Positions 1 to 44,516 of a stretch of DNA of 44,516 nucleotides are shown here, piece by piece. The notes under the pieces were generated by a model that saw only the letters and a program-made list of their open reading frames with translations, searched no databases and was not told the origin of the DNA. Position 1 is the first letter of the stretch. Each line of letters opens with the position of its first letter. A program made the translations under genes and the position numbers. Origin of the DNA: Faecalibacterium sp. An122 (GTDB taxonomy: Bacteria; Bacillota; Clostridia; Oscillospirales; Ruminococcaceae); assembly GCF_002160895.1 (NCBI RefSeq), contig NZ_NFLL01000023.1, positions 1 to 44,516 on the forward strand. The letters are read 5' to 3'.

Positions 1-450
1 TATATTCAAACCAAACAAGGTGTACTGTATCTGTCTATGATCCGTGATTTGTACGACAACAGTATTGTGGCTTATAAGACTGCAACCCAGCAAACAGTCA
101 ACCTGGTTCTGGATACCATCCACCTGGCCGTCCGCAAAGAAAAGAAAAAGGTCGCCGCGGAGTTACAGCTCCACAGCGACCAGGGGTTTCAGTATACTTC
201 CCAAGCGTACTTTAACCTGACTAAAGAATACGGCATTACACCATCTATGTCAAGACGGGGAAATCCGTATGATAACGCGATGGCTGAAAATTTCTTCTCC
301 ATCCTCAAAACAGAGTGCATCTACCGCCACAAACCGGCTACATTCTCCGAGGCCAACGACATGATCGACCGATACATCCAGTTTTATAACCACGAGAGAA
401 TCCAAGCGAAAGCAGGAGTGGCTCCGCTAACGCTCCGCCACTCCTGCTGA
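1..450 (+). CDS. IS3-family transposase (OrfB, rve/DDE integrase core), 5'-truncated by the window edge
   Basis: The frame is open from base 1, so 149 codons are visible and the N-terminal part lies outside the window. The visible part is the C-terminal half of an IS3-family DDE transposase. The second catalytic Asp is in HSDQGFQYTS (residue 60 of the visible frame). The catalytic Glu is in NPYDNAMAENFFS (residue 96), giving the D(35)E spacing of the family. The first Asp, normally just before the TYI motif at which the window begins, is missing only because of the edge. The tail YNHERIQ...PLTLR is typical of these proteins. The enzyme would catalyse cut-and-paste or copy-out transposition of its own element. 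Base composition is less GC-rich than the following chromosomal genes, as expected for an insertion sequence. The visible frame has no internal stop, so the copy may be intact. Confidence 0.93.
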   Translation, partial: YIQTKQGVLYLSMIRDLYDNSIVAYKTATQQTVNLVLDTIHLAVRKEKKKVAAELQLHSDQGFQYTSQAYFNLTKEYGITPSMSRRGNPYDNAMAENFFSILKTECIYRHKPATFSEANDMIDRYIQFYNHERIQAKAGVAPLTLRHSC

Positions 451-509
451 ATCCTAATATCCTACACTTGGGGCTTTTTTGTACTATCCGCACAATTTGG
501 ACCGGTTCA
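1..509 (+). mobile_element. Right part of an IS3-family insertion sequence
   Basis: The transposase stops at 450. A short non-coding tail runs to GGACCGGTTCA, ending at about 509. Read in reverse this would give a left-end-like TGAACCGGTCC, matching the TGA...TCA tips common in IS3 elements. The opposite end is outside the window, so neither the terminal repeat nor a target duplication can be confirmed. The luxS-pyk terminator begins only about 40 bases beyond this boundary, so the element appears to have inserted just past the end of that operon. Confidence 0.6.
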
Positions 510-550
510 CTCCAGACCGAGGGCAGGGGCTTTTTTGCGCCCAGAGACAG

Positions 551-586
551 AAAAACGCCCTCCGGCGAAAGCCGAAGGGCGTTTTA
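551..586 (-). terminator. Rho-independent terminator of pyk-luxS
   Basis: A stem of AAAACGCCCT paired with AGGGCGTTTT, extended by an inner CGGC/GCCG around a GAAA loop. On the minus strand the stem is followed by a run of T. It lies 14 bases past the luxS stop. T residues also follow on the plus strand, so it could stop transcription coming out of the insertion sequence. Confidence 0.85.
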
Positions 587-599
587 TACTGTCAAAACA

Positions 600-1058
600 T
601 CAGTCCTGGTAGTGGAGCTGGTCGGCGGTGAGGGCCTCCAGCACCGGTACCATGGCGGCGGCCTCGGCCCGGGCGGCGGGCAGGTCCATGTCCTGCCAGT
701 TGCCGCACTCCACCTCGCTGGCGCCGGGAATGGGCCCGTCATAGGACGCCATAAACCGGAAGGACTCCACCGTCAAAGCCAGGGCCTCGGCGGGGGTCAG
801 GCCCCGGGTCAGCAGGTAAAAGCCGGTGCGGCAGCCCATGGGGCCCACATAGATGACCCCCTGGCTCCAGGCACTGTTGCGGGCATAGGTGGCGAACAGG
901 TGCTCCAGGGTGTGGGCTGCGCCGGTGGAGAGATAGTCGCCCTGGTTGGGGAGCTTCATCCGGATGTCCCAGGTCAGGACGTCGCCGTCCTGGCGGCTCA
1001 GGTACATGCCGGGCAGCAGCCTGGTGTGATCCACGCAGAAACTGGCGATCCGTTCCAT
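600..1058 (-). CDS. luxS: S-ribosylhomocysteine lyase LuxS
   Basis: This 152-residue protein has the usual family length. LuxS cleaves S-ribosylhomocysteine to homocysteine and DPD, the precursor of autoinducer-2, in the activated methyl cycle in the cytoplasm. The metal ligands are visible in HTLEH (His49, His53) and ECGN (Cys118). The catalytic Cys76 lies in GPMGCRTGFY. The ATG at 1058 has a GGAGG seven bases upstream. That ribosome site sits in the 12-base gap after the pyk stop codon, so luxS is almost certainly co-transcribed with pyk. A terminator follows. No Pfs/MTAN gene, the enzyme that makes its substrate, is seen nearby. Confidence 0.96.
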   Translation of the reverse strand: MERIASFCVDHTRLLPGMYLSRQDGDVLTWDIRMKLPNQGDYLSTGAAHTLEHLFATYARNSAWSQGVIYVGPMGCRTGFYLLTRGLTPAEALALTVESFRFMASYDGPIPGASEVECGNWQDMDLPAARAEAAAMVPVLEALTADQLHYQD

Positions 1059-1070
1059 GGGGGCGCCTCC

Positions 1071-2837
1071 TTAGGCCTGGCCCTGCAGGGACTGGACGCT
1101 GCCGTGCGCGCAGTCCACCGCGATGTCCAGACCGTCGCGGATGTGGCTGGTGGCGCCCTGTGCGCCCACGATGGCGGGCTTGAGCAGGGCCTTGGCGGTG
1201 ATGGCGGCATGGCTGTTCATGCCGGGCTCCTCCACCACCAGAGCGGCGGCCTCACGGATATAGGGCATCATCTCGTTGCTGGTGAAGGGCAGGACCAGAA
1301 TCATGCCGGGCTTGAAGCGGGCCTTGATCTCGTCCAGGCTGTGGCAGACGCAGGCCTTGCCGGTGGCGCTGGCGTTGGCAGCGTCCTCGCGGCCCACGCC
1401 CACGCCGGAAGCCAGGCAGTTGCCCACCATGTGGATCTTCACCATGTTGGTGGTGCCGCTGACACCCACCGGCACGCCGGCGGTGACCACGGCCAGCTCG
1501 CCGTTGTGGATATAGCCGTACTTCTCGGCCAGGCTGGTGGACACGTCGATCAGTTCATCGGTGCTGTGGGCCAGAGGCATCAGCAGCGGGGTGATGCCCC
1601 AGGACAGAGCCAGCTGACGCTGGACCTGCTGGCGCATGACAAAGGCGATGATGGGCTGGTCGGGACGGTACTTGCTCAGCAGACGGGCGGTGTTGCCGGA
1701 CTCGGACACGGTGACGATGGCCGAGGCGTTGACGTCCTGGGCGGTGAGGCAGGCGGCGTGAGCGGTAGCGTCGCTGACGCTGGTGGTGCCGTTGACCTTC
1801 ATCCGGCTCAGGCGATGGACCTGGTAGTGGGCGTCGGCCTCGGTGCGCTCGGCGATCTGGGACATGGTCCGCAGAGCCTCCACCGGGTAGGCGCCGGCAG
1901 CGGTCTCGCCCGACAGCATGATGGCGGAGGTGCCGTCATAGATGGCGTTGGCCACGTCCGAAATCTCGGCACGGGTGGGACGGGGGTTGTTCATCATGCT
2001 GTCCAGCATCTGGGTAGCGGTGACGATGGGCTTGCCGAAGGAGTAGGACCGGTCAATGATGGACTTCTGGATGCTGGGCAGCTCGGAGAAATCGATCTCG
2101 ACGCCCAGGTCGCCGCGGGCCACCATGACGGCGTCGGCGGCAGCCAGAATGCTGTCGATGTTCTCGACGCCCTCGGGGTTCTCGATCTTGGCGATGATGC
2201 GGATCTTGGAGTCGTACATGTTCAGCAGGTTGCGGATCTCGTAGACGTCCTGGGCCGTCCGCACAAAGGAGGCGGCGATGAAGTCAAAGCCCTGCTCGAT
2301 GCCGAAGATGATGTCGTCCCGGTCCCGCTGGCTCATATAGGGCATGGACAGGTGGACGCCGGGAACGTTGACGCCCTTCTTGTTCTTGATCTTGCCTGCA
2401 TTCAGGACGGTGCAGACGATGTCGGTGTCGGTGACCTCGCGGATGGACAGCTTGATCAGGCCGTCATCCAGCATGATGGTGCCGCCGGGGGCCACGTCGT
2501 GGGGCAGGTCCTTGTAGGTGATGCTGACCATCTCCTTGGTGCCCTCCACCTCGCGGGTGGTGAGGGTGAAGGTCTGGCCTTCGTCCAGCATCTCGGAGCC
2601 GTTCTTGAAGTCCTTCAGACGGATCTCGGGGCCCTTGGTGTCCAGCAGGGCGGCCACAGGCTGGTTCAGCTCTTCACGAATGGCCTTCAGGGCGTCGAAA
2701 CGGCCCTTGTGCTCCTCGTGAGAGCCGTGGGAAAAGTTGAAACGGGCCACGTTCATCCCGTTTTCTACAAGCGCCCGCAGCACGCCCTCCTTGTCGGTGG
2801 AGGGACCCAGGGTGCAGATAATTTTAGTTTTGCGCAT
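1071..2837 (-). CDS. pyk: Pyruvate kinase with C-terminal PEP-utiliser-like domain
   Basis: The 588-residue product converts phosphoenolpyruvate and ADP to pyruvate and ATP, the last step of glycolysis. The N-terminus MRKTKIICTLGPS, the NFSHG motif, the KIEN segment and MVARGDLGVE are pyruvate kinase signatures. About 100 extra residues at the C-terminus end in a GMNSHAAI motif, the His-containing swivelling domain found in long Bacillus/Geobacillus-type enzymes. The ATG at 2837 was chosen because GGAGGT lies just upstream and the conserved MRKTK starts there. An upstream in-frame extension to 2927 reads into the promoter and was rejected. A TTGCTC-N17-TATAAT promoter precedes it. It forms an operon with luxS. 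Confidence 0.97.
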   Translation of the reverse strand: MRKTKIICTLGPSTDKEGVLRALVENGMNVARFNFSHGSHEEHKGRFDALKAIREELNQPVAALLDTKGPEIRLKDFKNGSEMLDEGQTFTLTTREVEGTKEMVSITYKDLPHDVAPGGTIMLDDGLIKLSIREVTDTDIVCTVLNAGKIKNKKGVNVPGVHLSMPYMSQRDRDDIIFGIEQGFDFIAASFVRTAQDVYEIRNLLNMYDSKIRIIAKIENPEGVENIDSILAAADAVMVARGDLGVEIDFSELPSIQKSIIDRSYSFGKPIVTATQMLDSMMNNPRPTRAEISDVANAIYDGTSAIMLSGETAAGAYPVEALRTMSQIAERTEADAHYQVHRLSRMKVNGTTSVSDATAHAACLTAQDVNASAIVTVSESGNTARLLSKYRPDQPIIAFVMRQQVQRQLALSWGITPLLMPLAHSTDELIDVSTSLAEKYGYIHNGELAVVTAGVPVGVSGTTNMVKIHMVGNCLASGVGVGREDAANASATGKACVCHSLDEIKARFKPGMILVLPFTSNEMMPYIREAAALVVEEPGMNSHAAITAKALLKPAIVGAQGATSHIRDGLDIAVDCAHGSVQSLQGQA

Positions 2838-2898
2838 AGCGTTTACCTCCTGGCATACCAATGCCGTATATGAATGATATTTTATGCCATACACTCTT

Positions 2899-2927
2899 AT
2901 TATAACTTGATGGATACAAATGAGCAA
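2899..2927 (-). promoter_or_regulatory. Sigma-A-type promoter of pyk-luxS
   Basis: On the minus strand, TTGCTC (2922-2927) and TATAAT (2899-2904) are separated by 17 bases. The -10 box is a perfect consensus. The leader to the pyk ATG would be about 55 bases. Confidence 0.7.
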
Positions 2928-3158
2928 GAAGTTTTTGTGAAAATGTTGTGACGGGCAACGTTTTGGAGGCCGGAAAGCCTTCGCGGAAGATCGGTGAAAG
3001 TGTGACTTTGCCTCTTTTGCGGGGTGGGGAAATATGGTATACTGAAATCAAACCAGCGCCCCGGCGCGCCGTTCTCCGCCCAGGAGGATGGACAGGCCCC
3101 GGCGCCCTTTGACCCGCGGGACGCCCGGCAGGGGCCCCGCAGAAAGGACTAAAACACT

Positions 3159-4337
<1,179 letters not shown>

Positions 4338-4356
4338 CTTGTTTTCCCGCCGATAA

Positions 4357-4396
4357 AAACGCCCCCGCCTTCTGTTTGTGGAAGGCGGGGGCGTTT
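4357..4396. terminator. Bidirectional terminator between deoB and secA
   Basis: A perfect 16-base inverted repeat, AAACGCCCCCGCCTTC and its complement around an 8-base loop, flanked by A residues on one side and T residues on the other. It serves the convergent genes deoB (plus) and secA (minus). Confidence 0.88.
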
Positions 4397-4411
4397 GTGG
4401 TTTATGGTTTG

Positions 4412-7363
<2,952 letters not shown>

Positions 7364-7508
7364 AGTTTCACCTCAAAATAGGAGTGTTCGTGTATTGTAA
7401 GGCGGGGCCCGGGGCGGAAAATGCCGCGGGCGGCGCCGGCTTTCGCAGGAAAGCGGAAAGGCTGTGCAGGGGGCCGCGGCAGGGCCCGGCCCCAATGACA
7501 CTGCCCCT

Positions 7509-7538
7509 ATGATACACCAAAGCAGGAAGGGGTGTCAA
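7509..7538 (-). promoter_or_regulatory. Promoter of secA
   Basis: On the minus strand, TTGACA (7533-7538) and TATCAT (7509-7514) are separated by 18 bases. The transcript would have a GC-rich leader of about 140 bases (7364-7503) in which I see no recognisable riboswitch. Confidence 0.6.
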
Positions 7539-7580
7539 ACATTTGCGGCGGATTCAGGTAAAATTTCTGTGAACAGACCG

Positions 7581-7625
7581 CAAAAACCGCCCTGTAAGGC
7601 CCCTTTGCGGGGGAAACAGGGCGGT
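7581..7625 (-). terminator. Terminator of the queT-HAD operon
   Basis: ACCGCCCTGT (7586-7595) pairs with ACAGGGCGGT (7616-7625). On the minus strand this is followed by TTTTTG. Confidence 0.85.
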
Positions 7626-7636
7626 GAAATCAGAGT

Positions 7637-8278
7637 TTACAGCAGGCCGGGCAGGTCTTCCAGCCGGTCGATGGTGGGGTTGCCGGTGGCTTCCAGGCGG
7701 GCGCGGGTCTGGTGTCCGCCGGTGTAGAGGATGCAGCGCACCCCCATGGCACGGGCGGTCTCGGCGTCGTGGTCGGTGTCGCCGATCATGACGCACCGGG
7801 CCGGGTCGGCCCCGCAGGACGCCATATACCGGCGGCCCAGCTCCACCTTGCTGACGCCGTGGATGTCGTCCAGGCCCAGCATCTCGATGAAGCGCCGGTC
7901 CACCTGCCGGCGGCGGGCCTGGTCCACCAGGTAGTCCCGGCGGGACACCGACAGCAGCACCTGGCCTTCACACCGGGCGGCCATCGCCTCCAGGGCGCCG
8001 GCGGCGCCCCGGGTCAGGGGGCAGCCGTCCACATGGGCATTGTACAGGTCCATGTAGGTTTCGGCCAGCTGGGGGAAGGGGGTGCGGTCAAAGTCGAAGC
8101 CCACCCGGCGGTAATAGGACTGGATGGGAAAGCCGAACACCCTGCGGTATTCCTCCACCTCATACCGCTGTGGGTAGTGGTAGGCGGCCAGCAGGCCGTT
8201 CAGACAGTCGCAGGAGTAGTCCACGTCGTCCATCAGGGTGCCGTTCCAGTCCCAGAACACAAGCTGCGTGTCTGCCAT
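7637..8278 (-). CDS. HAD-superfamily hydrolase (phosphoglycolate phosphatase-like)
   Basis: A 213-residue HAD subfamily IA protein. Motif I is FWDWNGTL: Asp10 is the nucleophile, but the usual second Asp is Asn12. Motif II Ser is in LLSVSRRD, and motif IV is MIGDTDHD. The cap is helical. Likely a small phosphatase, but the substrate cannot be told from sequence. The Asn in motif I occurs in some HAD phosphatases and may alter acid-base catalysis. AGGAGG precedes the ATG. The gene lies 29 bases after queT, so the two are probably co-transcribed. A terminator follows. Confidence 0.85.
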   Translation of the reverse strand: MADTQLVFWDWNGTLMDDVDYSCDCLNGLLAAYHYPQRYEVEEYRRVFGFPIQSYYRRVGFDFDRTPFPQLAETYMDLYNAHVDGCPLTRGAAGALEAMAARCEGQVLLSVSRRDYLVDQARRRQVDRRFIEMLGLDDIHGVSKVELGRRYMASCGADPARCVMIGDTDHDAETARAMGVRCILYTGGHQTRARLEATGNPTIDRLEDLPGLL

Positions 8279-8307
8279 AAAGCTCCTCCTGTCAGGGTGT
8301 ATGGGGG

Positions 8308-8847
8308 TTAAGCGTGCTGGCGGGTGGTCTCGTCGGTGAAGATCTGGGCCAGACGCGGGTTGGATTCAATCAGGCGGACCAGCAGGACGCCCAGCACACA
8401 GCAGCTGATGATCTCGCCGGCGCCCACCGACAGGGCGTTGGCAAAGATGAGGGCCGGGGTTGCCGGGGTGTTGGAGAAAAAGACCGCAATCTCGGTGCCC
8501 ACGATAACGGCGTTCCACAGCACCGGGGGAATGGAGGCCGGGATGGCCAGGCCGCCCACACGCCAGCGGCGGACCGCATAGGTGCACAGGCAGGCCAGGA
8601 AGGTGGCCAGGGTGCCGAACACCACGTCAATCATGGTGGAGCCCAGCAGGTTGGCCAGGGCGCAGCCCAGGGTGACGCCCAGGATGTACTCGGGGCCAAA
8701 GATGGGCAGCAGGCACAGGGCCTCGGCTACGCGGACCTGGATGGCCCCATAGGAGAAGGGAGCCAGGCCCAGGCACAAGGCCACATAAATGGCCGCCACC
8801 ACGGCGCAGCGGGTGAGTTTGCGGACGGTGAGAGTTTCCTTGTTCAT
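8308..8847 (-). CDS. queT: QueT-family transporter (queuosine precursor ECF S component)
   Basis: A 179-residue integral membrane protein with about five to six hydrophobic segments. It matches the QueT/COG4708 family through the N-terminal VRKLTRCAVVAAIYVAL and the IQVRVAEALCLLPIFGP motif. QueT is the substrate-binding S component that works with a shared ECF energy-coupling module, presumably to import preQ1 or a related deazapurine. No EcfA or EcfT genes are in the window. The start at 8847 (MNKETLTV) is preferred over an upstream ATG because GGAG is suitably spaced and the longer version reads through the structured leader. The long leader suggests RNA-level control. Confidence 0.9.
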   Translation of the reverse strand: MNKETLTVRKLTRCAVVAAIYVALCLGLAPFSYGAIQVRVAEALCLLPIFGPEYILGVTLGCALANLLGSTMIDVVFGTLATFLACLCTYAVRRWRVGGLAIPASIPPVLWNAVIVGTEIAVFFSNTPATPALIFANALSVGAGEIISCCVLGVLLVRLIESNPRLAQIFTDETTRQHA

Positions 8848-8859
8848 GATACAATACTC

Positions 8860-8996
8860 CAGCGGAAAGATTTTGACCTTCCGGGGCCGCCAGCCCCCGG
8901 AGGTTTGGCCCGGCATGCGCCGGGGAGCCTAAAATCCTAAGTTGCTCTTTGGGTCGCTATTTGGATTTCAAGGAGTGCGCAGAGCGCACTATTCAA
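8860..8996 (-). ncRNA. Structured queT leader, candidate preQ1-type riboswitch
   Basis: The queT transcript would carry about 145 bases of leader. On the minus strand, GATTTT (8931-8936) can pair with AAAATC (8869-8874), enclosing two stable hairpins: CCCGGC-GCAT-GCCGGG (8909-8924) and CCGGGG...CCCCGG (8881-8900). The ribosome-binding GGAG lies just downstream of the closing stem, which would suit translational control. QueT-family genes are often under preQ1 riboswitches, so this is a reasonable candidate. I could not match it to a specific preQ1 class. Confidence 0.4.
8974..8990. repeat. Perfect inverted repeat just downstream of the queT promoter
   Basis: AGTGCGC-AGA-GCGCACT, a perfect 7-base inverted repeat with a 3-base spacer. 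It begins 8 bases downstream of the predicted -10 box, where a repressor operator or the first transcript hairpin would lie. Confidence 0.6.
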
Positions 8997-8997
8997 T

Positions 8998-9026
8998 ACT
9001 ATACCACAGAAAAACGCCGGAAACAA
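8998..9026 (-). promoter_or_regulatory. Promoter of queT-HAD
   Basis: On the minus strand, TTGTTT (9021-9026), 17 bases, then TATAGT (8998-9003). It lies directly after the degV terminator. Confidence 0.55.
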
Positions 9027-9029
9027 GAG

Positions 9030-9058
9030 AAAAATGCCCCCGGCGGCAAACCGGGGGC
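9030..9058 (-). terminator. Terminator of the pdxK-trmL-degV operon
   Basis: GCCCCCGG (9036-9043) pairs with CCGGGGGC (9051-9058). On the minus strand an A and five T residues interrupted only by C follow. Confidence 0.85.
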
Positions 9059-9084
9059 AGATGAAATCAGATTCAGACCGGGGT

Positions 9085-9954
9085 TCAGCGGGCCTTGCCC
9101 ACGTAGGCAATGGCGATGGTGTCGGGGCCGGTGTTGGCCGAGACCACGCCGCCCAGCTCAAAGACCACCACAGGCTCCTGACCAAAGGCCTTCTTGCAGG
9201 CGCGGCGCAGATCCTCCGCCTGCTTGATGTTGGTGTGGCCGATCATGTATTCGAAATCGTCCACACCGGCGATCTTTTTCTTGCACAGGTCCACCATGGC
9301 GGGGATGACCTTGTCATCGCCGCGGACCTTGCTCTCCACCACCGTCTTGCCGTCGATCAGGCTGATGATGGGGCGCAGGCCCAGCAGCTCGCCCGCAAAG
9401 GCGGCGGCAGCCGAAATGCGGCCGCTCTTCTTCATCTGGCGCAGGCTGTAGGGTCCCAGAATGATCTCCATTTTGTCCATCTGGGTCTCGAACTCGCTCA
9501 GGACATGGCGCAGCTCGGCGCCGTTGCGCAGCTTGCGGGCCATCTCGCAGACGTACCAGCCGAACACCATGGAATAGGTGTGGCTGTCCAGCAGGTGAAT
9601 CCGCATCTTGTGCTCGGGGCGCTCCTCCCGCAGCATCCCGCGGGCCATGACGGCGTTGTCATAGGTGGAGGAACCGCCGCGGTTGATGGTGACGTGAATC
9701 ACGTCGGTGTAGCCGGCGTCCACATACTCGCAGTACTTCTGGCAGAACTGGATGGGGGTGATGGCTGCGGTGGAGGGCACGCCCTTGGCCTGACGCATCA
9801 GGTCATAGAATTCCTCGTTGTTGCAGCTCACACGCTCCAGATAGTCGGTGCCGTCCAGCAGGATGTGGAAGCTCATGATGTCGATGCCGTACTTGTCGGC
9901 CATCGACTGGGGGATGTCGCAAGAGGAGTCGGTCAGGATCGCGATTTTGTTCAT
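9085..9954 (-). CDS. DegV-family fatty-acid-binding protein
   Basis: A 289-residue DegV protein. The N-terminus MNKIAILTDSSCDI, the GGSSTYDNAV loop, LRQMKKSGRIS and the GLRPIISLIDGKT segment are family features. DegV (FakB-like) proteins bind a fatty acid and, with a FakA kinase, channel exogenous fatty acids into phospholipid. No fakA is in the window. The start at 9954 was chosen because GAGG precedes it and the conserved MNKIAIL begins there. It is the last gene of a three-gene operon, 8 bases after trmL. Confidence 0.92.
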   Translation of the reverse strand: MNKIAILTDSSCDIPQSMADKYGIDIMSFHILLDGTDYLERVSCNNEEFYDLMRQAKGVPSTAAITPIQFCQKYCEYVDAGYTDVIHVTINRGGSSTYDNAVMARGMLREERPEHKMRIHLLDSHTYSMVFGWYVCEMARKLRNGAELRHVLSEFETQMDKMEIILGPYSLRQMKKSGRISAAAAFAGELLGLRPIISLIDGKTVVESKVRGDDKVIPAMVDLCKKKIAGVDDFEYMIGHTNIKQAEDLRRACKKAFGQEPVVVFELGGVVSANTGPDTIAIAYVGKAR

Positions 9955-9962
9955 AGTAATCC

Positions 9963-10469
9963 TCATTTCCATTCGTAGTCACGCAGATGGCCGTGGTCAA
10001 GCAGCTCGGGAAAATCCCATTGGCGCAGAACCTCGTAGACGCCCACCGCCACGCTGTTGGACAGGTTCAGGCTGCGGCATCCCTCCCGCATGGGCAGGCG
10101 GATGCACCAGTCCTGATTGGCGGCCAGCAGGGCCTCGGGCAGGCCTGCGTCTTCTCTGCCGAAAACCAGATACGCCCCGTCCGGGTATGCCACGTCGGTA
10201 TAGCGGCGGGGCGCCTTGGTCGAAAAATAATAGAAGGGGCCTTGATTGCGGGCAAAAAAATCGTCGAGGCCCTGATAATATGTTATATCAAGCATGGGCC
10301 AATAGTCAAGACCCGCGTGCTTTAATTTTTTGTCGTCGATGGTGAACCCCATGGGCCCCACCAGGTGCAGCCGGCAGGCGGTACAGGCGCAGGTACGGGC
10401 TACATTGCCGGTGTTTTGGGGGATGCGGGGCTCCACCAGGACGATGTTTAAGGTGGGTTTATGTTCCAT
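9963..10469 (-). CDS. trmL: tRNA (cytidine/uridine-34 2'-O)-methyltransferase TrmL
   Basis: A 168-residue SPOUT (trefoil-knot) methyltransferase that modifies the wobble base of certain leucine tRNAs using S-adenosylmethionine. Recognisable motifs are NIVLVEPRIPQNTGNVART near the start, LVFGREDAGLP in the middle and the knot motif RSLNLSNSVAVGVYE at the C-terminus. Length matches E. coli TrmL and B. subtilis CspR. The start at 10469 (MEHKPTLNI) is the first Met before the family homology. It lies 13 bases after the pyridoxal kinase gene and 8 bases before degV, so the three are an operon. Confidence 0.93.
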   Translation of the reverse strand: MEHKPTLNIVLVEPRIPQNTGNVARTCACTACRLHLVGPMGFTIDDKKLKHAGLDYWPMLDITYYQGLDDFFARNQGPFYYFSTKAPRRYTDVAYPDGAYLVFGREDAGLPEALLAANQDWCIRLPMREGCRSLNLSNSVAVGVYEVLRQWDFPELLDHGHLRDYEWK

Positions 10470-10482
10470 GTCTTCCTCCAGT

Positions 10483-11316
10483 TTACAGCTCGCCCATGGG
10501 GGCCAGACGGGGCAGCAGCGGCTCGAACCACACGCCGAACCGGGTATCAGCGTCCCGGGGGGTGTGCTGGATGGCCTGGGCCACAAAGCCGGCGGCCGCG
10601 TCGGCGGCGGCGCTCAGGACGTTGCCACGCAGCAGCGAGCCGATGACGATGGCGCCGAACAGGTCTCCGGTGCCGGGGAAACTGCGGTCAATGTGCAGGT
10701 GCCGCACCACAAAGGGCTCGTCGCCGGCGCCGGCGCAGCCCACGAACTTGCCCATGGGCAGGCCGGTCACCACCACACGCCCGGCGATCCGGGTGAGCTG
10801 GGCGGCCAGGTCCAGAGCCTGTTCCTGGGTGATGGGCTCGGCGGGCAGGGCGGGGTCCTGGCCCAGCAGCAGCCGGGCCTCGGTCAGGTTGGGCAGGATC
10901 AGGTCGGCGGCGGCGCACAGGCTGCGGACCTTTTCAATGACGGCGGGGGTGAAGCCGCTGTAGGGCTTGCCGCCGTCGGCCATCACCGGGTCCACCACCT
11001 TGACCGCCTCCGGCCACAGCCGGAAGGCCTCGGCGGCCAGGTCCACCAGGGCCTCGGTGCCCAGGTACCCCACATAAATGCAGTCGGGCACAAGGCCCAG
11101 GGCACGGTAATGCTCCAGGGCGGCCCGGCCATAGGCTTCGCAGTCCAGCCGGGCGGGCTGGCCCAGGCCGCCGGTATGGGTGGACAGCAGCATGGTGGGC
11201 AGGGCGATGGGCTGCAGGCCCATCACCGCCAGCACCGGCAGGATCACCGACAGGCTGCACCGGCCGGCGCCGGACAAATCGTGAATGCAGAGGACTTTTT
11301 TGGGTTCAGTTGCCAA
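10483..11316 (-). CDS. Pyridoxal/pyridoxine kinase-like (PfkB/ThiD superfamily)
   Basis: A 277-residue ribokinase-fold kinase. It matches the pyridoxal kinase group through IHDLSGAGRCSL, the LPTMLLSTHTGG loop, VVDPVMAD and the C-terminal anion-hole motif GTGDLFGA with its catalytic Asp. It probably phosphorylates B6 vitamers to PLP precursors. Relatives acting on hydroxymethylpyrimidine cannot be fully excluded. The start is a TTG at 11316, because AGGAGG lies 8 bases upstream and homology begins at once (ATEPKKVLCIHD). An upstream ATG frame crosses the intergenic region and lacks a ribosome site. It is the first gene of the operon with trmL and degV. Confidence 0.87.
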   Translation of the reverse strand: MATEPKKVLCIHDLSGAGRCSLSVILPVLAVMGLQPIALPTMLLSTHTGGLGQPARLDCEAYGRAALEHYRALGLVPDCIYVGYLGTEALVDLAAEAFRLWPEAVKVVDPVMADGGKPYSGFTPAVIEKVRSLCAAADLILPNLTEARLLLGQDPALPAEPITQEQALDLAAQLTRIAGRVVVTGLPMGKFVGCAGAGDEPFVVRHLHIDRSFPGTGDLFGAIVIGSLLRGNVLSAAADAAAGFVAQAIQHTPRDADTRFGVWFEPLLPRLAPMGEL

Positions 11317-11430
11317 GGAACAGGCCTCCTTTTTATAAATACATATCCTGAACCCTCCCGGGCATACTATGACAGGCCGTCCGAAAACGGCACAGATGAT
11401 CCAAACTTGTACAACGGGAGGGCACTGAGT

Positions 11431-11634
11431 ATGAAAGACAATCGGGTACAATCCACCGCCGGCCTGCTGCTGGGCATGGCCGCAGGGGCTGCCGTGGGCG
11501 CCATGGGCGTCATGGCCGCCGTTCAGCAGAACCCGCGGGGCGTCCGCCGCACGGCGCGCAAAATGGCCAAGGGCGCCGAGCAGGCGGTGGGCCGCCTGGA
11601 CCAGATGGCCAACGACCTGATGGAACGTTTCTGA
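11431..11634 (+). CDS. Small YtxH-like membrane-associated protein
   Basis: A 67-residue protein with a Gly/Ala/Met-rich hydrophobic segment (about residues 9-30) followed by a basic amphipathic tail (RGVRRTARKMAKGAEQAVGRLDQM). This pattern, one glycine-rich membrane helix and a charged coil, is seen in YtxH-type proteins of Firmicutes. GGGAGGG is placed well before the ATG. It is divergent from the pyridoxal kinase gene and ends in a bidirectional terminator, so it is monocistronic. The function is unknown. Confidence 0.75.
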   Translation: MKDNRVQSTAGLLLGMAAGAAVGAMGVMAAVQQNPRGVRRTARKMAKGAEQAVGRLDQMANDLMERF

Positions 11635-11659
11635 TCACCGGCCCGGGGCATCCGGGCAA

Positions 11660-11697
11660 AAAAAGACTGCGGCAGGCATGAGCCCCGCAGCCTTTTT
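11660..11697. terminator. Bidirectional terminator between the small membrane protein and the secreted protein genes
   Basis: AAAAAGACTGCGG (11660-11672) pairs with CCGCAGCCTTTTT (11685-11697), with one mismatch. It works for both converging genes. Confidence 0.8.
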
Positions 11698-11715
11698 GAT
11701 GCCAGCGCCCAGCGC

Positions 11716-12216
11716 TCAGAGAACGGTGACGCACATCCGGGCCGTTTTGGTCGTCTCACCCAGCAGATCCATGTCCAGCTCGATGACGCAGGTCACCAGC
11801 AGGGACCGGCTGATGTTGCTGCCGGTCAGCACCGAGGAGGGCAGGTTCTTGATGGTGAGGACGGCGGTGCCGTCGTCCAGACTGCCCGACATCTCGCCGT
11901 CGTAGGAGATGTCCCCGATGGTCAGACCCGACAGATGGCCGTTGAAGACCACCGTCGAGACGGTCTGGATGGGCAGCTGGAGGGTGTAGGTGCCGTTGGA
12001 CTGGCGGACCAGGGTGGCTTCACGGTTGGCGTCCACGCCGTCGTTCACCACCGAGGGGTTCTCGGTGTCCTGCTCCCAGAAGGACACCGCCACCGGCAAT
12101 GTGGCGGTGACGCCGCCGGTGGGGCCGGTGGCCCCGGCCGTCAGGCCGCCCGCCAGAATCATTGCCAGGGCCAGCAGGGCTGCCCACAGCCGTTTATAAC
12201 AAAGAGTACAGGTCAT
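11716..12216 (-). CDS. Secreted protein of unknown function
   Basis: A 166-residue protein. It begins with a signal peptide: Lys/Arg at 8-9, a hydrophobic core from about 10 to 25, and a likely cleavage near AGA-TG. The mature part looks all-beta, with many alternating V/T/S/L stretches and YTLQLPIQTV followed by VFNGHLSGL. The general look recalls NEAT- or Ig-like surface domains, but I cannot assign a family. There is no LPxTG motif, lipobox or C-terminal anchor, so it is probably released. It has a strong promoter of its own (TTGACA-N17-TATCTT). Confidence 0.75.
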   Translation of the reverse strand: MTCTLCYKRLWAALLALAMILAGGLTAGATGPTGGVTATLPVAVSFWEQDTENPSVVNDGVDANREATLVRQSNGTYTLQLPIQTVSTVVFNGHLSGLTIGDISYDGEMSGSLDDGTAVLTIKNLPSSVLTGSNISRSLLVTCVIELDMDLLGETTKTARMCVTVL

Positions 12217-12282
12217 GTTCTAACATCCTTTCCTGAGGGGCGGCGCAGCAGCCTGTCGGACTGTGCAAACTGCCCCACTATC

Positions 12283-12311
12283 AAGATAGCACCCTTTCAA
12301 GGAATTGTCAA
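12283..12311 (-). promoter_or_regulatory. Promoter of the secreted-protein gene
   Basis: On the minus strand, TTGACA (12306-12311), 17 bases, then TATCTT (12283-12288). The -35 box is a perfect consensus. The leader is about 60 bases. Confidence 0.7.
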
Positions 12312-12370
12312 GAGCGCGTCAAATTCCGCGGCGCGGGGCCCGGGGCCTGCCGGGCCAAAACCGCGCAGGC

Positions 12371-12414
12371 AAAACAAAAAACGCCCTCCCAGGCCGCGGT
12401 GCCGGGGAGGGCGT
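12371..12414 (-). terminator. Terminator of the [FeFe]-hydrogenase gene
   Basis: ACGCCCTCCC (12381-12390) pairs with GGGAGGGCGT (12405-12414). On the minus strand it is followed by TTTTTGTTTT. Confidence 0.85.
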
Positions 12415-12447
12415 CTCATTTCATCCGTGATGGGGAAATTTCAAGGA

Positions 12448-13992
12448 TTATTCAAAGTTGGGGTCGTCCTTCAGCAGGTGGATGTTGGAGATGAAGGCGC
12501 TCTGCTCAGGATCGGTGAAGGGTGCGGAAGCCACATACTTGTTCAGCTGGACCGCAGTGCGGGTGGGATCGGCAATGGTGCCGGCGCCGCCGATGCAGCC
12601 GCCGGGGCAGCCCATGCCTTCCAGCAGGTAGCCGTTGTACTTGCCGGCCTTGGCCATCATCAGCATCTTCTTGCAGTCGGCCAGGCTCTGGGCGGAAGCA
12701 ATCTTGACTTCCTTGTCGGGGTACCACTCGTGGATCTTGTCGGCGACAGCCTTGGCCACGCCGCCCGACTGGGCAAAGCCGCGGCCTGCGGCCGAGCCGT
12801 AGTGCAGCTCCTCCTCGCCCTCGGGCAGAGAGGTAAAGTCGATGTCGCGGGCCTCCATGACGCCGGCCAGCTCCTCAAAGGTCAGCACGAAGTCCACGTC
12901 GCTGCGGACATGGCGGCGGGAAGCCTCCAGCTTCTTGGCGGCGCAGGGTCCGATGAAGCAGATGCGGGCCTCGGGATCGGCGGCCTTGATCATGCGGGCG
13001 GTGAAGACCATGGGGGTCATGGTCATGGAGATATTCTTGGCCATATCGGGGAACAGGGTCTTGGCCATCATGCTCCAGGCCGGGCAGCAGGAAGTAGCCA
13101 TGAAGTTCAGCTTGCCGGGGACCTCCTCCAGGAAGTCGTGGGCCTCGTCCACGGTGCACAGGTCGGCGCCGATGGCCACTTCCACCGTCTCACAGAAGCC
13201 AACCTGGGCCAGAGCGGCGCGCAGCTTGGGGGTGGTGTTCAGGGCGGGGAACTGGTTGACGAAGGCGGGGGCCACCAGGGCGTAGACGCGGTCGCCGCGG
13301 TTGAAGCTCTGGATCAGCTGATAAATCTGGCCCTTGTCGGCGATGGCGCCGAAGGGGCAGTTGACCAGGCACTGGCCGCAGGAGACGCAGCGGGAATAAT
13401 CGATCTCAGCACGGCCCAGGGCGTCCGAATGGATGGCGCCCATGCCGCAGGCCGACGAGCAGGGACGCTCGGTCTTGACGATGGCGTGGTAGGGGCAGAC
13501 GTCCACGCAGCGGCCGCACTTGATGCACTTGTCCTGATCGATGGTGGAGCGGCCCGACTCCCAGACGATGGCGCCCTTGGGGCACACTTCCATACAGGGA
13601 TGGGCCAGGCAGCCCTGGCACAGGTCCGAGACCTTGACCATCTTTTCGGGGCAGCGGTTGCAGGCGAACTTGATGACGTTGATCAGCGGGGGATCATAGT
13701 ACTTGTCCGCAATGTTGGCGTCCTCCAGCCCCGAGACGACGCTGTTGTGCTCGTCCATGCGGCGGGTGGGCAGGCCGATGGCCAGACGGACGCGCTCCTC
13801 GACGATGGCGCGCTCGAGGAAGATATCCTTGCGCAGTTTGCCCTCTTCGCCGGGGATGATGGTGTAGGGGATCTTGCGCATCATGTGGTTGGCCTGTTCG
13901 CCCTTGACGTTGGCATAGGCCATCCGGGCGACTTCGGTGAATACCGCCCGCCGGATCTGGATGACGGTGGTATTGATGCCTCTGAAGCTCAT
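12448..13992 (-). CDS. Monomeric [FeFe]-hydrogenase, group B-like
   Basis: A 514-residue iron-sulfur protein. An N-terminal region (about 111-215) carries several four-Cys clusters (CIKCGRCVDVC, CVSCGQCLVNC and an upstream set including CQGC..PCMEVC). The H-cluster domain follows, with L1 TSCCPAW (300-306), L2 GPCAAKKLE (348-356) and L3 EGMGCPGGC (458-466). These carry the Cys ligands of the catalytic H-cluster, so the enzyme should be active once matured by HydEFG (not in this window). L2 has GPC where group A enzymes have MPC, which points to group B. It likely evolves or oxidises H2 with ferredoxin during fermentation. AAGGAG precedes the ATG. It appears monocistronic. Confidence 0.93.
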   Translation of the reverse strand: MSFRGINTTVIQIRRAVFTEVARMAYANVKGEQANHMMRKIPYTIIPGEEGKLRKDIFLERAIVEERVRLAIGLPTRRMDEHNSVVSGLEDANIADKYYDPPLINVIKFACNRCPEKMVKVSDLCQGCLAHPCMEVCPKGAIVWESGRSTIDQDKCIKCGRCVDVCPYHAIVKTERPCSSACGMGAIHSDALGRAEIDYSRCVSCGQCLVNCPFGAIADKGQIYQLIQSFNRGDRVYALVAPAFVNQFPALNTTPKLRAALAQVGFCETVEVAIGADLCTVDEAHDFLEEVPGKLNFMATSCCPAWSMMAKTLFPDMAKNISMTMTPMVFTARMIKAADPEARICFIGPCAAKKLEASRRHVRSDVDFVLTFEELAGVMEARDIDFTSLPEGEEELHYGSAAGRGFAQSGGVAKAVADKIHEWYPDKEVKIASAQSLADCKKMLMMAKAGKYNGYLLEGMGCPGGCIGGAGTIADPTRTAVQLNKYVASAPFTDPEQSAFISNIHLLKDDPNFE

Positions 13993-14110
13993 TCCAAACT
14001 CTCCTTTGCTTTGCAGAAAAAACCTGGCTCACGCAGTGAAATCTGTGCCATGGGTTTGCCGGCGCAGAGGTACAGAAGACCGGTCTGTCTGCGCCGTTTC
14101 ATACGATTTT

Positions 14111-14139
14111 ATTCTAACACATTTTGTCCGCCTTGAAAA
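14111..14139 (-). promoter_or_regulatory. Promoter of the hydrogenase gene
   Basis: On the minus strand, TTTTCA (14134-14139), 17 bases, then TAGAAT (14111-14116). The boxes are moderate matches. The leader is about 110 bases. Confidence 0.45.
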
Positions 14140-14183
14140 GGGCAGAAGCGAAAAAAGCGTCAAGAAAATAACAAACACCCTGC

Positions 14184-14223
14184 AAAAAAGTCCGGGCCGC
14201 CGCATTCGGGCGGCAGTCCGGAC
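14184..14223 (-). terminator. Terminator of mtaB
   Basis: GTCCGG...GCCGCC pairs with GGCGGC...GGAC. On the minus strand it is followed by six T residues. Confidence 0.8.
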
Positions 14224-14258
14224 AAAAATCAGGGGGTGCAGGCGCCCCGGCGGGGCGC

Positions 14259-15566
14259 TCAGGTTTTCTTTTCCAGGAAGGCGGCGGACACCCGGGCGCC
14301 GTCGAAGCGGCCCAGCCGCACCCGCACGATGTCGCCCGAGGCGCAGCCCGGGGCCGACACCGACACCGGCACATACAGCCGGGTGTAGCCGGTGAACACG
14401 GTGGCCGAGACGGGGGTTTCCAGCAGGACTTCGTCCTCGGTGCCCTCCAGGTCGGCCAGGACCCGGAGGCTCACCTCCTCGGCCCGCAGGTGCATGGCCC
14501 GGCTGCGGCGCTGTTTTTCCCGCTCGTGGATCTGGTCGGGGAAGCTGAAGGCCGGGGTCCCCTCCCGGCGGGAGTAGGGGAATACATGGACCCGCAGGAA
14601 GCCCACTTCCTCCAGGAACGCGCAGCTGGCCTCAAAGTCGGCCTCGGTCTCCCCGGGGAAGCCGCAGATGCAGTCGGTGGTGAAGCTGACCCGCCGGCCG
14701 GCGTAGGCCTGGCGGATGCGGCGGACAATGTCCAGATACTGGGCGGTGGTGTAGGGGCGGCGCATCCGGCGCAGGGTGCTGTCGCAGCCGCTCTGGAGGC
14801 TCAGATGGAACTGGGGGCAGAGCTTGTCCACCGCCGCCAGACGGCGGATGCCCTCGTCGGTGAGCATGTCGGGGTCCAGGCTGCCCAGACGAATCCGGTC
14901 GATGCCCTCCACCTGGGCGCAGTGCTCGATCAGCTCATAGAGATTGGTGCCGGTGTCGGTGCCGTAGCTGGGCAGGGAGATGGCGCTGAGGACCACTTCC
15001 CGGTAGCCGGCGGCGGCCAGCTGGCCCAGCTCGGCCAGGATGCTGGATTCGGACCGGCTGCGGACCGGGCCCCGGGCCTTGGGGATGATGCAGTAGGCGC
15101 ACTGGCGGTTGCAGCCGTCCTCCACCTTGATGAAGGCGCGGGTGTGGGTCTCGAACCGGTCCACCGGCATCTCCTCAAAGGACTCGCCCCGGACATGGGG
15201 CTGGATGGCCACAATCCGCTCGTGGCCGTCCAGCAGTTTCTGGACGTTGTCCAGGATGGCGCGGCGGTCGGTGTTGCCGCAGACCAGGTCGGCCTCCATC
15301 AGCTGGGCGGCAGCCTCGGGGAAGGCCTGGGGATAGCAGCCGGTCAGGACGGTGACGGCGCCGGGATTTTTCCGCTTGGCCTGACGCAGCCATTTGCGGC
15401 TTTTCTGGTCGCCGAAGTTGGTGACGGTACAGCTGTTTACAATATAGACGTCGGCGGGCTCGCCGTCCGGCACCACGGTAAAGCCGTTGCGCTCGAACAG
15501 CTGTTCCAGGGCCTCGGTCTCGTTCAGATTGACCTTGCAGCCAAGGGTATAAAAACAAACGCGCAT
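14259..15566 (-). CDS. mtaB: tRNA t6A37 methylthiotransferase MtaB
   Basis: A 435-residue radical SAM methylthiotransferase that converts t6A37 to ms2t6A37 in ANN-decoding tRNAs. The N-terminal UPF0004 domain has its three cluster cysteines at 10 (LGCKVN), 46 (NSCTVTN) and 77 (TGCYPQ). The radical SAM triad CNRQCAYC is at 152-159. A TRAM domain forms the C-terminus (about 375-435). The start at 15566 is supported by AAAGGA upstream and by MRVCFYTLGCKVN. The open frame continues upstream without homology. It is transcribed alone from a promoter in the shared intergenic region with the carboxypeptidase gene. Confidence 0.95.
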   Translation of the reverse strand: MRVCFYTLGCKVNLNETEALEQLFERNGFTVVPDGEPADVYIVNSCTVTNFGDQKSRKWLRQAKRKNPGAVTVLTGCYPQAFPEAAAQLMEADLVCGNTDRRAILDNVQKLLDGHERIVAIQPHVRGESFEEMPVDRFETHTRAFIKVEDGCNRQCAYCIIPKARGPVRSRSESSILAELGQLAAAGYREVVLSAISLPSYGTDTGTNLYELIEHCAQVEGIDRIRLGSLDPDMLTDEGIRRLAAVDKLCPQFHLSLQSGCDSTLRRMRRPYTTAQYLDIVRRIRQAYAGRRVSFTTDCICGFPGETEADFEASCAFLEEVGFLRVHVFPYSRREGTPAFSFPDQIHEREKQRRSRAMHLRAEEVSLRVLADLEGTEDEVLLETPVSATVFTGYTRLYVPVSVSAPGCASGDIVRVRLGRFDGARVSAAFLEKKT

Positions 15567-15655
15567 GGAAGTTCCTTTCCTGTCTGGGCGCCCCGCGGCC
15601 CGGGCTGAACCGCAGGGAAACAGCGGGGGAAAGGCGGGGCGATGGTGTGTTTTTG

Positions 15656-15684
15656 AGTATATCGAATCAAAGCGAAAAACGCAA
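15656..15684 (-). promoter_or_regulatory. Promoter of mtaB
   Basis: On the minus strand, TTGCGT (15679-15684), 17 bases, then TATACT (15656-15661). The leader is about 85 bases. Confidence 0.55.
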
Positions 15685-15815
15685 GATGTAATCCTGCCGG
15701 ACTGCCCGGGTCGGCGGCTGCATAAAATCACACTGGAGTGGTTGCGGGAAGCGGCGTCTGCCCGGGCCGTCCGGATACCGCCGCAGGCGCGGCCTAGAGG
15801 GATGGAGGCAAGAGA

Positions 15816-17015
15816 ATGGTTCGTAGGAGTTTGGCTCTCAGTTGCGCGGCGGCGCTTTGTCTGTGGCTGGTGATGATGGCCTTTGCGCCGGCGGCGCAGG
15901 CCGCCGGGGAGGAGCCCGCCGCGGTGGAAACGGCGGTGGAGGCGCAGGCGGCGTCCCTTTCGCTGCCCTGCCGGACGGCCATCCTGATCGACCAGGACAC
16001 CGGCACGGTGCTGTATGAGAAAAACGCCGACCAGCGGGTGCACATTGCCTCCATCACCAAGGTGATGACCCTGCTGCTGATCTTTGAGGCGGTGCGGGCC
16101 GGCAAATTCACCATGGACACCCTGGTGCCGGTGAGCAACCATGCCGCCAGCATGGGGGGCAGCCAGGTCTGGCTGGAGCCGGGGGAGCAGTTCACCCTGG
16201 ACGAGATGCTGCGGGCCATCTGCGTGTCCAGCGCCAACGACGCGGCGGTGGCGGTGGCCGAGCTGGTGGGGGGCAGCGAGGAGGCCTTTGTGGCCATGAT
16301 GAACGCCAAGGCCGCCGAGCTGGGGATGACCGACACCACCTTTAAGAATGCCTGCGGCCTGGACACCGAGGGCCATCTGTCCACCGCCCGGAATGTGGCC
16401 ATCATGAGCCGCACCATCCTGACCCAGTACCCCGAGGTGCTCCACTACAGCGGCATCTGGACCGACTCGCTGCGGAACGGCCAGACCATGCTGGTGAACA
16501 CCAACAAGCTGCTGCGCCGCTACGACGGCATCACCGGCCTCAAGACCGGCACCACCGGCGGGGCGGGGGTGTGCATTTCGGCGTCGGCCACCCGCAACGG
16601 CCTGAATCTGATTGCGGTGGTGCTGGGGTCCAGCTCCAGCGCCGAGCGGTTCGAGGCGGCCACCAAGCTGCTGGACTACGGTTTCGCCAACTATGAGGCC
16701 GCCGTCCTGCCCGACCTGTCCGGCCGGCCCCTGTATCTGACGGTGACCGGCAGCGCCGACACCGAGATTCCCCTGGATTATTCCGCCCTGCCCGACCGGC
16801 TGCTGGTGCCCAGCGGCGGCGGCGCGTCCCTGGCGGCCGAGATCAGCCTGCCCGACAGCTGCGCCGCCCCGGTGAGCCTGGGGGATGAGGTGGGCGCCGT
16901 CACCGTCACCAGCAACGGGGAGACGGTGGGCTCCTGGCCCATCCGTGCCGCTGCCGGCGCCGCCGAGATGGACTTTGACGCCGCCGTCCGCCTGATGCTG
17001 GAAAGCCTGTTCTGA
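15816..17015 (+). CDS. D-alanyl-D-alanine carboxypeptidase (DacF/PBP5-like)
   Basis: A 399-residue penicillin-binding protein that trims the terminal D-Ala from peptidoglycan stem peptides outside the membrane. The signal peptide ends near AQA-A (about residue 29). The active-site motifs are SITK (Ser79-Lys82), SAN (Ser139-Asn141) and KTG (243-245). A C-terminal beta-rich PBP5_C-like domain follows, ending in a short helix (about 385-399) that may associate with the membrane. GGAGG lies 8 bases before the ATG. A terminator follows at once, so it is monocistronic. It could be a vegetative (DacA-like) or sporulation-type (DacF-like) enzyme, which sequence alone does not settle. Confidence 0.93.
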   Translation: MVRRSLALSCAAALCLWLVMMAFAPAAQAAGEEPAAVETAVEAQAASLSLPCRTAILIDQDTGTVLYEKNADQRVHIASITKVMTLLLIFEAVRAGKFTMDTLVPVSNHAASMGGSQVWLEPGEQFTLDEMLRAICVSSANDAAVAVAELVGGSEEAFVAMMNAKAAELGMTDTTFKNACGLDTEGHLSTARNVAIMSRTILTQYPEVLHYSGIWTDSLRNGQTMLVNTNKLLRRYDGITGLKTGTTGGAGVCISASATRNGLNLIAVVLGSSSSAERFEAATKLLDYGFANYEAAVLPDLSGRPLYLTVTGSADTEIPLDYSALPDRLLVPSGGGASLAAEISLPDSCAAPVSLGDEVGAVTVTSNGETVGSWPIRAAAGAAEMDFDAAVRLMLESLF

Positions 17016-17026
17016 CGCTGGAGCCT

Positions 17027-17071
17027 CAGCGCCCTCCCGACCCCGGACCGGGCCGGGACGGGCGCTGTTTT
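17027..17071 (+). terminator. Terminator of the D,D-carboxypeptidase gene
   Basis: CAGCGCCC (17027-17034) pairs with GGGCGCTG (17060-17067), with inner CCCG/CGGG pairing, then TTTT. The rest of the 346-base gap to pgi holds an AT-rich stretch (17100-17220) with no gene that I can see, then the pgi promoter. Confidence 0.75.
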
Positions 17072-17232
17072 GGCCCCGGGGGCCGGGGCCGGCGGCGCTT
17101 AAAACAGGACCAAAAGCTAATATTTTCCCGAACGGTTTCACGATTTTGCAGTTTGACGCGAAAATTAACAGAATTTACAACAGACCCCAGAGGGCCCTTG
17201 TTAAAATTGTATGAATCCCGGGGATTTTGGCC

Positions 17233-17261
17233 TTGACTTTATCGGGGCGGGACGGTACACT
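17233..17261 (+). promoter_or_regulatory. Promoter of pgi
   Basis: TTGACT (17233-17238), 17 bases, then TACACT (17256-17261). The leader is about 95 bases. Confidence 0.65.
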
Positions 17262-17361
17262 TAGAGAAAGAATCTCGTCGCCGCCGGCGGCAGGGGCCTG
17301 TGTCCCCGCTGCCCGCAGCGCGGAACCATACAAGGAAGGAACAGTTTGGAGGCCTAGAATC

Positions 17362-18693
17362 ATGAGCGTTTCGTTTAACACCAAGCACCTTTCTCCGTTC
17401 ATCAACAAAGATGAGTTTGCAGCGATCTATCCCCAGGTGGCGGCGGCCCATCAGAGCCTGGAGGCCAAGAACGGCCCCGGCAGCGATTTCCTGGGCTGGA
17501 TGTATCTGCCCCGCGACTATGATAAGGAAGAGTTCAGCCGCATCCAGGCTGCGGCCGAGAAGATCCGCAGCGACTCGGATGTGCTGGTGGTGGCCGGCAT
17601 CGGCGGCAGCTATCTGGGCGCACGCGCCGTGGTTGAGGCCGTCAAGGGCGTCTACCACAACGAGCTGGAGCCGGGCCTGAAGGTCTACTTCTGCGGCAAC
17701 AGCATCAGCCCCACCGCCCTGAACGACATCATTGCTCTGTGCAAGGGCAAGCGCTTCTCCATCAATGTCATCTCCAAGTCGGGCACCACCACCGAGACCA
17801 GCCTCGCCTTCCGCGTGCTGCGCAAGCTGCTGGAGGACCAGGTGGGCGTGGAGGAAGCCAACAAGCGGATCTACGCCACCACCGACCGGGCCAAGGGCAC
17901 CCTCAAGCAGCTGGCGGACAGCCAGGGCTGGCCCACCTTCGTCGTTCCCGATGACGTGGGCGGCCGCTACTCGGTGCTGTCGGCTGTGGGCCTGCTGCCC
18001 ATCGCCGCCGCCGGCATCGACATCGCCGAGCTGATGAAGGGCGCTGCCGACGCCATGGAGCGGTTCTCGGTCCTCAGCCCCGACAACGACGCTTACCGCT
18101 ACGCCGCAGCCCGCAACATCCTCAACCGCAAGGGCAAACAGATCGAGATCCTGGAGTGCTACGAGCCCAACTTCGCCCTGATGAACGAGTGGTACAAGCA
18201 GCTGTTCGGCGAGAGCGAGGGCAAGGACAACAAGGGCCTGTTCCCCGCCAGCTGCATCTTCTCCACCGACCTGCATTCCATGGGCCAGTTCATCCAGGAA
18301 GGCACCCGGAACATGTTCGAGACCATCGTCAACGTCAAGACCCCCGCCCAGGACCTCTACATTGAGGAGCTGGAGGGCAACTTCGACGGTCTGAACTTCC
18401 TGGCCAACCAGAACATGAGCGTGGTCAACCGCAAGGCCATGGAGGGCACCATCCTGGCGCACACCGACGGCGGCGTGCCCCAGCTGCTCATCGATGTGGA
18501 CGACCTGTCGGCCTACAACGTTGGTTACCTGATCTACTTCTTCTGGCGTGCCTGCGCATGCAGCGGCTACCTGCTGGGCGTCAACCCCTTCAACCAGCCG
18601 GGCGTCGAGAGCTACAAGAAGAATATGTTCGCACTGCTGGGCAAGCCCGGCTACGAGAGTCTGACCGCAGAGCTGGAGGCCAAGCTCCAGTAA
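17362..18693 (+). CDS. pgi: Glucose-6-phosphate isomerase
   Basis: A 443-residue enzyme of the Bacillus-type length class that interconverts glucose 6-phosphate and fructose 6-phosphate. The sugar-phosphate-binding SIS fold shows as [10 protein letters not shown] and [10 protein letters not shown]. Catalytic and signature segments include [14 protein letters not shown] and [10 protein letters not shown]. The ATG at 17362 has TTGGAGG 9 bases upstream and starts the homology, so the longer upstream frame is rejected. It is probably co-transcribed with the small P-loop gene 52 bases downstream, as no terminator separates them. Confidence 0.97.
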
Positions 18694-18745
18694 TCGCACA
18701 GGAATCCTGCGCCGCAAGGCGTGGAAAATACAGGAGGCAATGACT

Positions 18746-19150
18746 ATGATTAGACTGATTGTTGGCACCAAGGGTTCGGGAAAGACCAAGGCTATGATCG
18801 ACATGATTAACGAGTCGGTCCGTACCAGCAAGGGCAACGTCGTCGTGGTGGAGAAGGGCATGAAGCTCACCTACGATATCGCATCGGCAGCCCGCCTCAT
18901 CGACCTCGAAGAGTACAAGATCCAGGGCGGCGAGATGCTGTATGGCTTCGTCGCAGGCCTGATGGCCAGCAACTATGATATCACCGATGTCTACATCGAC
19001 GGCATCCTGAAGGTCCTCGATCACGACATCAACCGTCTGGGCGTGGTTCTGGACGAGATGGCCGCCATCGCCGGCGACACCGTCCGCGTGACCGTCACCG
19101 TCAGCGCCGACGAGTCCATGCTGCCCCACAACGTCAAGAAGTACCTGTAA
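18746..19150 (+). CDS. Small P-loop NTP-binding protein of unknown role
   Basis: A 134-residue protein with a perfect Walker A motif, GTKGSGKT (residues 7-14), and a Walker B-like VYIDG (82-86). That is a compact nucleotide-binding fold with no further domain. The start at 18746 is preferred over an in-frame ATG six bases earlier, because AGGAGG is 8 bases from it and only 2 from the other. It follows pgi by 52 bases in the same direction with matching GC-rich codon use. I cannot assign a function. The N-terminal look resembles a minimal Zot/PilT-like ATPase core, which is a weak clue. Confidence 0.8.
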   Translation: MIRLIVGTKGSGKTKAMIDMINESVRTSKGNVVVVEKGMKLTYDIASAARLIDLEEYKIQGGEMLYGFVAGLMASNYDITDVYIDGILKVLDHDINRLGVVLDEMAAIAGDTVRVTVTVSADESMLPHNVKKYL

Positions 19151-19164
19151 AAGGTCTCGGACGG

Positions 19165-19249
19165 TTTCATTCTGAAAAATTTCGGACAGGCCGGTGTGCT
19201 CAGGGCGCGCCGGCCTTGCCCGGTCCCGGCACAAAAGAATGAAATTTTT
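19165..19249 (+). terminator. Possible terminator after the P-loop gene
   Basis: An outer stem TTTCATTC (19165-19172) pairs with GAATGAAA (19237-19244), followed by TTTTT. Inside it is a GGCCGG/CCGGCC stem. The long span makes it less certain. Confidence 0.5.
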
Positions 19250-19272
19250 CCCATTTGTGCGCAATTTGGGGC

Positions 19273-19301
19273 TTGACACAGGCCCCCTTTGGCGCTATAC
19301 T
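19273..19301 (+). promoter_or_regulatory. Strong promoter of yceD-rpmF
   Basis: TTGACA (19273-19278), 17 bases, then TATACT (19296-19301). This is a near-perfect sigma-A consensus with a leader of only about 20 bases before the ATG at 19329. Confidence 0.8.
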
Positions 19302-19328
19302 TACAAGGCAGCTTTTTAGAGGTGTACT

Positions 19329-19826
19329 ATGCAATTTGACCTAAGAAGGTTCATCGCATCCGGCCGCGCCAGACAGGAGCAGACTTTTGACTGCGACCTG
19401 ACGGGGCGTGATTTTGCCGGGTCCCGCATCGAGGCGCCTGTGGCCGCCCGCTTTGCAGCGGAGGCCGACGGGGACGAAGTGCGGATGACTTTGCAGGCAA
19501 GCGCATCGGTGCATGGCGAATGCGCACGCTGTCTCGACCCTGTCCAGCTTGAGGTACAGGTGGATGCGGGCTGGACGGCGCGGGAGCGCGACCTGGACAA
19601 CCCGGATTTTGAGCTGCCCGTCAACGAGGCGGGCTGCATCGATCTGGACGACTGGCTCTACCAGGAGTTTTTGTTCCAGGTCCCCACGGTCCTGTTGTGC
19701 AGTGCCGACTGCCCGGGGCTGTGTCCCCAATGCGGGCGCAAACGTCCCTGCTCCTGCCCGGCTGCGCCGGAACAAAGCGCACAGCCGGATGCGAGGCTGA
19801 GCGTACTGAAATCACTGCTGAATTGA
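19329..19826 (+). CDS. yceD: YceD/DUF177 family protein (23S rRNA accumulation)
   Basis: A 165-residue DUF177 protein. Family markers are the CARCLDP motif (Cys65, Cys68) in the middle and a Cys-rich C-terminal segment with CPGLCPQCG, which may hold zinc. YceD homologues are linked to 23S rRNA accumulation and nearly always precede rpmF, as here (25 bases before L32). A strong promoter stands directly upstream. Only a weak AGAGG-like ribosome site is seen before the ATG. Confidence 0.9.
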   Translation: MQFDLRRFIASGRARQEQTFDCDLTGRDFAGSRIEAPVAARFAAEADGDEVRMTLQASASVHGECARCLDPVQLEVQVDAGWTARERDLDNPDFELPVNEAGCIDLDDWLYQEFLFQVPTVLLCSADCPGLCPQCGRKRPCSCPAAPEQSAQPDARLSVLKSLLN

Positions 19827-19851
19827 TATTCCATCCAAGGAGGTGCAAACT

Positions 19852-20031
19852 ATGGCAGTACCCAAGAGACATCTTTCCAAGGCCCGCCGCGATAAGCGTC
19901 GCAGCAACGTCTGGAAGCTGGAGGCCCCCACGCTGGTGAAGTGCAGCAACTGCGGCTCTTTCAAGCTCCCCCACCAGGCCTGCGGCAACTGCGGCTACTA
20001 CAAGGGCGAGGAAGTCATCAAGAAGGGCTGA
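19852..20031 (+). CDS. rpmF: Ribosomal protein bL32 (zinc-binding form)
   Basis: A 59-residue L32 of the large subunit. The start MAVPKRHLSKARRDKRRSN is typical, and two CxxC pairs (Cys31/34 and Cys44/47) form the zinc ribbon of the C+ form. AAGGAGG is 9 bases before the ATG at 19852. Cotranscribed with yceD. A hairpin follows that could attenuate transcription into the DUF512 gene. Confidence 0.97.
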   Translation: MAVPKRHLSKARRDKRRSNVWKLEAPTLVKCSNCGSFKLPHQACGNCGYYKGEEVIKKG

Positions 20032-20067
20032 TTTGCATTTTACTTGGTGGCATCATGGATGTATGAC

Positions 20068-20108
20068 AGAAGGGGAGGGCGTGCCGCGCCTTCCCCTTCT
20101 TCGCGTTT
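20068..20108 (+). terminator. Hairpin after rpmF, possible partial terminator
   Basis: AGAAGGGGA (20068-20076) pairs with TCCCCTTCT (20092-20100), with inner GGCG/CGCC, then TCGCGTTTT. The T run is poor, so it may attenuate rather than end transcription, letting a highly expressed L32 gene precede less expressed genes. Confidence 0.5.
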
Positions 20109-20138
20109 TGAGACGCATTGCGAAAGGAGGCGGCGCCT

Positions 20139-21491
20139 ATGGCCATGAAGATTGATACCGTCGCTGCGGGCAGCGACGCCCAGGCGCTGGGCCTGGGCCC
20201 CGGGGATGAGCTGTTGTCGGTGGACGGCAACGCCATCAACGACGCGCTGGACTACCAGTTTTATACCGACAGCCCCGGCTTTCATCTGACCGCCCGGGTG
20301 GACGGCGTCCTGCGGGAGTGGGATGTGGCCCGTCAGCCCGGCGAGGATTTCGGGTGCAATTTTGCCACCTATCTGGGGGACAAAAAGCACTCCTGCGCCA
20401 ACCGCTGCATCTTCTGCTTCATCGACCAGCTGCCCCCCGGTATGCGCAAAAGCCTGTATTTCAAGGACGACGACGAGCGTCTGTCCTTCCTGTTCGGCAA
20501 CTACATCACGATGACCAACATGCACGACCGCGAGATCGACCGGATCATCAAGATGCACATTTCGCCGATCAATATTTCGGTCCACACCACCAATCCCGAG
20601 CTCCGCTCCAAAATGTTGGCCAACCGCCGCGGCGGCGAAACCCTGAAATACCTCTACCGCCTGGTGGAGGCGGGCATCGCGGTGAACTGCCAGCTGGTGC
20701 TGTGCCGCGGAGTCAACGACGGGGACGAGCTGCGCCGCACCCTCACCGATCTGCTGGCCCTGGCCCCCATGGTCCAGAGCGTGGCGGCGGTGCCCTGCGG
20801 GGTCACCGACTACCGGGAGGGGCTGTACCAGCAGACCCCCTACGATGCGGCGTCCAGCGCCGAGGTCATCGACATCATGGAGGCCTTCGGCGCCGAGGCC
20901 AAGGCCCGCCACGGCGTCCGGATCATCTACCCCAGCGACGAGTGGTATCTCAACGCCGGGCGTCCCATCCCGCCGGCGGAGTTCTATGAGGACTTCGCCC
21001 AGCTGGAAAACGGGGTGGGGATGTGGCGGCTGTATGAGGACAGCTTCCGGGCCGAGCTGGAGCGGGCCCACGTGGTCTATGAGGAGAAAAAGATGGACGT
21101 GGTCACCGGCACCATGGCCGCCCCCCTCATCACCGCCATGATGGAGGAACTGCACCGGCAGTACCCCATGATTTCGGTGACCGTCCACCCCATCCAGAAC
21201 CGCTTTTTCGGCGGCAACGTGGGGGTGGCGGGCCTGGTCACCGCCACCGACATCATCGACCAGTGCGCGGGCAGGCTGACCAGCGGTGTGCTGGGCGTGC
21301 CCGAAGTGATGCTGCGCAGTGAGCGGGATATGTTCCTGGACAGCATCACGGTGGAAGAACTGGCCCGGCGCCTGGGGGTCAAAGTGGAGATCCTGCCGGC
21401 CGACGGCGGCAAGGAGGCCCGCGCCCTGCTGCGCAGCGGGCTGCATATTTCCCGCCGCAGAAAGCCGAAGAAGGAGGAAATGAGCCAATGA
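20139..21491 (+). CDS. DUF512 radical SAM protein with PDZ domain
   Basis: A 450-residue protein with an N-terminal PDZ-like domain (about 4-60), a radical SAM triad CANRCIFC (Cys86, Cys90, Cys93) and a C-terminal DUF512 domain (about 230-440; for example VVTGTMAAPLI and FFGGNVGVAGLVTATDI). The substrate is not established. Firmicute members are very often next to der, as here: its TGA overlaps the der ATG (ATGA), implying coupled translation. AAAGGAGG lies 8 bases before the ATG at 20139, which sets the start. Confidence 0.9.
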   Translation: MAMKIDTVAAGSDAQALGLGPGDELLSVDGNAINDALDYQFYTDSPGFHLTARVDGVLREWDVARQPGEDFGCNFATYLGDKKHSCANRCIFCFIDQLPPGMRKSLYFKDDDERLSFLFGNYITMTNMHDREIDRIIKMHISPINISVHTTNPELRSKMLANRRGGETLKYLYRLVEAGIAVNCQLVLCRGVNDGDELRRTLTDLLALAPMVQSVAAVPCGVTDYREGLYQQTPYDAASSAEVIDIMEAFGAEAKARHGVRIIYPSDEWYLNAGRPIPPAEFYEDFAQLENGVGMWRLYEDSFRAELERAHVVYEEKKMDVVTGTMAAPLITAMMEELHRQYPMISVTVHPIQNRFFGGNVGVAGLVTATDIIDQCAGRLTSGVLGVPEVMLRSERDMFLDSITVEELARRLGVKVEILPADGGKEARALLRSGLHISRRRKPKKEEMSQ

Positions 21492-22831
21492 GTAAACCCA
21501 TTGTCGCAGTGGTGGGCCGGCCCAACGTGGGCAAATCCACCCTGTTCAATAAACTGTGCGGCCAGCGCCTCGCCATTGTGGAGGATACCCCCGGCATCAC
21601 CCGGGACCGCATTTTTGCGCCCTGCGAGTGGCAGGGCCACGACCTGCTGCTGGTGGATACCGGTGGCATCGAGCCCAAGGCCACCGAGGGCATCCTGGCC
21701 CACATGCGCCAGCAGGCCCAGATCGCCATCGACACCGCCGACTGCATCATCATGGTGGTGGACGTCCGCTCGGGCCTGACCTCCTCCGACGAGGAGGTGG
21801 CCCACATGCTGCGCCGCAGCCACAAGCCCATCATCCTGGCGGTGAACAAGTGCGACAGCGTCGGCGAGCCGCCGGCCGAAATGTACGAGTTCTACAACCT
21901 GGGCTTCGATGAGGTGATGCCGGTGTCGGCGGTCCACGGCCATGGCACCGGCGACCTGCTGGACGCCGTCTGCGCCCATCTGGACTTTTCCGAGACGGTG
22001 GTGGAGGAGGACCGGATTCCGGTGGCCATCATCGGCCGGCCCAACGTGGGCAAGTCCAGCCTGACCAACCGCATCCTGGGCGAAAACCGGATGATCGTGG
22101 CCGACGAGGCCGGCACCACCCGGGACGCCATCGACACCCCGGTGGACAACGCCTATGGCAAGTTCATCTTTACCGACACCGCCGGCCTGCGCCGCCGCTC
22201 CAACATTGAGGAAGGCCTGGAGCGGTATATGGTGGTGCGGGCCCTGGCGGCGGTGGAACGCAGCCGCGTGGCCCTGATCCTGGTGGACGCCACCGTGGGC
22301 TTCACCGAGCAGGACAGCAAGATTGCGGGCTATGCCCACGAACAGGGCAAGGCCTGCATCATCGTGGTCAACAAGTGGGACGCCGTGGAGGGCAAAGAGA
22401 CCAACACCATGGAACTGCAGCGCCGGGGGTATGCCGAGTGCTTCAGCTTCATGAGCTATGCGCCCATCATCTTTATTTCGGCCCAGACCGGCTATAACAT
22501 CGACCGGCTGATGCGGCTGATCCGGGATGTGGACACCCAGAACGGCGCCCGCGTGCCCACCGGCGTCCTGAACGAGATGCTGGCCCGGGCCACCGCCCGG
22601 GTGCAGCCCCCCACGGACAAGGGCCGCCGCCTGAAAATCTTCTATCTGACCCAGGCCTCCACCCGTCCGCCGACGTTTGTGGCCTTTGTCAACTCCAAGC
22701 CCCTGTTCCACTTCAGCTATCAGCGGTACCTCATCAACCAGATCCGCGAGAGCTTCAGCCTGGAACACACCCCCATCCGCCTGGTGGTCCGCGAGCGCGG
22801 CAGCGGGCAGGTCGGGGCGAAAGACGTGTAA
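21488..22831 (+). CDS. der: Ribosome-assembly GTPase Der (EngA)
   Basis: A 447-residue protein with the double-GTPase layout unique to Der. The first G domain starts at GRPNVGKS (10-17). The second has another GRPNVGKS near 180, with DTAGLRRRS, NKCD and NKWD motifs visible. A KH-like domain forms the C-terminus. It acts in 50S subunit maturation. Translation is coupled to the DUF512 gene by the ATGA overlap. Its setting among yceD, rpmF and plsY makes a ribosome/membrane housekeeping cluster. Confidence 0.97.
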   Translation: MSKPIVAVVGRPNVGKSTLFNKLCGQRLAIVEDTPGITRDRIFAPCEWQGHDLLLVDTGGIEPKATEGILAHMRQQAQIAIDTADCIIMVVDVRSGLTSSDEEVAHMLRRSHKPIILAVNKCDSVGEPPAEMYEFYNLGFDEVMPVSAVHGHGTGDLLDAVCAHLDFSETVVEEDRIPVAIIGRPNVGKSSLTNRILGENRMIVADEAGTTRDAIDTPVDNAYGKFIFTDTAGLRRRSNIEEGLERYMVVRALAAVERSRVALILVDATVGFTEQDSKIAGYAHEQGKACIIVVNKWDAVEGKETNTMELQRRGYAECFSFMSYAPIIFISAQTGYNIDRLMRLIRDVDTQNGARVPTGVLNEMLARATARVQPPTDKGRRLKIFYLTQASTRPPTFVAFVNSKPLFHFSYQRYLINQIRESFSLEHTPIRLVVRERGSGQVGAKDV

Positions 22832-22849
22832 TCAACCCTGGAAGAAATG

Positions 22850-22890
22850 GCCCCGGCCTGCATGGATGCGGCCAGCCAGCCGGGGCTTTT
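22850..22890 (+). terminator. Terminator or attenuator between der and plsY
   Basis: GCCCCGGC (22850-22857) pairs with GCCGGGGC (22879-22886), followed by TTTT. With plsY starting 87 bases later in the same direction and no clear promoter, this may act as an attenuator. Confidence 0.65.
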
Positions 22891-22976
22891 GGTACCGGCG
22901 AAGGAAGGCGGGTCCTGCAGATACAGCCTGTGTGAACACAGGGCCTGCCGCTGCTTGATTCAAAGGAGGAATCCCT

Positions 22977-23654
22977 ATGCTGATGGATTTTCTGATCGTC
23001 CTGGCGGTTGCCCTGGAGGCATACCTGCTGGGCAGCATTGACACCGGCATCCTGGTGTCCAAGTTTGTCTACCACGACGACGTCCGCCGCCACGGCAGCG
23101 GCGCCGCCGGCATGACCAATATGCTGCGCACCTTCGGCAAGAAGGCCGCCGCCATGACCGCCGCCGGCGATGTGCTGAAGGGCGTGGCTGCGGTGTGCAT
23201 TGCCCGGTGGCTGTTCGGCTATATGTCGGGCCAGCTGTTCTCCCAGTTCCTGGGGATCTACCTGGCGGCCATTCTGGCGGTCATCGGCCACCTGAAGCCC
23301 ATTTACTTCGGCTTCAAGGGCGGCAAGGGCGTCCTGGTGGCGGCCGGCACCATTCTGGCGGTCCAGCCGGTGCTGATTCCCTTCCTGCTGGTGGTCTTTC
23401 TGGTCTGCCTGATCCCCACCGGCATGGTCTCCCTGGGCAGCATTACAGCAGCAGCCTCCTATCCCTTCCTGACCCTGGCCTATGGCCTGCTGAGCGGCTA
23501 CGGCCTCCACGATGTGGTGGTGATGACGGTGGGCGGCGCCATTATGGCCGGCATGGTCATCTACATGCACCGCTCCAACCTCCAGCGCATCCGCGAGGGC
23601 AAGGAGTATCGCTTCGGCAAAAAAGGCAAGGACAACAACGGTACCAAAAACTGA
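22977..23654 (+). CDS. plsY: Glycerol-3-phosphate acyltransferase PlsY
   Basis: A 225-residue integral membrane protein with about six to seven hydrophobic segments. It transfers an acyl group from acyl-phosphate to glycerol 3-phosphate, the first step of phospholipid synthesis. Conserved loops are GSIDTGILVSK, HGSGAAGMTNMLRTFG and FKGGKGV, the known PlsY active-site motifs with small changes. The ATG at 22977 has AAAGGAGG 7 bases upstream. A basic tail (GKEYRFGKKGK) lies in the cytoplasm. A terminator follows. Confidence 0.93.
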   Translation: MLMDFLIVLAVALEAYLLGSIDTGILVSKFVYHDDVRRHGSGAAGMTNMLRTFGKKAAAMTAAGDVLKGVAAVCIARWLFGYMSGQLFSQFLGIYLAAILAVIGHLKPIYFGFKGGKGVLVAAGTILAVQPVLIPFLLVVFLVCLIPTGMVSLGSITAAASYPFLTLAYGLLSGYGLHDVVVMTVGGAIMAGMVIYMHRSNLQRIREGKEYRFGKKGKDNNGTKN

Positions 23655-23717
23655 GCCTGAACCCACATAGACACAGCAAAGCCCCCGCCGGGAAGGAGCG
23701 GTGTTCATAAGACAGTT

Positions 23718-23760
23718 AACAGCCACCGTAGTTTGAACTGCGGTGGCTGTTCTTGTATTT
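23718..23760 (+). terminator. Terminator of plsY
   Basis: AACAGCCACCG (23718-23728) pairs with CGGTGGCTGTT (23741-23751), followed by a T-rich tail (CTTGTATTTTA). Confidence 0.85.
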
Positions 23761-23827
23761 TATCCCCGTTATGTGATAGCATGGAACCGAACAGACCTAC
23801 AAATCGGTATTTAGGGAGCAAGTTGAT

Positions 23828-24271
23828 ATGAAAATTAAAGAAATCAAGGAGAATAAAAAACAATTTCTTCCGTTGCTGCTATTAGCAGATGAGCAAGAGG
23901 ATATGATAGACAGGTATATTAATAAGGGGACAATGTATGTTTTGGACGATGATGGAGTTAAGTGCGAATGTGTGATAACAGACGAGGGGAAGGGTGTCCT
24001 TGAAATCAAAAACATTGCAACTGAACCAGAATATCAGGGAAAGGGTTACGGTAAAGCACTAATTGACTTCGTTGCTACGACATACAAAGGGAAGTATTCT
24101 ATATTGCAAGTTGGCACAGGGGATAGTCCGTTGACAATTCCTTTTTATGAGAAGTGTGGATTTATTCGTTCGCATAGCATTAAAAACTTCTTCACGGATA
24201 ATTATGACCATTCAATATATGAAGCAGGTACTCAACTGGTAGATATGATTTATTTGCAGAAAAAAATATAA
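23828..24271 (+). CDS. GNAT-family N-acetyltransferase, AT-rich
   Basis: A 147-residue GNAT protein. The acetyl-CoA-binding motif A is IATEPEYQGKGYGKAL (about 58-74), followed by FYEKCGF, the usual motif B. The substrate is unknown. Codon use is AT-rich (many AAA, GAA and ATA codons), in sharp contrast with plsY before it and thiT after it, so it was probably acquired by transfer. It has GGGAG before the ATG and no clear promoter beyond weak boxes around 23753-23780. It is flanked by terminators and a cluster of hairpins. Confidence 0.88.
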   Translation: MKIKEIKENKKQFLPLLLLADEQEDMIDRYINKGTMYVLDDDGVKCECVITDEGKGVLEIKNIATEPEYQGKGYGKALIDFVATTYKGKYSILQVGTGDSPLTIPFYEKCGFIRSHSIKNFFTDNYDHSIYEAGTQLVDMIYLQKKI

Positions 24272-24347
24272 ATTCCAATTTGTCGAACAGATACTAAGGG
24301 CGCACTTCTATACAGGGTAATCCCCATATGTGCGCTCGGTGAGACCG

Positions 24348-24381
24348 AACACCCCGGACACCTGAATGTCCGGGGTGTTTT
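24348..24381 (+). terminator. Terminator-like hairpin 1 after the GNAT gene
   Basis: AACACCCCGGACA pairs perfectly with TGTCCGGGGTGTT around a 6-base loop, ending in TTTT. Confidence 0.85.
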
Positions 24382-24445
24382 GCGTCACTATGTTCCGAGC
24401 AAGGGACTGCATCCCTTGCGCCTCGAAAGCGGCTATCCACATAAG

Positions 24446-24486
24446 GCAAAAGGCGCGACCACTTTCATCACGCCTTTTGCTTTTGT
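24446..24486 (+). terminator. Terminator-like hairpin 2
   Basis: GCAAAAGGCG (24446-24455) pairs perfectly with CGCCTTTTGC (24471-24480), followed by TTTTG. Confidence 0.75.
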
Positions 24487-24502
24487 TACTGTCTTACGAA
24501 CA

Positions 24503-24526
24503 CCCCGCTAACGGCGGGGGCTTTTG
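24503..24526 (+). terminator. Terminator-like hairpin 3
   Basis: CCCCGC (24503-24508) pairs with GCGGGG (24514-24519), followed by GCTTTTG. It is shorter than the other two. Confidence 0.5.
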
Positions 24527-24661
24527 TTGTGGGTATCCTTCAAAAAGCGGCAAAGGCTGCGGTTTCGTCCCGGCAGAGGGCGCCCCAGGGACTGGCGGTC
24601 AGCCGGGCCAGGGCATGGGCGAACCGCCGGCCGGAACCAGACTGCCGCGGGCAATACAAAC

Positions 24662-24693
24662 AAAAAAACACCCGCTTCGATTGAAGCAGGTGT
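24662..24693 (-). terminator. Terminator of tRNA-Ala
   Basis: On the minus strand, ACACCTGCTTC pairs with GAAGCGGGTGT around a 4-base loop and is followed by a run of seven T residues. It begins 3 bases after the tRNA CCA end. Confidence 0.88.
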
Positions 24694-24695
24694 CT

Positions 24696-24771
<76 letters not shown>

Positions 24772-24815
24772 ATATTCTTGACTGTCTTAAGTGCTGTGCA
24801 CCGGCGACGTCAGTT

Positions 24816-24844
24816 ATTATAGCAGAGGAGAGGGGGAATGTCAA
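24816..24844 (-). promoter_or_regulatory. Consensus promoter of tRNA-Ala
   Basis: On the minus strand, TTGACA (24839-24844), 17 bases, then TATAAT (24816-24821): a perfect sigma-A consensus. The leader is about 38 bases. Confidence 0.88.
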
Positions 24845-24941
24845 CTGTTTTTCTGCAATTTTTTGCAAAAAAATGCCACCTCCCGGACGGCATCCGGGAA
24901 GCGGCGGAAAAACAACGCAGATACAAAAGACCTTGGCTGAA

Positions 24942-25517
24942 TCAGGCGGCAGCCTTTTCCTGCTCCAGGAACAGCTGGGGCGCGGCCTTGTAGATCAGCA
25001 GGGCGGCCACCAGGGTGATGATGGTTTCGGGCAGCATGTAGCTGGCGTTGTAGGTCAGGCTGTAGACCCAGGCGGACAGGCCCTCGTTCAGGTTGCCCCA
25101 GATCAGCACGCCGGACAGGAAGCTGCACATGAACCGCAGGAAGCCGGCCATGAAGGTGCCCACGGCGATGCCCACCGCCCGGTTGGAGAAGGGACGGGCG
25201 AACAGCTCGGCCAGGCCCAGGGCCATGAACGCCAGCACATAGTCCAGCAGCACCTCGCCCAGGAAGTACAGGAAGGTGGGCACCGGGGGAGCCCAGAAGC
25301 CCAGCAGCATCTGCAGCAGGCTGTTCACAAAGCCGGTGAACAGGCCCCACTTGACGCCGTGGCGGAAGGACACCAGCACAAAGGGCAGCATGCTCAGCAG
25401 GGTGACGCTGCCGCCGTTGGGCATGGTGAAGATGCGGATGTTGGACAGAACGGTGCCCACCGCAATCATCAGGGCGCATTCCACCAGGATGCGGGTCTTG
25501 GAATAGGTTTTGGTCAT
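24942..25517 (-). CDS. thiT: Thiamine ECF transporter S component ThiT
   Basis: A 191-residue membrane protein with about six hydrophobic segments. The family motif PNGGSVTLLSMLP and the FGWAPP-like LLGFWAPPVPTFLYFLGE region match ThiT, which binds thiamine and pairs with a shared ECF module for uptake. The TPP riboswitch and its terminator directly upstream strongly support the substrate. GAGGAG lies about 10 bases before the ATG at 25517; the longer frame upstream runs into the terminator loop. It appears monocistronic. Confidence 0.95.
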   Translation of the reverse strand: MTKTYSKTRILVECALMIAVGTVLSNIRIFTMPNGGSVTLLSMLPFVLVSFRHGVKWGLFTGFVNSLLQMLLGFWAPPVPTFLYFLGEVLLDYVLAFMALGLAELFARPFSNRAVGIAVGTFMAGFLRFMCSFLSGVLIWGNLNEGLSAWVYSLTYNASYMLPETIITLVAALLIYKAAPQLFLEQEKAAA

Positions 25518-25547
25518 CAGAAATCGCTCCTCAAAAAAGTAGTACAC

Positions 25548-25579
25548 AAAAACAAAAGCGCCCGCTTTGCAGCAGGCGC
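25548..25579 (-). terminator. Riboswitch-controlled terminator before thiT
   Basis: On the minus strand, GCGCCTGCT pairs with AGCGGGCGC around GCAA, followed by TTTTGTTTTTG. It lies between the TPP aptamer and thiT, so it is the likely off-switch when TPP is bound. Confidence 0.85.
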
Positions 25580-25604
25580 ATGGGGTGTTTACAAAACCGG
25601 ACGT

Positions 25605-25690
25605 TCCGCAAACTTACCTACGCCGGCATTACCCGGATCAGGTTGGAGGGTACTCCGCTTGCGCGGATCTCAGCCTTTCGGCGCCCCTGT
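25605..25690 (-). ncRNA. TPP riboswitch (THI element)
   Basis: The minus strand shows the conserved TPP aptamer segments: GGGGCGCC, then AGGCTGAGA, then ACCC..., CCTGATCCGGGTAATGCC and GCGTAGG. It is followed by a rho-independent terminator, so it should repress thiT by early termination when thiamine pyrophosphate is abundant. Confidence 0.96.
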
Positions 25691-25707
25691 TTTCATGTCC
25701 ACCGTCC

Positions 25708-25735
25708 AGTATAGACAACTGTGGAAAAATGTCAA
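25708..25735 (-). promoter_or_regulatory. Promoter of the TPP riboswitch-thiT transcript
   Basis: On the minus strand, TTGACA (25730-25735), 16 bases, then TATACT (25708-25713). Confidence 0.7.
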
Positions 25736-25775
25736 CCCCCGGGACGGGATTTTCTTGCCCCGGGACGGGGGCGCG

Positions 25776-25804
25776 TTCCCTTTTGGGGCGAAATGCGCTA
25801 TAAT
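25776..25804 (+). promoter_or_regulatory. Possible promoter of the MBL hydrolase gene
   Basis: TATAAT at 25799-25804 is a perfect -10 box. The -35 candidate TTCCCT (25776-25781) at 17 bases is weak. Confidence 0.5.
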
Positions 25805-25860
25805 AAAGCCAAAGCCGGCGGCCGGAGGGCCCCGGCACAATCCGAAAAGGCGGTGAAACA

Positions 25861-26640
25861 ATGATCAACATCACAGCGCTGGTGGAAAACACCACCTCCG
25901 ACGAGCGCCTGGACAAGGAACACGGCCTCTCCCTCTACATCGAGGCCCTGGGCCACAGGATTTTGTTTGACATGGGGCAGACCGATCTCTTTGCCCGCAA
26001 CGCCGAGGCCCTGGGCATCGACCTGGCGGGGGTGGACCTGGCGGTGCTGTCCCACGGACACTACGACCACGGCGGCGGCCTGGCCCGGTTTCTGGAGCTG
26101 AACCAGACCGCCCCGGTCTACCTGAACCAGCACGCCTTTGAGCCCCACTACCACGGGGAGGAGCGGTACATCGGCCTGGACACAGCCCTGGCGGCCAGCC
26201 CCCGGCTCCGCTTTGTGGGGGACCGGGAAGAGATTGCCCCCGGCCTGACCCTGGCCACCTGCAACGGCCTGCCCAAGCGGGAGGACCTGGGCAGCTTCGG
26301 CCTGACGGTGGAGGAGGACGGGGCGTTCCGGCCTGAGGACTTCCGCCACGAGCACTATCTCCTGATCGAGGACGCCGGGCGGCGGGTGCTGATCAGCGGG
26401 TGCTCCCACAAGGGGATTCTGAACATTGTGGACTGGTTCCGGCCGGATGTGCTGGTGGGCGGCTTCCACTTCAACACCATGCCCCTGGACGACGCCCTGG
26501 CGGGCTACGCCCGGCAGCTGTCGGCCTACGGCACCGACTTCTACACCTGCCACTGCACCGGCCGCAAGCAGTACGCCTTTATGAAGGAGTACATGGACCA
26601 TCTGGCCTATCTTTCCACCGGCCAGACCATCCAGGTGTAA
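25861..26640 (+). CDS. MBL-fold metallo-hydrolase (MJ0301/dihydropteroate-synthase-like group)
   Basis: A 259-residue metallo-beta-lactamase-fold protein. The zinc-binding HxHxDH motif is SHGHYDHGGG (His65-His70). Further ligands are likely in ISGCSHKGI and YTCHCTG. The overall pattern fits the COG1237 group, sometimes annotated as 7,8-dihydropterin-6-methyl-4-(ribofuranosyl)aminobenzene 5'-phosphate synthase. That reaction is a methanogen pathway, so the real substrate in this bacterium is unknown. The ATG is preceded by AAGGCGGTG. It is monocistronic and convergent with the KDG kinase-like gene. Confidence 0.87.
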   Translation: MINITALVENTTSDERLDKEHGLSLYIEALGHRILFDMGQTDLFARNAEALGIDLAGVDLAVLSHGHYDHGGGLARFLELNQTAPVYLNQHAFEPHYHGEERYIGLDTALAASPRLRFVGDREEIAPGLTLATCNGLPKREDLGSFGLTVEEDGAFRPEDFRHEHYLLIEDAGRRVLISGCSHKGILNIVDWFRPDVLVGGFHFNTMPLDDALAGYARQLSAYGTDFYTCHCTGRKQYAFMKEYMDHLAYLSTGQTIQV

Positions 26641-26667
26641 AACCCGGCCCGACGGGCCGTTCCCAAC

Positions 26668-26704
26668 AAAAAACACCCCCGGGCGCTGTGGGCGTCCGGG
26701 GGTG
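26668..26704 (-). terminator. Terminator of the KDG kinase-like gene
   Basis: CACCCCCGG (26674-26682) pairs with CCGGGGGTG (26696-26704). On the minus strand six T residues follow. Confidence 0.85.
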
Positions 26705-26723
26705 CGGTGGTTTTGGGGGAACG

Positions 26724-27812
26724 TTAACGCTTGATGTCGTAGTTCATGTTCATCAGGTTGCGGATGGTGCCCACGTCGTCGGTGATGTTGGCGTCGCCGT
26801 GGATGGTGTGCTTGATGGCGCTGCTGGCCACCGCAAAGTTGATGATGTCCATGGCCTTGTAGTTGTGGAGCATGGAGTAGATCAGGCCGCTGGCGAAGGC
26901 GTCGCCGCCGCCCACGCGGTCCAGAATGTTGAAGGTGAACAGCTTGCTCTCGAAGGTATGGCCGTCCAGCCACATGAAGGCCTTCAGGCTGTTCTCGCTG
27001 CCGCTGTGGGCGTAGCGCACATGGCGGGCGATGCACTTGATGTTGGGGTACCGCTCAATGAACCGCTGGAAGATCTCGTCCTGCTGCTCATAGCTGGGCT
27101 GCAGGGGCACGCCGTCCTTCCAGTCGCCCTTGGAATGGTCGTTCTCGTCCTTCCACAGGTGGTAGGGCTCGATGCCCAGCAGCACGTCCACATAGGGCAG
27201 GCACTCGGTGCAGAAGTCCCGGGCGTCCTCCCAGCTCCACAGGGAGCTGCGGAAGTTGCCGTCAAAGCTGACGGTCAGGCCCTTTTTCTTGGCGGTTTTC
27301 AGCAGGTCCATGGTCAGGGCCCGGCAGTTGGGGGCCAGGGCCGGGGTGATGCCGCTCAGGTGCAGCCAGTCGTAGCCGTCCAGCAGAGCTTCCAGGTCCA
27401 CCCGGGAGAAATCATACTCGGTGATGGCGCTGTGCTTGCGGTCGTAGGTGACCTTGGACGCCCGGATGCCGTAGCCGGTCTCCAGGTAGTAGGTGCCCAG
27501 ACGGTGGGTGGGGACATCCTGCTGGGTGGCCAGAATCATGGGGGTGCAGTGGACGTCGTTGGAGCGCAGCATGCGGACCGCGCTCTTGCCCAGGCTGTTG
27601 TTGGGCACCACGCTGAAAAAGGTGCTGTCCACGCCCAGGTTGGCCAGCGCCAGGGCGATGTTGGCCTCGCTGCCGCCGTAGCTGGCCTCAAAGCTGGAGG
27701 TCATGCGGATTTTTTCGTAGTTCGGCGGGGTCAGACGGAGCATGATCTCACCGCAGGTGATGAATTTCGGCGCGTCGGTATCTCTGCTCAACAGAGGATT
27801 GTAGTGTTCCAT
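26724..27812 (-). CDS. PfkB-family sugar kinase, 2-dehydro-3-deoxygluconokinase-like
   Basis: A 362-residue ribokinase-family protein. The N-terminal FITCGEIMLRLTPP and the substrate loop ASYGGSEANIALALANLG fit KdgK-type kinases, and the second PfkB signature DRVGGGDAF (298-306) carries the catalytic Asp304. It is expected to phosphorylate KDG from uronate breakdown in the cytoplasm, but related sugars are possible. It is longer than typical KdgK (about 310-340), with extra sequence around residues 205-245. No aldolase or uronate gene is adjacent. GGAGGAG precedes the ATG, and a strong promoter lies about 70 bases upstream. Confidence 0.85.
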   Translation of the reverse strand: MEHYNPLLSRDTDAPKFITCGEIMLRLTPPNYEKIRMTSSFEASYGGSEANIALALANLGVDSTFFSVVPNNSLGKSAVRMLRSNDVHCTPMILATQQDVPTHRLGTYYLETGYGIRASKVTYDRKHSAITEYDFSRVDLEALLDGYDWLHLSGITPALAPNCRALTMDLLKTAKKKGLTVSFDGNFRSSLWSWEDARDFCTECLPYVDVLLGIEPYHLWKDENDHSKGDWKDGVPLQPSYEQQDEIFQRFIERYPNIKCIARHVRYAHSGSENSLKAFMWLDGHTFESKLFTFNILDRVGGGDAFASGLIYSMLHNYKAMDIINFAVASSAIKHTIHGDANITDDVGTIRNLMNMNYDIKR

Positions 27813-27881
27813 AGGGCTCCTCCTTCAAGTTCCCGGTGGGCGGGTGCAGGCCCCAAAGGCCGCACTTTCAGTGTTGTATCC

Positions 27882-27910
27882 ATTATATTGCTTTTCGCAG
27901 AGAATTTCAA
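27882..27910 (-). promoter_or_regulatory. Promoter of the KDG kinase-like gene
   Basis: On the minus strand, TTGAAA (27905-27910), 17 bases, then TATAAT (27882-27887). Confidence 0.75.
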
Positions 27911-28018
27911 GCAGCTTTCCCAAAACGTTGGAGGCAATGTGCCAAAATTTGTGGAAACCTGCTGTGCATTTGGATCAAAATGCGGGGATTTCCGCGCCGC
28001 GACGCCGAAATCCGCCCC

Positions 28019-28933
28019 TTACACCCCCGTCAGGTCGAAGCTGGGGGTGTATTCCTCCTGGGCGCTGCTCTTCTGCTGCATGTATCCGGTGGTGAGGCCC
28101 TTGTCCATGGCGTAGTTCACCACCCGACGGTATTCGTAGGTGGTGATCCGCCGTCCGATGCCGTGTTCGGCGGCCTGATAGAAGGGGGTGAACTGGCTCA
28201 TGAGGCTGGGCAGGAAACAGCCGGGGCCGGCGTCGTTCCAGGCGGCCATCTGGTCCAGCACCCGGAAACTGTCGTCCGTGTGGCCGGGGATGGCCAGGTG
28301 CCGCAGAATTACCCCCCGCTGGAGGATGCCCTCGTCGTCAAAGACGGGGCGGCCCGCCTGGGCCAGCATGGCCTCGATGGCGGCTTTGGCGGCGGCGGGG
28401 TAGTCGGGGGCGGCGGACAGGTCGGCCGCCAGGGCAGGGGAGATGTATTTCAGGTCGGCCAGCCAGATGTCGATGTACCCCGCCCAGCGGGCCACGCTCT
28501 CGACGGTTTCATAGCCGCCGGTGTTGCAGACGATGGGCAGGTGCAGCCCGGCGGCCCGGGCCTGGTCCAGGGCGGCCATAATCCAGGGCTGCCACTGGCC
28601 GGGGGTCACCAGGTTGATGTTGTGGGCCCCCTGGGCCTGGAGGTCCAGGAAAATCCCGGCCAGCCGCTCCACGGTGATTTCCTTGCCGAAGGCCTGGGCG
28701 CTGATGGGGTAGTTCTGGCAGTAGCAGCACCGCAGGGCGCAGCCCGAGAAAAACACGGTGCCGCTGCCCCGGGTGCCGCTGATGCAGGGCTCCTCCCAGA
28801 AGTGGAGGGCCGCCCGGGCCACTTTCAGGGTGCCGGCGGCGCCGCAGTATCCGGCCCGGCCGGCGGCGCGGTCTGCGCCGCAGCGCCGGGGGCACAGGTC
28901 ACAGCGGCTGGGGATGGTGAAGGTTGTAGACAT
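28019..28933 (-). CDS. PflX-like radical SAM protein (COG1313)
   Basis: A 304-residue radical SAM protein related to pyruvate formate-lyase activating enzymes. An N-terminal Cys-rich stretch (CDLCPRRCGADR and GYCG) precedes EEPCISG, and the SAM cluster motif is CALRCCYC (Cys65, Cys69, Cys72), followed by QNYPIS as in PflX. It probably generates a radical on, or modifies, an unknown partner; no glycyl-radical enzyme is adjacent. The ATG at 28933 starts the homology, but its ribosome site is weak (GGAAGGG about 12 bases away). The frame is open further upstream, so the start is not certain. It diverges from fbp. Confidence 0.87.
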   Translation of the reverse strand: MSTTFTIPSRCDLCPRRCGADRAAGRAGYCGAAGTLKVARAALHFWEEPCISGTRGSGTVFFSGCALRCCYCQNYPISAQAFGKEITVERLAGIFLDLQAQGAHNINLVTPGQWQPWIMAALDQARAAGLHLPIVCNTGGYETVESVARWAGYIDIWLADLKYISPALAADLSAAPDYPAAAKAAIEAMLAQAGRPVFDDEGILQRGVILRHLAIPGHTDDSFRVLDQMAAWNDAGPGCFLPSLMSQFTPFYQAAEHGIGRRITTYEYRRVVNYAMDKGLTTGYMQQKSSAQEEYTPSFDLTGV

Positions 28934-29098
28934 AGTGCATAAAGTCCCTTCCAAAAGATTTACGGATTTGACCTGCAAACAGTATACCATTTTTTCTGCC
29001 CGGCGTGTTATACTGAGTATTGAAAAAACTTGTATCCTTTGAAAAGAACGGATTGAGAAGCATTGCGCCGTGCTCCGGCGCGCAAGGAGGGATGATCC

Positions 29099-31105
29099 AT
29101 GCAGACCGAAACCGACGAAATCCGCAAAAATCTGAAATACCTGAACCTGCTGGCCCGGGACTACCCGTCCCAGGCGGCGGCCGCCAGCGAGATCATCAGC
29201 ACCCAGGCCCTGCTCAAGCTGCCCAAGGGCACCGAACATTTCATGAGCGACCTCCACGGGGAAAACGAGGCCTTTGTCCACATCCTGAACTCGGCCTCGG
29301 GGGTGATCCGGGAGAAGGTGGACGCCGTCCTGGGGGAATCGGTTCCCGCCGAGACCCGGGCCGAGCTGGCCACCCTGATCTATTACCCGGCGGAAAAGCT
29401 GCCCCAGCTCAAGGCCCGCCAGCCCAGCCAGTCCGCCCTGGAAAACTGGTACAGCGAAACCCTGCTGCGCCTCATTGACATCTGCCGCCTGGTGTCCTCC
29501 AAACACACCCGCAACCACGTCCGGTCCTGCCTGCCCTCGGGCTGCGGCTATGTGCTGGACGAGCTGCTCCACGCCCATTTTGAGGACCACGACAAGGATT
29601 TGTATTACGGCCAGATCGTGGGCAGCATCATCGAGAACGGCCGGGCCGACCGGTTCATCACCCGCCTGTGCGAGCTGATCAAGCGGCTGGCGGTGGACAA
29701 GCTCCATATTGTGGGGGACCTGTTTGACCGGGGCCCCCGGCCCGACATCATTCTGGACCTGCTGCTGCGGCATCATAGCGTGGATATCCAGTGGGGCAAC
29801 CACGATGTGGTGTGGATGGGCGCCGCCGCCGGCAGCCCCATCTGTGCCGCCACCGTCATGAAAACCACCCTGGCCTACCACAACCACGGGATGCTGGAGG
29901 ACATCTACGGCATCAACCTGCGGCATCTCCAGCGGCTGGCCGACCAATACTACGGCCAGGACGACCTGTCCATCTGGATGCCCCACACCGACGCCGCCCG
30001 GGGGCCCTACACCGAGGGAATGCTCCACCGCTGCGCCGTCATGCACAAGGCCATCTCCATCATCCTATTCAAGCTGGAGTGCGCCGTCATCGACCGCAAC
30101 CCCGATTTTCAGATGGAAGGCCGGGACTACCTGCGCCGGATCGACTGGGAGAAGGGGACGGTGAACATCGCCGGGAAGGACTACCCCCTGCGGGACACCA
30201 GTTTCCCCACCGTGGACCCCGCCAACCCCGCCGCCCTCAACGAGGACGAGCAGATGGTCATTGACCGGCTGGTGGCCTCCTTCCGCCAGAGCGAAAAGCT
30301 CCAGCAGCACGTCCGGTTCCTGTACGCCAAGGGCAGCGTCTACCACATCGAAAACGGCAACCTCCTCTACCACGGGGCGGTGCCCATGACCGAAAAGGGC
30401 TCCTTTGCCTCCGAGCGGTTCGAGGGCCGGACCTATTCGGGCCGGGCCCTGATGGACTACTGCGACGAGCGGGCCCGCCGGGGCTACTACAGTCCCGAGG
30501 GCAGCGCCGCCCGCCAGAGCGGCCAGGATTTCCTGTGGTATCTGTGGTGCGGCAAGCTGTCGCCCCTGTTCGGCCGCAGCGCCATGACCACCTTTGAGCG
30601 GATCTATGTGGCTGACCCCGCCACCCACGCCGAGGTGAAGGACCCCTATTATACCTGGTACAACGATGAGGCCGCCTGCCGGCGGATTCTGTCCGAATTC
30701 GGGCTGCCGGGGTCCTGCCATATCATCAACGGCCATGTGCCGGTAAAGGAGAAAAACGGCGAGAGCCCCATCAAGGGGGGCGGCCGGCTGATTGTCATTG
30801 ACGGCGGGTTCTGCCGGGCCTACCACGAGAAAACCGGCATCGCCGGCTACACCCTGACCTATTCCAGCCGGGATATGTCCCTGCGGACCCATCAGCCCTT
30901 CATCAGCGCCGAAAAGGCCATCACCGAAAACATCGACATCGTCTCCCGGGAAAACATCCTGGAACAGGAGAACCACCGGGTGCTGGTGGAGGACATCGAC
31001 GAGGGCGAGACCCTGCGGGAAAAGGTACATGACCTCAAACAGCTGGTGGCTGCCTATCAGCTGGGCTGGATCAAGGAGGCCGAGGTCCAGGACCGGGTGT
31101 GGTAA
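29099..31105 (+). CDS. fbp: Fructose-1,6-bisphosphatase, class III
   Basis: A 668-residue Firmicute-type (FBPase_2) enzyme that hydrolyses fructose 1,6-bisphosphate to fructose 6-phosphate, permitting gluconeogenesis. It belongs to the metallophosphoesterase fold: SDLHGENEAF, HIVGDLFDRGPRP and IQWGNHDVVWMGA carry the metal ligands. Another typical region is INGHVPVKEKNGESPIKGGGR with the late histidine. Length matches B. subtilis Fbp (about 671). AAGGAGG lies 8 bases before the ATG. A TATACT box at 29009-29014 may be its -10 element, with no good -35. Confidence 0.97.
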   Translation: MQTETDEIRKNLKYLNLLARDYPSQAAAASEIISTQALLKLPKGTEHFMSDLHGENEAFVHILNSASGVIREKVDAVLGESVPAETRAELATLIYYPAEKLPQLKARQPSQSALENWYSETLLRLIDICRLVSSKHTRNHVRSCLPSGCGYVLDELLHAHFEDHDKDLYYGQIVGSIIENGRADRFITRLCELIKRLAVDKLHIVGDLFDRGPRPDIILDLLLRHHSVDIQWGNHDVVWMGAAAGSPICAATVMKTTLAYHNHGMLEDIYGINLRHLQRLADQYYGQDDLSIWMPHTDAARGPYTEGMLHRCAVMHKAISIILFKLECAVIDRNPDFQMEGRDYLRRIDWEKGTVNIAGKDYPLRDTSFPTVDPANPAALNEDEQMVIDRLVASFRQSEKLQQHVRFLYAKGSVYHIENGNLLYHGAVPMTEKGSFASERFEGRTYSGRALMDYCDERARRGYYSPEGSAARQSGQDFLWYLWCGKLSPLFGRSAMTTFERIYVADPATHAEVKDPYYTWYNDEAACRRILSEFGLPGSCHIINGHVPVKEKNGESPIKGGGRLIVIDGGFCRAYHEKTGIAGYTLTYSSRDMSLRTHQPFISAEKAITENIDIVSRENILEQENHRVLVEDIDEGETLREKVHDLKQLVAAYQLGWIKEAEVQDRVW

Positions 31106-31112
31106 CTGCCTC

Positions 31113-31141
31113 TTGACGCCCGGAGGAAATATGTGTATTCT
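31113..31141 (+). promoter_or_regulatory. Possible upstream promoter of murA
   Basis: TTGACG (31113-31118), 17 bases, then TATTCT (31136-31141), just past the fbp stop. Confidence 0.5.
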
Positions 31142-31223
31142 GTGTAAAAGAGAGAAAAAATACGAATGAATATGGAGAATCTGGGCAAAACAGAAAATAA
31201 GAGCAAACCTCTGGCCTGAAACT

Positions 31224-31251
31224 TTGCTTTTTTCCTGGAGTTGTGTATAAT
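31224..31251 (+). promoter_or_regulatory. Proximal promoter of murA
   Basis: TTGCTT (31224-31229), 16 bases, then TATAAT (31246-31251). The leader to the TTG start would be about 135 bases. I see no known riboswitch in it. Confidence 0.65.
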
Positions 31252-31394
31252 AGGGTGAGCCGCAAGGGAAACGGCGTGTTTGCGCTGCCCTGAAAATCCG
31301 CCTGGCTGTGTACAAAAATCCGGTCTAGGTGCAGGGAACGTGTGCGGCGTGGGACGTTTATTGAATCTGCGGACCCATGAAGGAGATCATTACT

Positions 31395-32681
31395 TTGGAG
31401 AAGTTTGTAATTACCGGCGGCAAGCCCCTGCAGGGCGAAGTCGCTATTTCGGGCGCCAAAAATGCGGCGGTGGGCATCCTGCCCGCCACCATCCTGGCGG
31501 CCGGCGTCTGTGTGATCGAGAATCTGCCCAACATCAGCGACGTATCCGTCAGCCTGAACATCCTCAGCGCCCTGGGCGCTCAGGTGCGGATGCTCAACCG
31601 CAACACCTACGAGATCGACACCACCCATCTGGTCAGCACCAACGTGCCGGACGACCTGTCCCGGCAGATGCGGGCCAGCTACTATTTCCTGGGGGCGCTG
31701 CTGTCCCGCTTTGGCAAGGCCCAGGTGGCCATGCCCGGCGGGTGCAATCTGGGCCCCCGCCCCATCGACCAGCACCTGAAGGCCTTCAGCGCTCTGGGCG
31801 CCCAGGACAGTGTGGATTACGGCATGATCACTGTCCGGGCCAAGGAGAAGCTGCAGGGCGCCCGCATCTTCTTTGATAAGGTGAGCGTGGGCGCCACCAT
31901 GAACGCCATGCTGTCGGCGGTGATGGCCGAGGGCCAGACCATCCTGGAAAACTGCGCCAAGGAGCCCCACGTGGTGGACCTGGCCAACTTCCTGAACATG
32001 TGCGGCGCGGACGTCCGCGGCGCCGGCACCGACGTGATTAAAGTGCGGGGCGTCAGCCAGATGCACGGCTGCACCTACAGCATCATCCCCGACCAGATCG
32101 AGGCCGGCAGCTATATGGTGGCCGCGGCGGCCACCGGCGGCGACGTGATGATTCACAACGTCACCCCCAAGCACCTGGAACCCATCACCGCCAAGCTGCG
32201 GCGCTGCGGGGCCGAGGTGGAGGAGTTTGACGACGCGGTCCGGGTCACCCGCACCGGGCCCATCCTGCCCACCAAGATCAACACCATGCCCCACCCGGGC
32301 TTCCCCACCGACATGCAGCCCCTGATGGGCGTGCTGCTCAGCGTGGCCAAGGGCACCAGCACCATCACCGAGGGCATCTGGGACAACCGCTTCCGCTATG
32401 TGGATGAACTGCGGAAGATGGGGGCCAACATCCAGGTGGACGGCCAGGTGGCGGTGATCGAAGGGGTGGAGCGGCTGATGCCCGCCCCCCTCCACGCCAG
32501 CGACCTGCGGGCGGGCGCGGCCATGGTGGTGGCGGCCCTGATGGCCGACGGCACCAGCGAGATCGAGGAGATCAGCCACATCGAGCGCGGCTACGAAAAC
32601 ATTGTGGAAAAGCTGCAGGGCCTGGGGGCCGACATCCGCAAGGTGGAGCGGGTCCCCGCCGCTCTGGAGCAGGCTCTGTAA
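31395..32681 (+). CDS. murA: UDP-N-acetylglucosamine 1-carboxyvinyltransferase MurA
   Basis: A 428-residue enzyme that makes the first committed peptidoglycan precursor by adding enolpyruvate from PEP to UDP-GlcNAc. Lys22-Asn23 in SGAKNAA and the catalytic Cys117 in MPGGCNLGPRPID are present, so fosfomycin sensitivity is expected at this target. I place the start at TTG 31395 because AAGGAG (31380-31385) is 9 bases upstream and the protein then begins EKFVITGGKPLQG as in other MurA. The in-frame ATG at 31377 would put that AAGGAG inside the coding region and lacks its own ribosome site. Confidence 0.95.
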   Translation: MEKFVITGGKPLQGEVAISGAKNAAVGILPATILAAGVCVIENLPNISDVSVSLNILSALGAQVRMLNRNTYEIDTTHLVSTNVPDDLSRQMRASYYFLGALLSRFGKAQVAMPGGCNLGPRPIDQHLKAFSALGAQDSVDYGMITVRAKEKLQGARIFFDKVSVGATMNAMLSAVMAEGQTILENCAKEPHVVDLANFLNMCGADVRGAGTDVIKVRGVSQMHGCTYSIIPDQIEAGSYMVAAAATGGDVMIHNVTPKHLEPITAKLRRCGAEVEEFDDAVRVTRTGPILPTKINTMPHPGFPTDMQPLMGVLLSVAKGTSTITEGIWDNRFRYVDELRKMGANIQVDGQVAVIEGVERLMPAPLHASDLRAGAAMVVAALMADGTSEIEEISHIERGYENIVEKLQGLGADIRKVERVPAALEQAL

Positions 32682-32708
32682 CAAAACCGAACCAACCCTG
32701 AATCCCTG

Positions 32709-32737
32709 GAGTCGCACCGGCCTGGCGCGGCTCTTTT
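32709..32737 (+). terminator. Terminator of murA
   Basis: GAGTCGC (32709-32715) pairs with GCGGCTC (32727-32733), including one G-T pair, followed by TTTT. Confidence 0.65.
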
Positions 32738-32778
32738 GATTCGTTGTACACCCAGGGCAGGGAGGGCCCTTTTCCCCC

Positions 32779-33576
32779 ATGGCAGAATTCATCTCGCTTT
32801 ATTCCGGTTCCTCGGGCAACTGCAGCGTGGTCCGCAGCGGCGGCCGCTGCCTGCTCATCGACATGGGCAAGGGGGTGCGGGTCACCACCGGCGCGCTGCG
32901 GGAGGTGGGGATCCAGGCCGCGGACTGCGCCGGCATCCTCATCACCCACGAGCACAGCGACCACGTCAAGGGCCTGGCCACCTTCCTCAAACGGCATCTG
33001 CTGCCGGTGTACGGGGCCCAGGCCACCCTGGATGCGCTGGAGGCCGGCGGCGTGCTGCCGGCGGGGTGCCCGGTCCATGTGCTGGACCCCCAGACCGGCG
33101 ACGAGGAGGAAATCGGCGGGTTCGGGGTGCGGGCTTTCCCCACCAGCCATGACGTGCCCTGCGTGGGCTACCGCATCACCACCCCCGAGGGGAAAGTGAT
33201 GTCCATTGCCACCGACCTGGGCGTCCTGACCCCGGCGGTCCATGCCGCCCTGGCCGGGTGCGACCTGGTGGCCCTGGAGAGCAACTACGACCCCTACATG
33301 CTCCGCAACGGGCCCTATCCCTATTACCTGCGGGCCCGCATCGAGAGCCCCCGGGGCCATCTGTCCAACGACGAGTGCAGCGAAAAGCTGGCCGAGCTGG
33401 TGCAGCAGGGCTGCGAAAAGTTCGCCCTGTGCCACCTGTCCCAGGAGAACAACACCCCCGCCCTGGCGCTGCAGACGGTGTTCACCACCCTGGGCGCGGC
33501 GGGGGCCGTGCCCGGCAAGGACTGCATCGTCCAGACCCAGCGGCGCAATGAGGTCAGCCCTACGCTGGAATTTTGA
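32779..33576 (+). CDS. walJ: WalJ/YycJ-like MBL-fold hydrolase
   Basis: A 265-residue metallo-beta-lactamase-fold protein. The start FISLYSGSSGNCSVV and the zinc motif THEHSDH (His57, His59, Asp61, His62) match the YycJ/WalJ group, whose members are nuclease-like and linked to the WalRK wall-homeostasis locus or DNA maintenance. No walRK genes are nearby, so the symbol rests on family likeness only. The ribosome site GGGAGG is about 13 bases from the ATG, longer than usual. It lies between murA and the alaS T-box and appears to be alone. Confidence 0.87.
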   Translation: MAEFISLYSGSSGNCSVVRSGGRCLLIDMGKGVRVTTGALREVGIQAADCAGILITHEHSDHVKGLATFLKRHLLPVYGAQATLDALEAGGVLPAGCPVHVLDPQTGDEEEIGGFGVRAFPTSHDVPCVGYRITTPEGKVMSIATDLGVLTPAVHAALAGCDLVALESNYDPYMLRNGPYPYYLRARIESPRGHLSNDECSEKLAELVQQGCEKFALCHLSQENNTPALALQTVFTTLGAAGAVPGKDCIVQTQRRNEVSPTLEF

Positions 33577-33585
33577 TCGAAACAG

Positions 33586-33614
33586 TTGACAAAAACGCTG
33601 TACATGCTTATAAT
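33586..33614 (+). promoter_or_regulatory. Consensus promoter of the alaS T-box transcript
   Basis: TTGACA (33586-33591), 17 bases, then TATAAT (33609-33614): a perfect consensus. Confidence 0.88.
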
Positions 33615-33621
33615 TTGAGTG

Positions 33622-33913
33622 GTGCGGCCGGGGGTGTGGCCCCCTGCCGCCCGCCTGAAATCAAAAAGGTTATTTGGCGATGACAGGGCCAGGAATGTGC
33701 GCCCAGCCGTTCAGAGAGAGGGTTTTTCAGCTGTGAGGCCCTCCGGCTGTTCACGTTCCATGCCACCCTCGAGCTCCCGGCGAAACAAGCCGGGCGCGGC
33801 GCAGCGTTATTGCGGCAAAAGAGGCGGCAGGCCACCCGGCCCGCCGCAAGTTGGGTGGTACCACGGAGCAGTTACGGCAGCCTTCGTCCCTTGTCGGGGC
33901 GGGGGCTGCTTTT
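33622..33913 (+). ncRNA. T-box leader (alanine) controlling alaS
   Basis: The T-box core TTGGGTGGTACCACGG lies at 33851-33866, preceded by AAG. In Stem I, AGGG (33685-33688) pairs with CCCT (33766-33769), and GGAATGTG (33692-33699) pairs with CACGTTCC (33752-33759). The bulge between them on the 3' side is ATGCCA, giving specifier GCC at 33762-33764, an alanine codon followed by A as in known T-boxes. Uncharged tRNA-Ala should favour the antiterminator that includes the T-box, allowing alaS expression. Confidence 0.94.
33877..33913 (+). terminator. T-box-controlled terminator before alaS
   Basis: GCAGCC (33877-33882) pairs with GGCTGC (33904-33909), with inner GTCCC/GGGGC pairing, followed by TTTTG. 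It competes with the antiterminator formed by the T-box sequence just upstream. Confidence 0.88.
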
Positions 33914-33980
33914 GTTTTCGCCGCGCTGCCGTTTATATTCAGGCCCCGCATGGCGGGGCAGAGCAAGGAGAGAATCGTTT

Positions 33981-36641
33981 ATGCAATGGACCGGTTTGAA
34001 TGAACTGCGTGAAAAATACCTGAGCTTCTTCGAGGGCAAGGGTCATCTGCGCCTGGGCAGCTTCCCCCTGGTGCCCAAGGACGACCCCAGCCTGCTGCTG
34101 ATCAACAGCGGCATGGCCCCCATGAAGAAGTGGTTCCTGGGCCAGGAGGAGCCGCCCCGCCACCGGGTCACCACCTGCCAGAAGTGCATCCGCACCCCCG
34201 ACATCGAGCGGGTGGGCATCACCGCACGCCACGGCACCTTCTTTGAGATGCTGGGCAACTTCTCCTTCCAGGATTACTTCAAGGAGGAGGTCATTCCCTG
34301 GGCTTGGGAGTTCCTGACCAGCGACGAGTGGATGGCCATCCCCAAGGACAAGCTGTATATCTCGGTCTACCTGGAAGACGACGAGGCCTATGACATCTGG
34401 ACCCAGAAGGTGGGCATCGCCCCCGACCACATGGTCCGCATGGGCAAGGAGGACAACTTCTGGGAGCACGGCTCCGGTCCGTGCGGCCCCTGCTCCGAGA
34501 TTTACTTTGACCGCGGCATCGAGTACGGCTGCGGCAAGCCCACCTGTGGCCCCGGCTGTGACTGCGACCGCTATATGGAGATCTGGAACCTGGTGTTCAG
34601 CCAGTTCGATTCGGACGGCAAGGGCCACTATGACCGCCTGCCCAAGCCCAACATCGATACCGGCATGGGCCTGGAGCGTCTGGCCTGCGTGATGCAGGGC
34701 GTGGGCAACCTGTTTGAGGTGGACACCGTCCAGAGCGTGCTGCACCATGTGGAGCACATCGCCGGCAAGACCTACAAGCAGAACGACAAGACCGACATCT
34801 CCATCCGCGTCATCACCGACCACATCCGCAGCTGCACCTTCATGGTGTCGGACGGCATCCTGCCCTCCAACGAGGGCCGCGGCTACGTGCTGCGCCGCCT
34901 GCTGCGCCGCGCCGCCCGTCACGGCCGTCTGCTGGGCATCCAGGGCCCCTTCCTGGTGGACCTGGTGGAGACCGTCATCCAGTCCAGCGAGAGCGCATAC
35001 CCCGAGCTGCGTGAGCACGCCGCCTACATCAAGAAGGTGGTGGGCACCGAGGAGGCCAACTTCGCTCGGACCATCGACGCCGGCATGAACATCCTCAACA
35101 CCCTCATCGACGGCATCGAGAAGGCCCATCAGCACGTCCTGAGCGGCCTGGATGTCTTTAAGCTGAACGACACCTTCGGCTTCCCCCTGGACCTGACCCG
35201 CGAGATCGCCGCCGAGCAGGGCATCGAGGTGGACGAGGAGGGCTTCCACGCCGAGATGACCAAGCAGAAGGAGCGGGCCCGCGCCGAGCGCCTCAAGAAG
35301 AATATCTCGGGCTGGAGCGCCGACCTGTTCGGCTCTCTGGAGGCTGCCCCCACCGTCTTTACCGGCTATGACACCCTGAACGACCAGGGCGCCGTGGTGG
35401 CCCTGTCGGACGAGGAGACCCTCACCGATGCCATCGCCACCGACGACCAGGCCAAGGAAGGCGTGCTGGTGGTGCTGGACAAGACCCCCTTCTACGCTGA
35501 GATGGGCGGCCAGACCGCTGACCACGGCGTCCTCACCGGCGACAACTGCACTCTGCGCGTGCTGGACGTGAAGAAGACCCCCAAGGGCTACTTCGTCCAC
35601 ACCTGCGTGCTGGAGAACGGCTATGTCCGCGTGGGCGACGTGCTGAACGCCCAGGTGGACCGTGAGTACCGCTGGGCCATCGCCCGCAACCACACCGCCA
35701 CCCACCTGCTGCAGGCTGCCCTGCGGGAGGTCCTGGGCGACCACGTCCACCAGGCCGGCTCCTATCAGGATGCCCATGTGACCCACTTCGACTTCACCCA
35801 CTTCAGCGCCGTGACCCCCGAGGAACTGGCCCGGGTGGAGCAGATCGTCAACGACAAGATCTATGAGGCCCTGGAGGTCAACGTCCGCAGCATGCCGCTG
35901 GACGAGGCCAAGAAGATGGGCGCCATGGCCCTGTTCGGCGAGAAGTACGGCGAGATCGTCCGCGTCGTGGACGTCTGCGGCTGGTCCACCGAGTTCTGCG
36001 GCGGCACCCACGTCAAGAACACCGCCCAGATCGGCTGCTTCAAGATTGTCAGCGAGTCCTCTGTGGCCGCCGGCATCCGCCGCATTGAGGCCGTCACCGG
36101 CAAGAACCTGCTGATGCGGGCCAACGCCAACGAGCTGACCCTGCGCCAGACCGCCGCCGCCCTCAAGGCCAACAACGTGGCCGACCTGGCCGCCCGCGCC
36201 GAGGCCGTCATGGCCGAGAACAAGGCCCTGACCAAGGAGCTGGATAACCTCAAGGCTGAGGTGGCTGCCTCCAAGGTCACCGACCTGTTCAAGAACGCCA
36301 ACGAGGTCAACGGCGTCAAGATCGTCACCGCCTACTTCACCGGCACCGCCAGTGACACCCTGCGCGGCATGTGCGACACCATCCGCGACAAGGCCGTCAA
36401 CCCGGTGGTGGCCGTCCTGGTGGGCAGCGACAACGGCAAGACCACCATGGCCGTGGCCGTCAACAAGCTGGCCCAGGCCAAGGGCCTCAAGGCCGGCAAC
36501 CTGGTCAAGGAGCTGTCGGCCATTGCAGGCGGCAAGGGCGGCGGCAAGCCCGACTTCGCCATGGCCGGCCTGAAGGACGCCACCAAGATCGACGAGGCCC
36601 TGCAGGCTGCAGGCGAGGTGGCCGGCCGCCAGATGGCCTGA
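33981..36641 (+). CDS. alaS: Alanyl-tRNA synthetase
   Basis: An 886-residue class II synthetase that charges tRNA-Ala. Aminoacylation motifs include motif 2 (ARHGTFFEMLGNFSF) and motif 3 (NIDTGMGLERLA). The editing domain carries the zinc motifs HTATH and CGGTHVKNT, and the C-terminal C-Ala/DHHA1 domain ends in GGKGGGKPDFAMAG. The ATG at 33981 has AAGGAG upstream and starts the homology; the open frame extends upstream into the T-box but has no start context. Expression is under the T-box. hinT follows 109 bases downstream with no clear terminator. Confidence 0.97.
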   Translation: MQWTGLNELREKYLSFFEGKGHLRLGSFPLVPKDDPSLLLINSGMAPMKKWFLGQEEPPRHRVTTCQKCIRTPDIERVGITARHGTFFEMLGNFSFQDYFKEEVIPWAWEFLTSDEWMAIPKDKLYISVYLEDDEAYDIWTQKVGIAPDHMVRMGKEDNFWEHGSGPCGPCSEIYFDRGIEYGCGKPTCGPGCDCDRYMEIWNLVFSQFDSDGKGHYDRLPKPNIDTGMGLERLACVMQGVGNLFEVDTVQSVLHHVEHIAGKTYKQNDKTDISIRVITDHIRSCTFMVSDGILPSNEGRGYVLRRLLRRAARHGRLLGIQGPFLVDLVETVIQSSESAYPELREHAAYIKKVVGTEEANFARTIDAGMNILNTLIDGIEKAHQHVLSGLDVFKLNDTFGFPLDLTREIAAEQGIEVDEEGFHAEMTKQKERARAERLKKNISGWSADLFGSLEAAPTVFTGYDTLNDQGAVVALSDEETLTDAIATDDQAKEGVLVVLDKTPFYAEMGGQTADHGVLTGDNCTLRVLDVKKTPKGYFVHTCVLENGYVRVGDVLNAQVDREYRWAIARNHTATHLLQAALREVLGDHVHQAGSYQDAHVTHFDFTHFSAVTPEELARVEQIVNDKIYEALEVNVRSMPLDEAKKMGAMALFGEKYGEIVRVVDVCGWSTEFCGGTHVKNTAQIGCFKIVSESSVAAGIRRIEAVTGKNLLMRANANELTLRQTAAALKANNVADLAARAEAVMAENKALTKELDNLKAEVAASKVTDLFKNANEVNGVKIVTAYFTGTASDTLRGMCDTIRDKAVNPVVAVLVGSDNGKTTMAVAVNKLAQAKGLKAGNLVKELSAIAGGKGGGKPDFAMAGLKDATKIDEALQAAGEVAGRQMA

Positions 36642-36750
36642 TCCACGGCCCGCGCGCGGCTTTGGACGCCGCGCTGACTGATAACGGCAGAAACCGGCCC
36701 CCGGCCGGGCGCTGCCGGCAGATTCACCCACGAAAGGAGCTGTCACAACC

Positions 36751-37092
36751 ATGGATGACTGCCTGTTCTGTAAGATCGCTGCGGGGGAAATTCCCTCCAA
36801 CAAGCTGTACGAGGACGACCAGCTGCTGGCCTTTTATGACATCGACCCCCAGGCCCCGGTCCACTTCCTGGTCATCCCCAAAAAGCACATTCCCTCGGCC
36901 GCAGCCCTGACCGAGGCGGACGGGGCCCTGCTGGGCCACATCTTCGCCACCATCGCCAAACTGTGCAATGACCTGGGCTGCGACGGCGGCTACCGCATCG
37001 TGTCCAACGTGGGCGAGGACGCCGGCCAGAGCGTCAAGCACCTGCACTTCCATGTGATGGCCAAGCGCCCCATGGGCTGGCCCGCAGGCTGA
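36751..37092 (+). CDS. HIT-family nucleotide hydrolase (HinT-like)
   Basis: A 113-residue histidine-triad protein. The active-site motif HLHFHVM (97-103) has the catalytic triad, and Cys4/Cys7 near the start (CLFCK) are typical of zinc-containing HinT. Such proteins hydrolyse adenosine 5'-phosphoramidates, including adenylated lysine from aminoacyl-tRNA synthetases. That fits its position after alaS. The ribosome site is AAAGGAG, about 11 bases away. It starts a tight run of genes with the phosphoribosyltransferase, comEC, holA and rnmV. Confidence 0.93.
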   Translation: MDDCLFCKIAAGEIPSNKLYEDDQLLAFYDIDPQAPVHFLVIPKKHIPSAAALTEADGALLGHIFATIAKLCNDLGCDGGYRIVSNVGEDAGQSVKHLHFHVMAKRPMGWPAG

Positions 37093-37125
37093 GAGCCCAG
37101 ATCGGAAAAAGGAGAGAATCACAAC

Positions 37126-37665
37126 ATGGCTGAAACCTATACTTTGAAGGTCGCGGGCCTGACCCGCGAGCTGACCATCTGCAAGGTGAACGACCACATG
37201 GACATTGCGGCCTTCATCATGCTGGGTGACAGTGAGCTGACGGTGGCCGCAGCCGCCGAGCTGCTGAAAAAGTGCCCCGACTTTGACATCCTGCTCACCG
37301 CCGAGGCCAAGGGTATCCCCCTGGCCCACGAGATGAGCCGTCAGAGCGGCAAACCCTATGTCTGCGCCCGCAAGAACGTCAAGCTGTATATGAAGGACCC
37401 GGTCATCGTGGAGGACCAGTCCATCACCACCGCCGGCAAGCAGAAGCTGGTCATCGACCGCAAGGAGCTGGACCAGATGAGCGGCAAGCGTGTGCTGGTG
37501 GTGGATGACGTCATCTCCACCGGCGGTTCCCTGAAAGCCCTGGACGCCCTGGCCGAGCAGACCCACTGCGAGATTGTGGGCCAGGCCGCCGTCCTGGCTG
37601 AAGGCGACGCAGCCAAGCGGGAGGACATCATCTTCCTGGAGCCGCTGCCCCTGTTCTTCCATTGA
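37126..37665 (+). CDS. Phosphoribosyltransferase (adenine PRTase-like)
   Basis: A 179-residue type I phosphoribosyltransferase. The PRPP-binding motif VVDDVISTGGS is at 125-135, and the earlier TAEAKGIPLAHEMS loop and YVCARKNVKLYM segment resemble adenine or xanthine phosphoribosyltransferases and PurR-like regulators. There is no DNA-binding domain, so an enzyme of purine salvage is more likely; the base used is not certain. It lies 33 bases after hinT, with GGAGAG before its ATG. Its stop codon at 37663-37665 is only 4 bases before the comEC GTG start. Confidence 0.85.
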   Translation: MAETYTLKVAGLTRELTICKVNDHMDIAAFIMLGDSELTVAAAAELLKKCPDFDILLTAEAKGIPLAHEMSRQSGKPYVCARKNVKLYMKDPVIVEDQSITTAGKQKLVIDRKELDQMSGKRVLVVDDVISTGGSLKALDALAEQTHCEIVGQAAVLAEGDAAKREDIIFLEPLPLFFH

Positions 37666-37669
37666 TGGG

Positions 37670-39910
37670 GTGAGGCGGCCGGTCTGCGCACTCTTTGCCG
37701 GTGCGCTGAGCGCACAGCTGATCGCTGCTTATGAGCCGCAGGTGACCCTCGGGCCGCTTGCGGCTTTCTTTGTCGGGATCTGCCTGGCGGTGATGCTGCT
37801 GGGCGGGCGGCACAGGGGATATGGACCCTGGCTGCTGGCGGGGGCCATGCTGGGCATCGGCTTTACCCTGCGCACCCAGGCCCGGCTGGAAACCCTCACC
37901 AGCCGGTACGACAACACCACCGTCCGCCTGGTGGCCAGCGTGGAGGAGGTGCGGGAGGGTTACACCCGGCTGAATGTCCGGGCCAGGCTGCGGGTGGAGA
38001 GCGCCCGGGGGCAGGAGGTGTCCTTCTGCTGCTGGTGCGACAACCTGCCGGCCTGTGAGGCCGGGGACCGGATCGAGGGGATTTTCACCCTGGAATCCCC
38101 CGGCCAGGAGGACCGTCCCGGCCGCTACGCCGACGAAATCGTCTTTCTGGCCGACTACAGCCAGCAGTTTGCCCGTCTGGGAGAGGCGGAAGGCTTTCGG
38201 GCCTGGTCGGCCCGGCTCCAGCAGACCCTCAGCGACGCTCTGTGCAAAGATATGGAAGGGGACGAGGCCGGCGCCCTGGCCGCCATGGTGGTGGGGGACC
38301 GCAGCCGGATTTCCACCGAGCTGAACAGCGCCTACCGGGCGGCGGGATTGTCCCATGTGCTGGTGGTCAGCGGAATGCACGTCACCATCCTGTGCGGCAT
38401 GGGCCTGCCGGCCCTGTGGGATATGAAACGCTGGCTGACGGCAGGGCAGAAGCTGGCCCTGCTGCTGCCGGACAAGCTGGGCTTTAAGCTGTACCGGCGG
38501 TTCGGGGTGCGGCTGGCCCAGATGCAGCTGCGTCCCGCCCGGCCCATGGAGGGCTGTTTCAGCCGGCGCAGGGTCTGGGCTTTGCGGCTGCGGGCCCTGG
38601 GGCCGGTGGCTCTGGCCGTCCTGCTGACCGGCATCACCGGCTTTACCCCGTCGGTACTCCGGGCCGCCGCAGCGGTGGCCATCGGGGCCTTTGGGGTGTG
38701 GGTCATGGCTCCCGCCGACGCCATGACCAGTCTGGCCCTGGCCGGGCTGGGGATGAGCGCCTTCAACAGCTACGCCGTCTGCGACGTGGGCTTTGAACTG
38801 TCCTATGCGGCGGTGATGGGCACCCTGGCAGGGGCGGCCCTGGCCCGCCGCCGCACCCAAAGGCTGAACGACCGCCCGGCCTTTCGCCGGGAGGGGATGG
38901 GACAAGCGCCCCTGATCCAGCGGGCGGCTCTGCGGCTGGCGCGGGCGGTCTGGACCACAGGATGCATCTCCCTGTGCGCCTCGGCGGCCACCTTCCCGGT
39001 GCTGGTTCTCCGGGGGATGAGCACCAGTCCCTATGCGCTCATATCGGGTGTGGCCGTCCTGTGGATGGTGCAGCCCATGATGATTCTGGGCATCCTGGCG
39101 GCCCTCACCGGGCTGGTGCCGGCACTGTACCCGATCTATCATCTGCTGGCGATGGGAGCCGGAGCTCTGGCCCGGCTTCTGAACGCCTGGGTGGAGATGG
39201 TGTCCCAGTGGCCCGGGGCCCAGATGGCCTTTGACAGCCGCTATGCCGCCGCAGTGAGCCTGATCCTGATGGGCCTGTGCTACCTGGCCTATCAGGGACG
39301 GGTGCGGGCCCGGTTCTGGGTGCCGGCGCTGGTGCTGGCGGCTGCGGTGGGGATCGGCGGGGCGGTGGTCCTGAGCCGGGATGTGGTGCAGGTGGCCCTG
39401 GTGGGCAGCGCCCAGACCCCCTCGGTGATCCTGACCCAGAACGGCCAGACGGTGGTTCTCTACCGGGGCGGCAGCAGCGGCCGCACCGCGGTGGAGGGCT
39501 GGCTGGAAAGTCACGGCCTGTCCCAGCCCTGCCTGCTGGTGGATTTGCGCAGCGAACCCTCCCGGGTGACCCGCCCCGAGGCGGACCGGGTGATTCTGGC
39601 GTCGGGGCTGGGAGATTATGCCACCTACCGGGGCCAGCGGGGCGATATGAAAGTGGAAGTCCTCTGCCTGCCCCAGGGCCGGGCCGCCCTTGTGACGGTG
39701 GGCCGGTGGCGGCTGGCAGCGGTCAACGGCACCTTTGAGCTGGCCCAAACCATGGAGGTGGACTGGCTGCTGGCCTCACCCTCCGACCCGTCGGCCTTCC
39801 GGTGGGAAGGGGTGCTGGCGCTCAAGGAATACGACTGGATGGACCCGGATACGCCCCGGGCGTCCGGGCTGCTGCTGCGGCCGGGCGGGGGCGTGCGGGT
39901 CCGGCAATGA
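37670..39910 (+). CDS. comEC: ComEC/Rec2-family DNA-uptake channel protein with degenerate C-terminal MBL domain
   Basis: A 746-residue membrane protein. Hydrophobic segments flank an N-terminal OB-like region (about 85-170) and the competence-domain signature GDRSRISTELNSAYRAAGLSH...SGMHV (about 209-238). More membrane helices follow to about 570. The C-terminal 175 residues sit where the metallo-beta-lactamase domain is usually found, but I find neither DVGQGD nor HxHxDH there. ComEC conducts single-stranded DNA inwards in competent cells. The start is taken as GTG 37670, right after the upstream stop. No strong ribosome site is seen, so translational coupling is likely. Confidence 0.88.
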   Translation: MRRPVCALFAGALSAQLIAAYEPQVTLGPLAAFFVGICLAVMLLGGRHRGYGPWLLAGAMLGIGFTLRTQARLETLTSRYDNTTVRLVASVEEVREGYTRLNVRARLRVESARGQEVSFCCWCDNLPACEAGDRIEGIFTLESPGQEDRPGRYADEIVFLADYSQQFARLGEAEGFRAWSARLQQTLSDALCKDMEGDEAGALAAMVVGDRSRISTELNSAYRAAGLSHVLVVSGMHVTILCGMGLPALWDMKRWLTAGQKLALLLPDKLGFKLYRRFGVRLAQMQLRPARPMEGCFSRRRVWALRLRALGPVALAVLLTGITGFTPSVLRAAAAVAIGAFGVWVMAPADAMTSLALAGLGMSAFNSYAVCDVGFELSYAAVMGTLAGAALARRRTQRLNDRPAFRREGMGQAPLIQRAALRLARAVWTTGCISLCASAATFPVLVLRGMSTSPYALISGVAVLWMVQPMMILGILAALTGLVPALYPIYHLLAMGAGALARLLNAWVEMVSQWPGAQMAFDSRYAAAVSLILMGLCYLAYQGRVRARFWVPALVLAAAVGIGGAVVLSRDVVQVALVGSAQTPSVILTQNGQTVVLYRGGSSGRTAVEGWLESHGLSQPCLLVDLRSEPSRVTRPEADRVILASGLGDYATYRGQRGDMKVEVLCLPQGRAALVTVGRWRLAAVNGTFELAQTMEVDWLLASPSDPSAFRWEGVLALKEYDWMDPDTPRASGLLLRPGGGVRVRQ

Positions 39911-39928
39911 CAAAGGAGGCGAGGCGCG

Positions 39929-40960
39929 ATGCCCGCAGAAACCAAGCTGGCGGTCCTGGCGGAACAGGGCTGCCCGGTGTTCTATTTTTACTCCACCGAG
40001 AAATATCTGGTGCACCAGGCGGTGCAGGCGGCCTGCCGCCTGCTGGCCCAGGGGGCAGAGGAGGAGATGACGGTGCTGGACGGGGCGGCTCCCGACGTGG
40101 AGCAGCTGGTGATGGCAGCGGGCACCATCTCGTTTTTCGGCACCCGGCGTGTGGTCTGCCTGCCCGAGGTGGACCCCGGGGCCTACAGCGAAAAAGACCT
40201 GGAAGCCTTCATGGACACGGTGGCCAGCCTGGAAAACGCCGTGCTGGTGCTGGGCAGCGTCTTTGAGGCCGAGCGCACCGGCAAGGCCAAGCCGGGCAAA
40301 CGGGCCCAGCGGCTGATTGCCCAGTGCAAAAAGCTGGGCTGGGCCGAGGAACTGGCCAAGCCCGGCTCCGCCCAGCTGCGGCAGATGATGACCGACCGGG
40401 CCCAGGCTCAGGGGGCCGAACTGACCGGCCCGGCGGCGTCGGCCCTGCTGGACCGCTGCGGCGAGGACCCCTACCTGCTGGAAAACGAGGTGGACAAGCT
40501 GGCGGCGGCCTCGGGCTACCGCACCATCACCCCGGCCCTGGTGGCCGACATGGGTGTGGTGAGCCTGGAGGCGGACGTCTTTGAGATGGTGCGGATGGTG
40601 ACCGCCCGCAACGCGGCCGCCGCCTGCAAGAAACTGCAGGTTCTGCTGCGGCTGCAGCAGGAACCCATCGCCATCACCGCCGCCCTGATCGGCAGCTATG
40701 TGGACCTGTACCGGGTCAAGCTGGGCCAGCAGAACAAAAAGAACTACACCGCCGTGTTCAAGGACTTCGGCTACAAGGGCAGTGATTTCCGGCTCAAGCG
40801 GTCGGCCCAGACGGCGGCAGGCTACACCCTGCCCCAGCTCAAGCGGTGCCTGAATATCCTGCTGGAGCTGGACAAAAACCTCAAGGGCCAGCCGGTGAAC
40901 CCCCAGGTGCTGCTGGAAATGGCCCTGTGCCGCCTGGCCATGGAAGGAGGCAGCCGATGA
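39929..40960 (+). CDS. holA: DNA polymerase III subunit delta
   Basis: A 343-residue clamp-loader subunit. The N-terminal half (VFYFYSTEKYLVHQAV... and TISFFGTRRVVCLPE) is the AAA+-like domain, and the C-terminal part (NPQVLLEMALCRL) is the usual HolA end. Delta opens the beta clamp during loading. HolA is poorly conserved, but position after comEC is a common Firmicute arrangement and supports the call. AAAGGAGG precedes the ATG, 18 bases after comEC. Its TGA overlaps the next gene's ATG. Confidence 0.92.
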   Translation: MPAETKLAVLAEQGCPVFYFYSTEKYLVHQAVQAACRLLAQGAEEEMTVLDGAAPDVEQLVMAAGTISFFGTRRVVCLPEVDPGAYSEKDLEAFMDTVASLENAVLVLGSVFEAERTGKAKPGKRAQRLIAQCKKLGWAEELAKPGSAQLRQMMTDRAQAQGAELTGPAASALLDRCGEDPYLLENEVDKLAAASGYRTITPALVADMGVVSLEADVFEMVRMVTARNAAAACKKLQVLLRLQQEPIAITAALIGSYVDLYRVKLGQQNKKNYTAVFKDFGYKGSDFRLKRSAQTAAGYTLPQLKRCLNILLELDKNLKGQPVNPQVLLEMALCRLAMEGGSR

Positions 40961-41571
40961 GCGAACGTCTGCATACCGGCCGGGTGCTGGTGGTGGAGGG
41001 CAAGTACGACGCCGCCCGCCTGGCCGGCCTCACCGACGCCATGATCCTGCTGACGGGCGGGTTCGCGGTGTTTTCGGACAAAAAACGCCAGCGGCTTCTC
41101 AAGCAGCTGGCAGAGCAAAACGGCCTGATCCTCCTGACCGACTCGGACAAGGCGGGGTTCCAGATCCGCACCTACATCACCAACCTGGTGGGGGAGGAAC
41201 ACGTGGTCCAGGCCTATGTCCCGGCCATGCCGGGCAAGGAGCGCCGCAAGGCCGCCCCCGGCAAGGAGGGTCTGCTGGGGGTGGAGGGGGTGCCCGACGA
41301 GGTGATCCTCCGCAGCCTGCGGCAGGCTCTGGGCAGCGAGGCCGACCGGCCCGCCGCCCCCCGAACGGGCCGGGCCGTCACCTACACCGACCTGTACGAC
41401 TGGGGCCTGTCGGGTACCGCAGGGGCCGCCGAGCGGAAATACCGGCTGCTGGGGGCCCTGGGGCTGCCGCCGAGGCTTTCCAAAAAGGAAATGCTGGAGG
41501 TATTCAACCGGCTGTATACCTTTGAACAGCTGGACCGCCTGCTGCAGCAGCTGGAAGAACCCGAATCCTGA
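40957..41571 (+). CDS. rnmV: TOPRIM protein, ribonuclease M5-like
   Basis: A 204-residue TOPRIM protein. The catalytic Glu is in VVEGKYD (Glu14), and the DxD motif is TDSDKAG (Asp62, Asp64), as in RNase M5, which matures 5S rRNA. A C-terminal DUF4093-like helical part follows (about 135-200). It is slightly longer than B. subtilis RnmV (186). AAGGAGG is close before the ATG, and translation is coupled to holA through ATGA. The gene closes a run from hinT and is followed by a bidirectional terminator. A related TOPRIM role is possible. Confidence 0.82.
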   Translation: MSERLHTGRVLVVEGKYDAARLAGLTDAMILLTGGFAVFSDKKRQRLLKQLAEQNGLILLTDSDKAGFQIRTYITNLVGEEHVVQAYVPAMPGKERRKAAPGKEGLLGVEGVPDEVILRSLRQALGSEADRPAAPRTGRAVTYTDLYDWGLSGTAGAAERKYRLLGALGLPPRLSKKEMLEVFNRLYTFEQLDRLLQQLEEPES

Positions 41572-41576
41572 ACAAA

Positions 41577-41627
41577 ACAAACGCCCGGGCCTTTCCCGCA
41601 AAAGGGGATAGGCGCCGGGCGCTTTTG
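41577..41627. terminator. Bidirectional terminator between rnmV and the PH-domain gene
   Basis: CGCCCGG (41582-41588) pairs with CCGGGCG (41615-41621), with inner GCCT/AGGC pairing. TTTT follows on the plus strand and an A/T-rich tract on the minus strand. Confidence 0.75.
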
Positions 41628-41642
41628 TGTGTTGGGCAGGAT

Positions 41643-42020
41643 TCAGCCCGAGATGGCGTTCTCGATGACGCGGCAGAGCAGGGCCAGGTCGGAACCGGCC
41701 AGCAGCTCAAACTTGACGGCTCCCAGGCCGGAATACCACAGCTGCAGCTCGCCGTCCAGATCGCCCATGCCGGCGGACTCGATGGCGTAGGCCTGCACCC
41801 GGCGGTAGGGCAGGGAGGTGAAGGACTTTTTCATCCCGGTGACCCCCTGGACGTTGATGGCGATGACCCGGCGGTCGGTAAAGACGACGCCGTCCCGGAC
41901 GCTCTGGAAGGCCTGGACCACCTGTTCACCGGGGGTGAGCAGAGGCTGGATCAGGCGCTCCAGCTTGGAGTCGTTGACCGGGCGCAGTTTGAGGAAGGAC
42001 GGGTTTTCAAAATCAATCAT
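41643..42020 (-). CDS. Bacterial PH-domain protein
   Basis: A 125-residue single-domain protein. The pattern GEQVVQAFQSVRDGVVFTD followed by RRVIAINVQGVTG and FTSLPYRRVQAYAIES is that of the bacterial pleckstrin-homology (bPH/YdbT-like) domain. There is no membrane segment. The function is unknown; related proteins are linked to envelope stress. The ATG at 42020 is preferred over an in-frame GTG 9 bases earlier because AGAGG is 8 bases from it. A promoter (TTGCCC-N17-TATACT) overlaps the end of the HAD gene. Confidence 0.85.
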   Translation of the reverse strand: MIDFENPSFLKLRPVNDSKLERLIQPLLTPGEQVVQAFQSVRDGVVFTDRRVIAINVQGVTGMKKSFTSLPYRRVQAYAIESAGMGDLDGELQLWYSGLGAVKFELLAGSDLALLCRVIENAISG

Positions 42021-42053
42021 GGCGGACACCTCTTTCGTTGGATGGTTAGGGTG

Positions 42054-42082
42054 AGTATAACAGATTCAGACGCCGGGGGCAA
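42054..42082 (-). promoter_or_regulatory. Promoter of the PH-domain gene
   Basis: On the minus strand, TTGCCC (42077-42082), 17 bases, then TATACT (42054-42059). The -35 box lies inside the upstream HAD gene. Confidence 0.5.
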
Positions 42083-42554
42083 CCCCGGCCAAAAGGTCCA
42101 GCGCCTGCCGGAAATCCCTCCGGCGCAGTCCCCGCATGCTGTCCACCTCCACCAGCCGGGCTTTCAGGGCCGGCGTGCCGGTGAACTCGTCGGGCCGGTC
42201 GTCCAGGATGACAAAGCCGGCGCCGGGGTGCTGTTCCAGCCAGGCGGCGATCTCCTCCCCCTTGCTCCGGCCCAGAATGGGGGCCAGATCCCATACCGGG
42301 GTGCCGTTGGCCTCCAGGGTGCGGTAGAAGTGGTCCCGGATGGCCTGCATGAAAGGGTCGTCGTCCTCAAAGCTGTACCGCCAGGAGGAGGACAACACCA
42401 CCCGGGCGCCGGTGCGCCGCACCAGCCGGCGCAGCAGCCCCAGGGCGATGGGGTCAAAGAAGGGCCGCTCCATGGGCCGGCGGAACAGCCAGTTCAGCCG
42501 GACGCTGAGGGGCGTGCAGAGAACGCCGTCGATATCCAGGAAAATCACCGTCAT
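42066..42554 (-). CDS. HAD-fold protein of the 'Swiss Army Knife' RNA-repair-like (SAK) type
   Basis: A 162-residue minimal HAD protein. Motif I is FLDIDGVL (Asp7, Asp9), motif II is VVLSSSWRYS, and motif IV is VILDDRPDEF. LSSSWR and LDD are characteristic of the HAD_SAK family, named from domains in RNA-repair fusion proteins; stand-alone members have no settled role. A 5'-nucleotidase or polynucleotide phosphatase activity is possible. GGAGG precedes the ATG at 42554. The open frame continues upstream through the tRNA-Pro region and is not real there. Divergent from the tRNA. Confidence 0.8.
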   Translation of the reverse strand: MTVIFLDIDGVLCTPLSVRLNWLFRRPMERPFFDPIALGLLRRLVRRTGARVVLSSSWRYSFEDDDPFMQAIRDHFYRTLEANGTPVWDLAPILGRSKGEEIAAWLEQHPGAGFVILDDRPDEFTGTPALKARLVEVDSMRGLRRRDFRQALDLLAGVAPGV

Positions 42555-42591
42555 AACAGGGCCTCCGTCGGGGTGGGCAGGTGCTGGCTTT

Positions 42592-42620
42592 ATTGTAGCA
42601 CGGCCCGGCCCCGCCGGCAA
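42592..42620 (-). promoter_or_regulatory. Promoter of the HAD gene
   Basis: On the minus strand, TTGCCG (42615-42620), 17 bases, then TACAAT (42592-42597). It is back to back with the tRNA promoter: their -35 boxes are 7 bases apart. Confidence 0.6.
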
Positions 42621-42627
42621 CTGCCGA

Positions 42628-42656
42628 TTGACGAAACGCCCCAAACGCGGTATACT
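42628..42656 (+). promoter_or_regulatory. Promoter of the tRNA-Pro locus
   Basis: TTGACG (42628-42633), 17 bases, then TATACT (42651-42656). It directly precedes the truncated tRNA copy, not the intact one. Confidence 0.75.
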
Positions 42657-42668
42657 ATAGAGCAGTGC

Positions 42669-42727
42669 CGGGGTGTTGCGCAGTTGGTAGCGCGCCTGCT
42701 TTGGGAGAATACGCCCGGGCCACCCCA
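42669..42727 (+). pseudogene. Truncated tRNA-Pro copy
   Basis: The 5' half of a tRNA-Pro (acceptor CGGGGTG, D-arm, anticodon strand to TTTGGGAG at 42707), then a break into AATACGCCCGGG. The anticodon stem cannot close and there is no T-arm. A CACCCC at 42722-42727 could still pair with GGGGTG of the acceptor, so an internal deletion of the 3' half is likely. A 23-base run (42685-42707) is identical to the intact tRNA 71 bases downstream (42756-42778). Confidence 0.8.
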
Positions 42728-42739
42728 CAACTTCATATC

Positions 42740-42815
42740 CGGGTGTAGCGCAGCTGGTAGCGCGCCTGCTTTGGGAGCAGGATGCCGCAGGTTCGAATCC
42801 TGTCACTCGGACCAC
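42740..42815 (+). tRNA. tRNA-Pro (anticodon TGG)
   Basis: A 76-base cloverleaf with encoded CCA. Acceptor CCGGGTG pairs with CACTCGG, including one G-T pair. The anticodon arm CCTGC-TTTGGGA-GCAGG gives TGG, which can read all proline codons with wobble modification. The T-arm GCAGGTTCGAATCCTGT is standard with one weak end pair. It depends on the promoter upstream of the truncated copy and is followed by a terminator. Confidence 0.95.
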
Positions 42816-42825
42816 CTTTCTTAGA

Positions 42826-42851
42826 AAAACCGCCTAAATAGGCGGTTTTTC
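42826..42851 (+). terminator. Terminator of tRNA-Pro
   Basis: AAAAACCGCCT (42826-42836) pairs perfectly with AGGCGGTTTTT (42841-42851) around AAAT. GC-rich chromosomal sequence ends here and AT-rich sequence begins. Confidence 0.9.
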
Positions 42852-43011
42852 TGCGTTTTTAGTTTGAATTTTACTGTTTTAGCGTTTGCTGTTTTGAGGT
42901 GGTTCAAAGAGTGCAATATCGGCGGGCGCATGAGTGAGCGTAGCGGCTGAAACCGCTAAATCCCTAACCCATCCCTAATTGGCAGAAAGCCAAAAGTATA
43001 TGCTACTAATC

Positions 43012-43040
43012 TTGTCTTTCTGCACTTTATAGGATATACT
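43012..43040 (+). promoter_or_regulatory. Promoter of the zinc-ribbon/AbiTii-like cassette
   Basis: TTGTCT (43012-43017), 17 bases, then TATACT (43035-43040). The transcript would start almost at the ribosome site. Upstream (42852-43011) I see a small AGCGG/CCGCT hairpin, a TTGGC/GCCAA hairpin and two TCCCTAA repeats, but no gene. Confidence 0.65.
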
Positions 43041-43059
43041 CATTTGGGAGGGTTGTGAT

Positions 43060-43512
43060 ATGGAGTTAACCATTAAAATTCAAGGTGATAGCGAAGGGTA
43101 TGTCACTTTTGAGTGCCCATTTTGTGGCTCAGAATTTAAACTTCAAGCTGGAGAATATCAGGATGATGAACACCCGTTTGAAGATTTATTCTGCCCCTAT
43201 TGCGGCCTTACACGATATAAGAACGCATTTCTTTCCCACGAGGTAATTGAGCAGGCTCAGGCAATGGCATACAATTATGCTGTCGAGGAACTCAACAAGG
43301 CTTTTGGTAAGATGGCAAAATCTATTAATAGATCTAAAGGCATAATCAAGATGAAGTATCGTCCGCTAAAAAAAGTAGCAACGAAGGAATTGAAGGATAA
43401 AGACACATCAGAGGTAGAATTCAACTGTACTTGTTGCAATCGGCATGTTAAGGTCCTGTACTGTGCTGGTGTGTCCAAAATATTTTGTCCGTACTGTGGG
43501 GTGGATATATGA
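43060..43512 (+). CDS. Tandem zinc-ribbon protein of unknown function (AT-rich island)
   Basis: A 150-residue protein with two CxxC...CxxC zinc-ribbon units: Cys19/22 with Cys45/48 (CPFC, CPYC), and Cys123/126 with Cys143/146 (CTCC, CPYC). A charged helical middle (about 55-115) joins them. Such ribbons may bind DNA, RNA or a protein; no catalytic motif is seen. GGGAGG precedes the ATG. Codon use is AT-rich, unlike the chromosome to its left. Its stop overlaps the start of the next gene (ATGA), so the two are translated together and probably act together. Confidence 0.85.
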   Translation: MELTIKIQGDSEGYVTFECPFCGSEFKLQAGEYQDDEHPFEDLFCPYCGLTRYKNAFLSHEVIEQAQAMAYNYAVEELNKAFGKMAKSINRSKGIIKMKYRPLKKVATKELKDKDTSEVEFNCTCCNRHVKVLYCAGVSKIFCPYCGVDI

Positions 43513-44360
43513 TTACTCTTCGTGAACTCAGAACAATTAGTCTTGAATTTAGACGTGTATCAAGTAATTTTTTAAACTGCGATGATGATACAGCGGATGT
43601 TGCATTGATCCGTTTTTATTCTTATTTGACTAAAACGGAATGGATTCAGGATTTAATCTCAGATATCCTTACCACTACAGAATTTGATTTCAGAGACTGC
43701 TTCCCGGAGCATAGTGATGATTGGTTTGAGGCATCTATTCCAGTAGATGAAAAGCAACATTTCAAAGCTCAATTTGATTATCTCTCTTTTCTTGCTGGGC
43801 GGACTCCAGTGAATGTGTTGGGTGAGGCAATGCACTATTATCACTCTGCAAAAAAGTTTTCGGAAATAATCCAGTCCTTTGTTTGCAACACATTTAAACC
43901 AATGATTGACTACATTAACGATGCTATTTCCATGGAGATGATAGTTTTAGAAGCAGAAACGAAGTTGCCCGTTCCCACAGTGTATCAAACTATTGAAAAC
44001 AACTATGGTACTGCAAATGCACAGGGAACAGGAAACATAACTTCTTCTAATATCAGCACATCCACCGTGTCGGATATCACAGATTTGCTTGCAAAAATTC
44101 TTCCGTCCCTGGATTTGTTGTCTGATGTCCCTCAGGATGAAATTGATAATGTCAAAGACGATTTAGAGTCTGTTGAAGAACAGCTCACTTCTGCCGCTCC
44201 CAAGAAAAAAAGACTGCAAAAGGCAGTGGATGGAATCAAAAAGTTTCTTTCAGATTTTTCTATGAAAGTTGCTGTTTCCGTAGCTGCAGGAGCTGTGACC
44301 AGCGCAGATTGGTTCATGCTTATTCAGAAGTTGGAAGAGTATATCAGTAGCATTGGATAA
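43509..44360 (+). CDS. Unknown protein with AbiTii-like C-terminal tail, possible defence effector
   Basis: A 283-residue protein. Residues 1-150 are mostly helical with no motif I recognise. Residues 160-180 hold a Gly/Asn-rich stretch (NNYGTANAQGTGNIT). An acidic helix (DNVKDDLESVEEQL), a basic patch (PKKKRLQKA) and a small-residue hydrophobic segment (KVAVSVAAGAVT, about 253-264) follow. I recall this order of elements from the C-terminal half of AbiTii-type and many uncharacterised proteins in defence neighbourhoods; this is memory, not a search. The ATG at 43509 overlaps the upstream stop and is preferred over an internal start at 43485. It may act at the membrane or as a multimer. Confidence 0.75.
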   Translation: MITLRELRTISLEFRRVSSNFLNCDDDTADVALIRFYSYLTKTEWIQDLISDILTTTEFDFRDCFPEHSDDWFEASIPVDEKQHFKAQFDYLSFLAGRTPVNVLGEAMHYYHSAKKFSEIIQSFVCNTFKPMIDYINDAISMEMIVLEAETKLPVPTVYQTIENNYGTANAQGTGNITSSNISTSTVSDITDLLAKILPSLDLLSDVPQDEIDNVKDDLESVEEQLTSAAPKKKRLQKAVDGIKKFLSDFSMKVAVSVAAGAVTSADWFMLIQKLEEYISSIG

Positions 44361-44396
44361 TCTCATCTCAAATCCGTTGCCCTTAGGTGAACTTTT

Positions 44397-44516
44397 ACCT
44401 AGGGTGTATCTGAAAACTCAAAAACGCCCAAAAAAGTGTTAAAAAGACAAGAAAAAGACATAAAAGGATTCTATCATAGGCAGTGCAAGGAAGTGATAGC
44501 ATGACGATTCATCGTT
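44397..44516 (+). mobile_element. Possible left end of another insertion sequence
   Basis: After an imperfect hairpin (CCTTAGGT at 44381-44388 with ACCTAGGG at 44397-44404), the sequence GGGTGTATCTGAAAACTC resembles the terminal repeat of several IS families. About 80 bases later an ATG with a ribosome site begins a new frame. The other end is outside the window, so this is only a suggestion. Confidence 0.3.
44501..44516 (+). CDS. Start of a gene cut by the window edge
   Basis: ATG at 44501 preceded by AAGGAAGTGATAGC; the visible product is MTIHR. Too short to identify. If the preceding sequence is an IS end, it would be its transposase. Confidence 0.4.

Follow-up and report, generated by a model that had tools for sequence, protein, structure and literature searches.

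The locus

What might two small overlapping genes do in an AT-rich block just downstream of a tRNA, at the very end of a Faecalibacterium contig? We addressed this question in the contig of Faecalibacterium sp. An122 that makes up the whole stretch of DNA analysed here (44,516 nt, hereafter the window), in which all features described lie on the forward strand. As initially annotated, gene A (43060..43512) and gene B (43509..44360) encode proteins of 150 and 283 aa, and the ATGA start of B overlaps the stop of A. Together they correspond to PDC-M14, a candidate defence pair in PADLOC-DB 2.0.0, with A matching PDC-M14A (PDLC04447, E 2.2e-48, residues 2-149) and B matching PDC-M14B (PDLC04448, E 1.4e-115, residues 1-280). 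Because both proteins match their family profiles over nearly the whole length, the pair is beyond chance. The initial annotation had called the arrangement one not known, a claim that does not hold given that the database already lists both genes; judged by sequence, the window pair is a catalogued PDC-M14 candidate from a listed but uncharacterised family.

The PDC entries reportedly originate from a preprint by the PADLOC authors. The name PDC-M14 was absent from the main texts of the papers searched. Passages of PMC12988326 describe PDC entries as guilt-by-embedding candidates, mostly without experiments, and the term PDC is also in use in passages of PMC11514479. The PADLOC label is not independent of the neighbourhood counts given below, because candidates are themselves listed on the strength of genomic context.

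A possible insertion site

GC content falls to 0.386 at 43001-44000, as against 0.495-0.699 in every other 1-kb block, and the pair lies downstream of tRNA-Pro(tgg) (42739..42814, ARAGORN); the island-like position proposed earlier for these genes thus stands. Upstream of the intact tRNA, sequence comparison uncovered a truncated 5' half of tRNA-Pro (42671..42707), 95% identical to the intact copy over 37 nt. Of 20 further genomes in the genus, seven show homology to the window that extends to 42707 and breaks off inside this truncated copy, and no second tRNA-Pro 3' end was found in the own genome at up to 2 mismatches. Each of seven fetched loci has one tRNA-Pro, followed by AT-rich DNA in two (L175, 0.38 GC; L176, 0.39) and by DNA of 0.56-0.70 GC in five. 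The AT-rich stretch of L176, from a sister species, encodes by eye an integrase-like protein, and L176 and L177, whose resemblance to the window is confined to the tRNA, may represent different tRNA-Pro loci. A similar partial tRNA-Pro copy also occurs in L176. At the contig end, a repeat (44399..44516) has eight other copies in the genome (117-118 bp, 100% identical), four of which lie at the start of a contig, and is probably an insertion-sequence terminus. As read from the sequence, the site would fit, without proving, insertion of mobile DNA.

A 14-bp terminator-like hairpin follows tRNA-Pro (42822..42853), so that A and B probably have a promoter of their own and would be transcribed apart from the tRNA. 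The single promoter initially assigned to both genes is putative: the promoter-like site before A (TTGTCT-17-TATACT, 43012..43040) is not above chance, and the scan returned five such sites against a shuffle mean of 4.5.

Architecture of the two proteins

In the AF2 model of A (mean pLDDT 86.6), two zinc ribbons are arranged around a long helix (residues 60-91, 43237..43332). In the first ribbon (C19-C22...C45-C48, 43114..43203) all four cysteines are kept in 53/53 aligned A proteins, window included, as are C143 and C146 of the second (43432..43497). All eight cysteines named in the initial annotation are present, although its second ribbon was mis-assigned, since C123 is Cys in just 4/53 of these proteins and hence not conserved, whereas C125 and C126 are Cys in 52/53; the second ribbon is better written C125/C126...C143-C146. 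Matches of A in Pfam, NCBIfam, and PHROGs were weak zinc-ribbon ones, with Pfam Zn_ribbon_3 alone above cut-off. Foldseek against PDB structures found no hit with an E of 0.001 or less, and a PDB sequence search matched ribosomal L33 for a zinc ribbon (E 0.0048).

The model of B (mean pLDDT 83.9, pTM 0.54) comprises three parts. A helical N-terminal domain (residues 1-151, 43509..43961; helices within 4-151) is followed by a low-confidence linker that carries the NNYGTANAQGTGN motif (residues 152-186, 43962..44066; pLDDT below 50 at 154-164, 166-168, and 170-183) and by a four-helix tail (helices 187-281, 44067..44357). No recognised catalytic domain, and nothing convincing at all, was found in B with Pfam, NCBIfam, and PHROGs. 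Foldseek against PDB and viral structures gave nothing at E 0.001 or better, the VIA rows covering mostly residues 180-283 and hence bearing little on the fold of the N-domain, and the best match of a PDB sequence search reached E 0.055. Because hydropathy is moderate, with a best 19-residue mean of 1.6 or more in nine of 35 B proteins, membrane attack by B is not indicated. Next to the pair of one relative, a gene (L108:10326-11615) encodes a GGQVNIANDN motif like that of the B linker and then a SEFIR/TIR domain.

Pairing and co-divergence of A and B

Far from being rarely found together elsewhere, the two genes are paired at nearly every locus recovered. Of the loci found by strong matches to B (E at most 2.2e-16, own locus set aside), 11/11 have A; of those found by full-length matches to A, 6/7 have B, the seventh (L062) being an A-like fusion without B. 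When genome_contigs was searched with the A4 subclade, B lay adjacent or fused to A at 43/43 loci, five of them records already in the first set. These comprise 40 loci where B is a separate neighbour of A (L097 stops at the end of its contig), L102, cut early by a contig end, the frameshifted L114, and the A-B fusion L116. A natural A-B fusion is thereby on record, as a single 439-aa ORF in a Prochloraceae genome. Among viral contigs, B accompanies A at four of five loci and the fifth stops at the contig edge; a Lysinibacillus plasmid bears both genes (E 1.5e-51 for A and 2.7e-59 for B against profiles built here). Most of 58 unique rows allow a start of B within A, 4, 11, or 14 bases from its end; at L061 the two genes are divergent, not co-directional. 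In L114, one genome, A and B are both in broken frames.

At L062:8974-9930, an A-like double zinc ribbon is fused to a C-terminal region with an RHIFEH motif, adjoining GajA. We take this motif to be HEPN-like, a reading that was set aside because Pfam gave no HEPN in the extension.

Tree distances of A and B are correlated at r 0.87 (n 53, with 14 loci omitted as duplicates, cut or broken loci, fusions, or near-copies). None of 2000 permutations scored as high, the best reaching 0.38. Such co-divergence would also follow from joint inheritance without binding.

Strong B matches occur in 6/297 genomes of the family and 7/391 of the class, own genome included in both, and the own genome holds a single match. 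The B protein of the window alone recovered nothing from genome_contigs, viral_contigs, plasmids, or phages, and neither did the closest A subclade from viral_contigs or the B protein of L069 from phages. Against plasmids, the latter found one Lysinibacillus plasmid, and the L066 B protein found the Lysinibacillus plasmid through its N-domain and a Segatella plasmid through its C-terminal TIR part. At 1e-5 in 299 genomes, the tail profile gave four matches, every one an M14B locus. The A profile matched 153/398 genomes, near full length in the top eight only (own included), and the remainder were discarded as short zinc-ribbon matches. We likewise discarded weak B matches (eight, L007-L014, and five, L021-L025), several of which look by eye like chemotaxis receptors or a recombinase and were taken as coiled-coil matches; among them, L014 and L009 belong to AbiTii, and L008 and L022 resemble the tail by eye.

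The B tail is shared with AbiTii proteins

The resemblance of the tail to AbiTii-like families, initially proposed from the sequence, is borne out by profile comparison. The tails of 26 B proteins aligned to the C-termini of eight AbiTii proteins over 80-81 columns with Prob 98.1 and 98.2 (hhalign; E 1.2e-13 and 2.9e-14, values for a single comparison), whereas five control comparisons (B tail against AbiTii N-part, B N-domain against AbiTii tail and N-part, and A against both) gave Prob 0.13-0.37. The likeness does not extend to the whole protein. The AbiTii N-domain PF18864 was absent from B among the Pfam matches listed up to E 10, comparison of the N-domain profiles gave Prob 0.13, and a PF18864 search of the own genome gave no match. 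With that domain absent, B is not AbiTii-like as a whole, and the initial call stands for the tail alone.

The eight AbiTii proteins were L126 (from a PF18864 search that matched 2/80 genomes), L128 (1/199 genomes), L009 (found with the M14B profile; its N-part shares 44% identity with that of L126), and five plasmid proteins out of a search with 106 records, of which six were fetched and five used. The AbiTii genes of L127 (215 aa) and L134 (a 702-nt gene) were omitted as short. A stand-alone tail-like protein is encoded at L127:943-1479, adjoining the short AbiTii gene. Independently of the tail comparison, the M14B profile matches the AbiTii protein of L126 (the same as L014) at 2.1e-6, and Corynebacterium glutamicum was matched in both the M14B and the AbiTii family searches. 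According to the part of PMC3710099 consulted, the Lactococcus lactis AbiTii lacks a HEPN domain and homologues bear C-terminal HEPN domains.

A sister clade carries TIR in place of the tail

Four B proteins (L066, L067, L073, and L121) have, where the tail would be, a TIR domain, which Pfam reports above cut-off as TIR_2 in the first three (E 4.9e-9 to 1.7e-10) and which was recognised in L121 from the aligned sequence only. All four carry an SxxCxxE motif, whose Glu is presumably catalytic and would fit NAD+ cleavage; a PDB sequence search gave no match for TIR-type B. The N-domains of TIR-type and tail-type proteins match each other in profile comparison (Prob 99.85, E 8.4e-31) and the TIR part does not match the tail (Prob 0.60). 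TIR-type loci form a monophyletic group (support 0.991 in the B tree and 0.999 in the A tree) that is, in both midpoint-rooted trees, sister to the group formed by the window, L068, and L063. In L067 and L121 the TIR type is located between hsdS and hsdR.

This exchange bears on the role of the tail. It might serve for oligomerisation or docking only, with harm coming from the N-domain of B or from a third host protein, which we regard as unlikely: in the TIR clade an enzyme-like domain takes the place of the tail and the N-domain stays, and C-terminal HEPN domains are likewise described for some AbiTii homologues in the part of PMC3710099 consulted.

Many relatives lie within defence neighbourhoods

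The closest relative of the pair is located within a brxA-brxB-brxC-[A-B]-pglX-(218 aa)-pglZ-brxL operon. Across 57 unique loci (window excluded, and nine more left out, namely six duplicates, L062, L114, and L119), 30 lie in or beside defence genes, some of them cut by contig ends with one side visible (e.g., L071, L073, L075, L077, and L102). The per-locus table lists BREX at 12, type I R-M at nine, and type II R-M and Drt4 at one each; a type III MTase lies within about 3 kb at three. Further neighbours are Gabija (L112), a PLD-helicase with a DUF1156 MTase (L060), bSEFIR (L108), and IetS (L095). L113 (kinase), L088 (mad8), and L058 and L076 (distant R-M genes) were not counted. Because L069, L074, L075, and L117 are near-identical, these counts are not independent events. 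The other 27 loci, some on short contigs, showed no tie to a defence system when searched with 13 proteins as queries and with parts of the PADLOC scans.

At 38 loci chosen by the length of their flanks, we also ran PADLOC at 1e-20 on the three genes to either side (225 proteins). Neighbour proteins numbering 85 and 140 matched 187 and 231 families, against 11 families from 141 genes in 16 control stretches from ten of the same genomes; since one defence protein matches many families, these totals are not gene counts. Many homologues of the pair thus lie in defence operons, whereas housekeeping or prophage structural loci would have spoken against a defence role, and the initial proposal of a defence-linked two-gene module gains support from both the pairing and these neighbourhoods.

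The same data could mean that A and B are an accessory of host defence operons, modulating or guarding restriction enzymes or BREX (a response to phage inhibitors of these would be one example) and having no autonomous action. The frequent BREX and type I R-M neighbours, mostly tens of bases or less from the next core gene, and the Gabija genes adjoining the pair in L112 suit this idea, as do homologues of type I HsdR encoded elsewhere in the window genome, on contigs other than this one. However, so many unrelated systems appear as neighbours that a component of a single one should not be so promiscuous, and in the window the pair has no visible defence gene next to it. The window genome gave no clear PglX, with partial matches at about 1e-4 only, which does not make the pair a BREX component there. 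We therefore consider an accessory role quite unlikely.

A toxin-antitoxin pair maintaining mobile DNA, with B as toxin, A as antitoxin, and defence as incidental, would agree with a small, overlapping, co-divergent, and tRNA-linked pair that has copies on viral contigs and on the Lysinibacillus plasmid, but appears improbable given neighbours far richer in defence families than the control stretches and a TIR output of the kind that is typical of immunity systems.

Proposed mechanism

We favour, with a probability of about 0.6, PDC-M14 as an immune module in which A senses or holds B and the exchangeable C-terminus of B executes an abortive-type defence. This reading draws on family membership, near-obligate pairing, the A-B fusion, co-divergence, the tail-for-TIR exchange, and the defence neighbourhoods. 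A, through its two ribbons joined by the long helix, would bind the conserved helical N-domain of B and either serve as a sensor for it or hold it in check. The trigger may be infection or interference with an adjacent restriction or BREX system, upon which B would be released or assembled. Its output part, the four-helix AbiTii-type tail in the window and TIR in the sister clade, would then kill or arrest the cell, the tail being putatively toxic, and the pair would protect against phage.

A bolder extension, which we put forward as doubtful, is that the tail common to AbiTii and M14 acts as a distinct type of effector without enzymatic activity, for which TIR can substitute in M14 and HEPN in AbiTii, and that the double zinc ribbon serves as a general guard sensing inhibition or products of an adjoining restriction, BREX, or Gabija system. 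The tail-for-TIR exchange, the A-B fusion, and the AbiTii-like tail turn uncharacterised PDC-M14 into a concrete sensor-output hypothesis, and AbiTii, an old abortive-infection protein, would gain a testable effector part.

Comparison with known systems

Relatives of the pair lie inside or beside BREX and type I R-M operons, whereas A and B themselves match no BREX or R-M model. With TIR-effector defence proteins the family shares the TIR_2 C-terminus of the sister clade; Pfam finds no TIR domain in the B protein of the window. The likeness to AbiTii is the homologous C-terminal tail and the difference is the PF18864 N-domain, missing from B. From PDC-M14 at large the window pair is set apart by its position between tRNA-Pro and the contig end, outside any recognised defence operon, and it is alike in the full-length matches of both proteins and in the adjacency and order of the genes, with A before B.
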